Positions 1 through 64,000 of a stretch of DNA of 64,000 bases are shown here, piece after piece (the first letter of the stretch is position 1; the number at the start of each line of letters is the position of its first letter). This DNA is from Heyndrickxia ginsengihumi (lineage in GTDB: Bacteria; Bacillota; Bacilli; Bacillales; Bacillaceae_C). The notes under the pieces are model-generated. The model ran no database searches. It had not been told where the DNA came from and worked only from the letters and a program-made list of their open reading frames with translations. Position numbers and translations under genes: made by a program. The stretch spans positions 1-64,000 of the forward strand of contig NZ_JAAIWK010000002.1 in the NCBI RefSeq assembly GCF_011008565.1. The letters run 5' to 3'.

Positions 1-59
1 AGACAAAACTAAAAGGCTTGAGCCCTGTGCAATACCGAGTTCAAACCTTAGCTATCTAA
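1..59 (+). CDS. IS3-family transposase OrfB, C-terminal fragment
   Basis: In the frame starting at base 3 the DNA encodes TKLKGLSPVQYRVQTLAI followed by TAA. The KxKGLSPVQYR signature is the usual end of the DDE transposase OrfB of IS150-like IS3 elements. Only the last 18 residues are visible because the gene enters from the left window edge; no catalytic residue can be seen. Whether the full gene is intact cannot be judged. Confidence 0.75.
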   Translation, partial: TKLKGLSPVQYRVQTLAI

Positions 60-90
60 TGAAATAAATGTGTCTAACTTTTTGGGGTCA
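1..90 (+). mobile_element. IS3-family insertion sequence, right end (partial)
   Basis: The window opens inside an insertion sequence. A transposase C-terminus ends at 57-59, followed by a short spacer and a terminal inverted-repeat-like end at about 68-90 finishing in GGGGTCA. The terminal CA and the TGACCCCAAAAAG-type end (read inward) are typical of IS3-family (IS150-like) elements. The DNA from 91 onward matches other copies of an intergenic repeat, which places the element boundary at about 90. The left part of the element lies outside the window, so completeness is unknown. Confidence 0.75.
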
Positions 91-209
91 CTTCATGCAT
101 TAGCACGAGGAGGCTCACCAGCCGCCCGCGGAAAGCGAAGTATATTTCCGGAGCGGGGTTGGAGCGCAATATTCAGGTTTTCTTTAGTTAATATACTTTT
201 TCCCAGCCT
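91..209. repeat. Intergenic repeat family A, copy interrupted by the IS
   Basis: Read on the minus strand from 209 to 91 this matches the copies at 17252-17477 and 48468-48646: GCTGGGA, then AAGTATATTAAC, a GCGCTCCAACCCCGCTCC core, CTTCGCTTTCCGC and GGCTGGTGAGCC. The match stops at 91 where the IS3 end begins, so about half of the repeat is displaced or lost. It starts within about 10 bases of the pyrE stop codon. It contains no credible gene. Confidence 0.75.
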
Positions 210-216
210 TTTTATT

Positions 217-840
217 TTATATCCCCCAATTTTCAGGTTCTTTCCGCCAGTTATGTAAAGTTTCCAATTCTTCTTCAAGTATCAGCTGTTTCTCTAATCC
301 GACCTCTAATAATGCAGAGTAATTTGATAATGTATATGCTTCTACACCTTTTTGTTCAAAGTTCTGTCTGGCTGCCTCTAACTGATAATTAAAAATTGCT
401 ACAACACCGAGCACGTTGCATCCCGCCTCTTTTAACGCATTAACTACAGTTAGGACACTTCCCCCTGTTGAAATTAAATCTTCAACAACGACTACTTGCT
501 GGCCGCTTGATATTCTACCCTCTATTTGATTCCCTTTTCCGTGCTTTTTTGCACTTGAACGGACATAGCACATCGGCAAATTCATAAGATCACTAACGAA
601 TGCTGCATGTGCAATTCCGGCTGTTGCAGTACCAGCAATTAATTCTGCTTCAGGAAAATGTTGTTCAATTAACTTTTTCAAGCCAATCGCAATTTCTTTT
701 CGCAAGTTAGGATATGATAATGTAATACGATTATCGCAATAAATCGGTGATTTTAAACCTGAAGACCATGTGAACGGTTCTTTCGGTCTTAAAAAAACTG
801 CTTCAATATCTAGTAATTGTCCAGCTATATATTTTTCCAT
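217..840 (-). CDS. pyrE: Orotate phosphoribosyltransferase
   Basis: PyrE joins orotate and PRPP to give orotidine 5'-phosphate in the cytosolic UMP pathway. The 207-residue protein carries the PRPP-binding loop [13 protein letters not shown] at about residues 116-128 and the N-terminal [13 protein letters not shown] motif of the family. It is the last gene of the pyr operon, 4 bases after pyrF. It is slightly shorter at the C-terminus than I remember for B. subtilis PyrE, and an intergenic repeat begins just after its stop, so the repeat may have reshaped the very end. Confidence 0.96.
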
Positions 841-844
841 TTCA

Positions 845-3228
<2,384 letters not shown>

Positions 3229-3232
<4 letters not shown>

Positions 3233-6200
3233 GAAAAAGTCACCTGCTTACTCGCTGTAATCATTGGTTGAATAGAGAAACTCATAGACTCTAAAATTGA
3301 GAGCATGGCTGCTACCGTATCAAGTGATGTTAAACATGGGATACCACTTTCGACTGCCTCACGGCGAATTTGAAAGCCGTCCCGTTCATATTGCTGCCCC
3401 TTTGTCATTGTGTTGATCACAAATTGTACATCTCCATCACGGATACTATCTAGTATTGTTTTTTCGCCGCCACCGATTTTATCGATCACTTCTACATCTA
3501 AGCCAAATTGGCTAAAATATTGGGCCGTTCCTGTCGTAGCTAATAATGTGAAACCAATTGCTTTAAATCTTTGTGCTAATTGCAATGCTTCATGTTTATC
3601 TTTATCCGCAATAGTAAATAAAATCTTTCCATATTGCTTTAATGCTGTGCCAGCTCCAAGCAATCCTTTGTAAAGAGCTTTTTCAAAGGTACGATCTTTC
3701 CCCATTACTTCCCCAGTCGACTTCATTTCCGGTCCTAAAGTTGGCTCTACTCTTTTTAACTTCGCAAATGAGAAGACAGGTACTTTAACAAAAACTTCAT
3801 CTTTTTCAGGCTTTAGTCCTGTACCGAATCCTAAACTTTGCAATGAATGACCTAAGATTACTTTTGTGGCCAGTTTCGCCATTGGTACATCAGTGATTTT
3901 ACTTAAAAACGGTACCGTTCTACTTGAACGCGGATTTACTTCGATTACATATAGCTCATCGTTGGATACAATGAATTGAATGTTCATAAGACCGACAATT
4001 TGTAATTCTTTTGCTAGTTTCTTAATATAGTCAAACATCTTTTCTTTTAGTTTTAACGATAATCTTTGCGGCGGATATACAGCAATTGAGTCCCCTGAGT
4101 GAACACCGGCACGTTCAATATGTTCAACAATGCCCGGAACAAGAACATCCGTTCCGTCAGCGATGACATCCACTTCAAATTCATTTCCAGTTATATAACG
4201 GTCAATCAAAACCGGCTGATTCGGACTTACTTTTACGGCATGCTTCATATATTGATGGAGATCACTTTCCTGATAGACAATTTCCATTGCCCTTCCACCT
4301 AGTACAAAAGATGGACGGACGAGCACAGGATAACCAATTTCCTGGGCAATGATGATCGCTTCTTCAACAGATGTCGCTGTTTTTCCTAATGGTCTTGCAA
4401 TTTGCAATTTATTTAATGCTTCTTCAAACTTATGACGATCTTCTGCACGTTCAAGACTTTCAAGTGAGGTTCCGAGAATTTGAACACCGCGCTCTGTTAA
4501 TTGCTCTGCAAGATTAATTGCCGTTTGCCCGCCAAATTGTACAACGACTCCTTCAGGTTTCTCCAAATCGACAATATGCATTACATCTTCGATCGTCAAC
4601 GGTTCAAAATATAGTTTGTCAGATATACTAAAATCTGTTGATACCGTCTCTGGATTATTATTGATAATAATCGCCTCATATCCTGCTTCTTGGATCGCCC
4701 AAACTGCATGCACAGTTGCATAATCAAATTCAATTCCCTGTCCGATTCTAATTGGTCCTGAACCTAGCACAATAATACTTTTGCGTTTCGTGCGGATTGA
4801 CTCATTTTCGTCTTCATAAGTTCCATAGTAATATGGCGTTTCGGAGGCAAACTCTGCTGCACACGTGTCAACCATTTTATAAACTGGCTGTAAGCTACGT
4901 TCTTTTCTCCAATCATAAACCGTTTTTTCATCCGTATCCCATAGCTTCGCGATTGTTGCATCTGCAAATCCCAGTTTTTTCGCATGTTTCACGACTTCTT
5001 CATTCCAAGGAGAGGTTTGCAGTCGTGTTTCAAATTGAATAATATTATTTATTTTATATAAATAGAAAAGATCGATTTTACTCCAGTCATGAATTTGCTC
5101 GATTGTGATTCCTCTTCTTAACGCTTCAGCAATATAAAAGATTCTTTCATCGCCAGCATTTCTAATTCGCTTTTCTAGCAAATGACCATCAATTTGATCT
5201 GCATCTAACAGTTCAAAATGGGAGATGCCGATTTCAAGTGAGCGAATGGCTTTTAAAATTGATTCTTCAAAATTCCGTCCAATTGCCATCACTTCTCCTG
5301 TTGCTTTCATTTGTGTGCCAAGTCTTCGATAGGCTTGCTCGAATTTATCAAAAGGAAAGCGTGGAATTTTCGTGACAACATAGTCTAACGATGGCTCGAA
5401 ATTCGCAAAGGTTGTTCCTGTAACTGGATTTTTCATTTCAGCAAGCGTTAAGCCGACAGCAATTTTTGCAGATAATTTTGCAATCGGGTAACCAGTTGCT
5501 TTTGAAGCGAGGGCAGATGAACGACTGACACGCGGATTCACTTCAATGACATAGTAGTCAAAGCTATTAGGATCTAATGCAAGCTGAACATTACATCCAC
5601 CTTCAATGCCTAATGCACGAATAATCTTTAATGAGACATTCCTTAACATTTGGTACTCTTTATCACTTAACGTTTGGCTTGGAGCGACAACAATGGAATC
5701 GCCTGTATGAACGCCGACAGGATCGATATTTTCCATATTGCACACAACAATCGCATGATCTTCTCCATCTCGCATCACTTCATATTCAATTTCTTTAAAA
5801 CCGGCAATGCTTTTTTCTAACAAGCATTGATGAACAGGACTCTGTCTTAAACCATTTGTAACGATGTCGATCAGTTCCTCTTCCGATTTACAGATTCCTC
5901 CGCCTGTTCCACCTAAAGTATAGGCAGGACGAACGATAATCGGGTAACCTTGTTCACTTACAAACTGATACGCTTCTTCAAGAGAATGAATGATTGTGCT
6001 TACGGGAACTGGTTCCTCAATTTGTTTCATCAAATCACGAAATGCTTCACGATCTTCCGCTTGCTCAATTGCTGCAAGATTAGTACCTAATACTTCTACC
6101 CCGTACTCTTCTAAAATGCCTGTTTTTGCCAGTTCCATCGCAATATTTAAGCCTGTTTGCCCTCCTAAAGTAGGGAGGATGGCATCAGGTCTTTCGTTCC

Positions 6201-6435
6201 GAATTATTTGACTAACAAATTCACATGTTAGTGGTTCAATATATACTTTGTCTGCAATTTCTGTATCCGTCATAATCGTTGCCGGATTGGAATTGACAAG
6301 CACAACTTTATATCCTTCTTCTTTTAACGCTAAACATGCTTGTGTACCAGCATAATCAAACTCCGCTGCTTGACCAATAATAATCGGACCTGATCCGATA
6401 ACTAAAATTTTATGTATATCAGTGCGTTTTGGCAT
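3229..6435 (-). CDS. carB: Carbamoyl-phosphate synthase, large subunit
   Basis: CarB (PyrAB) makes carbamoyl phosphate from bicarbonate, ammonia and two ATP; the ammonia comes from CarA. The 1068 residues show the two homologous ATP-grasp halves ([20 protein letters not shown] near the N-terminus, [16 protein letters not shown] in the middle) and an MGS-type allosteric domain at the C-terminus, where UMP/PRPP control is known in the family. The ATG at 6435 ([10 protein letters not shown]) follows a TAAGGAGG site, so the 10-residue longer reading is rejected. It overlaps carA by 17 bases and pyrK by 4. The pyrimidine location marks it as the pyrimidine-specific enzyme. Confidence 0.96.
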
Positions 6436-7519
6436 AGTTGGTTTCCTCCTTAGTATGTTCCTCAATTAAGTATAGGAATTGATCAAATAATGGATTTGAA
6501 TCATGTGGTCCAGGAGATGCTTCCGGATGATATTGCACTGTAAATGCTGGATATACCGTATGTGCTAATCCTTCAATCGTGCCATCATTTAAAGCCCGTT
6601 CGGTCACAATGAGCCCCGTTCCTTTCAAAGTTTGTTCATTGACCGCATAACCATGATTTTGTGCCGTCATAACTGTTTTTCCTGTCTCCACACTTTGTAC
6701 AGGATGGTTTGCACCGCGGTGACCAAATTTTAATTTAAAAGTGTCAGCTCCGCATGCAAGTGCGAATAATTGATGGCCAAGACAAATGCCAAATAAAGGA
6801 ATCTTTCCTAATAGACTTTGAATCATAGGAATGGCACATGACACATCTTTCGGATTACCAGGTCCATTTGAAAGCATCACGCCATCAGGCTTTAGTGCGA
6901 GAATTTCAGTTGCGGATGTTTGAAACGGAACGATTGTTACTTTACAGTTTCTTTTTACTAATTCTGCCACAATATTTTTCTTTGCCCCAAAATCAACTAA
7001 GACAATGTGCTTCCCGGATCCTGCTATTTCTTCGCAAACTTTTGTTGAAACTTGTGCAACTGCATCGATTTGAAACTGTCTTGCTTTCAAGCTTTCAACT
7101 ATTTCAGAAGGATCTGAATGTTCGTCGCAAATCGCTGCCTTCAATGTGCCGAACTCACGAATTTTTCTTGTCAGTTTTCTAGTGTCTATACTTGAAATAC
7201 CAGGAATATTGTACTTTTTCAAAAATTCATCAAGTGATAATGAACTGCGCCAATTAGACGGGAAATTTGCCCATTCTTTCACAACAACTCCTTTTATATA
7301 TGGACATGTTGCTTCAAAGTCATCTTCATTTATTCCATAATTTCCAATTAAAGGATAGGTGAAAGTGACGATTTGTCCATAAAAAGAAGGATCTGTCAGC
7401 GTTTCCTGATACCCTGTCATGCCTGTCGTAAAAACAATTTCTCCTTCTGTTACATGTTCACTGCCAAATCCTTCTCCAACAAAAACCGAACCATCTTCTA
7501 ATATTAGTTGTCTTTTCAT
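6419..7519 (-). CDS. carA: Carbamoyl-phosphate synthase, small (glutaminase) subunit
   Basis: CarA (PyrAA) hydrolyses glutamine and channels ammonia to CarB. The C-terminal class I glutamine amidotransferase domain has its nucleophile in FGICLGHQ (Cys about 246) and the His-Glu pair in [11 protein letters not shown] start it at the ATG at 7519 ([10 protein letters not shown]), which overlaps the pyrC stop by 4 bases and follows GGAGAGAGGAG; the upstream in-frame ATG at 7594 lies deep in pyrC and lacks a comparable site. This gives 366 residues, a normal length. Confidence 0.95.
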
Positions 7520-8802
7520 TTTACTAACAGCTCCTCTCTCCACTTTAATTCCCCTGCGACAAACGTGGCTACTGGCCAGCCGCTGCATTCCCAACCATGA
7601 AACGGAGTATTCTTTCCTTTTGAAACAAATGAATCTCGATCAATTGCTTTTTTCTCGTTAAGATCCACTAATACAATATCGGCTTCTTTGCCAATTTCAA
7701 TTGTTCCATATGGTAATCCGAATGCTTTTGCAGGTTTGACTGTCAACCAATCTACTAGTTGCTCGAATGTAAACATTTCCTTTTTAACAAACTCGGTATA
7801 AAGTAAAGGAAAGGCTGTTTCAAAACCAACAATCCCAAAAGGAGCTTTCATCATATCCTTTGCTTTTTCTTCTTCAGTATGTGGCGCATGATCTGTAGCT
7901 ATAAAATCAATTGTTCCATCTAGTAAACCTTCTATGAGCGCAGCTCTGTCAGCCTTTGCCCGTAATGGCGGATTCATTTTATAATTCGTATCAACTGCCG
8001 GAATATCATCTTCACATAAAAGTAAATGATGTGGCGTTACTTCAGCCGTAACTTTTATACCTGCTTTTTTTGCATCACGAACAACTCTAACCGATTCTTT
8101 TGTACTAATATGACAAACATGATAATGACAGCCCGTTGCTTCGGAAAGCAATACATCTCGTGCAATTTGTACAGATTCTGCTAGTGAGGGAATTCCTTTT
8201 AGGTCGTGCTTTTTCGCGAATTCCCCGTCGTGTACTGCTCCGCCATGTATGAGGGAATTGTCTTCACAATGAGCAACAACAGCCATGTTTATGGAGGCAG
8301 CTCTTTTCATCGCTTCTAACATTTGATCTGCTTCTTGTACACCAATACCATCATCTGTAAAGGCAAAAGCTCCTGCTGTTTTTAAGCTTGGAAAGTCTGT
8401 TAATTCTTTTCCTTGTTGATCTTTTGTAATAGCCGCATATGGAAGTACACGAACATATGCTGTTTCATTCATTCGTTCAAAAAATTGTTTTAACCGTTCA
8501 GGTCGATCCATTACTGGCTTTGTATTCGGCATCGCTGCAATGGTTGTAAATCCTCCCCTCGCTGCCGCTAAAGTACCTGTTTCAATCGTTTCTTTATGCT
8601 CAAATCCCGGTTCTCTTAAATGTGAATGAAGATCAATGAGCCCAGGTAAGACAACAAGATTACTTGCATCGATCATGTCTTCACCATGCTCGCTTAAATG
8701 CTCACCAATCTCTTTAATTTTTCCATTATGGATGCGAATATCTTTTTTTATAAGACGATTTTCCTTATCTATTAAACTTCCATTTTTAATAAGCCAATTC
8801 AT
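7516..8802 (-). CDS. pyrC: Dihydroorotase
   Basis: PyrC closes carbamoyl-aspartate to dihydroorotate. The 428-residue amidohydrolase has the metal-binding HxH in [10 protein letters not shown] (His 59 and 61), a later TDHAPH motif, and the MPNTKP segment typical of Bacillus-type (class I) dihydroorotases. Its ATG directly follows the pyrB stop (TAAATG) and its ribosome binding site lies inside the end of pyrB, so translation is probably coupled. The 4-base overlap with carA continues the operon. Confidence 0.96.
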
Positions 8803-9699
8803 TTAACAAACCACCTTTTCGTTTTGTAAAATTGTCTTTAATATTGCCATACGAGCAAAAACGCCATTTTCCATTTGTTTAAAAATTCTTGAACGCTTTC
8901 CTTCTACTAATTCGCTGGCAATTTCCACATCTCTATTAACTGGACCAGGGTGCATGATAATGCTTCCTTGTTTCATTTGTTGTTCTCTTTCTAGTGTTAA
9001 TCCGTATTGAATATGGTAGTCAGCCTTTGAAAATTGCGCTGATTGTTCATGTCTCTCATGCTGGATTCTTAGGAGCATCACGACATCTGCCTCCTTAATC
9101 CCCTGATTTATTTCTATATAATCTGTTTGCAGGAATGTTGGATCAAACCAATCTCTTGGTCCGGAAAACTTCACATTTGCACCAAGTTTCCGCAATGCTT
9201 CGTAATTTGAACGGGCCACCCGGCTATGAACAATATCGCCGACGATTAAAACATTTAGGCCATTAAAATAGCCAAATTCTTGCTTAATTGTTAGTAAATC
9301 TAATAGGCATTGGCTTGGATGCTGACCGCTCCCATCTCCGCCATTCACAATTGAGAGATCAACATGATTTATAAGCTGTTCATAATAGTGGTCTTGCTTA
9401 TGTCTAATAACTGCAAGCTTAACACCAATAGACTGCAAAGTTTTAATCGTATCATATAAGGTCTCGCCTTTAAGCACACTTGAGTTGCCAATTTCAAAAG
9501 GTAATAATTCGAGTCCCAATCTTCTTTCTGCAATTTCAAAGCTGCATTTTGTCCTTGTACTTGGTTCATAAAATAGATTTGCAACGAAAACAGGCTCTGT
9601 TGTCTTCCATTGTTCTCCTCTTGAAAATGTATCCGCTTCTTGTAATAGCTCCATGATTTCAGTCGTGTTCATATCTGAAATAGATAAGAAATGTTTCAT
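8803..9699 (-). CDS. pyrB: Aspartate carbamoyltransferase, catalytic chain
   Basis: PyrB condenses carbamoyl phosphate with aspartate, the committed pyrimidine step. The carbamoyl-phosphate site YEPSTRTKCSFE lies at about residues 44-55 and HPGPVNR near the C-terminus is also a family motif. Of three close ATGs, the one at 9699 (MKHFLSISDM) has a GGAG element about 8 bases upstream, while the ATGs at 9714 and 9708 do not, so I use it (298 residues). No pyrI regulatory chain is present, as expected in Bacillus. It lies immediately downstream of a PyrR attenuator. Confidence 0.95.
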   Translation of the reverse strand: MKHFLSISDMNTTEIMELLQEADTFSRGEQWKTTEPVFVANLFYEPSTRTKCSFEIAERRLGLELLPFEIGNSSVLKGETLYDTIKTLQSIGVKLAVIRHKQDHYYEQLINHVDLSIVNGGDGSGQHPSQCLLDLLTIKQEFGYFNGLNVLIVGDIVHSRVARSNYEALRKLGANVKFSGPRDWFDPTFLQTDYIEINQGIKEADVVMLLRIQHERHEQSAQFSKADYHIQYGLTLEREQQMKQGSIIMHPGPVNRDVEIASELVEGKRSRIFKQMENGVFARMAILKTILQNEKVVC

Positions 9700-9764
9700 C
9701 AATACCATCTCCATTCATTTACTTTGCAGCTATTTTTACTTTTTACACTTTTTTCGTAGGACCA

Positions 9765-9885
9765 TAAAAAAATGCACCCTGGATGATTCAGGGTGCATGA
9801 AAGATTGATCGGCATATGCTGATACCATTATCATGACACCCTTTTAGGCCTCTCTGGACCTCGCTTAAAAGGTGTTATTCATATG
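9765..9885 (-). promoter_or_regulatory. PyrR attenuator in front of pyrB
   Basis: On the minus strand, a PyrR-binding anti-antiterminator loop GGTCCAGAGAGGCC (9848-9861) sits on a stem formed by ACACC-TTTT and AAAAGG-GTGT. It is followed by a terminator with stem ATGCACCCT/AGGGTGCAT (9772-9798) and a run of U (9765-9771). PyrR with UMP or UTP stabilises the anti-antiterminator, so the terminator forms and pyrB expression falls. In B. subtilis this attenuator lies between pyrP and pyrB; here no pyrP separates it from the preceding one. Confidence 0.9.
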
Positions 9886-9898
9886 TTTATGACCTTAA

Positions 9899-9992
9899 AT
9901 AAAAAGCCCTCTTTGTCATAGAGGCTGACAAAGAGGGCTTAATGAAGCCACCCATCCTTTGTCAGCCTCTCTGGACTGCTTATTAAAAGGAT

Positions 9993-9994
<2 letters not shown>
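9899..9994 (-). promoter_or_regulatory. PyrR attenuator directly after pyrR
   Basis: The minus strand shows a PyrR loop AGTCCAGAGAGGCTGAC (9961-9977) flanked by ATCCTTT and AAAGGAT, whose upstream arm overlaps the end of pyrR. The terminator stem AAGCCCTCTTTGTC/GACAAAGAGGGCTT (9904-9940) is 14 perfect pairs followed by U residues. The alternative antiterminator is visible directly: AGAGGCTGACAAAG from the PyrR loop pairs perfectly with CTTTGTCAGCCTCT inside the terminator. This corresponds to the B. subtilis pyrR-pyrP attenuator, but no pyrP follows. Confidence 0.92.
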
Positions 9995-10650
<656 letters not shown>

Positions 10651-10661
10651 AAGTTAATTTA

Positions 10662-10690
10662 AAGATAAACTTTCCCGCACAATTTGTCAA
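10662..10690 (-). promoter_or_regulatory. Sigma-A promoter of the pyr operon
   Basis: On the minus strand TTGACA (10685-10690) is followed after exactly 17 bases by TATCTT (10662-10667). The start point would fall near 10655, just ahead of the PyrR loop of attenuator 1. It lies 12 bases after the rluD stop with no terminator between, so some readthrough from rluD is possible. Confidence 0.8.
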
Positions 10691-10701
10691 TATTTATTTT
10701 A

Positions 10702-11610
10702 TTATATTTTACGTAATTGATTTAACAGTTCCTCGTACTCTTTAGGCAATGGTGCCTCAAATTCAAGATACTGATTTGTACGTGGATGTGTAAAGCCTAA
10801 TAAACCAGCATGCAACGCTTGTCCCCCAATTGAAAGGGTTTTTTTCGGTCCATATTTAGGATCTCCTACTAGCGGAAATCCAATGTATTTCATATGAACG
10901 CGAATTTGATGTGTACGTCCTGTTTCTAATTGACATTCAACTAATGTATAATTATTTAAACGTTCTATTACGCTAAAATGAGTAATTGCAGGTTTTCCGT
11001 TGTCAACAACTGCCATCCGCTGCCGATCATCTGGATCGCGACCGATCGGTGCATCAATCGTTCCTACCTCATGTGGAATCACCCCATGAACTAATGCGTA
11101 ATACTTTCTCGTTACCGTTTTATCTTTTAATTGTTGCGCTAGTTTTTCATGTGCTAAATCATTTTTTGCAACCATTAATAATCCTGACGTATCTTTATCA
11201 ATACGATGAACAATTCCCGGTCTTAGCACTCCGTTAATGCCTGACAAATCTTTACAGTGAAACATTAATCCATTCACTAAAGTTCCTGTCATATGTCCAT
11301 GAGAAGGATGCACAACCATGCCTTTAGGTTTATTTACGACTAACACATCAGCATCTTCATAATATATGTCAAGATCCATATTTTCTGGCTGGACATCAAG
11401 AACTTCAGGCTCTGGAATTTCTATATAAATTTGATCGTTTAAAACACAACGATAATTTGCCTTTTCATGTTTTCCGTTCACTGTAACTTTTTTTTCCTTA
11501 ATCCACTGCTGAACTTGAGATCTTGAACATTCTTCCTGCAATGATGAAATGACTTTATCAAGACGTTCATTTACTTCACTTTCGCTGATAATATGCTGAA
11601 TTGTTTCCAT
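10702..11610 (-). CDS. rluD: Ribosomal large subunit pseudouridine synthase, RluD family
   Basis: This is the B. subtilis YlyB equivalent. An S4 RNA-binding domain occupies about residues 13-70 and a pseudouridine synthase domain follows, with the catalytic aspartate in HRIDKDTSGLL (Asp about 138). The family isomerises uridines in helix 69 and nearby sites of 23S rRNA, but the exact target here is inferred. Four bases separate it from lspA upstream, indicating one transcript. Confidence 0.93.
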   Translation of the reverse strand: METIQHIISESEVNERLDKVISSLQEECSRSQVQQWIKEKKVTVNGKHEKANYRCVLNDQIYIEIPEPEVLDVQPENMDLDIYYEDADVLVVNKPKGMVVHPSHGHMTGTLVNGLMFHCKDLSGINGVLRPGIVHRIDKDTSGLLMVAKNDLAHEKLAQQLKDKTVTRKYYALVHGVIPHEVGTIDAPIGRDPDDRQRMAVVDNGKPAITHFSVIERLNNYTLVECQLETGRTHQIRVHMKYIGFPLVGDPKYGPKKTLSIGGQALHAGLLGFTHPRTNQYLEFEAPLPKEYEELLNQLRKI

Positions 11611-11613
11611 AGA

Positions 11614-12081
11614 TTACTCCTTTGATTTTCGATCATCCATTAAGACAAAAATAAATAATAGGATAACACCAATTGTTAAGCTTGAATCTGCAACATTAAA
11701 AATAGCAAAATCATAGTGGACGAAATGAAGCTGTACGAAGTCAACAACTTCCCCACGGAAAAGACGATCAATGAAATTACCTATTGCCCCTCCAAGAATT
11801 AATGCCAGACTAACTCCTAGCAAATACTTAAATTTTGCATGTTTTTGTATGTAATAAATGATTCCTAAAATAACGACAATCGTAATGGCATAGAAAAGCC
11901 ACATTTGTCCCTCTAAAATGCTAAATGCTGCTCCGGTATTGCGAGTAGAGGTAATATAAAAGAAATGCGGAATAACTGTAATACTATCACCAAGATTCAT
12001 GTTTTTAACAATCAACCATTTCGTTAATTGGTCAATTGCAATAACTACTAACGTGATTAAATAGTACAACAACAAATACAA
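11614..12081 (-). CDS. lspA: Lipoprotein signal peptidase (signal peptidase II)
   Basis: LspA cleaves the signal peptide of diacylglyceryl prolipoproteins in the membrane. Four membrane segments can be seen in 155 residues, with the catalytic aspartates in GNFIDR (Asp about 105) and FNVADSS (Asp about 132) and the conserved NTGAAFS loop. It lies between ylyA and rluD exactly as in B. subtilis. Confidence 0.95.
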
Positions 12082-12114
12082 TATAAATCCCCCGTCCCAT
12101 CAATCTTATGTATG

Positions 12115-12139
12115 AATGGAGATGAAAAATATCTCCATT
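12115..12139 (-). terminator. Hairpin between ylyA and lspA
   Basis: AATGGAGAT and ATCTCCATT form a nine-pair stem in the 115-base gap between ylyA and lspA. No U-run follows on either strand, so it may be a weak terminator or an mRNA-end or processing structure rather than a strong stop. Confidence 0.35.
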
Positions 12140-12196
12140 AAGGCTATATGCTACTTAAGCATTTTAGCACAAACAAGAATAAGGGGAAAGTAAGAG

Positions 12197-12481
12197 CTAA
12201 TAAGTACTATAATCAAAAGGGACAGAAACTTTCCCATATGACCATATAGTATTCCAATCTTTTGAGGATTTTAATGTAGGTACTTCTTTCAACCAATGAG
12301 CAGGAAGAGGATCTCCAGTTTGTTCACATGCACCATATTGTCCTTTTTGACATTTTATAAGTGCTTGTTCAATATCTTTTAATTCTTCATATATCAGCTG
12401 CTGAACGGTTTCGTCTTTCGCTTCGTATATGCTTAACTCTTCTTGTAATCCATTCAGAAGTTCTTCTATACTTTTACTCAT
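12197..12481 (-). CDS. ylyA: YlyA-like DksA/TraR-family protein, truncated
   Basis: The gene sits between ileS and lspA where B. subtilis has ylyA, a forespore-expressed RNA polymerase-binding DksA/TraR relative. The N-terminus is a helical hairpin-like region, and CQKGQYGACEQTGDPLP (about residues 43-59) matches the first half of the DksA-type zinc finger, CxxGxYGxCExxGxPIP. The second cysteine pair is absent: the C-terminus reads on as LKSSKDWNTIW and ends at residue 94. It may fold without zinc or be on the way to decay. The ATG at 12481 has a GGGGGGA site. Confidence 0.75.
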   Translation of the reverse strand: MSKSIEELLNGLQEELSIYEAKDETVQQLIYEELKDIEQALIKCQKGQYGACEQTGDPLPAHWLKEVPTLKSSKDWNTIWSYGKVSVPFDYSTY

Positions 12482-12580
12482 TTATGATCCCCCCAAAAAT
12501 CTTTACAAATAGTCTTCCCGATTCCGCTCGTTTCTTGAGGAGTAACGTTTTCTAAAAGTAACAAAATATTCAAGTATAAA

Positions 12581-12656
12581 TAGAAAGAAACCTGATATCC
12601 TTCCTTTTAAAAGTTAAGTCTGTACTCAGCTTTCATCAGAATGAATATCAGGCCTC
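12581..12656 (-). terminator. Probable ileS terminator
   Basis: On the minus strand, a CCTGATAT/ATATCAGG stem (12645-12652 with 12591-12598) closes a long loop and is followed by TTTCTTTC. It lies 30-100 bases after the ileS stop. The loop is unusually large, so confidence is moderate. Confidence 0.5.
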
Positions 12657-12680
12657 TGAAATTTAAATAGAAGCTAATCT

Positions 12681-15443
12681 TTATTTATTTAATGTTTCCA
12701 CTACAGAAGCACAGCGCGGACATAAAGTCGGATAGTTATGATCGTGCCCTACTTCAGGAGTCACAACCCAACAACGTTCACATGTTTCCCCTTCAGCCTT
12801 TTCAACTACAACTGCAGCATGTTGAAGTTGTAATGCCTGTTCAGGTGCTTGTTCTAACGTACCAGCCACTTCAAAATCTGAGACGATAAACAATTGGGTC
12901 TTGCTTTCAGTAATACTATCTAATAATTGTTTCGTTTCTTCATTAACGTATAATGCTACTTTCGCTGTTAAAGATTTTCCGATAACTTTTTCATTACGAG
13001 CAACTTCTAATGCTTTAAGAACATCATCACGTAAATCTAAAAATGCATTCCATTTCGTTTCTAAAGTATCTGCATTTGGAAGTTCCTTATACTCTGGAAT
13101 ATCTGTAAGCTGAACGCTCTCTTCAGTCACTCCAGGAATATGGCTCCATACTTCATCCGCTGTATGGGAAAGAATAGGTGACAATAATTTTGTTAAAGTA
13201 ACAAGACACTCATAAAGGACTGTTTGCATTGCACGACGTTCAAAATTATTTTCAAGTTCGATGTATAAAACATCTTTCGCAAAATCAAGATAGAACGAAC
13301 TCAAATCAACTGTACAGAAATTATTGACTGCATGGTAAATGGATGAAAATTCATATGCTTCATACGAATCACGAACATGCTTCACTAAGTTGTTTAATTT
13401 AACTAACATAAATTGATCAACTTCGCGTAAATCTTGATATGCGATTTTATGCTGTTCAGGATTAAAATCGTTTAGATTTCCTAATAGGAAACGGAACGTA
13501 TTACGAATTTTTCTGTAGACTTCAGTAACTTGTTTCAAAATATCATTTGAAACACGGACATCTGCTTGGTAATCAACTGACGCTACCCATAAGCGGATAA
13601 TATCTGCACCTAATTGATTTATAACTTTTCCAGGAACAATCGTGTTTCCTAGTGATTTACTCATTTTACGCCCTTCGCCATCTAATGTGAAACCATGGCT
13701 TAGAACTCCTTTATAAGGCGCTTTTCCAGTTACGGCAACAGATGTAATTAATGAAGAGTTAAACCAGCCGCGATATTGGTCTGAACCTTCTAAATATAAA
13801 TCTGCAGGTCTTTGCAGCTCATCTCTGCCATGTAAAACAGCTTGATGAGAAGAACCAGAATCAAACCATACATCCATAATATCTGTTTCCTTCGTAAAAA
13901 TGCCATTAGGGCTTGCAGGATGTGTAAATCCTTCTGGAAGTAAATCTTTCGCTTCTCTTTCAAACCATACGTTTGAACCATGCTCACGGAATAGCTTAGA
14001 AATATGTTGGATCGTTTCTTCCGTAATAATTGGTTCACCATTTTCCGCATAAAATACAGGAATTGGCACTCCCCATGCTCTTTGTCTTGAAATACACCAA
14101 TCGCCACGATCACGGATCATATTAAAGAGCCGTGTTTCTCCCCATGATGGAGTCCATTTAACATCTTTAATTGCTTCTAAAAGCTCTGTTCTAAACATAT
14201 CGATAGAAGCAAACCATTGTGCAGTTGCACGGAAAATAACAGGTTTTTTCGTTCTCCAATCGTGTGGGTATGAGTGGGTAATAAAGCTTAATTTTAATAA
14301 TGCTCCTACCTCTTCTAATTTTTCTGTAATTGGTTTATTTGCTTTATCATAAAATAGTCCTTCAAATCCAGGTGCTTCCGCTGTTAAAACACCTTTATCA
14401 TCAACTGGACATAATACATCTAAACCATATTTTTTCCCGACAATAAAGTCATCTTCCCCGTGTCCTGGTGCAGTATGGACACAACCTGTACCAGAATCAG
14501 TTGTAACATGAGTTCCTAGCATAACTAAAGAATCGCGATCATAAAACGGATGTTTTGCAATAACATACTCTAATTCTTTACCGCTAACTGTTTTAACTTT
14601 TTCAGTTGTCTCCCATTCTAATACTTTACTTACTTCTTCTAATAATGCTTCGGCCACAACATATTTTTGGCCATTTGCTTTTACAACAACATATTGTAAA
14701 TCCGGATGAACGCTAATTCCAAGGTTTGCCGGCATCGTCCATGGAGTTGTTGTCCAAATGATAATTTTTGTTTTACTATCTAATACACCTTTTCCATCTT
14801 TTACATCAAATGCTACATAAATAGAAGGTGATTTTTTATCTTTATATTCAATTTCAGCTTCAGCAAGAGCAGATTCACTAGATGGAGACCAATAAACAGG
14901 TTTTAACCCTTTGTAAATGTAACCCTTCTTCGCCATTTCACCAAATACTTTAATTTGCTCAGCCTCATATTCAGGTTTCAATGTTAAATAAGGATTTTCC
15001 CAATCAGCACGAACACCTAAACGTTTAAATTCTTTTCGCTGGCGATCAACTTGCTCGTAAGCATACTCAGCACATAGTTTTCTAAATTCGGCAATTGACA
15101 TTTCTTTTCTTTTAACGCCTTTATTTGTCAATGCTTGCTCAATAGGGAGACCATGTGTATCCCAACCAGGTACATATGGCGCATGATAGCCTGTCATTGA
15201 TTTATAGCGATTAATAAAATCTTTTAATGTTTTATTTAAAGCGTGCCCCATATGAAGATCACCATTTGCGTATGGAGGTCCGTCATGTAAAACGAAAAGT
15301 GGTCTACCTTCTGTTCTTTTTTGCACTTTTTCATAAATATTCATATCTTCCCATTTTGCTTGAATTTCTGGTTCTCTTTTTGGAAGATTTCCACGCATCG
15401 GGAAGTCTGTTTTTGGCATTAATAGTGTTTCTTTGTAATCCAT
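12681..15443 (-). CDS. ileS: Isoleucyl-tRNA synthetase
   Basis: IleS charges tRNA-Ile and edits misactivated valine. The 920-residue class I synthetase has the HIGH-type motif in [16 protein letters not shown] (about 57-72), the KMSKS motif in [10 protein letters not shown], a CP1 editing domain with [10 protein letters not shown], and a C-terminal zinc-binding set of cysteines, CERCW and CPRCA. The ATG at 15443 follows AGGAGG. A tRNA-sensing T-box leader lies upstream, so expression rises on isoleucine starvation. Confidence 0.97.
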
Positions 15444-15507
15444 ATTGATCCTCCTGAAATCACGAATATAATTTTGAATTTTCTACCTTCATTCTTGCCA
15501 ATATATA

Positions 15508-15780
15508 ATAAAAAAAACCTCTTCATCCCTGAAGAAGGGACGAGAGGTTCTCCCGCGGTACCACCCTAATAGACATACATCATTATGTCCGCTTAACATT
15601 CGTATCGTGAATAACCCGCTTTTATTTACTAACCATACGGCGTTCAAAGCAAGAACTCAAGGGGGATATTCAAGTTATGGTCTTTACCAAGCTTCCACTA
15701 TCCTTGGCTCGCTGAAAAAGAGTATTCATAACTTTACTGCCCTATCATCGTTTTTACGTATGAAATTGATCGTTTTAATG
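15508..15780 (-). promoter_or_regulatory. T-box riboswitch, ileS leader (isoleucine)
   Basis: The minus strand carries the T-box sequence AGGGTGGTACCGCGG (15554-15568) next to a terminator stem AACCTCT...AGAGGTT (15517-15549) followed by a U-run. Upstream are the AGCGAGCC and AGTGGAAGCTTGG features of stem I, and GAATATCCCCC (about 15661-15671) offers an ATC specifier codon for isoleucine. Uncharged tRNA-Ile would favour the antiterminator and allow ileS transcription. Confidence 0.93.
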
Positions 15781-15786
15781 TATTCC

Positions 15787-15816
15787 ATTATATGTGAATT
15801 TTTTTGTGTTCGTCAA
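15787..15816 (-). promoter_or_regulatory. Sigma-A promoter of ileS T-box transcript
   Basis: The minus strand shows TTGACG (15811-15816), an 18-base spacer, and a perfect TATAAT (15787-15792). The start near 15780 begins the T-box leader. It lies immediately after the divIVA stop. Confidence 0.8.
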
Positions 15817-15818
15817 TA

Positions 15819-16331
15819 TTAATTTACTTCTTCTTCTAAATTTAAGTTTAAATCAGTAGCATCAACTTCAAATTCCATCAGCCGATCCCAGTCATCACTG
15901 TTTAAAAGATCTAATTGAGCTTCAACAAGCATTTTAAATCTTGTTCTAAATACTTTTGACTGTTTCTTTAGTTCTTCGATTTCTAAAGCGATTTTACGTG
16001 CTTTCGAAAGCGCCTCATTTACAATGCGATCCGCATTTTTCTCTGCTTCACGAATAATAAGCTTTGCTTCTTTCTGTGCATTTCCTTTGACTTCTTCAGC
16101 TGCTTCTTGTGCTACAACAATAGATTTATTTAATGTTTCTTCAATTGAATTAAAATGACCTAATCGCTCCGTTAATGTTGCAACTTGTTCTTCCAAACCT
16201 TTTTTTTCACGGATAATCATTTCATAATCTTTTATTAATTGATTAAGAAACTCGTTAACTTCATCCTCATCATATCCACGAAAACCTTTGCTAAATTCCT
16301 TGTTATGTATATCTAATGGCGTTAAAGGCAT
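15819..16331 (-). CDS. divIVA: Cell-division/polarity protein DivIVA
   Basis: DivIVA binds curved membrane at septa and poles, recruits MinJ, and positions the oriC region in sporulation. The 170-residue protein starts with the lipid-binding MPLTPLDIHNKEF segment and the conserved FSKGFRGYDEDEVNEFL motif, and continues as two coiled-coil stretches up to about residue 135. The ATG at 16331 follows GGAGGTG. It is the last gene of the ylm block before ileS, as in B. subtilis. Confidence 0.96.
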   Translation of the reverse strand: MPLTPLDIHNKEFSKGFRGYDEDEVNEFLNQLIKDYEMIIREKKGLEEQVATLTERLGHFNSIEETLNKSIVVAQEAAEEVKGNAQKEAKLIIREAEKNADRIVNEALSKARKIALEIEELKKQSKVFRTRFKMLVEAQLDLLNSDDWDRLMEFEVDATDLNLNLEEEVN

Positions 16332-16442
16332 GCAGCCACCTCCAAAATTTTTTTGCCGTATTTTGTATGTTTATTTATACTATACCATTTTATTATAACG
16401 AATTTCGACGATTTTTTAAGAAATTCCTGCTAATAAATCAAA

Positions 16443-17219
16443 TTATTTTAAAATTCCTGTCGTAATTCTCCATTTTTCTTTTTTTGTTTTCCCTTCTAAT
16501 GACATCAGTTTACTTCTCCCATAGCCCCTAACTGAAAAATAATCTCCTTCTTGACATTGGAAAGAAGGATCCTCAATCACTTTCCAATTTACTTTTACAT
16601 ATCCACGGTTGATCAGCATTTGTGTTTTCTGCCTAGAAATTGAGTAGATTGCAGAAAGAATAGCATCCAAACGCAGTGAACTGACTGTCGTTATAGCCTC
16701 TTTCCATTCTTCTCGTGTAGAAATAACGTCATTCATATCTTTTTCGATTAGCTGGATTGTTGTCTTGCCAATTTGTTTAAATTCTAATTTTACATATTCC
16801 GACATTTCATTTGTAATAAAAAATTGTATTCGCTCGTCATGAATTAAAATATCCCCATATTTTTCACGTTTAACTCCCAGAGACATTAATGATCCTAGCA
16901 CATGGTTATGTGCGATCGTAACAAATTTAGACGGATACTGAATTTCAAATAGAGTAAGATGAAAATCATCATCATTAGGCTGGAAGTAATCAGGATATAG
17001 CAACATTCTTTTTCTCTCAGCATCAAGATATCCTCCAAATGATGCTAGCCGAATGTCAGAATTTGTACCGATTATCGTTTCTACAATCTGCTGCATGCGT
17101 GGATCAAGGAAATCTGTTAATTTTGGTGCATATGTATCTTCTACAAATTGTTTCCAACTAAGCACCTGATCGATAAACTCTTTTTCATCAGGGCGAAAAT
17201 GTTGATAGATCGTATCCAT
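16443..17219 (-). CDS. ylmH: YlmH, S4-domain ribosome-associated RNA-binding protein
   Basis: The 258-residue protein ends in an S4 RNA-binding domain (about residues 180-250, with LRLDAILSAIYSISRQKTQMLI). B. subtilis YlmH has been linked to ribosome-associated quality control; that function is carried over by homology, not seen here. The ATG at 17219 follows AAGGAG. It lies between ylmG and divIVA, but a 226-base repeat separates it from ylmG. Confidence 0.9.
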   Translation of the reverse strand: MDTIYQHFRPDEKEFIDQVLSWKQFVEDTYAPKLTDFLDPRMQQIVETIIGTNSDIRLASFGGYLDAERKRMLLYPDYFQPNDDDFHLTLFEIQYPSKFVTIAHNHVLGSLMSLGVKREKYGDILIHDERIQFFITNEMSEYVKLEFKQIGKTTIQLIEKDMNDVISTREEWKEAITTVSSLRLDAILSAIYSISRQKTQMLINRGYVKVNWKVIEDPSFQCQEGDYFSVRGYGRSKLMSLEGKTKKEKWRITTGILK

Positions 17220-17251
17220 ATGAGCTCCTTTTTACAACTAAAATTGAAGAA

Positions 17252-17477
17252 GCTGGGACAAAAAAGTATATTAACGAAAGAAAACCCGAAATATTGCGCT
17301 TCAACCCCGCTCCAGAAATATACTTCGCTTTCCACAGGCGGCTGGTGAGCCTCCTCGTGCTCATGCACTGCGGGGTCTCACCGATGCCTATTCTCCCGCA
17401 GGAGTCTGCGTCAATTTCCAGAGCTGAACTGTGCAATGTTCGTCTTTAGCTAACCACTTTTGAACTTTGTCCCAGCC
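17252..17477. repeat. Intergenic repeat family A, full copy with inverted ends
   Basis: The element is bounded by GCTGGGACAAA (17252) and TTTGTCCCAGC (17467-17477), an 11-base terminal inverted repeat. The inside matches the copies at 91-209 and 48468-48646 over AAGTATATTAACGAAAGAAA, TGCGCT(C/T)CAACCCCGCTCC, CTTCGCTTTCC and GTGCAATGTTCGTCTTTAGCTAAC. It is richer in G+C than its surroundings and occupies the ylmG-ylmH gap inside an otherwise compact operon. Its ends could fold into a hairpin in the ylm transcript. Confidence 0.8.
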
Positions 17478-17511
17478 TCTTTTACAACGTGATTCAATTT
17501 TTTGTTGATGA

Positions 17512-17772
17512 TTACATAAACCAAGAGAATAGAGTTTTAAGTCCGTAACTTGCCAATTCTAAAACAATTAATGCAACGATTGGAGAAATATCAATCATTC
17601 CAAGCGGGGGAATGATACGACGAAATTGCTCTAAATATGGCTCCGCTAGTCTTGCTAAAAATTGACCGACCGCAGAATCTCTAATATTAAACCAAGAAAG
17701 AAACACATAAATAATTATCACATAGGAGTATAATTGAATTAAAGTTAACAATAGATGTAAGATCATACCCAT
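17512..17772 (-). CDS. ylmG: YlmG, YggT-family membrane protein
   Basis: The 86-residue protein has two hydrophobic membrane segments (about 3-25 and 62-83) around the conserved loop FRRIIPPLGMIDISPIVA, which defines the YggT family. Its role is unknown; relatives next to sepF and divIVA suggest a link to division or membrane assembly. It begins 4 bases after the sepF stop, behind a GAGGTGG site. Confidence 0.9.
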   Translation of the reverse strand: MGMILHLLLTLIQLYSYVIIIYVFLSWFNIRDSAVGQFLARLAEPYLEQFRRIIPPLGMIDISPIVALIVLELASYGLKTLFSWFM

Positions 17773-17776
17773 CTAC

Positions 17777-18232
17777 TTAAGACCACCTCGAATCATTAAG
17801 ATCTTGTTCCTGTATGTAATCAGAAATTTTCCCAGATACTTCAACATTGTCAGGTGTACATAGAAAAATATTACTGCCTACTCTTTGAATATCGCCAGCT
17901 ATTGCGTAAACCGTCCCGCTTAGAAAATCTACGATTCGTTTTGCTTGATCATGGGAAATACTTTGTAAATTCACAACGACTGCTCGTCTATTTTTTAAAT
18001 GATCGGCAATTTCTTGGGCATCAGCATATACTCTTGGTTCAACAAGGATCATTTTTGCTGATTTTTGTACACTTTGTAAACTTACAACATTTTGTTTTGT
18101 AGGTTTTGCTTGTTTCGTTTGCTGCGGCTCATATTCTTGCTGTTCGTATTCCTTATCCATCATCTCTTCTTCCACTTCTTCATATTCATCATCTAGTAAA
18201 AAAAACGATTTAAATTTTGTTTTCAAACCCAT
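17777..18232 (-). CDS. sepF: Cell division protein SepF
   Basis: SepF tethers and bundles FtsZ at the membrane. The N-terminal amphipathic segment [11 protein letters not shown] suits membrane binding, followed by an acidic and Q-rich linker and the C-terminal SepF core (about 60-145, with [18 protein letters not shown] and VVVNLQ). I choose the ATG at 18232 because GGAGG lies 8 bases upstream; the alternative GTG at 18241 overlaps that site. It gives 151 residues. Confidence 0.95.
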
Positions 18233-18254
18233 TTTTAACACCTCCGCCTATATT

Positions 18255-18926
18255 TTATGAACCGACAAGTGCTGTACCAATTCGTACAAATGTCGAACCT
18301 TCTTCAATAGCAATCGTAAAATCATTTGACATCCCCATCGATAATTCATGACAAGGTGCATATGTCAATTGCATTGCTTCTATTTCCTCTTGTAATCTCT
18401 TTAATTCTCGAAATGTCCGACGAATGATTTCTTTATCTTCTGTCAGCGGTGCCATCGTCATTAATCCTACAATTTCTATATGTGAAAATGTTTTTAGGTC
18501 TTCAATAAATTGCTTAACTTTTTCAGGCTCCATGCCGTGTTTTGACTGCTCCCCAGAAACATTTACTTGAACAAAACATTTCATACGCTGCTCTGCTCTT
18601 TTTTCAATTTCTTCTGCAAGACTCATCCTGTCAAGAGAATGAATATAACTCACTTTATCAATAATATTTTTTACTTTTTTAGATTGTAGCGTTCCGATAA
18701 AATGCCATACTGGCTTATTACCTAGTTTCTCGTATTTGGCTAGTAAACCGTCATCACGATTTTCTCCTAAGTGAATAATACCTGCATCAAGCGCTTCTGC
18801 TGCCCGTTCTGTCGTAACATACTTCGTTACTGCAATAATTTTTATTTCTTTCGGATCTCTATTTGCCCGTAAACAAGCACTCTCTATTTGTTCATGAATG
18901 AACGCAAGATTTTCTGCAACTTTCAT
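18255..18926 (-). CDS. ylmE: YlmE/YggS, PLP homeostasis protein
   Basis: This belongs to the PLPBP (YggS) family, alanine-racemase-fold proteins that bind pyridoxal phosphate and balance vitamin B6 and amino-acid pools. The PLP lysine is in IIAVTKYV (about residue 36), and HFIGTLQSKK and SMGMSNDF are family motifs. The ATG at 18926 overlaps the ylmD stop by 4 bases and follows AAGGAG, so the longer reading to 19028 is rejected. About 223 residues, normal length. Confidence 0.94.
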   Translation of the reverse strand: MKVAENLAFIHEQIESACLRANRDPKEIKIIAVTKYVTTERAAEALDAGIIHLGENRDDGLLAKYEKLGNKPVWHFIGTLQSKKVKNIIDKVSYIHSLDRMSLAEEIEKRAEQRMKCFVQVNVSGEQSKHGMEPEKVKQFIEDLKTFSHIEIVGLMTMAPLTEDKEIIRRTFRELKRLQEEIEAMQLTYAPCHELSMGMSNDFTIAIEEGSTFVRIGTALVGS

Positions 18927-19747
18927 TTTGTATTTTCTCCTTTCATGCCAATAAAGCCAAGCATTCGTCCAGTTTTGCCCATATCGCGACGATGGGAGAA
19001 GAATTCCTGTTCTTGACAGCTCGTACATAAAGTTGTTACTTGGATATGTTCTCTTCGCAAACCTGATTTCATTAGAATAATTTTATTTAATTCTCTTAAA
19101 TCTAGATCATATTGTCCAGTAGTTTTTTCTATATATGGTAAATTTTCCTGCATCCATGGTTTCATCGCATCAATGACACGATCATCCACTGTGTAGCAGT
19201 TTTTACAAATTGAAGGGCCAATTACAGCATAAATCTCATCTGTAGATATACCGTCTTTTACCCATTTATCTATCATTTTATATCCTATTCCTTTTGCAGT
19301 CCCTTTCCAGCCAGCATGTGCAATTCCTACACGATTATAGCGGGGAGCTATAAAATAAAGCGGAACACAGTCGGCAAAAGCAAGTGTTAACAAAATATTT
19401 TGATCATCAGAATACAAGCCATCCGTATGAGCAAAACTTGTCTCATACTCAAGTGCCCCTTTTCCTTTATCTTGTTCTACTATTTTTTGAATAACATCTT
19501 CATGGGTTTGTTCTGCTCCAACCCACGTATTTATTGGAAAATCAAGCTGAGCGGCTAATATTTTTCGATTGTCTTGAACATGCTCAAGTTTATCATGAAC
19601 ATGAAAGGCTAAATTGAGACTCCCATTAAAAGATTGGCTGACACCGCCGTGTTTCGTAGTAAAGCCAGAAACTATTTGATATTGACTGTCTAATTTCCAA
19701 TCAATGAAATAACAATAATCATTTACCTTTTTAAACGGTTCGAACAT
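18923..19747 (-). CDS. ylmD: YlmD/PgeF, peptidoglycan editing factor (laccase-domain family)
   Basis: The 274-residue protein has the multicopper-oxidase-like YfiH/DUF152 fold motifs FADCVPLYF, GIAHAGWKGTAKGI and GPSICKNCYTVD, with the Cys and His residues that bind zinc or copper. Relatives act as peptidoglycan editing factors or as purine nucleoside enzymes (FAMIN family); the actual substrate here is not shown. Its ATG follows AAGGAG, and it is coupled to ylmE by a 4-base overlap. Confidence 0.92.
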   Translation of the reverse strand: MFEPFKKVNDYCYFIDWKLDSQYQIVSGFTTKHGGVSQSFNGSLNLAFHVHDKLEHVQDNRKILAAQLDFPINTWVGAEQTHEDVIQKIVEQDKGKGALEYETSFAHTDGLYSDDQNILLTLAFADCVPLYFIAPRYNRVGIAHAGWKGTAKGIGYKMIDKWVKDGISTDEIYAVIGPSICKNCYTVDDRVIDAMKPWMQENLPYIEKTTGQYDLDLRELNKIILMKSGLRREHIQVTTLCTSCQEQEFFSHRRDMGKTGRMLGFIGMKGENTK

Positions 19748-19993
19748 AGTGACCGCTCCTTATAATAAAGCCTTTTTGTATCATTATAACAGTTTTTTTT
19801 TAGTATGCAGACTATTTCTCAAGAAAAACCGTTATTCCTACAAAAGTTGGATATTTCTAGCCTAATCTTTATTTACATAATCGCGATATAGATGAATATT
19901 CAGAGCAAATAAAATGAAGAAACTATCATTATATGAAGTATTTAATCTTGTTATTCTTGTTGAAATCTATTTGTAATATATTTAATATCCAGT

Positions 19994-20031
19994 TGTTACG
20001 AATTTGTTATATAAAACTGGTAATCTATAAT
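19994..20031 (+). promoter_or_regulatory. WalR box and promoter of the LysM-3D gene
   Basis: TGTTAC-GAATT-TGTTAT (19994-20010) is a perfect match to the WalR consensus TGTWAH-N5-TGTWAH. A perfect -10 TATAAT follows at 20026-20031; the -35 position (20003-20008, TTTGTT) is poor and is covered by the second WalR half-site. That geometry is expected for activation by the essential WalRK cell-wall system, which is known to control yocH in B. subtilis. Confidence 0.8.
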
Positions 20032-20063
20032 CAACAATTTCAAATATAAGTGGGGTTAATATA

Positions 20064-20612
20064 TTGAAAAAATTAAGTATGTCGATCCTTACAGTTTTTA
20101 TTTTATTTTTCGGAATTAGTCATGCAACGTTTGCTGCCACGAAAACTTATAAAGTAAAAGCCGGTGACACATTATCTAAAATTGCTAAGAAAAATCACGT
20201 TACAGTGTCGCAAATAAAAAAATGGAATCATCTTAAATCAGATTTCATTAAAGTAAATCAAAAATTAACATTACAAACTAGCTCAAGTAAAAGTGGTAAA
20301 GTATCGTCTAGTTCGAACTCTTATCGTGTAATATCTGTTAAAGCTACTGCGTATACAGCAAGCTGCGGTGGTTGTAGCGGAATCACTTCAACAGGCATTA
20401 ACTTGAAAAAACATCCGAGCGCAAAAGTCATCTCCGTTGATCCTAAAGTGATTCCTCTTGGTTCTAAAGTTTATGTTCCTGGTTATGGAACAGCGGTAGC
20501 TGGCGATAAAGGCAGCGGTATTAAAGGAAATCATATCGATGTTTTCATCTCTAAAAAAAGCAAAGCAATCGATTGGGGTTCAAAGAAAGTAAAAATTAAA
20601 GTATATCGTTAA
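20064..20612 (+). CDS. Secreted LysM and 3D-domain protein, YocH-like cell wall hydrolase
   Basis: A signal peptide (about 1-25, ending ATFAA) is followed by one LysM domain (YKVKAGDTLSKIAKKN, about 29-72), a serine-rich linker, and a 3D domain (about 95-182) with the three conserved aspartates in SVDPKVIPLG, AGDKGSG and IDVFI. Such proteins cut peptidoglycan outside the cell. The start is a TTG at 20064 behind GTGGGG. It lies alone on the plus strand between ylmC and ylmD, a position not occupied in B. subtilis, so it looks like an insertion or relocation. It is related to YocH but has one LysM instead of two. Confidence 0.85.
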   Translation: MKKLSMSILTVFILFFGISHATFAATKTYKVKAGDTLSKIAKKNHVTVSQIKKWNHLKSDFIKVNQKLTLQTSSSKSGKVSSSSNSYRVISVKATAYTASCGGCSGITSTGINLKKHPSAKVISVDPKVIPLGSKVYVPGYGTAVAGDKGSGIKGNHIDVFISKKSKAIDWGSKKVKIKVYR

Positions 20613-20613
20613 T

Positions 20614-20641
20614 AAAGAATCGGCAAATGCCGATTCTTTTA
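20614..20641 (+). terminator. Terminator of the LysM-3D gene
   Basis: AAAGAATCGGC-AAAT-GCCGATTCTTTT forms an 11-pair stem ending in U residues, directly after the stop codon. The sequence is symmetrical enough to stop transcription on either strand. Confidence 0.9.
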
Positions 20642-20752
20642 TTTTATAGCGATGTTTACCGTATCATTTATAAAGTGATGGTTCTTTCAGTTGTTGTCAT
20701 ATCAAGTGCACAACCCTTTATCTTTGAAAAAGAAAAAACAATCAAACGCTAT

Positions 20753-21031
20753 CTATTTTTTTGGTTCCTGTATTTGCTGTTGAATATAAGAAGATTCTTT
20801 AAAACGCACTAATATGACATCCGTTCCAATTTTAACGATATTACTCCAAGGAACAACAATTTCCTCTTCCTTTCCAAATAAACCAAACACTTTGCCAGAC
20901 CCACCGCCAACGACAATACTTTCAACTTTACCAATATCTAAATTTATATCAATATCTACAACATTCCCTAATTTCCTGCCATCTGAAACACTCACAACAT
21001 CTTTTATTTGAAAATCAGAAATTCGAATCAT
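20753..21031 (-). CDS. ylmC: YlmC/YmxH-family PRC-barrel sporulation protein
   Basis: This 92-residue protein is a single PRC-barrel domain (RISDFQIKDVVSVSDGRKLG ... VPWSNIVKIGTDVILV). It follows sigG as in B. subtilis, where the family is linked to sporulation without a defined reaction. The ATG at 21031 follows GAGGGG. ylmA, which sits between sigG and ylmC in B. subtilis, is missing here. Confidence 0.88.
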   Translation of the reverse strand: MIRISDFQIKDVVSVSDGRKLGNVVDIDINLDIGKVESIVVGGGSGKVFGLFGKEEEIVVPWSNIVKIGTDVILVRFKESSYIQQQIQEPKK

Positions 21032-21168
21032 ATTTTCCCCTCTCTAACCTCATCCATACATCATGGATAAATTTTGATCCTCATTTCAATTTACTTATAC
21101 GATAACAGTGTATGCTTCATTATTTGTTTTTACCATTGAAATTCTGAAAACATCCAGAATGGTGTTAT

Positions 21169-21236
21169 TGAGGTTAGGGGAGAGCCTTCTGCGAGATGAG
21201 CGCGTCGACGGGGAACCCACCGGGGCGAAAACCTCT
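21169..21236. other. G+C-rich patch between sigG and ylmC
   Basis: A stretch much richer in G+C than its AT-rich surroundings, bounded by GAGGTT and AACCTC, holds GCGCGTCGACGG and GGAACCCACCGGGG. It has no open frame of interest. It could be a decayed repeat copy or a structured RNA end; nothing decisive can be seen. Confidence 0.4.
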
Positions 21237-21247
21237 TCCAAGTGTCA

Positions 21248-21300
21248 AAAATAAAGAGACTGTAGTTACTCCCCTTTTTAAGGAGTTGTCTACAGTCTTC
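21248..21300 (-). terminator. Terminator of sigG
   Basis: On the minus strand GACTGTAG pairs with CTACAGTC, with an inner ACTCC/GGAGT pairing, followed by TCTTTATTTTT. It lies just after the sigG stop. Confidence 0.82.
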
Positions 21301-21308
21301 AGACTCAC

Positions 21309-22085
21309 TCATTGAATATTTTTATTCATCTGTTTAATTGCTGCTTTCTCCAATCTTGAAACTTGGGCTTGCGATATTCCAATTTCTTCAGCAACTTCCA
21401 TTTGTGTTTTTCCTTGAAAGAATCTTTTTCTAATAATCATTTTTTCGCGTTCATTCAAGCGTCGTAGTCCTTCTTGAAGAGCGATTTCCTCTATCCATTG
21501 TGTATCTTTATTCTTTTCATCGCTTACTTGATCCATTACATAAATCGGATCTCCACCATCATTATAAATAGGCTCAAATAAAGAAACAGGGTCTTGGATG
21601 GCATCCAGTGCAAAAACAATATCTTCGTGTGGAATATCTAACTCTTTGGCAATTTCATCGGTTGTTGGCTCTTTTGAAGTTGAACCCATTAACTTTTCTC
21701 TTACCTGTAGTGCTTTATAAGCGATGTCTCGTAACGATCTTGAGACTCTGATTGGATTATTATCTCGTAAATATCTTCGGATTTCTCCGATGATCATCGG
21801 TACGGCATAAGTTGAAAAACGTACATTCTGATTCAAATCAAAATTATCAATAGATTTCATTAGTCCGATGCAGCCAACTTGGAAAAGGTCGTCCACATAT
21901 TCTCCACGGTTATTAAAGCGTTGAATGACACTTAATACAAGTCGCAAGTTGCCATTAATTAATTTGTCTCTTGCTGATAAATCTCCGGCATGCATTTGTT
22001 TTAAAAGTTCTCTCATCTCCTCGTTTTTTAAAACAGGGAGTTTGGATGTATCAACACCACATATTTCCACTTTATTACGCTTCAA
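21309..22085 (-). CDS. sigG: Late forespore sigma factor SigG
   Basis: SigG directs late forespore transcription. The sequence is close to B. subtilis SigG over its length: an N-terminal KVEICGVDTSKLPVLKNEEM segment, region 2 (FQVGCIGLMKSIDNFDL, STYAVPMIIGEIRRYL), region 3, and region 4 helix-turn-helix (TQMEVAEEIGISQAQVSRLEK). The start is most likely the TTG at 22085 with GGAGGG seven bases upstream, giving 258 residues; the TTG at 22100 overlaps that site. A sigma-F/sigma-G promoter lies just upstream. Confidence 0.96.
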   Translation of the reverse strand: MKRNKVEICGVDTSKLPVLKNEEMRELLKQMHAGDLSARDKLINGNLRLVLSVIQRFNNRGEYVDDLFQVGCIGLMKSIDNFDLNQNVRFSTYAVPMIIGEIRRYLRDNNPIRVSRSLRDIAYKALQVREKLMGSTSKEPTTDEIAKELDIPHEDIVFALDAIQDPVSLFEPIYNDGGDPIYVMDQVSDEKNKDTQWIEEIALQEGLRRLNEREKMIIRKRFFQGKTQMEVAEEIGISQAQVSRLEKAAIKQMNKNIQ

Positions 22086-22122
22086 ATCTTTTCCCTCCAA
22101 TCAGGAGCTGCTGTACAAAAAA

Positions 22123-22151
22123 CAGTATCTCCTTTGGAAGGAAAATTATGC
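22123..22151 (-). promoter_or_regulatory. Dual sigma-F / sigma-G promoter of sigG
   Basis: On the minus strand GCATA (22147-22151) is followed after 14 bases by GGAGATACT (matches sigma-F GGNRANANT) and after 17 bases by GATACTG (close to sigma-G CATNNTA). This fits known sigG control: sigma-F starts it in the forespore and SigG then feeds back on itself. The same arrangement is found at 52536-52563. Confidence 0.75.
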
Positions 22152-22185
22152 ACACATAAAAATGTTGGAAATCAATTGGAAGAAT

Positions 22186-22222
22186 ACAAAAACATTGGTA
22201 TATAAGGTTTTTCTATACCAAA
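22186..22222 (-). terminator. Probable terminator of spoIIGA-sigE
   Basis: TTGGTATA pairs with TATACCAA (22195-22221) on the minus strand, followed by TGTTTTTG. It lies just after the sigE stop and would separate the spoIIG operon from sigG; the stem is AT-rich and therefore weak. Confidence 0.55.
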
Positions 22223-22229
22223 AAATTTT

Positions 22230-22949
22230 TTAAACCATTTTATCAAATTCTTTCTTAAGTCTTTTAATAATTCTTTTTTCCAGCCTTGAAATATAGGACT
22301 GTGAAATGCCAAGCATGTCTGCAACATCTTTTTGGGTTTTTTCCTCTTCCCCATGAAGTCCAAAACGCATTTCCATAATTTTCTTTTCACGATCAGACAA
22401 TTGATGTAAAGCATTATAGAGTAATTTTTTATCTACATTTGCTTCTAAATCTTTCGTAATAATATCATCATCTGTCCCTAGTACATCAGATAACAATAAT
22501 TCATTGCCATCCCAATCAATATTCAAAGGCTCATCGAATGAGACTTCTGACCGTAATTTATTATTCCGCCTTAAATACATTAGAATTTCATTTTCAATAC
22601 ATCTAGATGCATATGTGGCTAATTTAATATTTTTCTCGGGATTAAACGTATTCACTGCTTTAATTAGCCCAATAGTTCCAATGCTAATTAAATCTTCAAT
22701 ATTTATGCCAGTATTTTCAAACTTACGTGCGATATAAACAACAAGCCTTAGGTTTCTTTCAATTAAAAGTGAGCGTGCTGCTTGATCTCCTTTTGGAAGC
22801 TTTTCTAAAAGAATGGCTTCTTCTTCTTTAGATAATGGAGGTGGTAATGCCTCATTGCCACCAATATAATATACTTCATCTGCTTTAATGCCGAGTTTAA
22901 ATAATAATTTGTACCACCAAAATGATAGTTTAAACCATAATTTTTTCAT
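22230..22949 (-). CDS. sigE: Mother-cell sigma factor SigE (pro-sigma-E)
   Basis: SigE runs early mother-cell transcription. The 239 residues match B. subtilis pro-SigE, including the membrane-binding pro-sequence [20 protein letters not shown] and the processing site region DEVYYIGG at about 24-31, where SpoIIGA cuts. Region 2 ([18 protein letters not shown]) and region 4 ([21 protein letters not shown]) are intact. It lies 43 bases after spoIIGA, as in the spoIIG operon. Confidence 0.97.
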
Positions 22950-22992
22950 TTACACGCCTCCATCTTGCCACCAATGTGGACAGATTTTTAGT

Positions 22993-23919
22993 CTATGAAG
23001 CTGTTTGATTTTGAATGCTCGTCATCATTTTTGGATGAACGATACAATTAAACAAGTCATCACTTGATAATGTTTCACTTGTAAATGAAATGAGCGCTTT
23101 ATTTACTTGCCATGATCCGTGATCATTATAAATCCTTATTGAATCGGGTTTATAAGCAATGAGAAGCTGTTGCTTTCCGACTGTCTTTGCCGGGATAAAA
23201 CGAATTCTGTCGCTCCAGTTAGTACTTAACTCTATCGTATTATCAAAAACTTTTTCTGGATCACTTGCAGCCATCATAATTTCTGAAGGGATGTTATCTT
23301 GTACTGCTTTCGTTGAAATAAACATTACTGGCGACTTAGATATTGGATCGTATAATTGATTGCCGCTATCTACTAATCCCTTCAATAACAAAACAGAGTC
23401 ATTGATTCGTACCTCAACATTTACTAACTGATCATATTGGATTTTTGTCATCTCAATTCCATTAATTCTTTGTTTTGAGAAATACCATGCTAAAGGAAAA
23501 CCGATCACAATAAACATCCAACTTATTGGATCACCGAAACCTCTCACTTTTGCCTGCAAGACATTTGCCTGCATTCCAAAATCAAATTGAATAAAGTAAT
23601 GAACACCAATTAAAATACCGCCCATTAAAAATGTTACGAAATAAAACGTTAATAGGTTTGAAAAAAAATACCGCCATCTTTTAAAACCAAATACAGAGTA
23701 AACCATAAAAATTGAAAATGTTAGTTTCATAAATGGATTCCCAGCGTAATATGCTAATGAAGAGGTAAAACTCATGATGATTAAACAGGAGCCGATAAAT
23801 CCGCCTAAAATCATTCTCCACACACGAACCGAGCGTTTTAAAGCAATGCTTGTCAGCCATAGAAGCATACTATCGACTAAAAAGTTAAGGAGCCAGATCA
23901 CATCTGTATATACAACCAA
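22993..23919 (-). CDS. spoIIGA: Sporulation sigma-E factor processing peptidase SpoIIGA
   Basis: SpoIIGA is the septal membrane protease that converts pro-sigma-E to active sigma-E. Five hydrophobic segments fill the first half, and the second half is an aspartic-protease-like domain with LVDSGNQLYDP, whose aspartate is catalytic in the family. Starts possible are the TTG at 23919 (LVVYTDVIWLLNF, six bases after GGGGGG) or the ATG at 23925, which sits too close to that site; I prefer the TTG. It forms the spoIIG operon with sigE. Confidence 0.93.
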   Translation of the reverse strand: MVVYTDVIWLLNFLVDSMLLWLTSIALKRSVRVWRMILGGFIGSCLIIMSFTSSLAYYAGNPFMKLTFSIFMVYSVFGFKRWRYFFSNLLTFYFVTFLMGGILIGVHYFIQFDFGMQANVLQAKVRGFGDPISWMFIVIGFPLAWYFSKQRINGIEMTKIQYDQLVNVEVRINDSVLLLKGLVDSGNQLYDPISKSPVMFISTKAVQDNIPSEIMMAASDPEKVFDNTIELSTNWSDRIRFIPAKTVGKQQLLIAYKPDSIRIYNDHGSWQVNKALISFTSETLSSDDLFNCIVHPKMMTSIQNQTAS

Positions 23920-24023
23920 ACACATCCCCCCAAAAGAAGAATTATGAACAAGCATCATTAAATAACATTAAATGTTTCCTTTGAAATAATGCTAAATAAA
24001 TAGATAATGTTTTATGTATGGCT

Positions 24024-24101
24024 AGTATATCGAATCTTATTTTTAAATACTGTCAGTTTTTGTATGGAGAATGATAAAACTTTTCATATTTTCATTCGAA
24101 A
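24024..24101 (-). promoter_or_regulatory. Candidate spoIIG promoter with Spo0A boxes
   Basis: The minus strand shows CTGACA (24051-24056) and TATACT (24024-24029) separated by 21 bases, close to the unusually long 22-base spacer of the Spo0A-activated spoIIG promoter of B. subtilis. TTTCGAAT (24094-24101) and ATTCGAT inside the spacer resemble the Spo0A box TGTCGAA. This supports Spo0A activation but is not proof. Confidence 0.5.
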
Positions 24102-24135
24102 TTTGTCTAATGTATAATCGTCTAGTTTAAGTGTA

Positions 24136-24180
24136 AATAAAAAGATCTTTCTATCGATTGATAGAAAGATCTTTTTATTT
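24136..24180 (-). terminator. Terminator of ftsZ
   Basis: AAAAGATCTTTCTATC and GATAGAAAGATCTTTT form a near-perfect long stem with U-runs on both sides, 16 bases after the ftsZ stop. It should work on both strands. Confidence 0.9.
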
Positions 24181-24195
24181 GCACTTCACTGCTGC

Positions 24196-25341
24196 TTAAC
24201 GATTTCTACGATTGCGATTTCTTAAAAACGTAGGAATGTCAAGCGCATCTTCAGTATATTGTACTGTATGGCTTGGTTCAGGTTGTTGTACTTCTTCTCG
24301 TTTTGGTTCTCTCTTCGGTACTTGTTGTGACATAGATGGTTTTGGTTGTCCAAAAGAAGGACGTTGCGGCTGTTTCACTTGTCCAGCTTCTTCTTTAAAA
24401 CCTGTAGCAATAACCGTCACAACAATTTCATCTTTTAAGTTTTCATTAATGACAGAACCAAAGATCATATTTACTTCTTGGTCAGATGCTGATGCAACAA
24501 TATCAGCAGCCTCTTGAACTTCATATAAACTTAAATTTGTACTTCCTGTAATATTCATTAGCACACCTTGAGCACCATCAATGGATGTTTCAAGAAGTGG
24601 CGAAGAAATTGCTTTTTTCGCAGCTTCTGCAGCACGATTTTCCCCAGAAGCAACGCCAATTCCCATAAGAGCAGATCCTTTATTTGTCATGATCGTTTTC
24701 ACATCTGCAAAGTCAAGGTTAATTAAACCAGGAACCGCAATTAAATCAGAGATACCTTGCACACCTTGACGTAAAACATTATCGGCTTCACGAAAAGCTT
24801 CAAGCATAGGTGTACTCTTATCAACGATTTCTAACAATCGATCATTCGGAATCACAATCAGTGTGTCAACGGCTTCTTTCATTGCACTAATACCGCCAGC
24901 AGCCTGTGTCGCGCGTTTTCTTCCTTCAAATGTAAAAGGTCTTGTTACAACCCCAACAGTTAAGGCACCTAGTTCTCTTGCAATTTGAGCAATAACTGGA
25001 GCTGCACCTGTACCTGTTCCGCCACCCATTCCAGCGGTAACAAATACCATATCAGCACCTCTTAATGCTTCTTCAATCTGTTCTTTACTTTCTTCGGCAG
25101 CTTTTTTTCCTACTTCAGGATTTGCGCCAGCGCCAAGTCCTCTAGTTAGCTTTCCGCCAATTTGCATTTTAATTTCAGCTTTTGAGAGGTTCAGTGCTTG
25201 CGCATCTGTATTAACGGCAATAAATTCAACACCTTGAACATCATGTTCGATCATGCGATTTACAGCGTTATTTCCTCCTCCGCCTACACCAATAACTTTT
25301 ATAGTTGCTAAAGAGTCTAAATTTGTATCGAACTCTAACAT
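24196..25341 (-). CDS. ftsZ: Cell division GTPase FtsZ
   Basis: FtsZ polymerises into the division ring. The GTP-binding tubulin signature GGGTGTG lies at about 106-112, the T7 loop NLDFADV at about 205-211, and the C-terminal peptide [15 protein letters not shown] binds FtsA and SepF. A Q/P-rich linker joins core and tail. 381 residues, with GGAGG before the ATG. It follows ftsA in one unit. Confidence 0.98.
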
Positions 25342-25450
25342 TCACTAATCCTCCTAATTAACGAGTATTCCTTTACAGTTTCTCGGACAAGATAAACGGT
25401 TTAATTGAAACTTAATTCAATCTATAAACCAGTAATGATCTCCTATCAAA

Positions 25451-26737
25451 CTACTCAAAAAATATGCCCCAAAACTTTTTCATTTTAGAAGAAAGCTTAT
25501 CTTCTTGATTTCTAGGCTCATGTTTTTGCTTCGGTTGAGATGCCTTTACCGGTTTTTTTTCAACGTATTCTGTCTGAACTGTTGTCGAGCTTACGTTTCT
25601 GCCTTGTAGTCTGGCGTTTTTATAAGCATAATTGATTAAACCTACAGCAGTAGTATATTGTGGCTCTCTTACACCAATATAGTCAGGAATTGCCATTCTT
25701 ACTCGATTTTGAAATACTGATTGAGCAAGTTCTAGTACTCCTGGTAAATTTGCCGTACCACCTGTTAAAACAATCCCGCCAGGCAAATCAACAATCCCCA
25801 TACGTTTTAATTCTTGTTGTACAAATAAAAACATTTCTTCCAATCTAGCTTCTATAATATCAGAAATTTGCAATTGGTTAAATCTTTCCTGTTGATTACT
25901 TCCGATAATTGGTACATTAAAAACTTCATCTTCTAATGCATCTGGACTGAAAGCATGTCCGTGCTTCACCTTCACCCTCTCAGCATCTTCTGTAGAAGTC
26001 CTAAGAACAATAGACAAATCTTTCGTAATATTATCGCCACCAACAGGTAATACACTTGTAGCTTTAATATGTCCGTTTTCAAAAACAGCTAATGTCGTAC
26101 AGCCACCGCCAATATCAACTAAAACGGTCCCTAACTCTTTTTCATCTTTTGATAATGCTATTGCTCCTGCAGCCAAAGGTTGCAGGACAATTTCCGAAAT
26201 CGTAAGCCCTGCCCGTTCAACACATCGTAAGATATTATGTAACACTGTTTTTGAACTAGTTACAATAATTCCTTCCATTTCTAAACGAACACCAATCATA
26301 CCACGAGGATCATTGATCTCATCTAATCCATCCACTATAAATTGCTTAGGAATGACATTGACGATCTCTCTTTCTGGAGGAATTGACATTACTTGGGCCG
26401 CATCCATTACTCTGGCAACATCTTCATCCGTTATTTCACGATTTTCACTTGAAACAGCAACAACTCCGTGACAAGTCTGTAAAACTACGTGGTTACTTGG
26501 GATTCCGACGATTACATTATTGATATTCATTCCAACCATTCTTTCTGCTTCTCCAATTGCCTTTCTGATAGAATGAACAGTTTCATCTATATCAATAATT
26601 GCCCCTTTTTTAATACCTTCTGATTCGACATTGCCAACTCCAATGATATTGATAGAATCATTCACCATTTCTGAGATGATTACTTTCGTGGTAGATGTAC
26701 CGATGTCTAAACTTACATATAAATCATTGTTGTTCAT
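25451..26737 (-). CDS. ftsA: Cell division protein FtsA
   Basis: FtsA is the actin-like membrane anchor of the Z-ring. The ATPase motifs SLDIGTSTTKV (about 9-19) and VDIGGGCTTLAVF (about 207-219) are present, as are the SHS2/1C domain and a C-terminal amphipathic helix (SSKMKKFWGIFFE) for membrane binding. The ATG at 26737 follows GGGAGGTG. The sbp/ylxX/ylxW genes that precede ftsA in B. subtilis are absent. Confidence 0.96.
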   Translation of the reverse strand: MNNNDLYVSLDIGTSTTKVIISEMVNDSINIIGVGNVESEGIKKGAIIDIDETVHSIRKAIGEAERMVGMNINNVIVGIPSNHVVLQTCHGVVAVSSENREITDEDVARVMDAAQVMSIPPEREIVNVIPKQFIVDGLDEINDPRGMIGVRLEMEGIIVTSSKTVLHNILRCVERAGLTISEIVLQPLAAGAIALSKDEKELGTVLVDIGGGCTTLAVFENGHIKATSVLPVGGDNITKDLSIVLRTSTEDAERVKVKHGHAFSPDALEDEVFNVPIIGSNQQERFNQLQISDIIEARLEEMFLFVQQELKRMGIVDLPGGIVLTGGTANLPGVLELAQSVFQNRVRMAIPDYIGVREPQYTTAVGLINYAYKNARLQGRNVSSTTVQTEYVEKKPVKASQPKQKHEPRNQEDKLSSKMKKFWGIFFE

Positions 26738-27057
26738 ACTATGGCACCTCCCTTTGCCTTAACGATCAAATATCTATTATTTTTATTGTTATGTTTACAA
26801 TCATTGAATTTTCAATAAATCAATACATATAATTATGTAAGAAAATTATAAAGTTAATGAAAGTATTCTATACTTGTATGAAAATCCCTTTCTAAATCAA
26901 GAATTTTTTCTACATTCACGAAAATTATTCTAGTATTAGATTTAGAAGAATGACATTGACATCTTAAAACCTTATTAATAGACATCATATAAAAATATTA
27001 TTTTAATATAAGTCTACACTAAGATGTATCTAGTGAAAAGCGAAATATGCAATATTA
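26738..27057. other. Intergenic region divIB-ftsA, no gene seen
   Basis: About 320 bases of very AT-rich DNA. No ORF with a ribosome binding site was found. It replaces the region of ylxW, ylxX and sbp in B. subtilis. It holds a candidate sigma-H promoter for ftsAZ described separately. Confidence 0.6.
26862..26891 (-). promoter_or_regulatory. Candidate sigma-H promoter of ftsAZ
   Basis: On the minus strand AAAGGGATTTT (26881-26891) resembles the sigma-H -35 RNAGGAWWW with one mismatch, and ATAGAATAC (26862-26870) resembles the -10 RNNGAATWW. B. subtilis ftsAZ is known to have a sigma-H promoter that raises FtsZ at the onset of sporulation. Assignment by position and similarity only. Confidence 0.45.
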
Positions 27058-27822
27058 CTAATGTTTCTTCTTTGTGTCAAAAGCTTTAAAATAAGACCCT
27101 ACTTCTAAATCAATAACACCCTTCTGATTTGGATTCAATTGACTAATAATTGACGGATAATGAACCATTTTTTCGGCAAAAGTTGGAATACTTGCTCGTA
27201 CCTCGAATCCATTGTTCATATATAATGTAATTAATTCTTTATCCATTTTTGAAGGCGTATATTTAACTTCAGAAATAGATGATACAATTTGTTTCGGTAA
27301 TTTTTTAAATTGTTGCAACATGTCTTTTAATACACGATCTTCTTTAAAGTTTGTAAAAATAATCGCATCTGTTGAAACATAATGCAGAGCATGGTGAACG
27401 ATCGTGCCATCTTCTAATACAGGGTATAGATTCGTTTTATTTTGTAAATAGCCAATCTTAGTATGCTCTTTTATATGTATTTGAATGGTATTTGGCAGAG
27501 CGATATGAATGGTCGTCTGATTAACTTCAGGTATAGATTCTATTTTCTCGGCAATATTTTTCTTTCTAATATTCCATATATTCGTTTTTGATGAAATGCC
27601 ACTTTTTTTAATAATCTCCTGCTTTTCAACTGTCTCGTTTCCCGTAACCTGTACTTGCTTTACATGACTAAGTGGGGATTGAAAATAAATAATAAATATT
27701 ACCAGAAGAAAGAAACTAGAAATCAATAAAATAAGTCGTCGATTGGTTTTACGTTTACGTTGCTGTTTCAATTTCGGGATTCGATCTTCAATTGAAACAA
27801 TATTTTTATCTTGACTGACCAT
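27058..27822 (-). CDS. divIB: Cell division protein DivIB (FtsQ)
   Basis: DivIB is a bitopic septal protein that works with FtsL and DivIC. A short basic cytoplasmic tail (KLKQQRKRKTNRR), one membrane segment (about 29-48) and an extracellular POTRA domain beginning VKQVQVTGNETVEKQEI are visible in 254 residues. The ATG at 27822 follows GAGGGGG. It lies after murG; murB, which is between them in B. subtilis, is missing. Confidence 0.93.
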   Translation of the reverse strand: MVSQDKNIVSIEDRIPKLKQQRKRKTNRRLILLISSFFLLVIFIIYFQSPLSHVKQVQVTGNETVEKQEIIKKSGISSKTNIWNIRKKNIAEKIESIPEVNQTTIHIALPNTIQIHIKEHTKIGYLQNKTNLYPVLEDGTIVHHALHYVSTDAIIFTNFKEDRVLKDMLQQFKKLPKQIVSSISEVKYTPSKMDKELITLYMNNGFEVRASIPTFAEKMVHYPSIISQLNPNQKGVIDLEVGSYFKAFDTKKKH

Positions 27823-27917
27823 TCCAATCCCCCTCTCTAATCAAAACTTATCCAATTTTATTTAGCAAAATTGCTTTAAAAACATATGCATATTTGAAAG
27901 GCTAGAAGTCCATTTCT

Positions 27918-27968
27918 TTATGCTGGCATGTAAATTGGAACACGATCGCTAAATCCCATTGAAATCAT
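27918..27968 (-). CDS. Possible 16-residue ORF coupled to murG stop
   Basis: An ATG overlaps the murG stop as ATGA and opens a frame of 16 residues ([16 protein letters not shown]) ending in TAA at 27918. The overlap is the usual form of translational coupling in this operon. No similarity is recognised; it occupies the position where murB would begin but does not resemble a MurB N-terminus. It may be chance or a remnant. Confidence 0.25.
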
Positions 27969-29065
27969 GACCGGGATTCAGCTAAAGATTCCATTACTTG
28001 ATACAGTCTCTCGGAAGCATCGGGGATTCCTAATTTCCGAGCGGCTTCTCGCATTTTTATTGTTTGGTCTTTATCTAATAAAATTTGATCAATCGTTTCA
28101 ATTAGCTTTGTAGCTGTCAAATCTTTTTCAAGAAGCATTAAAGCAGCGTGTTTTTCCGTTAATGCCCTTGCATTTTTTTCTTGGTGGTTATTCGTCACAT
28201 ACGGACTTGGAATTAATATGCTAGGAACTCCTAGAGCAGTTAATTCAGCAAGTGTCGTTGCTCCAGCCCTAGCCACTACAAGATCAACAGCACGTAACAC
28301 TTCTGGCATATTATGAATAAATGGAACAACACTGACATTATCTACCTGACCAATTAGCGAAATTTCCTTTTGCACAGCTTCATAATGAACATCGCCTGTT
28401 GCATAAATAACTTGATAAGATTTCCCTACAAAATTGGCCAATGCTTTTATCACTGCCTCATTAATTGGACGCGCCCCTCGGCTGCCACCGAAAATTAATA
28501 CCGTAGGAATATTTTCTTTCAAATGGAATGTTTGCAATACTTTTTTATCACGTTGTCCTAGTACTTCAGATGCTCTAGGATTTCCAGTTAAAACTACTTT
28601 CTTGTGATCAAAAAAGTCTTTAGCCGAATCGAAACAGACTGCTACTTTATTTACATATCTACTTAAAAATTTATTAGTTAACCCCGGTACACTATTTTGT
28701 TCATGAATAATTGTTGGAACTTTAAGCTTTGCTGCTGCATAAACAACTGGTCCGCATACGTATCCACCTGTTCCTATAACAACATCAGGCTTAAACTCTT
28801 TAATCATCTTTTTACATTGCTTAACTCCTTTAATAAAGCGCAAAACGGTTTTTACATTTTCAATTGAAAGAGAACGTTTAAAACCAGTTATATGGATTGC
28901 TTTAAAAGGGATATTTTCTCTTGGTACAAGTTTGGATTCTAATCCTTTCTCTGTCCCTATGTACAAGCACTCAGTATTTGGATGCTTAGCCTTAATCGTT
29001 CTTATTAATGCTAAAGCTGGATAAATATGGCCACCAGTTCCGCCACCACTAACAATAATTCTCAT
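27965..29065 (-). CDS. murG: UDP-GlcNAc:undecaprenyl-PP-MurNAc-pentapeptide GlcNAc transferase
   Basis: MurG adds GlcNAc to lipid I to make lipid II at the inner membrane face. The 366 residues show the N-terminal [13 protein letters not shown] loop (about 7-19), the GTGGYVCGP segment, and the C-terminal donor-site region [10 protein letters not shown] and [11 protein letters not shown]. The ATG follows GAGGTG. A 460-base gap with a terminator separates it from spoVE, so it probably has its own promoter. Confidence 0.97.
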
Positions 29066-29440
29066 TTTTTCACCTCAAACGAATTACAGACATTCTAAAT
29101 TTATGATAAAAATCATCTTCATTTTAAACTGCTCATTGTTATATATTACTATATTTTAAACTACATTTGGAGAACATTAAAAGAGAAATTAAATAAATGT
29201 CATATACTTGTATTCTTACATAAAAAGCCATAGGGCTGATGTCTTATTTTTAATCATTCCATGTTGATTATTCAGGTTGTTTTCAGGACTTTGATACTAT
29301 ATTCAATCTTTTCAAGGATCACCTTATGATTATTTATTTTTTATCCTTATTCTAAAGTAAATGACAATTGAACAGCTTGATTAACAAAATGATCTCAACA
29401 TGAATACATTTCTTTTTACCGCAATTCCATTCAAAAATGA
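29066..29440. other. Intergenic region spoVE-murG, no gene seen
   Basis: About 375 bases of AT-rich DNA without a credible ORF. A short AGCC/GGCT hairpin followed by UUUUUA lies near 29222-29240 on the minus strand. The promoter for murG must lie here or further upstream, but I see no strong TTGACA/TATAAT pair. Confidence 0.5.
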
Positions 29441-29476
29441 TAAAAGACATCGAGAGTAAGTGCTCTCGATGCCTTT
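29441..29476 (-). terminator. Terminator of spoVE
   Basis: CATCGAGAG (29448-29456) and CTCTCGATG (29463-29471) form a nine-pair stem followed on the minus strand by TCTTTTATC. It lies about 50 bases after the spoVE stop and breaks the mur cluster before murG. Confidence 0.8.
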
Positions 29477-29525
29477 TGTCGACAATCTGAGAATCCTTTT
29501 TTAAAGGGATTCTTTTTAGTATCCG

Positions 29526-30626
29526 TCATAACCTTGCATGGCGGCTTATATTTAACAGCACTCCTACAGCCATAAGCATTAATGTTAAAGATGAACCTCC
29601 ATAGCTTATGAATGGTAGAGTAATTCCGGTAACGGGCATCAATCCTGTAACAACGCTAATGTTAATCATCACCTGAATAGCAATCATCGATATAACCCCA
29701 ACAGCTAAAAAACTTCCAAACAAATCCGGGGCACCTAACGCTATTCTAATTCCTCTCCATAATAAAAGGGCAAATAATAATAAAACGAATGTCCCTCCAA
29801 TAAAACCTAATTCCTCAGATAGGATCGCAAAAATAAAATCATTTTGCGGCTCAGGTAAGTAAAAGAATTTTTGTCTACTTTGCCCTAGCCCTAATCCGAA
29901 TAAGCCCCCAGGTCCAATAGCGTAAAGAGATTGAATAATTTGGAACCCACTGCCTAAAGCGTCCTGCCATGGATCTAAAAACGATGTAATTCTCTCCATT
30001 CGATAAGGTGCGGAAATGATTAAAGCAACAAACCCCGCAATCCCCATTAAACCTAACATGACAAAATGCATCACTCTTGCACCGGAAACAAAAATCATCA
30101 CGACACAAGTGCCAAGCATTACGGTTGCGGTCCCTAAATCTGGTTGAAGCATGATCATTCCAAATGCCAAAAATGTTAAACCTAAAGATGGTAGCAGTCC
30201 CTTTTTTACTGTCGTAATATGCTTCTGATTTTCAGATAAAAATTTTGCGAGGAAAGCAATCATCGCTAATTTTATAAACTCAGACGGCTGAATTGAGAAG
30301 GCCCCAACTCCAATCCAGCTTCTCGAACCATTTCTCACCATTCCGATACCGGGTATTAATACGAGAATAAGCAATACAAAACAAATAAGCAAAATAAGTT
30401 TTGCCCATGTACGCCACGTCCAATAGTCAATTCTCATAATAAAAAACATCGCAACGATGCCGATACCAGCGAAAAGAAACTGACGTTTAGCAAAATAAAA
30501 TGCATCATGAAATTTATATTCAGCCCAAATCGCACTCGCACTATAAACCATCATGAGCCCAACCGCCAATAATGCTAATGTCACCATGATTAAAAGAAAA
30601 TCAGGATTAGATTTTTTTGATGGCAT
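29526..30626 (-). CDS. spoVE: SEDS-family cortex glycosyltransferase SpoVE
   Basis: SpoVE is the sporulation FtsW/RodA relative that polymerises cortex peptidoglycan with SpoVD. About ten membrane segments are visible, with the SEDS motifs GIGAFSIQPSEFIKLA-like region, PEPQNDFIFAILSEELG and GITLPFISYGGSS. The ATG at 30626 (MPSKKSNPDF) follows GAGGTG and gives 366 residues, the length I recall for B. subtilis SpoVE; the longer reading to 30686 is rejected. Its place between murD and murG separates it from the ftsW copy at 60251. Confidence 0.94.
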   Translation of the reverse strand: MPSKKSNPDFLLIMVTLALLAVGLMMVYSASAIWAEYKFHDAFYFAKRQFLFAGIGIVAMFFIMRIDYWTWRTWAKLILLICFVLLILVLIPGIGMVRNGSRSWIGVGAFSIQPSEFIKLAMIAFLAKFLSENQKHITTVKKGLLPSLGLTFLAFGMIMLQPDLGTATVMLGTCVVMIFVSGARVMHFVMLGLMGIAGFVALIISAPYRMERITSFLDPWQDALGSGFQIIQSLYAIGPGGLFGLGLGQSRQKFFYLPEPQNDFIFAILSEELGFIGGTFVLLLFALLLWRGIRIALGAPDLFGSFLAVGVISMIAIQVMINISVVTGLMPVTGITLPFISYGGSSLTLMLMAVGVLLNISRHARL

Positions 30627-30820
30627 TCCGAACACCTCAAAGTAATTATTAGGGCTGGACACAAAATTAAAAGCATACTGTCTCAAAAAAGGTTCGTATT
30701 ATTTGTTGGTCTTTCATAGTACACACCATTCTTATAAAAATGTACAATCACATCAACCATCTCTTTTTACGATCGAGCTGTTCACGGAAATAGAGACACC
30801 TACTGCATTTGGTCAAGCCC

Positions 30821-32176
30821 TTACTTAAGCTTATGCACAGCATTAATGAAAATATCACCGCGAATTTCAAAAGATTTATATTGATCCCAGCTTGCGCATG
30901 CTGGCGAAAGTAGAATGCAATCTCCAGGTTCGGACAATTCAAAGGCAACTGGCACAGCCTTTTCAACGTTATCCACACGGATAATTGTTTCTATTCCTGC
31001 CTTTTTTGCTGTTTCCTCCAATTTTGGAGCTGTTTGTCCAAATAAGATCATTGCTTTAACATTTGTTAAACTTGGGATTAATTCGTCAAAGCCATTTCCG
31101 CGATCTAGCCCACCAGCAAGTAAGATAGTTGGCTGATTAAAAGCTTTTAATGCACTTGTACAAGCTAAAATATTCGTTGCCTTTGAATCGTTATAAAACT
31201 TGCGTCCATCAATTTCGGCAACAAATTGTGTACGATGTTTTACACCTGTAAAAGTTGTTAAAACCTTTCTAATTGCTTCATTTTCAGCACCCATTAATTT
31301 CGCTGCCGCTACTGAAGCTAAAATATTTTCTAAATTATGATCTCCAGGTAAAACAATTTCATTGCGATGTATAATCGTTTCACCACGGAATGTAATATAG
31401 CCATCATATAAAGAACAGCCATTTTCTAAATATTCCTTCGTTGAAAATGGAATTAGTTTTGCCTTAGAAAAACGAACAAGTTCAACTAATTCTTTCTGGT
31501 CATTATTGACGATAAGAAAATCATCTTCCGTTTGGTTTTTCGTAATATTCGATTTTGCTTTTGCATATTCTTGCTTTGTTCCATGGTAATCTAAATGTGC
31601 CTCATAAAGATTTGTAATGATCGCGATATGAGGACGAAATGTCCGGATTCCCATTAATTGAAAAGATGAGAGTTCAATAATCATTTGCTGATCTTTTTTT
31701 GCTGTCTGTGCGACTTTTGATGCGACCTTACCAATATTTCCTGCAATAAGCGGATCAAGCCGTTTATCTGCCTTAAAAATTTCATAAATTAATGTAGTTG
31801 TTGTTGTTTTTCCATTCGTTCCTGTAATGCCTACAATTTCACTTTCTGTAATTTGGTAAGCAAGCTCAACTTCAGTAATAATAGGGATATTACGTTCTAA
31901 AGCACCTGCCACTAATGGATTTGTATAAGGGATTCCAGGATTTTTAACGATTAGCTCAAATCCTTCATCTAATAATTCAATTGGATGGCTTCCACAAATT
32001 ACTTTAATCCCTTGCTCTAATAAACCTTGAGCATCGGGATTTTCTTCTAACGGTTTAAAATCATTAACCGTTACAAACGCCCCCAACTTATGTAAAAGCG
32101 AAGCAGCACTAACTCCGCTCTTCGCTAACCCAAGGACTAATATTTTTTTATGCTGATAATCATTAATAGTTTTCAC
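30821..32176 (-). CDS. murD: UDP-N-acetylmuramoyl-alanine--D-glutamate ligase
   Basis: MurD adds D-glutamate to UDP-MurNAc-L-Ala. Motifs include the N-terminal VLGLAKSGVSAA fold, the ATP loop [12 protein letters not shown] (about 118-129), and NDSKATN and LLSPACASWDQY in the C-terminal domain. I choose the GTG at 32176, one base after the mraY stop with GAGGTG upstream; it gives 451 residues, as in B. subtilis. A 190-base gap precedes spoVE. Confidence 0.95.
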   Translation of the reverse strand: MKTINDYQHKKILVLGLAKSGVSAASLLHKLGAFVTVNDFKPLEENPDAQGLLEQGIKVICGSHPIELLDEGFELIVKNPGIPYTNPLVAGALERNIPIITEVELAYQITESEIVGITGTNGKTTTTTLIYEIFKADKRLDPLIAGNIGKVASKVAQTAKKDQQMIIELSSFQLMGIRTFRPHIAIITNLYEAHLDYHGTKQEYAKAKSNITKNQTEDDFLIVNNDQKELVELVRFSKAKLIPFSTKEYLENGCSLYDGYITFRGETIIHRNEIVLPGDHNLENILASVAAAKLMGAENEAIRKVLTTFTGVKHRTQFVAEIDGRKFYNDSKATNILACTSALKAFNQPTILLAGGLDRGNGFDELIPSLTNVKAMILFGQTAPKLEETAKKAGIETIIRVDNVEKAVPVAFELSEPGDCILLSPACASWDQYKSFEIRGDIFINAVHKLK

Positions 32177-32177
32177 T

Positions 32178-33161
32178 TTACATCCACACCTCAATATAAA
32201 TTCCTAAAATTGCACATAACAGACCGACTGCCCAAAACGTCACAACTACTCTCCACTCAGACCATCCTGCAAGTTCGTAATGGTGATGTAAAGGACTCAT
32301 TCGGAAAATACGTTTTCCTGTTGTTTTAAATGAGATAACTTGCAAAATGACGGATAAAGTTTCAATTACAAATACACCGCCAATAATAATAAGCAATAAT
32401 TCTAAATGCGTTAAAATCGCAATACTTGCGATCGCTCCGCCAAGTGCTAATGAACCAGTATCCCCCATAAAGACTTTAGCGGGGTGGGCATTAAAGACAA
32501 GAAATCCTAAAACTGCCCCTACAACTGCTACTGAAAAAACAGCAATATCATATTGTGATTGATTCCATGCTAAAACAGCAAATGCTCCAAATGCAATTGC
32601 TGAAGTTCCAGATACAAGGCCATCAAGACCGTCTGTCAAGTTCACAGCATTTGAAAATCCAACGAGCCAGAAAATAATCAAAACAACATAAAACCAACCA
32701 AGATTTACCGTTTTATCGATAAACGGAATGGTTATTTCTGAAGACAAATGATAATGTCTAAAAATCAAATAAAATATAACTGAAATAACGATTTGCCCTA
32801 ACAATTTTTGTTTAGATGTTAGCCCTAAATTTCGCTTCATAACAACTTTTATAAAATCATCAAGGAAACCTAACAATCCAAAGCCAATAGTTACCAATAA
32901 AAGTAGCACCGTTTTTACTGTTGGTACTGACACATCAGAAAATTTTCCTGTCATTACTAAAGTTGTAATAAGAATTGAAATAAGAATGACAATTCCACCC
33001 ATTGTCGGTGTTCCAGATTTTTTCTGATGTGATTTCGGACCTTCCTCTCTAATGCTTTGCCCGAATTTTAATCTCCGGAGAAAAGGGATAAAAATTGGTG
33101 ATAATAAGACCGTAATTAAAAAGCCCATTAATATGGTCATAAATAAAACTTGTTCCATCAT
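32178..33161 (-). CDS. mraY: Phospho-MurNAc-pentapeptide transferase
   Basis: MraY transfers phospho-MurNAc-pentapeptide to undecaprenyl phosphate, forming lipid I. The 327-residue membrane protein shows [22 protein letters not shown] (catalytic aspartates), [24 protein letters not shown] and the histidine motif MSPLHHHYE. Two consecutive ATGs (33161, 33158) follow GGAGGGG; either could start. It is the end of the murE-orphan-mraY series. Confidence 0.97.
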
Positions 33162-33163
33162 TT

Positions 33164-33601
33164 TTATCCCCTCCTTTTCCCTTTAAGCGTGCTTAAAAAA
33201 CTTTCCCGACTATGATTCGTAGAAAAATCATATGTATACGGCTCATTTGAATGATTTGGTGCTTTAAAAACAAAAGATGTACTCATTTCATAACCCTTAC
33301 TTTCAATATTTTTTATATATTCTTCCCCAATTTGTTCGAGTGCAGAAGCTGGATCGTCAACAAAAATAATTGGGAAATCATTTGGTGTATACTTTGGAAC
33401 CAATTGATCCTTTTTCCAAATTGCCGCAATTGCCCCATTGGAAATAGCAGTAAGCAGATCAGGCTCCTCCTCTAATGCAATAAAAAGTCCCTTTGGTTGC
33501 TGTACATTAGCAAAAATAGAGACCGTATGAAAGTTCATTGCAAAATCTTTTACACCTTGTGTTGTTTTAAAATGATGATAAATATCTTGATATGATAACA
33601 T
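33164..33601 (-). CDS. Orphan Mur-ligase N-terminal-domain-like protein (MurF-like)
   Basis: The 145-residue protein is not a standard dcw gene. Residues about 35-100 ([24 protein letters not shown].., then [19 protein letters not shown]) follow the pattern of the MurE/MurF N-terminal UDP-binding domain, where GxLFxAxxG, GAxAAV and a VxxxxxALxxLA helix recur. There is no ATP loop (GTNGKTT) and no C-terminal domain, so it cannot be a ligase. It overlaps the murE stop by one base (TAATG) and ends 2 bases before mraY. It occupies the place where murF is found in many bacteria and may be its relic or a regulatory protein. Confidence 0.6.
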
Positions 33602-35061
33602 TATTGTCGCTCCTTTATCATTTCTAAAGCAACTTGTCGATCATCAAAATCAATAACATTTTCGCCAATAATTTGGTAAGTTTCATGCCCTTTTCCTGCT
33701 ATTAACACAACGTCCCCTTCTTCAGCTCGATCAATTGCATACTGAATTGCTTCTTTACGATCAGGAATAACTTTATATTGTTTCCCTTCTACCCCAGCTT
33801 CCATATCACGGAGAATCGCTAATGGATCTTCACTACGTGGGTTGTCAGAAGTGAAAATTGGATCAGTTGCAAGTTGACATGCAATGTTCGCCATAATTGG
33901 GCGTTTTGTTTTATCACGGTCACCGCCGCATCCTATAACGACAAATATTCTTTTTTCGGCGAATTGTTGTACAGTTTTCAAAACATTTTCTAAACTATCA
34001 GGTGTATGCGCATAGTCGACAATGACTGTAAATTGTTGTCCACCTCTAACAGTTTCGAATCGTCCACGCACTCCTTCTACCTTTTCAATTGCTTCAATAA
34101 TTGTTCTTAATGGAATATTAGCGATATATGCAGTAGCGATTGCAGCCAATACATTATAGACACTAAATTTCCCAATTAGCTTTAAATTCACTTGCTGCTC
34201 TTCAAACGGCGTAACAAGAGTAAAAGACATACCATGAGGGTTCATCACAATATTTTTCGCCATAAAATCAGCTTTTTGCTCAATGGCATATGTAAAAACA
34301 TGGGCGGCTGTAACTTCTTCAAATTCTTTTGAAGCAGGATCATCCGCATTTAAAATTGCATATTTTGGATGAGACTGATCAAAAGAATTTCCGAGCTGCG
34401 CAAACAACAAGCTTTTTGCGCGGCGATACTCAGCAAATGTCTTATGATAATCAAGATGATCTTGCGTTAAATTTGTAAACACAGCAATATCATAATCACA
34501 ACCATGAACTCTTCCTTGTACGAGCGCATGTGAAGATACTTCCATAACACAATCGGACACTTGCTCGTCGACCATTTTTTTAAAAGTATGTTGTAATGTT
34601 AGACTATCAGGCGTCGTGTTTTTTGTTTCAATTGTTTGATCAATAATTTTCATGTACATTGTGCCAATAAGCCCTGTACGTCTACCAGCACTGCGGAAAA
34701 TTTGTTCAATTAAATGACTAGTCGTTGTCTTTCCGTTCGTTCCCGTAATCCCCACTAATTGCATTTTTCTTGTTGGCTGCTCATAAAAAACATCCGCTAA
34801 AATTGCCATTGCACGCTTCGTATTTTTCACAACGATAACTGGCACATTGACATCTAACTCATGTTCAGCTAAAACTGCGGCTGCCCCTTTTTGTACTGCT
34901 TCCTCAGCAAACCGATGACCGTCTACCGTCAAACCTTTAATACAAATAAACAAACTGCCTTCTGTCACTTTACGGTTATCCTGAACAAGCTCTGTAATTT
35001 CTGGATTTTCCTTCGGTAAGTTCACCAAAGGCAAAGCACGTAATAATGTATGTAAATTCAT
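33601..35061 (-). CDS. murE: UDP-MurNAc-tripeptide synthetase (meso-DAP adding)
   Basis: MurE adds the third stem-peptide residue. The N-terminal domain ([17 protein letters not shown]), the ATP loop [12 protein letters not shown] (about 104-115) and the C-terminal DNPRSEDP motif are present; DNPR is known to select meso-diaminopimelate, so the wall is DAP-type. 486 residues. The ATG follows GGAAGGAATGG. It heads the murE-mraY-murD-spoVE unit. Confidence 0.96.
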
Positions 35062-35151
35062 GTTTTTCCATTCCTTCCTCTAGCAAAGACAAACCCTTTT
35101 TAAATAAAGTCAACGACAATCCCTTTCTATTTTACAAAAAAAATGGCCATT

Positions 35152-35179
35152 AATCTATGAAGCATTGCACATATTTCAA
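35152..35179 (-). promoter_or_regulatory. Candidate promoter of the murE unit
   Basis: TTGAAA (35174-35179), a 16-base spacer and TAGATT (35152-35157) on the minus strand lie between the spoVD terminator and murE. Both hexamers are imperfect, so this is a candidate only; the terminator upstream makes some promoter here likely. Confidence 0.4.
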
Positions 35180-35207
35180 AAAAATCGTCATGTAACCCAT
35201 TTCATTT

Positions 35208-35250
35208 TCATTACAAAATGAGGGCGGCAATAAGTTTCCTTTTGCCGCCT
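35208..35250 (-). terminator. Terminator of spoVD
   Basis: GGCGGCAA (35222-35229) and TTGCCGCC (35242-35249) form an eight-pair G+C-rich stem just after the spoVD stop. On the minus strand CTCATTTTGT follows, a modest U-run. Termination is likely but may be partial. Confidence 0.65.
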
Positions 35251-35255
35251 AACAA

Positions 35256-37169
35256 TTATTTCATATATATTCGAATTGTCGAACCTTCATCTACTTTAAC
35301 ACCTGGTTCCGGTGATTGTTTCACGACCTTACTACCAGAACCACTTATGTCTAGTTTAAAATCATAGTAATCATTGATAATCTCTTTTTTCGTTTGTCCA
35401 ACTAAATCGGGAACTTTGACAGATGGTGTTTCAAAATACGTACGAGTTTTTTCAAGTTGTTTTTTACTTGGTTTTACTCCCATTGCACGCAAACTATCAC
35501 CAATTATCGTTCCAGCGATCGGAGCTGCTACTGTACCACCAAATTGAACAGTATTTTTTGGATTATCAACTGCTAAATAAACAACGATTTTTGGATCATT
35601 CGCAGGTGCAAATCCAATAAATGATAAGATATAGTTGTTTTCCAAGTAATGCCCATTTTTTGCTTTTTGGGCCGTTCCTGTTTTACCACCGACACTATAT
35701 CCATCTACGTATGCATTTTTACCAGTACCTTGCGCAACTACTGTTTCTAATGCATGACGAACTTGCTTAGACGTTTGCTCTGAAATAACTCTTCTCTTGG
35801 CTACAGGTGTCTTGCGCATGACCACTTCTCCTGTAGCCGGATCTACCAGTTCTTTTGCAATGTATGGCGTATATAATATTCCTCCATTCACGGCAGCAGA
35901 TACGGCGGTAACTTGCTGTATAGGAGTGACCGATACACCTTGACCAAATGCCGTAGTTGCTAGTTCAACTGGCCCGACTTTTTTCGTATTAAAAAGAATA
36001 CCAGAAGACTCACCAGATAGATCAATCCCTGTTTTTTGCCCAAAACCAAAGTCTCGAATATATTTAAAAAGCGTATTTTTTCCTAAACGATCTCCCAATT
36101 CGACAAATCCTGGGTTACATGAGTTTTGCACAACTTGTAAGAAGGTTTCAGAACCATGTCCTCCTCTTTTCCAGCAATGAAGTGTGGCTCCTCCAACCTT
36201 TACAGCTCCTGAATCATAAAATTTATCTTTTGTTAAATTCACTTTCTTTTCCTGTAGAGCAGCCGCTAATGTAATAATTTTAAAGGTTGATCCTGGTTCA
36301 TATGTGCTCCAAATCGGTAGATTACGATTGTAAACTTGCTGTGATACATTTTTATAGTTATCCGGCTTATAAGTAGGCCTGCTTGACATTCCAAGAATTT
36401 CACCTGTATTTGGGTTCATGGCAATCGCAATTAAGCCATCGGGATGATATTTTTTTTCTGCGTTATCTAATTCTCTCTCAATAATGGTTTGTACTCTCGT
36501 ATCAACAGTTAATTTTAAATCTAGCCCATCTTTCGGCGCTTTATATTCATCTGACATTTTTGTCATGCGCTTCCCTTTCGCATCAGCATAAAACTGAACA
36601 GAACCCTTCTTCCCGCTTAGTACATCATCATAATAAAGTTCAAGTCCTGTAAGTCCCTGATTATCTGAACCTGTAAAGCCTAGGACGTGCGAAAGATAGC
36701 TGCCGAAAGGATAATACCTTTTTGAATCTTCTGCTATATATACCCCTTTTAATTTTAAATTACGAACAATATTAGCTTTCTCATTCGTAACCTTTCTCCC
36801 CTCTTTTATACGGACAATTGAAGTCATTTTCGTTATCTCTTTATAAATATCTTCCGGCTTGGCATTTAATGCATTTGCTAATTTTTCAGCCGTATCTCCC
36901 GGATCTTTTACTTGCCTTGGAATAACAAAAATAGTTGGTGCACTTTGATTGCTAGCAATTGGAACACCATTGCGGTCTTCGATTTTTCCTCTTTCAGGTT
37001 CAAAAGGAATATCGCGACTCCACGAATCCTTTGCTTTATTCGTCAGCATATCACCTAAAGCAAACTGAACATAACCTAAGCGAACGTCGATAATACTAAA
37101 TACAAATATCCCAAACAGTAAGACGGCTACCAATCGCTTTCGAACGGTTACATTTGATACACGTTTCAC
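35256..37169 (-). CDS. spoVD: Sporulation-specific penicillin-binding protein SpoVD
   Basis: SpoVD is the class B transpeptidase for cortex synthesis, partner of SpoVE. In 637 residues: one N-terminal membrane segment (about 14-31), a dimerisation domain, and the transpeptidase with STFK (Ser about 294), SCN and KTGTAQ motifs, then one C-terminal PASTA domain. The GTG start at 37169 follows GGGAGG. Terminators on both sides and a candidate sigma-E promoter suggest separate sporulation expression. Confidence 0.95.
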   Translation of the reverse strand: MKRVSNVTVRKRLVAVLLFGIFVFSIIDVRLGYVQFALGDMLTNKAKDSWSRDIPFEPERGKIEDRNGVPIASNQSAPTIFVIPRQVKDPGDTAEKLANALNAKPEDIYKEITKMTSIVRIKEGRKVTNEKANIVRNLKLKGVYIAEDSKRYYPFGSYLSHVLGFTGSDNQGLTGLELYYDDVLSGKKGSVQFYADAKGKRMTKMSDEYKAPKDGLDLKLTVDTRVQTIIERELDNAEKKYHPDGLIAIAMNPNTGEILGMSSRPTYKPDNYKNVSQQVYNRNLPIWSTYEPGSTFKIITLAAALQEKKVNLTKDKFYDSGAVKVGGATLHCWKRGGHGSETFLQVVQNSCNPGFVELGDRLGKNTLFKYIRDFGFGQKTGIDLSGESSGILFNTKKVGPVELATTAFGQGVSVTPIQQVTAVSAAVNGGILYTPYIAKELVDPATGEVVMRKTPVAKRRVISEQTSKQVRHALETVVAQGTGKNAYVDGYSVGGKTGTAQKAKNGHYLENNYILSFIGFAPANDPKIVVYLAVDNPKNTVQFGGTVAAPIAGTIIGDSLRAMGVKPSKKQLEKTRTYFETPSVKVPDLVGQTKKEIINDYYDFKLDISGSGSKVVKQSPEPGVKVDEGSTIRIYMK

Positions 37170-37282
37170 AAAAAGTCACGCCTCCCTCACTAAATAAGGA
37201 AAAGAAAACAATTATACTCCTATAGCCAATAGGATATTGTTTAATAGATTTTCCTTTTGTTTGTCCATGTTCTCCTAGCGAC

Positions 37283-37312
37283 AATATATGCTTGTACTTT
37301 TATGAATAGAAC
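37283..37312 (-). promoter_or_regulatory. Candidate sigma-E promoter of spoVD
   Basis: GTTCTATT (37305-37312), 14 bases, then CATATATT (37283-37290) on the minus strand resembles the sigma-E pattern (-35 ending ATATT, -10 CATACAAT, spacing 14-15). B. subtilis spoVD is known to be sigma-E-dependent. The match is partial. Confidence 0.4.
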
Positions 37313-37514
37313 ATGTACCATTTGATGCTGCATATTACATTTCTGTCAAGCCCCTTACGCTCAATCAATAGGCTTGAAGCAATAATAGTAAAATAGCAAC
37401 TCTTCTTAAAATGAAGGGGAGATGACTTCTGTTGCAGGGACTCATGTAGTCAATCAATTACGGAGACAGGCAGCCTCTTTTAAAAAGAGGCGGGTAGTAA
37501 AGCTTGCGGAAAGA
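37313..37514. other. Intergenic DNA between pbpB terminator and spoVD
   Basis: Two hundred bases with no credible gene. GCCTCTTTTAAAAAGAGGC (37477-37495) makes a small hairpin, and the flanking CTTTCCGCAAGC (minus strand) faintly recalls the core of the intergenic repeats, so a decayed repeat copy is possible. Confidence 0.35.
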
Positions 37515-37562
37515 TAAAATAAAAACCCACCCGAGAAAATAAATTTTCTCGAGTGGGTTTCC
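37515..37562 (-). terminator. Terminator of the mraZ-pbpB unit
   Basis: AAACCCAC-CGAGAAAAT and ATTTTCTCG-GTGGGTTT form a stem of about 18 pairs (37523-37560) with U-runs, downstream of pbpB on the minus strand. It is a strong stop and separates pbpB from spoVD. Confidence 0.9.
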
Positions 37563-37598
37563 TATCAAAAGACTGTACAGTTTATAACCTCTTTTTTA

Positions 37599-39740
37599 TT
37601 AAGGTGTATCAAATTGAACAGTGATTGAATCACCTGGTCTAACCACTGAATCTTTACGCAAGCTTTGCGAGAATGCGTATCCGTCTCCACTTACATGCAT
37701 TTTCAAATTCAATAATTGGGCTGCTTTCAATACATCACGTTTCGACCATCCTGTAAAATCAGGAACTTTTTGATAACCATTTGTTTTTAATAACACTTTT
37801 CCGTTTTGAAGCATAATTGCTCCTTTTGCAGGTGACTGATTCGTCACTTCATCACCATCACCTAAAACAACAGGTGTAAGTCCTTTCGATTTCAATAACG
37901 CTTTTGCATCAGAAGGCTTTTCACCAATTAAATCAGGTAGCTTAATATTCTTTGCAACCGGCATTTTTTCTGGTTTAATATTTAAATACTGCAAGCTATT
38001 TTTCATTACAGGGTTAAATATCATTTCTACTGGTTCTGAACCAGTCTCTGTTTCTTTTAGATGCGGTTGCTGTACAGCTACATAAACAATTAATTTTGGA
38101 TGATCTTTTGGAGCCATGCCAAGGAAAGAAAAAATATAATTTTCTTTACCTATCATATATCCTGAACCATTCGGATTAGGGATTTGCGCAGTACCTGTTT
38201 TACCCGTTACAGAATAGCCAGGTATGTTATAGACCGTCCCTGTTCCTTTTTTCTTATTAGTTACAACTGTACGAAGATAGTCTCTTACTTGTTTCGCAGT
38301 TTGTGCACTAATAGGATGGCCAACTACTTCTGGCTTTGTAATTTTAGTTTTGTTCGTATCAGTATCCTTAATTTTTTCCACTACATATGGTTTCATCATT
38401 TTACCATCATTCGCTACTGCCGTTGCAGCCTGAACCATTTGCAGTGCTGTTACAGTAGTACCTTGACCAAATGCTGTAGTGTAGCGTTCAATTGGATAAT
38501 CATATAAAATCTTCCCTGTCGCTTCATCTGCCAATCCGCTATGTGTTGATTGGCCAAAATGGAATGCCTCTAAATACTGCTTAAATTTATCTTGTTTTAT
38601 ATAATCCAATAACGTCGCAAAGGCAACATTAGAAGATCTTTGCAATCCTTCCAAGAAAGTAATCCTTCCCCAACCAACGCCATTATTCCAGTCTTTGATT
38701 GGATTCGGTACATTTTTCACATGAAATACCCCGGATTTGTATGTAGCATTTGGATTAAAAACGCCTTCCTGCACCGCTGCTGATAAAGTAAAAATTTTCA
38801 TTGTTGATCCCGGTTCATATGCTGTTTCCACTGCCTCATTCTGCCATGCGTCGGATATTCCTTTTAACGTTTCAGGATCAAAGGTTGGTCTTTGGCCCAT
38901 TGCAAGTATCTTACCTGTTGTAGGATCTGCTACAATGGCAATAATTTTTTTAGGTTTGTACTCTTTTTGAGCCTTTTCCATCGCATCCTCTAAAAAGGAC
39001 TGAATTTTTTTATCAATTGTTAAATAGACATCATCACCATTTTTTGGCTTTGTTACTTTTTTCTTTCTATCTGGGATTAGGTATCCCCAAAAATCGCCTT
39101 CATAGCTTATTTTTCCATTTTTCCCTTGTAAATATTTGTTGTAGCTTTTTTCAACACCCATTTTGCCTACAAGCTGGTCAGTTTTAGGATCATTTTTTGC
39201 ATACCCAATTAAATGGGCTGCAAACGATCCATTCGGATATGCCCGTTTAGATGTTGTAGTAAAAGTAATACCTGGCAAATGGAGCGCATCGATCTTTTTC
39301 TTAACATTGTAGGGAATATCTTGCCCCGCCTTGCCAAACTCAACTTGGAATCTTCCTTTTTTATTTAAAATGTCATAAATCTCACTTTCAGATAAAGAAA
39401 TATATTTAGAAAGCTCTTTTGCAGTCTTTCGTTTATCTACGACATTTTTAGGGTGACTAGGATCTATCGTTGCTTTTTGATCGAGAATAGCGACTAAATT
39501 ATAAGAGGTAATATTCTCAGCGATTACTTCTCCATTATCGTCATAAATCGTTCCCCGTTGCGCCTCAATCGTATTCGTCCGTAAATATTTTTGCGCCGCC
39601 TTCGCTGCCAGCGCCTTGCCATCCGCCTGTCCAGTAATTTGAATCGTCAAAAACCGGACAAGTAAGATAAAAAAGAGCAGACCAAATATTATAAATAATA
39701 TTGCTGCTCCATAATTCGTATAGATTTTTTTGGAATTCAT
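37599..39740 (-). CDS. pbpB: Penicillin-binding protein 2B (divisome transpeptidase)
   Basis: PBP2B cross-links septal peptidoglycan with FtsW. The 713 residues have one N-terminal membrane segment (about 11-33), a pedestal domain, the transpeptidase with STMK (Ser about 312), SSN and KTGTAQ motifs, and two C-terminal PASTA domains. The ATG overlaps the ftsL stop as ATGA. It is the last gene of the mraZ-rsmH-ftsL-pbpB unit. Confidence 0.96.
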   Translation of the reverse strand: MNSKKIYTNYGAAILFIIFGLLFFILLVRFLTIQITGQADGKALAAKAAQKYLRTNTIEAQRGTIYDDNGEVIAENITSYNLVAILDQKATIDPSHPKNVVDKRKTAKELSKYISLSESEIYDILNKKGRFQVEFGKAGQDIPYNVKKKIDALHLPGITFTTTSKRAYPNGSFAAHLIGYAKNDPKTDQLVGKMGVEKSYNKYLQGKNGKISYEGDFWGYLIPDRKKKVTKPKNGDDVYLTIDKKIQSFLEDAMEKAQKEYKPKKIIAIVADPTTGKILAMGQRPTFDPETLKGISDAWQNEAVETAYEPGSTMKIFTLSAAVQEGVFNPNATYKSGVFHVKNVPNPIKDWNNGVGWGRITFLEGLQRSSNVAFATLLDYIKQDKFKQYLEAFHFGQSTHSGLADEATGKILYDYPIERYTTAFGQGTTVTALQMVQAATAVANDGKMMKPYVVEKIKDTDTNKTKITKPEVVGHPISAQTAKQVRDYLRTVVTNKKKGTGTVYNIPGYSVTGKTGTAQIPNPNGSGYMIGKENYIFSFLGMAPKDHPKLIVYVAVQQPHLKETETGSEPVEMIFNPVMKNSLQYLNIKPEKMPVAKNIKLPDLIGEKPSDAKALLKSKGLTPVVLGDGDEVTNQSPAKGAIMLQNGKVLLKTNGYQKVPDFTGWSKRDVLKAAQLLNLKMHVSGDGYAFSQSLRKDSVVRPGDSITVQFDTP

Positions 39741-40096
39741 TTATTTTCAACAACCTTAACATTATTTTCATCTAATTTTAAACCAAGTTCTTTTGCCTTC
39801 TTCCAAATACGATCATAACGACTTAAATCACTTACTTGCACTTTCAAATCGTCTATCACCTTGTTTTTGTTTTGAATCGTCTGTTTAGTGTCTTCAATAT
39901 TTCTGTTTACCTTATAAATGGCCGCTTCTGTTGAGATAATTCTGACTGCCATAAAACAAATAAATAACACAAACACACAGGCAATTACTTTTTCCCCTAA
40001 TGTAATTTGAGATCTTCTTTTTATCGGTTGATGTTCTATCTCAACCTTTCTTTGTGGTTCTACATAAGCTTTTGGCTGTCTTGCTAAATTACTCAA
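39737..40096 (-). CDS. ftsL: Cell division protein FtsL
   Basis: FtsL is a short bitopic protein that joins DivIC and DivIB. The 119 residues contain a polar N-terminus, one membrane segment (about 34-52, KVIACVFVLFICFMAVRII) and an extracellular coiled coil (about 55-95). Position between rsmH and pbpB confirms the identity, since the family varies strongly in sequence. Confidence 0.93.
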   Translation of the reverse strand: MSNLARQPKAYVEPQRKVEIEHQPIKRRSQITLGEKVIACVFVLFICFMAVRIISTEAAIYKVNRNIEDTKQTIQNKNKVIDDLKVQVSDLSRYDRIWKKAKELGLKLDENNVKVVENK

Positions 40097-40120
40097 TATA
40101 AGCTCCCTCCTCCACTTTTA

Positions 40121-41053
40121 TCAACATTTTTCAGCAATTCTTAATTTTGCTGAGCGTGATCGATTGTTTTCGTCTAATTCTTGGTCACTTGGTAAAATTG
40201 GCTTTCTTGTAACCAATTTTAAAATAGGCTTGTACTCATCAGGAATAATAGGCAGTCCTGGTGGTAAGTCTCTAACTTGACTAGCTTCTTTAAAAATATT
40301 TTTACAAATTCGATCTTCTAATGAGTGAAAGGTAATAACACTAATTCTCCCTTTTGGCTTCAAAAGATCAATTGCATTTTTTAGTGAATCTTCAAATGCA
40401 GCTAATTCATCATTGACAGCAATACGAATTGCTTGGAAAATACGCTTGGCTGGATGTCCACCCTTTCGTCTTGCAGGGGCGGGGATTGCATCTTTAATAA
40501 TTTCTACAAGCTGGTTAGTTGTTGAAATGGGTTCCTTTTCGCGATACGCTTCAATTTTACGAGCAATCTGTTTTGAAAACTTTTCTTCACCGTAGCGGAA
40601 GAAAATGCGAACTAGATCTTCATATGGCCATTTGTTGATAATATCAAATGCTGTTATATCTCCCTCTAAATCCATTCGCATGTCAAGCGGTGCATCGTAA
40701 CGATAGCTGAAGCCTCTTTCTGGAGTATCTAATTGTGGAGAAGAGACACCTAAATCATATAAAACACCATCAACTTGATGAACTCCCAGTTTCGCCAATT
40801 CTGTTTGAATATGCCGAAAATTGCTTTTTATAAAGGTTATTTGGTTCTCATATTTGTGAAGCCGTTGCTTCGCATGAGAAATTGCAGTTTCATCCTGGTC
40901 AAAAGCATACAAATGACCTTGTGGAGATAATTTTGAAAGTAAGTATTCACTGTGACCGGCGCCACCAAGCGTGCAATCTACATAAATACCATCAGGACGA
41001 ATATTCAATCCATCAACTGTTTCTTTTAATAACACTGTCGTATGTTCAAACAA
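40121..41053 (-). CDS. rsmH: 16S rRNA (cytosine-1402-N4)-methyltransferase
   Basis: RsmH (MraW) methylates N4 of C1402 in 16S rRNA with S-adenosylmethionine. Motifs are [13 protein letters not shown] at the N-terminus, [14 protein letters not shown] for SAM binding, and [15 protein letters not shown] take the TTG at 41053 as start (FEHTT follows), because GGAAAGGTG lies at the right distance and the length of 310 then agrees with relatives; the GTG at 41062 overlaps that site. Confidence 0.94.
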
Positions 41054-41080
41054 TTCTATCACCTTTCCAATCGAAATGAA

Positions 41081-41512
41081 TCATAAATCAAAGTCAATTA
41101 GATTTTCTGCAATTTCCGCAAAAGATTCTTCTGACTCTGAAAAATATTCTCCCCATATATCTTTACTCCAAATCTCAATTCGATTGGAAACCCCTAAAAC
41201 CACACATTCTTTTTCCAATTGCGCATATTGAATAAGCGGAGTGGGGATGTTGATTCTACCTTGCTTATCCAATTCACATTCAGTTGCTCCTGAAAAGAAA
41301 AAACGGGTAAAGGCACGGGCATCTTTTTTAGTTAATGGGAGAGTTTTTAACTTTTCTTCAACTTGTTTCCATTCGCTCATGGGGTAGCCAAAAACGCAGC
41401 GATCTAGTCCACGTGTGATTACGAACATCTCCCCTAATTGTTCCCTAAATTTGGCAGGGACAATTAGACGACCTTTTGTGTCAATGTTATGTTGGTACTC
41501 ACCCATGAACAT
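41081..41512 (-). CDS. mraZ: Transcriptional regulator MraZ
   Basis: MraZ is a ring-forming DNA-binding protein of the AbrB-like fold that controls its own operon. The 143 residues hold two SpoVT-AbrB-type repeats with the DxKGR signature twice ([13 protein letters not shown] and [12 protein letters not shown]). It is the first gene of the division cluster, and GTGG boxes for autoregulation lie just upstream. Confidence 0.96.
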
Positions 41513-41528
41513 AATAGATCCAACCCTC

Positions 41529-41573
41529 CCACTTTATATATTTAATTTACCACAATCCCCCACCTTTCACCAC
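41529..41573 (-). promoter_or_regulatory. MraZ operator boxes upstream of mraZ
   Basis: On the minus strand GTGG occurs at 41570-41573, 41560-41563 and 41550-41553, exactly 10 bases apart, and a fourth at 41529-41532, 21 bases further. MraZ proteins are known to bind short direct repeats containing GTGG or TGGGA at one-turn spacing. The boxes lie 17-60 bases before the start codon, so they would act on the promoter or early transcript. Confidence 0.7.
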
Positions 41574-41660
41574 TTAATTTTTTAATTCTCTTAAAGGTAA
41601 AAAATTCCTGCACCATTTATCGGAAAATTTATTTTTTAATAATCAACCTGCTTTTCAACA

Positions 41661-41690
41661 TAAAAAAAACTGGCTAAAAAATAGCCAGTT
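41661..41690 (-). terminator. Terminator of bshC
   Basis: AACTGGCTA (41668-41676) and TAGCCAGTT (41682-41690) form the stem, followed on the minus strand by eight U residues. The stem overlaps the bshC stop codon. Confidence 0.92.
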
Positions 41691-43308
41691 AAATTCGAAT
41701 TAATTTATGAGTACCATCAAAACTGTAAGTTAAAGACATTAATGATGGAATAAAATCTGGTCCATATTTATTGATAAAGTAAAATACATTCCAAACTCTT
41801 TCTTGCGGTATATTATTAGGCCGCAATGAACGTTCAATCCTTGCATATTTTTCTAATACTACATCGTGTCTACGTTCAATTTGTTCATATATCTTACGCT
41901 GTAAAAAATTAAATTGTTCCGTATGAAATGCGAGATTCTTCTCAATTAGAGGATGGATACCATCATCAGTTTGCGCCGAAAGCTTTTTGTATTGCTCCTC
42001 AAGATATATTCTCATTTCATTGATGATATCATCATATTCCCCTTCTTTAATCGTATTCCAATACTCTTCTTTTTCATTTGCAGTTCCTTGTTTTAAAACT
42101 TCCTCCACAGATAGCTGCAATGTTTCAATATCTCTTTGAATCGAGCGTTCGAGCAACGTGATATTTAATCGCGGTATCATTGGCGGCATATGAAATTTAA
42201 ATGCTTCAAATACACGTTTCAATTCGCCCCAATAAGCAATTTCACCAGGACCGCCGATAAATGCAAGTGTTGGGAACAACCATTCTTGCATGAGCGGTCT
42301 TGTCACAACATTATTGCTCAACAGCTCTGGCATTGTATCACAAATCTCTAATAATTGTTCTTTTGTAAAATAAAGATCTGTATTTTTTCCTAAAAAGCCA
42401 TTACGTTCACGATCATATTCTAATAAAATTCTTTCTTTTCCATCATAATAAAATAGATTCAGCGCTTCCTCAGAAATGTCAATCGCTTTTGGAAAGTGAT
42501 CTTTCTGAATTAATTCTTGCTGAGCCAGTACCGCTTTTGTAATCGTGTCATAATGTTCGATAATCGTTTTAAAATGAGAAGTTTCAAGCTGACGTAAAAG
42601 CGGGTTTGCCGAATCAATCAGTAGTAAGCCGTACTCTTTAAACAGTTCATTAATTATGAAAGCGAAACATTCAACCATATTATTTGAGTTGTCAACAATA
42701 CAATCAAGTTGTTTCAAAATATCCTTTGTATAGGTGGTTTCACCTAAATGCTCAAAAATTTGATGAATCCACTTTTTTACATTTTCTGATTCTAAAGTAA
42801 TGTCAGCAACCATCTTTTTCTGTATAGGTCCTTCAACATAACTCATTTTTTTCAATTGGCGTTCTCGTTCTACATATACATGATTTACTTCCAAATAATC
42901 ATGATCCTCACCAGCAATCCAAAATACTGGAACAACAGGCTGATTTAAAAGTTTTTCTTGTTCTTTTGCTAGCTTTATAATTGAAATGATTTTATGTATT
43001 GTATATAGAGGCCCTGTTAATAGTCCTGCCTGCTGTCCCCCAATTACTACAACAGAATCATGATTTCGTAGTTTTTTTATGGAATGTTCTACCGCAGAAG
43101 CAGACGGAAATTTTCTCATATATTGTTCAATACAATTCGCAAGTTTTTCTCGGTTAAATGTTCTTTCTCTTAAATCTTGAGCTCTTCTTTTAAATACAGA
43201 AGAATCCCTTATGTCGTAATGAAAAAAGTCCTTCACCGGTTGTTTTTGTTCTAAGTAAAGGGATGCAAACCGATTAGTTGCTGGAATTGAAAGGTTTTCC
43301 AGTTCCAT
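41689..43308 (-). CDS. bshC: Bacillithiol biosynthesis cysteine-adding enzyme
   Basis: BshC adds cysteine to glucosamine-malate in the last step of bacillithiol synthesis. The 539 residues agree in length with B. subtilis BshC, with VVIGGQQAGLLTGPLYTI and FWIAGEDHDYLEVNHVY in the Rossmann core and a long coiled-coil region in the C-terminal half. I take the ATG at 43308 rather than the TTG before it. It stands next to mraZ as in other Bacillaceae. Confidence 0.94.
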   Translation of the reverse strand: MELENLSIPATNRFASLYLEQKQPVKDFFHYDIRDSSVFKRRAQDLRERTFNREKLANCIEQYMRKFPSASAVEHSIKKLRNHDSVVVIGGQQAGLLTGPLYTIHKIISIIKLAKEQEKLLNQPVVPVFWIAGEDHDYLEVNHVYVERERQLKKMSYVEGPIQKKMVADITLESENVKKWIHQIFEHLGETTYTKDILKQLDCIVDNSNNMVECFAFIINELFKEYGLLLIDSANPLLRQLETSHFKTIIEHYDTITKAVLAQQELIQKDHFPKAIDISEEALNLFYYDGKERILLEYDRERNGFLGKNTDLYFTKEQLLEICDTMPELLSNNVVTRPLMQEWLFPTLAFIGGPGEIAYWGELKRVFEAFKFHMPPMIPRLNITLLERSIQRDIETLQLSVEEVLKQGTANEKEEYWNTIKEGEYDDIINEMRIYLEEQYKKLSAQTDDGIHPLIEKNLAFHTEQFNFLQRKIYEQIERRHDVVLEKYARIERSLRPNNIPQERVWNVFYFINKYGPDFIPSLMSLTYSFDGTHKLIRI

Positions 43309-43347
43309 CAAAGATTCTTCCTTTCTACTGTTCGTAATTTCTAATTG

Positions 43348-43356
43348 AGTATAGCA
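43348..43356 (-). promoter_or_regulatory. Extended -10 promoter of bshC
   Basis: TGCTATACT on the minus strand is an extended -10 element 40 bases before the bshC start. No good -35 accompanies it. Confidence 0.5.
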
Positions 43357-43394
43357 TTTTTAATTAAAAAAAGGAAAAAGACTGCCTAACTTTA

Positions 43395-44288
43395 TCATTT
43401 TATCGTTCCGTCCAGTTCCATTCCTTTAACGATTTGGTAAATGGCTGTCATAATCGGCACGTGTTGTTCCCTCTCGCTAGCCTTCCCTAACATATAACCT
43501 AAAATGGCATCAATCTCTGTCTTTGAGCCTTTTTTTATATCTTTTAGCATCGATGATTCATTTTCTTTTGTACTTAAACAAAGATTTTTCACACTGCGAT
43601 ACATGGCTTCCCGATCTAATTGCGGAAAAAGGGATATTAATTCTTCGAACAAAGATTGAAATATTTTATAATAAAATGAATTACGTATCAGCTCTCCATT
43701 TTTCACCTTTAATATCGCTGTTAAAGGATTAATCATTGCATTTGCAAAGCATTTATGGAGGAGCATCAATTCATAATGATCATGATGTACAAATTTAAAT
43801 TGCTCAGGTTGGGAAGAAAAAAACTTTAACAGCAGATCAGAATGTCCACAAAAAAAGGCAATGTTTGTTTTCCCCACACCATTATGTGATACTGTCATTT
43901 CATTTTTTCTTGTTGCTCCATGTTCGACAGTCCCAACAAGAATGATTTGTTGTGGCAATGTCTCTAATAACGTTAGATGCCCCATTCCATTTTGCAAAAA
44001 CACTAAAGGAATGGAACTTTCAATATTCTTCAGCATGTTTACAATGGACATTAAGTGATATTGTTTGACTGTCACAAAGATTACATCTTGTTCATTTAAC
44101 GCTGAAACATCCATCGTTGAAAGGACATTTACTTGGAAACAGTTCTCACCACATACTGTAATACCATGCTCACATAATTTTTCCGCCTGTTCCAATGATC
44201 TTGGAAACATTGTTACTGCATGTTCTGTTGCTAAATATCCTCCATATAAAAGTCCAAGTGATCCAGCACCAATAATTCCTATTTTCAT
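43395..44288 (-). CDS. panE: 2-Dehydropantoate 2-reductase
   Basis: PanE reduces ketopantoate to pantoate with NADPH for coenzyme A synthesis. The 297 residues start with the nucleotide loop IGIIGAGSLGLLYG and contain the family lysine region HKCFANAMINPLTAIL and the ExDxxxG-like SKTEIDAILGYM. It corresponds to B. subtilis ylbQ by position. coaD of the same CoA pathway lies further along at 51392. Confidence 0.9.
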   Translation of the reverse strand: MKIGIIGAGSLGLLYGGYLATEHAVTMFPRSLEQAEKLCEHGITVCGENCFQVNVLSTMDVSALNEQDVIFVTVKQYHLMSIVNMLKNIESSIPLVFLQNGMGHLTLLETLPQQIILVGTVEHGATRKNEMTVSHNGVGKTNIAFFCGHSDLLLKFFSSQPEQFKFVHHDHYELMLLHKCFANAMINPLTAILKVKNGELIRNSFYYKIFQSLFEELISLFPQLDREAMYRSVKNLCLSTKENESSMLKDIKKGSKTEIDAILGYMLGKASEREQHVPIMTAIYQIVKGMELDGTIK

Positions 44289-44320
44289 TTCTACCTCATC
44301 ACCATTGTTTATTATGTATT

Positions 44321-44349
44321 ATTGTATCAAAATAGACCATTTTCGTAAA
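44321..44349 (-). promoter_or_regulatory. Promoter of panE
   Basis: TTTACG (44344-44349), 17 bases, TACAAT (44321-44326) on the minus strand, about 35 bases before the panE start. Confidence 0.55.
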
Positions 44350-44400
44350 AAAAGAGCTCACAATCCACAAAAATATTTTGCTATCGCTTTCATCATTTTG

Positions 44401-44430
44401 TTTAAAAAATTCGCAAGTTTGTTATATAAT
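44401..44430 (+). promoter_or_regulatory. Promoter of ylbP
   Basis: TTTAAA (44401-44406), 18 bases, and a perfect TATAAT (44425-44430) on the plus strand, about 80 bases before the ylbP start. The -35 is weak. Confidence 0.5.
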
Positions 44431-44512
44431 GATAGTAATAGGCAAAATCTTCACAACAATAAAGGGAAAATGGATGAATAAAGTTATTTCACACAAAATG
44501 GGGGTTTTATAG

Positions 44513-44995
44513 ATGTCATTTAAAGTGGAAAAATTAAAAGTTAATTATAAAACGTTGGAAGAGTTCAAACAATTCAAGGAATATGGCGCTCAAGAGTTGT
44601 CAATGCTTGAAGATTTACAGGATAATATCATTGAAGATAGCAGCGATTCACCTTTTTACGGAATTTATTTTGCAGATAAACTCGTTGCACGTATGAGCTT
44701 ATACGAACGTTCCGAAAAATATGATCTTTATTTCGACCCTCCACAAACTTTTTTGGAATTATGGAAGCTTGAGGTATTACCAAATTATCAATTTAAAGGC
44801 TACGGAAGAGCACTCGTTGATTTTGCAAAAAGTTTTAATTTGCCAATTAAAACTAATTCTCGAATGAAATCAAAAGAATTTTGGGAAAAAATGGGCTTCG
44901 AGGCGCTCTCATACAATGTAGAGCGGGATTTAAGCGAAAACCCTATGGTATGGTATCCTACAGGCGTTAAGTTGCAAGAGCAATCAACAAAATAA
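44513..44995 (+). CDS. ylbP: N-acetyltransferase YlbP
   Basis: A GNAT-family acetyltransferase of 160 residues, equal in length to B. subtilis YlbP. The acetyl-CoA loop is in LPNYQFKGYGRALVDFAKS (about 91-109), and KEFWEKMGFEAL is the usual end of the GNAT core. The substrate is unknown. Start is the ATG after GGGGG. It stands alone on the plus strand between panE and rsfA. Confidence 0.9.
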   Translation: MSFKVEKLKVNYKTLEEFKQFKEYGAQELSMLEDLQDNIIEDSSDSPFYGIYFADKLVARMSLYERSEKYDLYFDPPQTFLELWKLEVLPNYQFKGYGRALVDFAKSFNLPIKTNSRMKSKEFWEKMGFEALSYNVERDLSENPMVWYPTGVKLQEQSTK

Positions 44996-45003
44996 ACGTA
45001 TAA

Positions 45004-45042
45004 AATAACCCCCAATGTATAAACATTGGGGGTTATTTTTTG
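45004..45042 (+). terminator. Terminator of ylbP
   Basis: AATAACCCCCAATGT and ACATTGGGGGTTATT form a 15-pair stem followed by a U-run. Confidence 0.95.
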
Positions 45043-45208
45043 TTCACCTAAACTTTGTGGAATGTTTCGTTTTATCGAGCTTTCCAGCCAACATCAAAAG
45101 ATTATACTGCTTCCCCTACTTTGGCTGTAAGGATATCCTCTAGGTTCTTAGCATGTATTAAGTATCTGTAACACTACAGGAAAACGCTTATACGTGACTA
45201 TTGACACA

Positions 45209-45751
45209 TCAAACTTCCTTCTCGCCTAATTTCCTAGCTTTATCCATAAAAGATAGTAGAGAATGGTACTCCTGTTGCAGTCGCATACATTTTTCTTTCT
45301 CGGTTTGGTATAAGCGGTACACTTCTGCATACTTATTTTTCCAGTCATCTACACCACGTTGTAATTCTGTCTGCTCATGTTTCTTTTCTTCAAACTCTGC
45401 ATGCAATTTCTGCAAATAGTTTATAACAGCAGGCAAAGTAAATGTGACCTGCTCGGGCTGAGAGTATTCTGCCTCCACAGGGCTTTCATAAGCAGACAGT
45501 GGCTCTTCATCATTTTTAGTCTGTTTTCTCTCTTTTCGTTGTTTTTTTGCTAATTCTATTGCTGATTTATATTGTTTTCTTACGTATGAATTCCAGCGAA
45601 ACCCACAAGCAGCAGCTGTGCGGTTCATTTGTCTTCCTACTTCTTCAAACGCTTGCAATTGTGTACTGCCTTCACGAATATGACGTAAGACGACCTCCGC
45701 AAGCAACAAATCTTCATCTTGTGTCCATGCATCTTGTCGAACCAATGACAT
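45209..45751 (-). CDS. rsfA: Prespore-specific transcriptional regulator RsfA
   Basis: RsfA (YlbO) is a forespore regulator that modulates sigma-F genes. The N-terminus holds a Myb/SANT-like helix-turn-helix ([20 protein letters not shown] and [15 protein letters not shown], about 6-60), followed by a charged linker and a long coiled coil (about 110-175). The ATG at 45751 ([10 protein letters not shown]) follows GGGGGGA; the longer reading is rejected. Confidence 0.9.
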
Positions 45752-45862
45752 ATCTATCCCCCCAAGCATTTTTTTATATTTATTCATATGCTCTTAATAG
45801 AATAGATAGACTAACGAAAAGATAAGATTATATAAGAAATATCATAGGAATATTTTTTTGCA

Positions 45863-45904
45863 TAAAAAAAGGGTGAAGATCCATGGTATCTTCACCCTTT
45901 TTAT
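45863..45904 (-). terminator. Terminator of ylbN-rpmF
   Basis: AAAGGGTGAAGAT and ATCTTCACCCTTT form a 13-pair stem with U-runs, 20 bases after rpmF. Confidence 0.92.
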
Positions 45905-45921
45905 TGATTTTAATAAATCAA

Positions 45922-46095
45922 TTACTTGCTCACAACTTCTTTACCTTTATATGTTCCGCATGATGGACATACGCGGTGTGCAAGTTTCATTTCACCGCAG
46001 TTTGGGCACTCAACCATGCCAGGAACTTGCAATTTGAAGTGTGTACGGCGTTTTCTTTTCGCAGTTTTAGATGTTCTTCTAAAAGGTACAGCCAT
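45922..46095 (-). CDS. rpmF: 50S ribosomal protein L32
   Basis: L32 is a small 50S protein. The 57 residues start [17 protein letters not shown] and contain a CxxC pair twice (CPNCGE and CPSCGTYKG), the zinc-binding form. The ATG at 46095 has AAGGAGG upstream; an in-frame start three codons earlier overlaps that site. It is the second gene after ylbN, an arrangement conserved widely. Confidence 0.97.
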
Positions 46096-46154
46096 TCTTC
46101 CCACCTCCTTATAAGAGATAAGTACGTAATTTTTTACAGCCGTTAGTGGGTCAT

Positions 46155-46697
46155 TTATTTTTCCGAGTCTTGACTAAAAAACTTTGCTAGATCAGATAAT
46201 CTCGGATCAACCGCTTTTTCTGCGCTCTTTTCCAATTGTTCATACTGATCTTCTGTTATTACTTGCCAATTCTCTGTATGTGGAAGCTGGTCATCTTTCG
46301 CTTCATCACTAAACACTTGAATTGGAATATCAAGTAAAATAAGTTCTTTAATTACCGGGACTAAGTCAATGACTTCACCATCGACACGATGCACTTCTTC
46401 ATCTTCCAATCCATCATATGTAATCGGCTTAAGAAGAAATGTTTCTGTAGATTCAATATCAATCGGGTAATTAACATCAACAAGAGTTCTAGAACAAGGT
46501 AAAACTAAATTACCGTCTATATGAATTTGAAAAGTTACCTTATCGGATGTAACTCTCCCATTTCCAGTAATATGAAATGGAGAAGCATCGCGAATATCAG
46601 AATTCAATTTTTTTAAATCCTGAGTAACATCAACATTTTCATCAATCTCAATACTCTTGTCTCGAAATTTTTGCAACTGAATGGTAGACCATTTCAT
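46155..46697 (-). CDS. ylbN: YlbN, YceD/DUF177-family protein
   Basis: A 180-residue member of the DUF177 (YceD) family, which is linked to 23S rRNA accumulation and always found before rpmF. The conserved segment [30 protein letters not shown] (shown in part by VLPCSRTL) and [20 protein letters not shown] are typical. Start follows GGGGTGA. A perfect consensus promoter lies upstream. Confidence 0.9.
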
Positions 46698-46725
46698 TAA
46701 AAATCACCCCAAGACAACAAAGGTA

Positions 46726-46754
46726 ATTATAGCTTTCATTATACCGTTTGTCAA
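46726..46754 (-). promoter_or_regulatory. Consensus sigma-A promoter of ylbN-rpmF
   Basis: The minus strand carries a perfect TTGACA (46749-46754), a 17-base spacer and a perfect TATAAT (46726-46731), about 30 bases before ylbN. A full consensus promoter suits a ribosomal-protein operon. Confidence 0.9.
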
Positions 46755-47002
46755 TATTTTTTCTTTACATCATCAGTATATCCAACATGATTCATTTTTC
46801 TGCATTTCCAATAGATTGCTTTTTTTTATGAATATGGTAAAAATATTTTAACACAATTTTTTTATGTAACAAAGTAACGATCCTTCTTAATAGAATTTAA
46901 TTGGCATTTAACGAAGAAATCTAATCTAATCCATTCTATTATACAAAAAATACAGGGTGTTATGGCTAGGTTGTCAAATATCTTTTACATTTGTTGATAT
47001 CG
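46755..47002. other. Intergenic DNA upstream of the ylbN promoter
   Basis: About 250 AT-rich bases without a gene, RNA motif or hairpin that I can support; the repeat at 47003 follows. Confidence 0.5.
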
Positions 47003-47200
47003 AGGCTGTTTTCGTATACTTTGTCGTTTTTTATTATTAAAAGGAGTTGATTTCGTTTCAGGGTGCTCGCTTTACGCCTGCTGGGTCTCAGCAATCCGCT
47101 ATTCCCGCAGATGTCTCGCTCCTTCCATTCCAATCAACTTCTTTATGAATCATTTCAGTAAATAATAGTTCTTAAACACAATCCTTCAGAAAAAGGGCCT
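47003..47200. repeat. Intergenic repeat family B, copy 1
   Basis: It starts AGGCTGTTTTCGTATACTTTG and ends AATCCTTCAGAAAAAGGGCCT. The same frame recurs at 53824-53950 and 58680-58845: GGCTGTTTTCG(C/T)A-AACTTTGT-GC at one end, a G+C-richer middle with CTCAG or CTCATC, and a CTTTAGAAAAAAGCC-type end. AGGC(T) and (A)GCC(T) at the borders form short inverted ends. No coding sequence is present. Confidence 0.65.
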
Positions 47201-47244
47201 ACAAAAACTTATGGACGAGAAATAAGAGAAAGGTGGAATTTGGA

Positions 47245-48462
47245 TTGATCAGTACAGGCATTGTCGTAGAATATAATCCCTTTCACAATGGACATTTGCA
47301 TCACATTAAAGAGGCAAGGCGCAAAACAAATGCAGACGTGATTATTGCCGTCATGAGCGGGAATTTTTTACAACGAGGGGAACCTGCCATTGTTTCCAAA
47401 TGGGCGCGGGCACAAATGGCATTAGAAGCAGGTGTTGATCTTGTTATCGAACTTCCATATACATTTGCTGTCCAACAAGCAGAAATGTTTGCTAACGGAG
47501 CAATCGCTCTTTTAAACGCATTGGGATGTGAAAATTTCTGTTTTGGAAGTGAATCTGGCGATGTTCAATCATTAGTTAAAATTGCTAATATGTTACAAAA
47601 TACAACTACTAATCAGCGCTTCCAAACAGCAATTCGCACTCATATAAAACAAGGAATGAGCTACCCATCTTCATTATCTGCCGGTTTTAAGCAATTAGGT
47701 ATTATAGAAGATGATATAGATTTATCACTACCGAATAATATTCTCGGCTTTCATTATATTCTTGCAGCTCAACATCAGCAAACAAATATGAGGCCCATTA
47801 CAATCTCCCGAAAAGCAGCGAATTACCATGATCAAACTTTTACTTCAGAAACAATCGCAAGCGCCACAGCGATTCGTCGTGCTATTTTTTCAAGCGACAA
47901 CATTTCTGACATTAAGAAGGTAGTCCCTGCTACAAGTTTTCAAGCTTTGATCAACTATAAGCAAACATACGGTTCTTTTCACCATTGGAATCATTATTGG
48001 CCATTCCTCCAATATAAACTATTAACAACGTCAGCAAACGATTTAAGTGAGCTATATGAAGTAGTGGAAGGCATTGAATACCGTCTAAAGAAATATGCAT
48101 TACAGGCTCAGTGCTTTTCGGAATTTATGAATTTAGTTAAAACAAAGCGATATACTTGGACACGAATTCAAAGAATGTGTGTACATATTTTAACAAATAC
48201 AAAAAAAGTGGAAATGAAGGAACACCAAAAAAGACCTGAATATATTCGTTTATTAGCAATGAATGAGCAAGGAAAACAATATTTACGCTCCATAAAAAAG
48301 CAATTGAGTATTCCTCTTATTTCGAAGTTTTCAGCGAAATTTGAAAGCGTAATGGAATTAGACAGTCGCTCTACTCAAGTTTTTGCTCAAATATTAGATG
48401 CAAAGGCTCGCAGTCTTTTGCTTCATAGAGAATATAGCGAACCACCTATTATTCAAACATAA
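47245..48462 (+). CDS. tmcAL: tRNA(Met) cytidine acetate ligase TmcAL
   Basis: TmcAL (YlbM) makes N4-acetylcytidine at the wobble position of elongator tRNA-Met from acetate and ATP. The HIGH-like nucleotidyltransferase motif VVEYNPFHNGHLHHI is at the N-terminus, followed by VMSGNFLQRGEPA and SATAIRRAI. I choose the TTG at 47245 with AAAGGTGG eight bases before it, giving 405 residues; the GTG at 47233 lies inside that site. Confidence 0.92.
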   Translation: MISTGIVVEYNPFHNGHLHHIKEARRKTNADVIIAVMSGNFLQRGEPAIVSKWARAQMALEAGVDLVIELPYTFAVQQAEMFANGAIALLNALGCENFCFGSESGDVQSLVKIANMLQNTTTNQRFQTAIRTHIKQGMSYPSSLSAGFKQLGIIEDDIDLSLPNNILGFHYILAAQHQQTNMRPITISRKAANYHDQTFTSETIASATAIRRAIFSSDNISDIKKVVPATSFQALINYKQTYGSFHHWNHYWPFLQYKLLTTSANDLSELYEVVEGIEYRLKKYALQAQCFSEFMNLVKTKRYTWTRIQRMCVHILTNTKKVEMKEHQKRPEYIRLLAMNEQGKQYLRSIKKQLSIPLISKFSAKFESVMELDSRSTQVFAQILDAKARSLLLHREYSEPPIIQT

Positions 48463-48467
48463 AAAAA

Positions 48468-48646
48468 GCTGGGACAAAAGTATATTAACGAAAGAAAATC
48501 CGAAAATTGCGCTCCAACTCCGCTCCGGAAATATCCTTCGCTTTCCGCAGGTGGCTGGCGATCCGCCCACAGGAGTCTACCTCTATTTTCGGAGCTGAGT
48601 TGTGCAATGTTCGTCTTTAGCTAACTACTTTTAAGTTTTGTCCAGC
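48468..48646. repeat. Intergenic repeat family A, shortened copy
   Basis: The copy begins GCTGGGACAAA six bases after the tmcAL stop and ends TTTTGTCCAGC. It matches the copy at 17252-17477 in AAGTATATTAACGAAAGAAA, GCTCCAACTCCGCTCCGG, TTCGCTTTCCGCAGG and GTGCAATGTTCGTCTTTAGCTAAC, but lacks about 45 bases of the middle. The inverted ends could act as a transcript terminator between convergent tmcAL and ylbL. Confidence 0.8.
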
Positions 48647-48666
48647 TTTCTTCTTATCTTCATATA

Positions 48667-49719
48667 TCACTCTTTTGCTTTCAGTTGATTTAAATAGCTT
48701 AACGCGTCATTAAAGGTTTTCACAGGAACAATTTTCATTTTTGTATGAATATCCTTTGCAGCTTGTAACGCCTCTTGATAATTTGTTTTTATATGTGGAT
48801 CTGTCTTTTTCATTTCAGGCGTAATATGATCATTCGGCGCAAAGAAGATTTCAGCTCCTGCTTTACTTGCTGCAATGACTTTCTTATCAATTCCGCCAAT
48901 TCTTCCTACCTCACCATTTGTAGCAATTTCTCCAGTTCCCGCTATTTTATATCCTTTCGTAATATCCTGTTTCGTTAACTGATTATAAATTTCAAGTGAA
49001 AACATTAGCCCTGCCGATGGCCCTCCGATATTTTCTGTATTCATTTTAACAGACGGATTCGAGGTAAGCGTGCGGTCATCTACTAAACCAATACCGATAC
49101 CAACCTTATCTTTGTTTTCCTTAAATCTCGCTAGTTTAACTGATGCTGTCTTTTCCTTATGATCATGGATATAAGTAATTGCTACTGAATCCCCTAATTT
49201 TTTCTTACCAACGTAATTCATAAATTGCTTGGAAGATTGGAACGAATGATGATCGACCTTTGTCACCCGATCACCAACTTTTAATACTTTACTAGCTGGC
49301 ATATCATCATAAACATCAAGTACATATATACCTTTATAATGAGACTTGTACGGCTTATGAGCATTTGAAAAAGCAACTTCAATCGCATTATGCTTTGAAT
49401 TTTCCATTAAATATAGTTGGTATACATTGTACTCTTCTTCAGTTTGATTTTTATCTCGTACTTCATCTAGCGGCACAATATCGTCATGTTTGTGTAATTT
49501 CGCCCAAACATATAAGTAAGGAGTTGCCCTTGCCATACGAACAGTTGTTAACATCAGCTGCCCTTTTTCGTGATAACCTCCTTTAACCTTAATAATTGGA
49601 GCAAGCTGTAAGGCGCTGCCAGGCATCTCAATATAATACGGCAAGCGTATAAAAGAGATTGCCGCTAAAATAATGACAATACAAATTAATATCCGCAGAC
49701 GATTTTTTCGAAATTTCAT
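48667..49719 (-). CDS. ylbL: YlbL, membrane-anchored PDZ and Lon-like serine protease
   Basis: One N-terminal membrane segment (about 9-26), a PDZ domain (about 115-195, YVLDVYDDMPASKVLKVGDRV) and a Lon-type protease domain follow. The Ser-Lys dyad is in NIGGPSAGLMFSLE and GIDKKVIAA. B. subtilis YlbL degrades the DNA-damage division inhibitor YneA together with CtpA; the same job is likely here but not shown. The ATG at 49719 is preferred (351-residue-class protein); the ATG at 49734 has no ribosome binding site. Confidence 0.9.
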   Translation of the reverse strand: MKFRKNRLRILICIVIILAAISFIRLPYYIEMPGSALQLAPIIKVKGGYHEKGQLMLTTVRMARATPYLYVWAKLHKHDDIVPLDEVRDKNQTEEEYNVYQLYLMENSKHNAIEVAFSNAHKPYKSHYKGIYVLDVYDDMPASKVLKVGDRVTKVDHHSFQSSKQFMNYVGKKKLGDSVAITYIHDHKEKTASVKLARFKENKDKVGIGIGLVDDRTLTSNPSVKMNTENIGGPSAGLMFSLEIYNQLTKQDITKGYKIAGTGEIATNGEVGRIGGIDKKVIAASKAGAEIFFAPNDHITPEMKKTDPHIKTNYQEALQAAKDIHTKMKIVPVKTFNDALSYLNQLKAKE

Positions 49720-49820
49720 TGTTTTCACATCCATTTTTTGTAATAAACAATTTAACCAATAATAATAGGTTAGTTCTATCTTAATGATTTATTCACAATT
49801 TGTAAAAGGAGACAATAATA

Positions 49821-49883
49821 ATGAAAGACTCTCGTTTTTCTATTTCATTGATGACTTCTCATTATATCTCGCTAGCAGAATGA
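49821..49883 (+). CDS. Possible small ORF (20 residues) with strong ribosome binding site
   Basis: ATG at 49821 follows AAAGGAGA at eight bases and opens a frame encoding MKDSRFSISLMTSHYISLAE before TGA. It lies between divergent ylbL and ylbJ, on the ylbJ strand, about 130 bases before ylbJ. No similarity is recognised. It could be a leader peptide or chance. Confidence 0.3.
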   Translation: MKDSRFSISLMTSHYISLAE

Positions 49884-50016
49884 AATTGTTTATGGTCTAA
49901 TTTGTATCAACATAAGCATATTGTTTTATATGGGGACAAGTAAGTATCACAAGGAAACCATTAGATTCCATACATAATACATCATGATAGACATTTTGTT
50001 AGGGGAGGAACAAAAT

Positions 50017-51234
50017 TTGATCCAGTCAAAAATCAAAACTGCCTTGTTAGCATTAAGCGTATCAATAATGGCCATATCCATGATCGTATTACCTGAGCAA
50101 TCATTTAAAGCTTCAATTAGCGGGCTTAATATGTGGTGGGAAGTTGTTTTCCCATCATTATTTCCCTTTTTTGTCATATCCGAGCTACTGATAGGGTTCG
50201 GGGTTGTCCGTTTTTTAGGTGTTTTGCTTGAACCTTTGATGCGGCCATTATTTCGCGTTCCTGGTGTTGGTGGTTTTACTTGGGCAATGGGGCTGGCGTC
50301 CGGTAATCCAGCTGGAGCTAAGTTAACTGCACGGTTGCGCCAAGAAAAGCAAATTTCACAAATCGAAGCTGAAAGGCTTGTCGCCTTTACAAATTCGTCT
50401 AGTCCACTATTTCTTTTCGGTGCGGTTGCTGTTGGCTTTTTTCATAATCCTACACTAGGCTTTATTTTCGCTTTATCACATTATGCAGGAAATATTGTCG
50501 TTGGACTACTGATGAGATTCCACGGATCAAGCGCGGAAAAGAAAATAGCTAAGAGCAATAAGCAGTTTATTTTAAAAGAAGCATTAAAAGCTTTGCACGC
50601 CACGAGAATTCAAAACAACAAGCCAATCGGCAAGCTGCTTGGAGACGCTGTTATATCCAGTATCCAAACATTATTAATGATCGGCGGTTTCATCATTCTT
50701 TTTTCAGTTATGAACAAACTACTTTTTCTTTTACACATTACAACTTTTCTTGGCACCATTTTAAATAGCATTTTAAGCACCATTCATTACTCTGAAAATC
50801 TAAGTATACCAATTATATCTGGTTTTTTTGAAATGACATTAGGGAGTCAAATGATTAGCCAAGTTGAGCATACCCCTCTTTTACAGCAAGTAATTGTGAC
50901 AAGCTTTATTCTCGGCTTTGGTGGATTCAGTGTTCAAGCTCAAGTAGCAAGTATTTTAGCACAAACAGATATTCGCTTTAAACCATTTGTAATTGCGAGA
51001 ATTTTTCATGGGTTTATTTCTGCAATCATCACGTTACTTATTTGGAATCCTTTTTATAAACATTTTCTATCTTCAAAGGAAACTTATAAGATGGTTATTA
51101 ACATGGGAGAAATGAATAAGGATTGGTGGCAGCATATGTTTAATTGGCTAGAAATTTACGGCCCTCTTATTACGATTGCGGGAATCATTGTGTATATTCT
51201 TGTTTATGCAAAAAAAATGACCAAATTAAATTAA
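50017..51234 (+). CDS. ylbJ: Sporulation integral membrane protein YlbJ
   Basis: A 405-residue membrane protein with about eight to ten hydrophobic segments and nucleoside-recognition (Gate) domain motifs, GLASGNPAGAKLTARLR and FTNSSSPLFLFGAVAVG. In B. subtilis ylbJ is sigma-E-dependent and needed for heat-resistant spores. The TTG at 50017 has GGGGAGG eight bases upstream; earlier in-frame ATG at 49984 lies before that site. ylbK, its usual neighbour, is missing. Confidence 0.92.
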   Translation: MIQSKIKTALLALSVSIMAISMIVLPEQSFKASISGLNMWWEVVFPSLFPFFVISELLIGFGVVRFLGVLLEPLMRPLFRVPGVGGFTWAMGLASGNPAGAKLTARLRQEKQISQIEAERLVAFTNSSSPLFLFGAVAVGFFHNPTLGFIFALSHYAGNIVVGLLMRFHGSSAEKKIAKSNKQFILKEALKALHATRIQNNKPIGKLLGDAVISSIQTLLMIGGFIILFSVMNKLLFLLHITTFLGTILNSILSTIHYSENLSIPIISGFFEMTLGSQMISQVEHTPLLQQVIVTSFILGFGGFSVQAQVASILAQTDIRFKPFVIARIFHGFISAIITLLIWNPFYKHFLSSKETYKMVINMGEMNKDWWQHMFNWLEIYGPLITIAGIIVYILVYAKKMTKLN

Positions 51235-51274
51235 TGGAGCATTCAAACCCAAGGGCTGATGCTCCATTCTTTTT
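51234..51274 (+). terminator. Terminator of ylbJ
   Basis: GGAGCAT (51236-51242) and ATGCTCC (51259-51265) form a stem followed by ATTCTTTTT, directly after the stop. Confidence 0.8.
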
Positions 51275-51287
51275 ATATTAGCACTAA

Positions 51288-51382
51288 GAGTTCCTGTTTT
51301 AAGCGCAGAGTCGTAAAGGTTCAGCCTCCCCCGCGGAAAGCGAGCATTCTAAAGCGACAATCATCTACTCTCTTTTAATAAA
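51288..51382. repeat. Decayed intergenic repeat between ylbJ and coaD
   Basis: A G+C-rich patch with CAGCCTCCCCCGCGGAAAGCG, similar to the CCGCGGAAAGCGAAG core of family A and the GCTCCCCC of family B, ends near TAAAAGAGGCTTC. No ORF. It looks like a remnant of one of the repeat families. Confidence 0.4.
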
Positions 51383-51391
51383 AGAGGCTTC

Positions 51392-52445
<1,054 letters not shown>

Positions 52446-52535
52446 TCATTTCACCACATATCAACAATTTTTCTTTACTATCCTACCATAACTCATGTTT
52501 ATTAGAAAAGTTTTTCATTTAACCTTTTTACAGAA

Positions 52536-52563
52536 GTATAAATTAGCCTAAGTTGGTGATACT
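52536..52563 (+). promoter_or_regulatory. Dual sigma-F / sigma-G promoter of the csfG-like RNA
   Basis: GTATA (52536-52540) is followed after 14 bases by GGTGATACT (sigma-F -10 pattern GGNRANANT) and after 17 bases by GATACTG (sigma-G -10 pattern CATNNTA). The layout is the same as at the sigG promoter in this window. The start point would be near 52570. Confidence 0.7.
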
Positions 52564-52626
52564 GATTATAGCAACATCATTTGAAGGTGTTGTTGCCAAC
52601 CGCGGAGAAGACTTACGTTTCCCCAT
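52543..52626 (-). CDS. Possible 27-residue ORF antisense to the csfG-like RNA
   Basis: On the minus strand GGAGG stands eight bases before an ATG at 52626, which opens a frame starting MGKRKSSPRLATTPSNDVAI and ending at 52543 with TAA. The ribosome binding site is the complement of the CU-rich tract of the RNA, so it may be fortuitous. No similarity is recognised. Confidence 0.25.
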   Translation of the reverse strand: MGKRKSSPRLATTPSNDVAIISITNLG

Positions 52627-52715
52627 AAGTTCTTCCTCCGGTTTCTCCTCTCCCTTTCCCTTCTATCCTTACATAGGATATAGAAGGACCCTGCAGCATT
52701 ACTGCAGGGTTTTTT
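52570..52715 (+). ncRNA. csfG: CsfG-like sporulation small RNA
   Basis: A plus-strand unit of about 145 bases with its own promoter and terminator stem ACCCTGCAG/CTGCAGGGT (52688-52710) plus U-run, and no plus-strand ORF. It lies next to ylbH (rsmD) on the ylbG side, where B. subtilis has csfG, a forespore RNA made by sigma-F and sigma-G and conserved in spore formers. Internal hairpins are GCAACA-C...GTGTTGTTGC and a long imperfect AACCGCGGAGAAGACTTA/TAAGTTCTTCCTCCGGTT stem. Two CU-rich tracts (CTTCCTCC, CTCCTCTCCC) could pair with Shine-Dalgarno sequences of target mRNAs; that role is inference. Confidence 0.72.
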
Positions 52716-52795
52716 ATTGACCATAGATTCCAAAACAAACATCATATATAATATAGAGCGTTAGATTAGAATCCGTATTAAAGTGAGGGAATGTC

Positions 52796-53185
52796 ATGTT
52801 ACAGCAATTTATTGAGTTAGGGGAAGGGTACAGTGATTTATTTGAACTGATTGAGCTAGCCAAGTCAAATCAGCATAGACTGATACAAATGCTTGCACTT
52901 CATTCGGTTGTAAATGAAAAGCCTGTTACATCATTAGCAATTGTTCTGCAAGCGACAGATCCTGGTGAATTCCAGCCTATATATATTTGTCGAGAAGGAA
53001 TCCCTAATCCCCATGTCAATCCAAATAAAAGATATCAGCTTTTTGAACAGCTTGCAGCTGAATGTAACAAACACATTATTGAATTTGAAGTAAGATCCTC
53101 GCAAACTTTTGCAGAAAAAGCACTTTACTATCAATATTTAATTGGTATTTTACGCATGAATAACGTGATACCTCGATTAACATAA
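52796..53185 (+). CDS. Conserved-type Bacillaceae protein of unknown function
   Basis: A 129-residue soluble protein (starts MLQQFIELGEGYSDLFELIELA) with a mixed alpha/beta pattern and no membrane segment, no nucleotide loop and one Cys in a central WICREG-like position (YICREGIPNP). I do not recognise a characterised family; similar small Bacillus proteins have, as far as I recall, been auto-named methylthioribose kinase, but no kinase motif is visible. The ATG follows GAGGGAATG. It lies between the csfG-like RNA and ylbG. Confidence 0.75.
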   Translation: MLQQFIELGEGYSDLFELIELAKSNQHRLIQMLALHSVVNEKPVTSLAIVLQATDPGEFQPIYICREGIPNPHVNPNKRYQLFEQLAAECNKHIIEFEVRSSQTFAEKALYYQYLIGILRMNNVIPRLT

Positions 53186-53272
53186 AATATATCGAATCCG
53201 ATTCTTCATATACTGGTCAAATAAATTTTCATCATATTCAAAGCTCATGTTCTCAGGCTTTAGCAAATAAAG

Positions 53273-53336
53273 AAGCATCATTTTTACGAAAAAGGAGATA
53301 AATAACATTTCTCCTCATTTCATAGAAATGATGCTT
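53273..53336. repeat. Nested inverted repeat between converging genes
   Basis: AAGCATCATTT (53273-53283) and AAATGATGCTT (53326-53336) are perfect inverted repeats, enclosing a second hairpin AGGAGA...TCTCCT. The pair sits between the plus-strand gene ending at 53185 and ylbG on the minus strand. It could terminate both, though U-runs are short. Confidence 0.6.
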
Positions 53337-53379
53337 AAATAACGTGTCCATGCAATTGAACGATGGAATGACGGAATGA

Positions 53380-53655
53380 TTACAAGCCAATTTTATAATC
53401 ATATTCTTTTGCCTTATCTGGTTTTGCATTTTCATATTCCGTCTTTAAAAATGGTTTCCATGATACTTCCACTTTACGAACGAAAGAAAACTTACTAAGT
53501 TTTTCCTGTAAATAATCAATTTCTGTACGATCACAATATAATACTACGTATTTCATCCGTTTTGAAACATAATGAATATTACCAAATCTTTTAAGCAATT
53601 TGGCTTGTTTCAAATGATACAACCAAACAATAAGTCCTTGTCTATCAGATAACAT
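53380..53655 (-). CDS. ylbG: YlbG, DUF2129-family protein
   Basis: A 91-residue protein matching the YlbG/DUF2129 pattern (GLIVWLYHLKQAKLLKRFGNIHYVS, ending SFVRKVEVSWKPFLKTEYENA). Function unknown; it may be an RNA-binding-like fold. The ATG follows AAGGGG. Close to ylbF and rsmD as in B. subtilis. Confidence 0.9.
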   Translation of the reverse strand: MLSDRQGLIVWLYHLKQAKLLKRFGNIHYVSKRMKYVVLYCDRTEIDYLQEKLSKFSFVRKVEVSWKPFLKTEYENAKPDKAKEYDYKIGL

Positions 53656-53745
53656 CCATTTTTTCCCCTTAGATATGCTATTTTTTTGAGTTTAACATAT
53701 TAAGCTTAGCACAAGCAATAAAGAAAACCGTTAATGACCTTCTCA

Positions 53746-53790
53746 ATCAACGAAAGAACCTGAGCAACCATTGCACTCAGGTTCAAAAAG
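53746..53790 (-). terminator. Probable terminator of ylbF
   Basis: AACCTGAG (53757-53764) and CTCAGGTT (53776-53783) form the stem, followed on the minus strand by CTTTCGTTG. Moderate U content, so moderate confidence. Confidence 0.5.
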
Positions 53791-53823
53791 ATTTTCAAAA
53801 AAATCCCCATCAATATTTTATGA

Positions 53824-53950
53824 AGGCTGTTTCCGTAAACTTGTCGCTTTTCATTAAAAAAGAAGCAGGGTTTTCCGCTCCATTGGTTCGCAATCTGGAA
53901 GCCGCTTCAGAGTAGTCTCAGCCCTTTCTTCCAATCATGAATCATTAAAA
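53824..53950. repeat. Intergenic repeat family B, copy 2
   Basis: Begins AGGCTGTTTCCGTAAACTTG, TCGCTTTTCATTAAAAAAGAAG, continues with TTTTCCGCTCCA and ends in CTTCCAATCATGAATCAT, parallel to the copies at 47003 and 58680. It is somewhat shortened at the far end. Confidence 0.6.
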
Positions 53951-53994
53951 TGATTTAAGCTAACAATTTTACTAATGAGCCTTTATTAAACAGT

Positions 53995-54435
53995 TTATGC
54001 TGAACAACCACAGCTTCCTCCTGATCCACATCCACCCGAGCAAGATGAATCAAAGAAGGGATTGCCAGTAGGTACTTTAATTTGTTCTGAAACAGATTTT
54101 GCAATACGGAGACTGATTTGATCAAGCAAATCTTGTAAGGCATTTTCTGCTTGCCTAAAACGAGCAACATTTTCATCGAGATCCATTTCTCGCTTCGCAT
54201 CGCGCGTTTCTTTATTAATTCGTTTATAATCTGGATGGTATCGTCCAAAACGCTGTACATCCGCAAAAAGCTCTTTCATATGTGTAAAATGCTGAACTTT
54301 GCGCTGAGTTTCTGCATCCGTCTTTAATCGTTTATAACATTCTTTATATTGAGCTGCAATATCTGATTCAATTACCATTTTCGCCAAAATTTCAGCTTCA
54401 GCTAAAATTTCTACTCTTTCTATTGTTGCAAGCAA
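53995..54435 (-). CDS. ylbF: YlbF, RNase Y specificity factor (Y-complex)
   Basis: YlbF works with YmcA and YaaT to guide RNase Y in mRNA processing and influences sporulation, competence and biofilm. The 146 residues contain a helical YlbF/YmcA domain (CYKRLKTD, VQRFGRYHPDYKRI, LQDLLDQISLRIAKSVS) and the cysteine-rich tail CSGGCGSGGSCGC that ligates an iron-sulphur cluster in the complex. I take the TTG at 54435 (LLATIERVEI), six bases after GGAGGTG; the ATG at 54450 is part of that site. Confidence 0.93.
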   Translation of the reverse strand: MLATIERVEILAEAEILAKMVIESDIAAQYKECYKRLKTDAETQRKVQHFTHMKELFADVQRFGRYHPDYKRINKETRDAKREMDLDENVARFRQAENALQDLLDQISLRIAKSVSEQIKVPTGNPFFDSSCSGGCGSGGSCGCSA

Positions 54436-54505
54436 AATGCTCACCTCCATGATTCTATTTTATCATGTTTTTGATGAGCATGCGAATTCCTTAACATGAA
54501 TCTAT

Positions 54506-54892
54506 TTAAGAAACTGTTATATAAAATTGTCTATGCATTCCAAGTTGATGGCTGCTTTTTCTATCCAAAACATCTAACTTAACTAAATGAACTCCTCGCT
54601 GCATACCTTTCAACACAAATGCAGCTGTATTATAATCACCTTTCATTTGACCATCTACATATACCCTAATCTTTGCCCTTTTTACATGCGAGCTTTTGTC
54701 TGTAAATGTCACACTCGGAATAAAACATTCAATGAATAGCGTATCTTGTTTTACAAAATGGCGAACAACCATTTGACTTTCTTTCGGAGATGATGCATCA
54801 ACCTTCGTCGTATTTTGATAGTGATTAAAGTGTTTTAAGCCTACTAATAGCAGTAACAATACTAAACCGATCATCACAATTTTTTTCATCAT
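54506..54892 (-). CDS. Small membrane-anchored extracellular protein, unknown
   Basis: After MMKKIVMIGLVLLLLLVGL, a typical N-terminal membrane anchor, comes a beta-rich domain of about 100 residues with DTLFIECFIPSVTF and RAKIRVYVDGQMKGDYN, suggesting an Ig-like or surface domain. No lipobox or catalytic motif is visible. Start at the ATG 54892 (or 54889) after AAGGAG. I do not recognise it, and B. subtilis has no gene here between ylbF and ylbE. Confidence 0.7.
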   Translation of the reverse strand: MMKKIVMIGLVLLLLLVGLKHFNHYQNTTKVDASSPKESQMVVRHFVKQDTLFIECFIPSVTFTDKSSHVKRAKIRVYVDGQMKGDYNTAAFVLKGMQRGVHLVKLDVLDRKSSHQLGMHRQFYITVS

Positions 54893-54961
54893 ATCCACTC
54901 CTTGTCTTTTCTTTATTGTCACCAACAAGGAGCTTTTTACTCAAAAAATTTATAAAAATAC

Positions 54962-55198
54962 TTAACTTTGATACATGCCTTGAATCATATGCATCATCAT
55001 TGAAACCATTTGTAATCCGTTTGAAAATTTTTCAACACGTTGTGGAATGGTCTTTTCAAAAAAATGGAGTGAAGCAATTTGAAACTGTTCTATTTCTTCT
55101 GGATGACGTGTCAGCCTTCGGTACCAGATCGGTTGTTCCCTTAAAAACTCCTTCAACTCGCCTTGTTGATAAATGATCTTTAAGACATCCTCTCGCAT
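54962..55198 (-). CDS. ylbE: YlbE-like protein
   Basis: A 78-residue protein with REQPIWYRRLTRHP and TIPQRVEKFSNGLQMVSMM, the pattern of YlbE, a small protein of unknown role found beside ylbD. The ATG at 55198 (MREDVLK) follows GGGAGAAG; the upstream start at 55207 overlaps it. Confidence 0.85.
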   Translation of the reverse strand: MREDVLKIIYQQGELKEFLREQPIWYRRLTRHPEEIEQFQIASLHFFEKTIPQRVEKFSNGLQMVSMMMHMIQGMYQS

Positions 55199-55213
55199 CA
55201 CTATCACTTCTCC

Positions 55214-55630
55214 CTAGTCTTTTCTAAATGAAAATGGACTATTACGGACTGGTTGTTCTGGTTGTGCTTTTGGTTGTTCATTACTTTGGAATTGAGAAAA
55301 TACGCCTTGGACTGCACCGATAGCAGAGCTTAAATTTTGTAAATGATGTTGAACTTGGTTTGCATCCATTTTTTGAAAAAACTGACTCACTTGTGAAAAC
55401 CAATTTTCACTGGATTTTTCTGTACTTTTTTCAGTATCAGCTTCTTTTTCAATTTTGTTGCCCTCTTTATATCTTTCCCAATAAGGATCATCTTCTCCGA
55501 GTAAAAACCAATCCTCATAAAATTCCTGTAATGTTTTCTGTCCCTGGCGAACTTCTTGAATCAGTAAAGGATGTTCCTTCGTAAATACTTTAAATTTTTC
55601 AACAGAAGGATGCAGTTTTTTATTCGACAT
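55214..55630 (-). CDS. ylbD: YlbD-like putative spore coat protein
   Basis: A 138-residue protein with the YlbD motif FYEDWFLLGEDDPYWERYK in the first half, a charged linker, and SVSQFFQKMDANQVQHHLQNLSSAIGAVQGV in shorter form near the end (key words AIGAVQGVFSQFQ). YlbD is listed as a coat protein in B. subtilis; that role is inferred. Ends in a P/Q-rich tail. Follows AAAGGAAA. Confidence 0.85.
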   Translation of the reverse strand: MSNKKLHPSVEKFKVFTKEHPLLIQEVRQGQKTLQEFYEDWFLLGEDDPYWERYKEGNKIEKEADTEKSTEKSSENWFSQVSQFFQKMDANQVQHHLQNLSSAIGAVQGVFSQFQSNEQPKAQPEQPVRNSPFSFRKD

Positions 55631-55827
55631 TTTCCTTTCACCTCAGAGAACTAATAAACTTTGCCCATATTAAAATATGCTCAAACTAAAAAAAGGTGAA
55701 ATTGTTTTCATTTTCATACTATTTTGGTACTATATAAGTTATACGGGAATCGTTAAAAATGTTGTTAAGCCCCAAATTGATATCGTTTTCACATGGAATT
55801 AAAATCACTTTAATGAGGTTATTATTT

Positions 55828-56316
55828 ATGAATGAAAAAATCACACAATTACTTGATGAATGTTTAAAAAATGCTTCAAAAGAGGATTTATCTGTACTAT
55901 CTCAAGTATTAGAAGGAATTGTTAATAAACAAAAACACGAAAAAGATCAATCATCTTATATAAAAGATTTATTTCAAATGAAACATCATTTTCAAGATGA
56001 AGAAGTAGAAATAACTATGCCAATTACACCTATAACCTTTAATCATTTTTCGATTGTTCATGGCGGAATAACAGCAACACTCTTAGATACAGCCATGGGT
56101 GGATTAGCAAATATGGTACTCCCAAAAGGGCAAAAAGCCGTCACTTCTAATTTAAATATTCATTATATTGCACCTGGAGCTGGTAGCTTCATTAAAGCAA
56201 AAGTTAAAATCATTCATCGCGGTTCAAATACAATGGTTATGGAAGGGCTAGCTTATCGGGACGATGGTGTCCAAATCGCCCATTGTACAAGTTCATTCTT
56301 TATTATTAAACATTAA
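55828..56316 (+). CDS. PaaI-type hotdog thioesterase
   Basis: A 162-residue protein with the hotdog-fold thioesterase motif HFSIVHGGITATLLDTAMGG (histidine and glycine pair, aspartate on the long helix), SNLNIHYIAPG and GVQIAHCTSSF. The acyl-CoA substrate is unknown. I start at the ATG 55828, because the upstream reading has no ribosome binding site. It faces ylbD and is not part of the B. subtilis ylb order, where ylbA and ylbB would be near. Confidence 0.85.
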   Translation: MNEKITQLLDECLKNASKEDLSVLSQVLEGIVNKQKHEKDQSSYIKDLFQMKHHFQDEEVEITMPITPITFNHFSIVHGGITATLLDTAMGGLANMVLPKGQKAVTSNLNIHYIAPGAGSFIKAKVKIIHRGSNTMVMEGLAYRDDGVQIAHCTSSFFIIKH

Positions 56317-56352
56317 GAAAAAGACTTCTAATAAAATAGAAGTCTTTTCTTA
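56317..56352 (+). terminator. Bidirectional terminator, thioesterase and ylbC
   Basis: AAAAGACTTCTA and TAGAAGTCTTTT form a 12-pair stem between the convergent genes, with U-runs on both strands. Confidence 0.92.
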
Positions 56353-56360
56353 AGATCATG

Positions 56361-57407
56361 TTATCGTTGAGCAAAGTCTTGCGTGTAGTATTTATCATAT
56401 ACACCAACACCAAGACTAGTAAATTGACTATCCAGCATTGCTTTTCTATGCTCTTCTGAGTTTAACCAGCCTTCAACAGTAGCAGGACCATCAATATAAT
56501 TTGCTGCAATGTTTTCACCAGCAGATTGATAAACGATATTTGCTGTTTTTAAACGTTTAGATAAATTTCCATATCGAGGTGAAGTATGTGAAAAATAATT
56601 GTCCACTGCCATATCTTTACTATGATCATAAGCAAATGTAGACAACTCTTTATCCCAATGTAATTTTGGCGCTTTGTATCGTTGGCGAATAATATTGGTC
56701 ATATCAAATATTTGTTGCTCACTGCCTCTTTCTACTTCTTCACGTTTAGTACTGTCTATTGTTTCCTTCGCTAAATGTCCTTGATAGCTCATTGCATAAG
56801 GATGTTGCTGTACTAAAGTACGTTTATCCATAAATCTTACACTCGTTAAAGTTCCACTAAATTTATCGAGAGCAAGTTGTGCATAAATATCGCCAAGCTG
56901 AACTAACGGACTTATGTTTAAATCTTCCTCGGATAATTCAAAACGATATGTACCATCCTTCATTTTAACCGTTATATTCGTATTCATTGTAATGGTTTGA
57001 TAAATCGTTTCTACTTTTTCACCAATTTTAAATGGAGAGACAGAAAGACCGGATCCTAATGCATAGATTGTTACGACTTTCCCATTTTTAACTCCCGCCT
57101 GAAAATAGGTGGCATCTTTCTTCTTATAGATCCACCAATCATAGCCATATGCAGAAGCATCAATTCTCGATGGTTTTCCAAATTGTTTTGTTAATTCTTT
57201 CGTTGATTTCCCAATATAAGTTGAAATTCCACTTTTAGGTCGGCTATAAGTGTTTACTTTGTTTTTCTCATTTATTTTTGCTTGATCATCAATTTTAGGT
57301 GGATTAGAAGGTTCTTTTATACCATTATGATTTGGACGCAATTCAAAATAAAATCCCACTAAAAAAATGATAACAAGCATAATAACGATTCTTGTAAAAA
57401 TGCGCAG
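56361..57407 (-). CDS. ylbC: YlbC, membrane-anchored CAP-domain protein
   Basis: An N-terminal hydrophobic anchor is followed by a CAP-associated domain (about 60-190) and a C-terminal CAP/SCP domain with NIIRQRYKAPKLHWDKELS, HSKDMAVDNYFSHTSP and SAGENIA, the usual extracellular fold. The clear ATG at 57380 lacks a ribosome binding site; a CTG at 57407 lies seven bases after GAGGTG and adds RIFTRIVI, which supplies basic residues before the membrane segment. I therefore favour the CTG start. 348 residues. Confidence 0.85.
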   Translation of the reverse strand: MRIFTRIVIMLVIIFLVGFYFELRPNHNGIKEPSNPPKIDDQAKINEKNKVNTYSRPKSGISTYIGKSTKELTKQFGKPSRIDASAYGYDWWIYKKKDATYFQAGVKNGKVVTIYALGSGLSVSPFKIGEKVETIYQTITMNTNITVKMKDGTYRFELSEEDLNISPLVQLGDIYAQLALDKFSGTLTSVRFMDKRTLVQQHPYAMSYQGHLAKETIDSTKREEVERGSEQQIFDMTNIIRQRYKAPKLHWDKELSTFAYDHSKDMAVDNYFSHTSPRYGNLSKRLKTANIVYQSAGENIAANYIDGPATVEGWLNSEEHRKAMLDSQFTSLGVGVYDKYYTQDFAQR

Positions 57408-57550
57408 GTGAATTCACCTCTTTTAATATATTTCCCCATAACATCCTTTTATCTAATATTATTATATCATTTTATAATCATCTAAAAAAACAAACACCTT
57501 TTTCTATAAAAGTTTATCGTCATGTTTACTATTATATGCCATAGACTTAT

Positions 57551-57594
57551 AAAAAAAGCAACTGCTCTCTTTGAAGAAAGAAGTTGCATCAAAT
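57551..57594 (-). terminator. Terminator of ctaB
   Basis: GCAACT and AGTTGC with an inner TCTTTCTTCAAAGAGA arm form a stem followed by UUUUUUU on the minus strand, 40 bases after the ctaB stop. Confidence 0.85.
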
Positions 57595-57634
57595 TTATAA
57601 ATATAATATTTAGTACTAATGAAAGCTCGATTCA

Positions 57635-58549
57635 TTAAAAAAGCGTCAAAATAACCATCGCAACAAATAAGATCGTTAAATAATTCAATGAATAAATAAA
57701 CATATACTTAGCCCATTTTAAATCATCTTTCATTTTAAAACCTGCAATGCTCAATACTAACCAGCCAATATTAAAAATTGTTGCTAGCATAACAAACGGA
57801 ATGCCTATCGCTTTTAAGAAAAAAGGAATTGGTAATAAGCATATAACCCAAATTAACATATGCCATTTTGTCACTTGAAAACCGCGAATAACAGGTAACA
57901 TTGGGATATTAGCTTCACGATACTCTTCGCATTTTTTCATCGCAATTGCATAAAAATGTGGCGGCTGCCAAATAAACATTAAAAGGAAGAGCATCCATGG
58001 AATAATACCTAAGTTCGGATCAACCGCAGCCCAACCAATTAGTGGCGGCACAGCCCCTGCAAAACTTCCTACTACAGTGTTGCTGACATAATTACGTTTT
58101 GTCCACATTGTATAAAGTACAACATAACTAAAAACACCAAACGCTCCTATGATTCCCGCAGTGACAGAAGTCATAAATAAAAGCACTGTACCGATTACTA
58201 CAAAACTAATCCCGATCGTTAATACTTTGGCACCTGAAATTCTCCCCGTAACAGTAGGTCTAAAGTTTTTACTTTTCATTATTTGATCAATATCACGATC
58301 ATAATAGTTATTTAAACTGCATGAGCCAGCTACAATTAAAGCAGTTCCTATTAATGTTAAAAAGATTGTATCTAATGATTGTAAAAAATGTTGATGGTTA
58401 AATTCTAATGCTAACCACATTCCCGTAAAGGCTGTGATCAAGTTTGAATTTACAATCCCCATCTTAATAAGTGCAAAAAAATCTTTTACAGCAGACGTTT
58501 CAACTGCTTCTGCACCATTTACATTTATCGTTACTCGACTATCAGACAC
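57635..58549 (-). CDS. ctaB: Protoheme IX farnesyltransferase (heme O synthase)
   Basis: CtaB attaches a farnesyl group to heme B, making heme O for heme A-type oxidases. About nine membrane segments are present, with the prenyltransferase motifs NNYYDRDID and YREANIPMLPV. The usual RT after DRDIDxxM reads SK here. GTG at 58549 follows GGGGAGGGG and gives 304 residues, the normal length; the ATG at 58576 lies before that site. Divergent from ctaA. ctaCDEFG, which follow ctaB in B. subtilis, are absent. Confidence 0.94.
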   Translation of the reverse strand: MSDSRVTINVNGAEAVETSAVKDFFALIKMGIVNSNLITAFTGMWLALEFNHQHFLQSLDTIFLTLIGTALIVAGSCSLNNYYDRDIDQIMKSKNFRPTVTGRISGAKVLTIGISFVVIGTVLLFMTSVTAGIIGAFGVFSYVVLYTMWTKRNYVSNTVVGSFAGAVPPLIGWAAVDPNLGIIPWMLFLLMFIWQPPHFYAIAMKKCEEYREANIPMLPVIRGFQVTKWHMLIWVICLLPIPFFLKAIGIPFVMLATIFNIGWLVLSIAGFKMKDDLKWAKYMFIYSLNYLTILFVAMVILTLF

Positions 58550-58679
58550 GATAGCCCCTCCCCTCTTAGTCTTCACTTGTTAAAATCTGTTGCTTTTTCG
58601 CATATGGCAAAACCTTCTAAAGTATTGTCCCTTCCCTGTATAGATATTAAAGAAACATTATGATTTGGTTAACATGTTT

Positions 58680-58845
58680 GGCTGTTTTCGCAAACTTTGT
58701 TGCTTGTTCATCATAAAGAAGCGTTCATTTCCGCTCCAAAGGCTGGCTCCCCCGAAGGAGTCTCATCCACTGCGCAATCAGCTGCTCCATGAAAAGGCTA
58801 AGTAATAAACCTCGATTTAAAACAACGATCCTTTAGAAAAAAGCC
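58680..58845. repeat. Intergenic repeat family B, copy 3
   Basis: Begins GGCTGTTTTCGCAAACTTTG and ends ATCCTTTAGAAAAAAGCC, with TTTCCGCTCCAAAGGCTGGC inside. It matches the 47003-47200 copy at both ends and lies in the 700-base ctaB-ctaA divergent gap. Confidence 0.7.
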
Positions 58846-59168
58846 AAATCTTTTTTAGAAAGATAATGAAAAGTATTAGCCATTACCTATTAACTATAAG
58901 ACATGTTTCATAATTTATCTATTAAGTTTAACTTTTAGTAAAGACCTAGTATAAATATATAGGTTTAAATGTATGTGCGAAAAATCTAATCCTTCAATTT
59001 ACTATTTAAACATGAATTTAACATATTATGTGGCATATTTAAGAACTATTTTTGACAAATCTGTGACTTGATAAAAAATATTTTTACTTCCTTTGATTTT
59101 ACGTTAATATGTTAATGAGATTTCTCTTTTTAGTATGTTTGTAATTGAAACGTTTACTTTATACTGAT
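58846..59168. other. AT-rich intergenic DNA before ctaA
   Basis: About 320 bases with no ORF. GTAAAC-type and GAAACGTTTAC (about 59147-59157) sequences are present but do not form a convincing operator. The ctaA promoter follows at 59169. Confidence 0.5.
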
Positions 59169-59177
59169 TGGTATAAT
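59169..59177 (+). promoter_or_regulatory. Extended -10 promoter of ctaA
   Basis: TGGTATAAT is a perfect extended -10 (TGNTATAAT) about 125 bases before ctaA. No good -35 is seen, which is common for activator-dependent promoters; ctaA is under ResD control in B. subtilis. Confidence 0.6.
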
Positions 59178-59301
59178 GTATGTAAATTAGCGTTCATTCC
59201 GAAGAAAGGTTTGTACTCCAAACTTTGGATATGTTTTAGTCTACCCAATAACTGACTTTAATAAAATAGGATCTCTGTATAAATTGAGGAGGATGAATAG
59301 G

Positions 59302-60204
59302 TTGCGTATTGCATTAAAATGGATCGGGGTTTTAACAACAATTATTATGATGGTTGTTTTAATCGGTGGCGCCCTTGTTACAAATACAGGCTCAACATTA
59401 GGATGTGGCCATCATTGGCCTTTATGTAATGGTAAATTTTTTCCTGATCCACTTACATTGAATAGTTTTATCGAATGGGCTCATAGATTTTGTACAGGCA
59501 TTGCTTCAGCTTTTGTATTTATTTTAGCAATTTGGTCTTGGATTTCAATTGGGCATAAGAAAGAAACAAAGTTTTTAGTCATTACATCTATTATCTTTTT
59601 ATTGCTACAAGCCTTTCTAGGTGCAGCTGCTGTCGTATGGGGTTCATCTAGTATCATTATGGCCTTGCACTTCGGAATCTCGCTTATCTCATTTGCATCC
59701 GTATTACTACTAACGCTTTTAATTTTTGAAGTCGATCAAAAATTTGAAGCAAGCGATTTAATCATTGATAAAGGCATGAAATGGCACACAATAGGCGTTA
59801 CCATTTATAGCTATATCGTTGTATATTCTGGTGCTCTTGTTCGCCATACAAATTCAAGTTTAGTTTGCCGGGATTGGCCTTTATGCTTAAACAATGCACC
59901 TGGATTACCTGCAAATAAATTTGAATGGATTCAAATGGGCCACCGTTTTGCAGCTGGTTTAATATTTATTTGGATCGCTTATATCACCTATCGGGCTGTA
60001 AAACATTACAAACACGCACGTGTGATTTATTGGGGATGGATCCTTGCCTTAATCATTGTCATACTGCAAATCTTTTCTGGCGCTCTTGTTATTTTTACAT
60101 CATTGAGTACAGTCGTTGCATTGTTACATTCATTTATTATTTCATGTTTATTTGGATTACTATGCTATTTAATTTTAATTATCGGCAGAAGCAAATCAGC
60201 ATAA
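59302..60204 (+). CDS. ctaA: Heme A synthase
   Basis: CtaA oxidises heme O to heme A in the membrane. Eight hydrophobic segments in two homologous halves are visible with the heme-ligand histidines in WAHRFCTG and MALHFGISL in the first half and QMGHRFAAG and ALLHSF in the second; Cys pairs of the outer loops are LGCGHHWPLC and LVCRDWPLC. The TTG at 59302 lies nine bases after GAGGAGG. Heme A here would supply an aa3-type oxidase encoded elsewhere. Confidence 0.95.
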   Translation: MRIALKWIGVLTTIIMMVVLIGGALVTNTGSTLGCGHHWPLCNGKFFPDPLTLNSFIEWAHRFCTGIASAFVFILAIWSWISIGHKKETKFLVITSIIFLLLQAFLGAAAVVWGSSSIIMALHFGISLISFASVLLLTLLIFEVDQKFEASDLIIDKGMKWHTIGVTIYSYIVVYSGALVRHTNSSLVCRDWPLCLNNAPGLPANKFEWIQMGHRFAAGLIFIWIAYITYRAVKHYKHARVIYWGWILALIIVILQIFSGALVIFTSLSTVVALLHSFIISCLFGLLCYLILIIGRSKSA

Positions 60205-60216
60205 AACGAATAAAAG

Positions 60217-60246
60217 GACCTCGGTGGCATCACCGAGGTCTTTTTA
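60217..60246 (+). terminator. Terminator of ctaA
   Basis: GACCTCGGTG-GCAT-CACCGAGGTC is a 10-pair stem with U-run, between the convergent ctaA and ftsW. Confidence 0.93.
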
Positions 60247-60250
60247 TGGA

Positions 60251-61465
60251 TTATCTTGAGTAAATTTTAAAAGGTCTTTTCGAATGATAATCTGTTTCTT
60301 TATGTTTTTCTTGTTTCTTTTTAAAGTTTTCTTCATAGTTTTTAAACATTGAAACATTGACTAATATGCCCATTGATAAAGATAGTAGGACTAATGATGA
60401 TCCGCCATAACTTATAAATGGTAACGGTACCCCTGTAATCGGGATTAGACCACATACACCGCCTAAATTGATAAAGGATTGAATCGCTAGCATGCTGGAA
60501 ATACCAATTGCTAATAGACTTCCAAACGGATCTTTTATTTTCACGCCAATGTATATTCCACGTAGCACTAAATATGCTAGTCCTAAAATAACAAATAGAA
60601 CACCTGCAACTCCTAATTCCTCAGCAATAATTGCCATGATAAAGTCTGTATGCGGTTCAGGAAGATAACCGAGTTTTTGAATACTTTGTCCTAAACCTTG
60701 CCCTTTTATACCACCAGAGCCTATTGCCAAGTATGAATTAACAAGTTGCAAGCCATCTGATCCTTCTGTTTTAAATGGGTGTAAGAATCCTGTAAAGCGG
60801 CTTAACCGTTCTGGCGTAAAAATCTTATGCCTTGCCAAGAAAATGAATGGTGAAAAAACGACTAGAACGCCTAAACCGATACTGAACAATCTCATAATCG
60901 TTTTAAACTTCATGCCTGAAGAAACGATAATCGTACAGCCAATTAAAAAGATAATGGATGCTGTACCAATGTCCGGCTGTATACCTACCATTAAGCAAAC
61001 GACAATTAAGAAAATTAAAGGCGGTGCCACTCCACGATTAAAGGAATCAATGTATGCCTGTTTTTTTGCATACACTGCAGATAAGTAAATAATTACAACA
61101 AGTTTCGCAAATTCAGATGGCTGTAAAGAAGCTGTTCCGATTTCTAACCAGCTTTGAGCGTTATTGGAGACATGTCCAAATACAAATATACTCAACAAAC
61201 CTACAACGATAATGCCCATAATCGAAATTAAAAATTTATTCGTCTGATAAATTTTATAAGGCAAAAATGCAGTCACTAGAAACAACAAAAATGCAAGACA
61301 TAAATTTAATTTTTGTCGATCATAGAAAAAAGCGCTATCTACTCCATAGCGTTGTACTGCTACAACCATGCTCGCACTATAGATCATTACAAGTCCGAAT
61401 AGACAGAGTAGAACATAAACTGCAATAATTGAATAGTCAAATGATTTTAATATTTTCTTGAACAT
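60251..61465 (-). CDS. ftsW: SEDS-family septal glycosyltransferase FtsW
   Basis: FtsW polymerises septal peptidoglycan with PBP2B. The 404 residues have about ten membrane segments and the SEDS motifs LQPSEFAKLVVI, PEPHTDFIMAIIAEELG and GVPLPFISYGGSS, and a polar tail of about 25 residues ending RPFKIYSR. Position next to ylaN and ctaA corresponds to B. subtilis ftsW (ylaO). The ATG follows GGAAGG. pycA, which separates it from ctaA in B. subtilis, is absent. Confidence 0.95.
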   Translation of the reverse strand: MFKKILKSFDYSIIAVYVLLCLFGLVMIYSASMVVAVQRYGVDSAFFYDRQKLNLCLAFLLFLVTAFLPYKIYQTNKFLISIMGIIVVGLLSIFVFGHVSNNAQSWLEIGTASLQPSEFAKLVVIIYLSAVYAKKQAYIDSFNRGVAPPLIFLIVVCLMVGIQPDIGTASIIFLIGCTIIVSSGMKFKTIMRLFSIGLGVLVVFSPFIFLARHKIFTPERLSRFTGFLHPFKTEGSDGLQLVNSYLAIGSGGIKGQGLGQSIQKLGYLPEPHTDFIMAIIAEELGVAGVLFVILGLAYLVLRGIYIGVKIKDPFGSLLAIGISSMLAIQSFINLGGVCGLIPITGVPLPFISYGGSSLVLLSLSMGILVNVSMFKNYEENFKKKQEKHKETDYHSKRPFKIYSR

Positions 61466-61518
61466 AGAAACCTTCCATTCCTATAATCTATTAAGAGTTT
61501 TACTCCTAATCATGCAAA

Positions 61519-61527
61519 ATTATAGCA
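61519..61527 (-). promoter_or_regulatory. Extended -10 promoter of ftsW
   Basis: TGCTATAAT on the minus strand is a perfect extended -10, about 55 bases before the ftsW start; the -35 region is poor. Confidence 0.6.
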
Positions 61528-61582
61528 TTTTTTTTAACATAATTCTTCCCTAATTAATGGAACAAATATCTTTTATGTATTG

Positions 61583-61627
61583 TAAAAAAAACTCAAACAA
61601 TTGTTTATTAATCGTTTGAGTTTTTTA
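61583..61627 (-). terminator. Terminator of ylaN
   Basis: CTCAAAC and GTTTGAG with inner AATTG/TTAAT-like pairing form a stem with long U-runs on the minus strand, just after ylaN. Confidence 0.85.
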
Positions 61628-61632
61628 TTATG

Positions 61633-61914
61633 CTACTCTTTTATAAATGCATCATGCAATGTAGAAAGCTCTTTTTCTAAGGAATCAAGCAGTTCCTTAC
61701 CATGTATCTCATCTACTAGTCCTAATCGAACAGCAAAATCTATTTCACGGGATAAACCAAACATTTGTGTATCCAATACTTCCTCATATAAAGGACATTG
61801 GGGCATCGTTAAGTTATCCATTTGAACCTTAATTAATCGCAAAATTTTATCTGCGTCTGCCTTTAATAGACTATAGGCCTTTTCTTGGTGGTTCACCCTT
61901 GTTTCAGACGCCAC
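61633..61914 (-). CDS. ylaN: YlaN, iron-homeostasis protein
   Basis: YlaN is a small all-helical protein (93 residues here) nearly invariant in Bacilli over [20 protein letters not shown] and [12 protein letters not shown]. It is needed under iron limitation and has been linked to Fur control. The GTG at 61914 lies six bases after GGGGGG, so the reading to 61941 is rejected. It is adjacent to ftsW as in B. subtilis. Confidence 0.93.
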
Positions 61915-61954
61915 ATTGATCCCCCCGTTCAAACTATACATAATCTATCTAAAA

Positions 61955-61983
61955 ATTTTACCTTGAATTTTCATAATTTGCAA
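61955..61983 (-). promoter_or_regulatory. Sigma-A promoter of ylaN
   Basis: TTGCAA (61978-61983), 17 bases, TAAAAT (61955-61960) on the minus strand, about 40 bases before the ylaN GTG. Confidence 0.7.
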
Positions 61984-62159
61984 GTAAAACACAGGATAAG
62001 TTCATGATACAATTCAAAAAATAAAAATAAAACCTTCTGGCACGCCTGTTCCTATCTTTGCTTAAAACCACTTATAAAAATAATCATTCTGCTATTATCA
62101 ATGAACCTATTAAAACTGGTAAATAAGGCAATTAATATTCAACTTTTAATCGCTTTCAA

Positions 62160-62188
62160 GTGACAATACAAAATATTAACGATATAAT
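62160..62188 (+). promoter_or_regulatory. Sigma-A promoter of ylaL
   Basis: GTGACA (62160-62165), 17 bases, and a perfect TATAAT (62183-62188), 27 bases before the ylaL start. Confidence 0.75.
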
Positions 62189-62215
62189 TTAATAGTTGGA
62201 AGGGGGAAAAGGAGA

Positions 62216-62707
62216 ATGATTATTCCAGTTAAAGGAAAAGTGAAGTTTCCAATTACATTAGATATTGGAACATGGCTTTTTGATGATCACAAAATTGATT
62301 TAGATACATATTTTGAGCAAGATCACTCTGAAACAAATACAGATGAAGAATATTTAAAGAAAACGGGTCAATTTTTCGACCGGGAAATAAAAGAAGGAGC
62401 AATTACACAACCGCCACCGAAACCAAATACCCATTCTAAGCGGCAGCATATGAAAACGGGAAGCTTCGGCATAAAAATTGATCGTTTTATTAGAAATGCT
62501 GAACCATTAGACGATGCAAAAGACATCGTGTTTGAAACAGTAAATGGTGATATTCGTTTCCCACTTACCAAACTAGCAGAATTAATTCTAGCTTTCTCAC
62601 ATAAAGGAAAACCATTAAAAGACGATGGTCCGCTTCATATTTTATTTGATGATGGTTCTAATCGTGAAAATCCAATTAAATTTGTTTCCGGTTTGCGTAT
62701 CGAATAA
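62216..62707 (+). CDS. ylaL: YlaL-like conserved protein
   Basis: A 163-residue soluble protein starting MIIPVKGKVKFPITLDIGTW, with a KTGSFGIKI centre and VFETVNGDIRFPLTKLAELI. This matches the YlaL position between ylaK and ylaN and its pattern as I recall it. Function is unknown. The ATG follows AAGGAG. Confidence 0.8.
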   Translation: MIIPVKGKVKFPITLDIGTWLFDDHKIDLDTYFEQDHSETNTDEEYLKKTGQFFDREIKEGAITQPPPKPNTHSKRQHMKTGSFGIKIDRFIRNAEPLDDAKDIVFETVNGDIRFPLTKLAELILAFSHKGKPLKDDGPLHILFDDGSNRENPIKFVSGLRIE

Positions 62708-62721
62708 CTATGTATGTTCTA

Positions 62722-62758
62722 GGATGTCAGACACTGAAATCGTGCCTGACATCTTTTT
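62722..62758 (+). terminator. Terminator of ylaL
   Basis: GATGTCAG-CAC and GTG-CTGACATC form the stem, followed by TTTTTA, 15 bases after the stop. Confidence 0.88.
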
Positions 62759-62840
62759 AATAGCCTGTTAAATAATCCTCCCTTGTCTTATGAGGACCGG
62801 CCCACACAAGAAGGAAACAATTATATATTTAACTAAGCCT

Positions 62841-64000
62841 TTATAATAAATCAGCAGCAATTTGTGCTAACCGAGATCTTTCACCTTTAAACAATTTAAT
62901 ATGACCAGCAATCGGCTCATGTTTAAATTTCTCTAGTACATATGTTAAACCGTTATTATAGGCATCTAAATATGGATGATCGATTTGGTCAGGATCACCC
63001 ATTAACACAATTTTACTGTTCTCCCCAACCCTTGTTAGTATTGTTTTTACCTCATGCTTTGACAGATTTTGAGCTTCGTCAATAATAATAAATTGTTCTG
63101 GTATACTGCGGCCGCGAATATATGTTAAAGCCTCTACTTCGATCGAACTCATTCCTGCTAAAATATCATCTATTTCCCCTGACTTTTTCGTGTTAAATAG
63201 GTATTCCAAATTATCATAAATTGGCTGCATCCACGGACGCAATTTTTCTTGTTTCTCCCCTGGTAAATACCCGATATCTTTTCCAAATGGGACAATCGGT
63301 CTTGCAACAAGTAACTTTTTGAAAATTTGCAAATCTTCTGTTTGCATCAATCCCGCAGCCAGCGCCAATAAAGTTTTTCCGGTTCCCGCCTTTCCGATCA
63401 TGGACACAAGGGGAATGTCTTCGCGAAGAAGCAGTTCTAACGCCATTGTTTGCTGCACATTTCTAGGTTTTATTCCCCAAATGGCATCTTGATTATATAA
63501 TAATTTTTTCACCACTGTTCCTGATTGATCAACAATACCAATTGCTGACGATGAACTGCCAAGTGCATCCTTCATAATTAAAAATTGGTTTGGATAAAAC
63601 GTCTGTGTTGTAAATTCACGAATGGCTAGTTCATTCTTTTGATAAAAACTTTTTAAATAATCTATATCAACAAAAATTTCCTGTAAGCCAGTATAAATAT
63701 GGTCTGCTTCCACAACACGATCATTTAAAAAATCCTCCGCTTGTAAACCTAGTGCATCTGCTTTAACTCTTACGAGTGCATCCTTGCTCACCAAAATAAC
63801 AGCTCTACCATTTTCTTTTGCATTTTCTTCAATAGAGAGATTTTTCGCTACTGCTAGAATCCGATTATCATTCGTTTTTTCAACGAAAATTTCTTGCAAT
63901 TGAAAAAATGATCGATGATTTAGCTCAATTCGCAACATCCCTCCATTACGAAGTGGAATTTTTTCATGTAATTTCCCTGTTTGTCTAAAGCTATCCATTA
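62841..64000 (-). CDS. ylaK: PhoH-family ATPase YlaK, C-terminal part (truncated by window)
   Basis: A PhoH-like protein whose first residues lie beyond the right edge; 385 residues are visible. The ATPase domain has Walker A GKAGTGKTLLALAAG, the PhoH motif RPWMQPIYDNLEYLF, and Walker B FIIIDEAQNLSKHEVKT. Relatives begin with a PIN ribonuclease domain, of which only the last part (NDNRILAVAKN, ENGRAVILVSKD) is inside the window. It may be an RNA-processing helicase-nuclease; no activity is shown. Confidence 0.9.
   Translation of the reverse strand, partial: MDSFRQTGKLHEKIPLRNGGMLRIELNHRSFFQLQEIFVEKTNDNRILAVAKNLSIEENAKENGRAVILVSKDALVRVKADALGLQAEDFLNDRVVEADHIYTGLQEIFVDIDYLKSFYQKNELAIREFTTQTFYPNQFLIMKDALGSSSSAIGIVDQSGTVVKKLLYNQDAIWGIKPRNVQQTMALELLLREDIPLVSMIGKAGTGKTLLALAAGLMQTEDLQIFKKLLVARPIVPFGKDIGYLPGEKQEKLRPWMQPIYDNLEYLFNTKKSGEIDDILAGMSSIEVEALTYIRGRSIPEQFIIIDEAQNLSKHEVKTILTRVGENSKIVLMGDPDQIDHPYLDAYNNGLTYVLEKFKHEPIAGHIKLFKGERSRLAQIAADLL

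Follow-up and report, generated by a model that had tools for sequence, protein, structure and literature searches.

CsfG is a small RNA described in Bacillus subtilis (Marchais et al. 2011, RNA Biol 8:358, as reported by citing papers). The passages on it in PMC8216469 state that it is driven in the forespore by sigma-F and sigma-G and has C-rich regions as in RoxS and FsrA, and they describe its mRNA target and role as not identified. Those in PMC9147052 also give the target as not identified and report that disruption of the sporulation small RNAs under review, apparently with CsfG among them, caused no obvious sporulation defect. Three C-rich regions are counted in CsfG in the relevant part of PMC4409812, and the C-rich idea is thus already in print. 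PMC12456014 says that CsfG regulates sporulation mRNAs, its passage on this RNA citing for CsfG only the 2011 discovery paper. For B. subtilis, the portion of PMC3574147 dealing with this region presents a Northern blot that shows no ylbH leader, the signal coming from the reverse complement only, which is CsfG; it also gives co-precipitation of CsfG with Hfq. Despite the conservation of CsfG among spore formers, the published accounts, in the passages concerned with it, give neither target nor phenotype; the first-pass annotation of the DNA studied here had likewise called its targets not established, in agreement with PMC8216469 and PMC9147052.

In Rfam, the same sequence with an overlapping structure is filed as RF00516, the 'ylbH leader', whose model is antisense to CsfG, is labelled cis-regulatory and leaves out the first hairpin (H1). 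This strand label still colours annotation, the 'ylbH leader' being discussed in passages of papers on B. methanolicus and B. amyloliquefaciens (PMC4342826, PMC4634765).

The csfG locus and its strand

The window, i.e. the whole stretch of 64,000 nucleotides analysed (Heyndrickxia ginsengihumi, contig NZ_JAAIWK010000002.1, positions 1 to 64,000), has on its plus strand, next to rsmD, a sequence (52536-52715) that reads as a promoter of the sigma-F/sigma-G type followed by some 145 nt of structured RNA and a terminator (Table 1). RF00516 matched its minus strand at 114.7 bits (cut-off, 50; E value, 7e-24); the first-pass annotation had staked its identification of csfG on such a covariance match, and the antisense Rfam model supplied it. 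The site is intergenic, next to rsmD (ylbH) and with ylbG nearby. As far as the citing papers describe csfG of B. subtilis, the two are alike in their site beside rsmD/ylbH, strand, promoter type, C-rich single-stranded regions and conservation in endospore formers, and differ in that csfG and ylbG are separated by a DUF7147 gene in the window. We regard it as practically certain that the locus is a plain orthologue of the known csfG, and hence that the RNA is an already known one. By analogy with B. subtilis, sigma-F and sigma-G would direct its transcription in the forespore.

Table 1. Positions of csfG, its parts and its neighbours in the window
Feature	Position	Strand	Basis and remarks
sigma-F/sigma-G-type promoter: GTATA (52536-52540), 14-nt spacer, GGTGATACTG (52555-52564)	52536-52564	+	sequence match to consensus
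Predicted CsfG transcript	52571-52715	+	start inferred from -10 position, end from terminator; antisense to RF00516 match
Hairpin H1	52569-52595	+	fold; outside RF00516 model; 5/5 counted pairs changed on both sides
Hairpin H2	52598-52643	+	fold; 3' arm holds tract 1, loop holds GTTTCCCC (52617-52624)
Tract 1, CTTCCTCC (first CU tract of the first-pass annotation, CUUCCUCC)	52632-52639	+	3' arm of H2
Second CU tract, CTCCTCTCCC	52645-52654	+	sequence reading
Near-invariant 13-nt CU core, TTTCTCCTCTCCC	52642-52654	+	fold and comparison of loci; mostly within single-stranded linker
Single-stranded linker	52644-52658	+	fold
Hairpin H3, sequence-variable	52659-52687	+	fold
Intrinsic terminator: 9-bp stem (GC hairpin 52688-52710), T run to 52715	52688-52715	+	sequence, fold
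Rfam RF00516 'ylbH leader' match (antisense of CsfG)	52600-52717	-	covariance-model match
rsmD (Pfam Cons_hypoth95)	51849-52445	-	Pfam match; left of csfG
DUF7147 gene	52796-53185	+	right of csfG; ylbG (DUF2129) comes next

The fold of the window RNA exceeds chance, with a minimum free energy of -53.1 kcal/mol compared with -30.2 +/- 3.4 kcal/mol in 200 shuffles (z -6.8); linker and H2 loop are unpaired in it and tract 1 is paired. A generic sigma-70/terminator scan listed neither promoter nor terminator on the csfG strand and placed the same hairpin on the minus strand; the promoter was missed because it is not of the sigma-70 type, and the terminator probably since the scan extended the stem into the T run. 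Other RNA elements noticed in the window were three PyrR binding sites and a T-box leader (9764-10647 and 15533-15757, both minus strand).

Promoters were scored with the sigma-F/sigma-G consensus. The window promoter scored 11, the maximum, and scores of at least 10 were reached by 153 of 205 csfG-site sequences and by about 1% of mononucleotide shuffles; the 205 sequences are distinct, although not independent, and part of them were drawn from exact-pattern searches. GTATA was exact in 179 of the 205, and a terminator on the csfG strand followed within 140 nt in 183, compared with 9/205 when each was shuffled once. csfG therefore forms a transcription unit of its own, in which a promoter of the sigma-F/sigma-G type and a terminator enclose three hairpins. 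The first-pass annotation had proposed a free-standing promoter and terminator around about 145 bases beside rsmD, with a promoter of sigma-F/sigma-G type, and both proposals held: the arrangement is seen in the sequence, the fold and the RF00516 match, and the promoter type is conserved.

These data also bear on whether the element is instead a minus-strand leader that regulates rsmD (ylbH) in cis, as its Rfam label implies. Besides the strand of the RF00516 model, this reading could draw on the usual neighbourhood of rsmD: among 182 sites (loci L195-L262 left out of the count), 159 were divergent with rsmD upstream. It could also draw on one H2 position: in one register, judged by eye, alignment column 99 has T or C opposite A79, so that the csfG strand would have A-C and its complement G-U (RNAalifold pairs A79 with column 100). 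However, promoter and terminator belong to the csfG strand, an opposite-strand terminator being present in the upstream 100 nt of only 14/205 site sequences, and the H1 alignment has 31 G-U cells, which pair on the csfG strand only, compared with 7 A-C cells. In addition, six sites had csfG inverted relative to rsmD, with rsmD downstream on the same strand; in four of them (L036-L038 and L115) csfG was flipped between ylbG and rsmD. The remaining sites were 5 stop-to-stop frame overlaps and 12 without rsmD in the stretch covered, including 4 viral contigs and several others at the edge of the stretch. The antisense RNA went undetected in B. subtilis in the Northern blots of PMC3574147, in the part cited. 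On balance, the inverted loci, the promoter and terminator on the other strand and these blots exclude the rsmD leader, which we consider very improbable. Even less probable is a small protein encoded on either strand: there are short open frames on both, with an antisense GGAGG eight bases before an ATG, but one-base deletions in the TTTCCCC run (L023-L030, L049 and L050) shift the frames and the antisense ATG is absent in L023-L030. We took these shifts as refuting the small-frame readings of both strands.

Near-invariant core, hairpins and slim relatives

The 13-nt sequence TTTCTCCTCTCCC was exact in 64 less redundant sequences and in all of the 96 distinct RF00516-located loci read first, with up to three substitutions tolerated by the anchor. 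Another 24 genomes, of which 22 scored below the Rfam cut-off, gave an exact core preceded by CCGG in 23 cases and a miss in G254; one of these loci (L367) repeats an earlier one, which brings the total to 119. Overall, the core (UUUCUCCUCUCCC) was thus exact in 118 of 119 loci, the only miss being a false hit, in a count that leaves nearly half of the 216 genomes matching RF00516 aside. Of 175 long forms, 146 had a core predicted to be open, with a mean pairing below 0.5; the window value was 0.12. Tract 1, CTTCCTCC, had a mean pairing of at least 0.5 in 175/175 long forms (0.86 in the window), and of 176 long forms at least 34 had G and at least 3 had A as its middle base. Since it is the 3' arm of H2, predicted to be paired in every one of the 175 folded long forms and with a variable middle base, tract 1 mainly serves the structure, which leaves tract 2 as the near-invariant element. 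The two CU tracts that the first-pass annotation had read as anti-Shine-Dalgarno sequences therefore part company: the second is single-stranded and holds most of the core, whereas the first is a hairpin arm. With the constrained part narrowed to 13 bases and one nominal anti-Shine-Dalgarno tract found to be structural, a precise mutation can be tested.

The hairpins vary to different degrees. H1 covaries, with both sides changed in all five counted pairs. H2 is nearly unvarying within the 64 less redundant sequences; in the divergent L378, L389 and L390, its stem is replaced with pairing kept (by eye). The C-rich loop of H2 is usual, not universal, being lost in L085, L389 and L390.

Scanning of GTDB contigs for the 22-mer TTCNTCCGGTTTCTCCTCTCCC gave at least 118 matches, and among the matches listed were 22 slim forms from outside the Bacilli that lack the Bacilli-type 5' arm of H2. 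A motif test had picked 21 of these and L164 was added by eye; eight sequences were set aside by eye, namely six with a variant H2, one partial copy and one from another search. The slim forms carry the 22-mer by construction, and their remaining features were unselected. rsmD was divergent upstream in 16/22, its frame overlapped the slim form in two, and it was not in the stretch in four. Promoter scores of at least 9 were found in 18/22 (8.6% of shuffles), and a terminator, by a laxer test, in 20/22 (19% of shuffles). RF00516 reached its cut-off in none of the 14 slim loci on which it was run. In folds from the predicted start, the core was mostly open in 20/22; tract 1 was mostly open in 13/22 and covered by another stem in nine, and 'stem-less' was dropped as a description for the latter reason. 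In seven (L125, L138, L171, L175, L186, L191 and L196), the predicted RNA reaches the core after only 25-43 nt and tract 1 is open. Most slim forms come from MAGs labelled Clostridia, Bacillota or Firmicutes, and one from a named cultured strain, Fuchsiella alkaliacetigena (Halanaerobiales); the labels Acetobacteraceae and Desulfovibrio look like misbinned contigs.

If expressed, the slim relatives would mean that the RNA reaches beyond the Bacilli and that its usual hairpin can be replaced or lost. A tentative extension, which we think possible but not probable, is that CsfG is older and simpler than the Rfam family suggests, with an irreducible CU core, H2 as one of several ways of holding it, one constant forespore partner, and temperate phages that use 33 bases of it as an attachment core. 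Within this extension, some slim CsfGs would, by prediction, amount to hardly more than a C-rich 5' end and a terminator, and so strictly kept a core would point to one constant partner rather than to a changing set of mRNAs. We lowered our estimate of it slightly because nine of the 22 slim forms make another stem.

Ribosome binding sites and proposed mode of action

Binding was calculated against the start regions of 58 crude gene calls of the window, with neither target accessibility nor annotated starts taken in; the starts had been chosen with the help of the anti-Shine-Dalgarno sequence, which favours the 16S probe. The linker gave a mean of -10.99 kcal/mol on start regions and -7.51 kcal/mol on gene interiors, and shuffled linkers gave -10.22 +/- 0.45 kcal/mol on the same start regions, so that the real linker was about 1.7 SD better. 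The values (kcal/mol) on start regions for real and shuffled probes were -8.74 and -7.94 +/- 0.53 for tract 1, -8.61 and -7.08 +/- 0.66 for the H2 loop, -14.12 and -13.71 +/- 0.50 for the whole 34-nt tract, and -9.99 and -8.20 +/- 0.65 for the 16S anti-Shine-Dalgarno. The difference between start and interior was 3.5 kcal/mol for the core, smaller than the 4.8 kcal/mol of the 16S anti-Shine-Dalgarno. The preference for Shine-Dalgarno sequences is mostly a matter of base composition, because shuffled linkers bind almost as well; the core fits generic Shine-Dalgarno sequences without being tuned to them.

Complement searches were made in the 34 genomes of the family of the window organism. In its own genome, the long seed GGRGRGGRGRRR had nine matches, including csfG itself, compared with 13 for the reversed control, and none was compelling. 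The RBS-plus-start complement GGAGGAAGARCTTATG, with up to one mismatch, gave 63 rows in the 34 genomes (34 csfG and 29 others; reversed control, 9). In the 20 of these 29 that were inspected, the main recurrence was a glmS-like gene (by eye) in five genomes of one genus, absent from the window genome, and no other gene was shared by more than two genomes, both of one genus. In these five genomes (L263-L267, genus g5), the start region of the glmS-like gene, GGAGGAAAAACTTATG, was seen to fit the RBS-type complement of csfG at 15/16 bases. The pattern GGAGAGGAGAN{2,12}ATG had 92 matches and its reversed control 31, an excess that may be just what Shine-Dalgarno sequences give. Seventy of the 92 were read; one was csfG (L315) and 49 had a frame of at least 45 aa. 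Recurrence stayed within one genus, except for one ABC-transporter gene in two genera and distantly similar paralogous ATPases. None of these searches gave a target site that is conserved throughout the family. Specific pairing of CsfG with mRNA ribosome binding sites is a suggestion with only partial support: the core binds start regions slightly better than shuffled cores do, and no extended complement is conserved across the family in these searches. rRNA was rejected as a partner: against the sense strand of a 4816-base rRNA contig (16S and the following part), the 34-nt tract and the linker did no better than shuffles, 7/40 and 4/40 of which, respectively, paired as well.

By analogy with RoxS and FsrA, the likeliest mechanism is that of a trans-acting small RNA of the C-rich kind. 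The single-stranded UUUCUCCUCUCCC linker of CsfG, aided by the C-rich H2 loop, would pair with several forespore mRNAs at their purine-rich ribosome binding sites and reduce their translation, and H1 and H2 would keep the core open and stabilise the RNA. The likeness lies in unpaired C-rich stretches that could base-pair with ribosome binding sites, as described in parts of PMC4409812 and PMC8216469. It does not extend to family membership, the RsaE model reaching only 18.6 bits on the window RNA against a cut-off of 79, and CsfG, unlike RoxS/RsaE and FsrA, has a sporulation promoter and no known targets. The openness of the core in most long forms, the covariation of H1 and the conservation of promoter and terminator on the csfG strand are consistent with a csfG orthologue that acts in this way; so are, in the passages cited, the Northern signal on the csfG strand only and the Hfq co-precipitation (PMC3574147), and the three C-rich regions (PMC4409812). 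Against it are a core that seems stricter than the seeds of a multi-target RNA need to be and the reported absence of an obvious sporulation defect upon disruption, apparently of CsfG too (PMC9147052, in its passage on these RNAs). We judge that CsfG likely acts by mRNA pairing, give the stated mechanism with several forespore mRNAs an even chance, and consider the explanation as a whole, a csfG orthologue with a C-rich trans-acting mechanism, fairly probable.

CsfG might instead depend chiefly on a single universal partner (a protein that binds RNA, or the translation machinery) recognising the single-stranded core, with mRNA pairing secondary. The exact core in 118/119 loci with changing hairpins around it, the lack of an mRNA target conserved across the family and the Hfq co-precipitation in B. 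subtilis (PMC3574147, in the part cited) fit this possibility, but C-rich single-stranded tracts are typical of the mRNA-pairing RNAs RoxS and FsrA (PMC4409812 and PMC8216469, in the passages on them). Pairing with the rRNA contig was unexceptional. Moreover, we know of no partner that requires the core motif, and overall this reading seems to us rather unlikely. That CsfG is a general anti-Shine-Dalgarno decoy, damping translation as the forespore goes dormant, is improbable: the purely CU core, the forespore-type promoter and a presence tied to sigG suit it, but the core is only about 1.7 SD better than shuffled probes on start regions and discriminates starts from interiors less than the 16S anti-Shine-Dalgarno does, and PMC9147052, in the part concerned, reports disruption without an obvious sporulation defect.

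Distribution with sigG and a possible link to phages

RF00516 was found in 34/34 genomes of the family of the window organism. In a class sample of 299 genomes, it matched (E 0.001 or better) 182 of the 191 with strong sigG, in a search with stricter filters that lose weak matches, and 152 genomes reached the Rfam cut-off; strong sigG is our own threshold of E < 1e-125, and the curated cut-off gives 186 instead of 191. csfG is thus found in most sigG-bearing genomes of its class. Ninety genomes had no sigG, with one weak RF00516 match, in G254, which lacks the core and is a false hit. An intermediate sigG match was present in 18 genomes, all of one family (f13; e.g. G059, G155 and G220), and RF00516 in none of them. 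Nine strong-sigG genomes had no match, and a finer search of five of them again gave none. With three mismatches allowed, the core region had three matches in the 27 sigG-bearing genomes without RF00516 plus six others, one of them convincing (G278, one mismatch), and in f13 a single chance-like match (G133). It seems that one family with sigG does without csfG. Because RF00516 is absent from 9/191 strong-sigG and all 18 intermediate-sigG genomes, sporulation may be possible without CsfG. Additional RF00516 matches, two in G139 and others in G197 and G218, scored weakly and had no exact core, and were not accepted as paralogues. It was also noticed that sigG lies in the same window (21315-22076, minus strand), about 30 kb from csfG. 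Paenibacillus alkalitolerans (L170) has a full csfG plus a second copy of its 3' half 2.8 kb away (3413-3434 and 6260-6281), with frames resembling DNA polymerase IV and YolD (by eye) between them.

Two viral contigs, L112 (5936-5968) and L113 (1458-1492), have 33 bases in common with csfG, ATAAGTTCTTCCTCCGGTTTCTCCTCTCCCTTT. This stretch follows a tyrosine integrase gene (PF00589), of which L112 has only a 138-aa C-terminal frame, at a distance of about 95 bp. Repeats of the GCGCACAAA type flank the stretch on both sides in the two contigs. A core with flanking arm repeats and an adjacent int is typical of an attP site, and from its sequence the stretch looks like an attP for integration into csfG. 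Since it also folds into a stem and terminator, a phage-borne mimic of CsfG is the alternative suggested by the predicted fold. A search of the 299 genomes for an L113-like integrase gave two matches (G082 and G283), both far from csfG on the same contig, with no csfG-like stretch beside them and no host junction found. In a phage collection, 45 Enterococcus records matched about 26 bases of a capsid gene, mostly at 92%, and were set aside as chance. A plasmid collection gave one record, an 807-kb replicon of Bacillus velezensis. A third viral contig, L114, starts inside csfG just before the core (1-70) and keeps a terminator after it, with phage genes on the contig.
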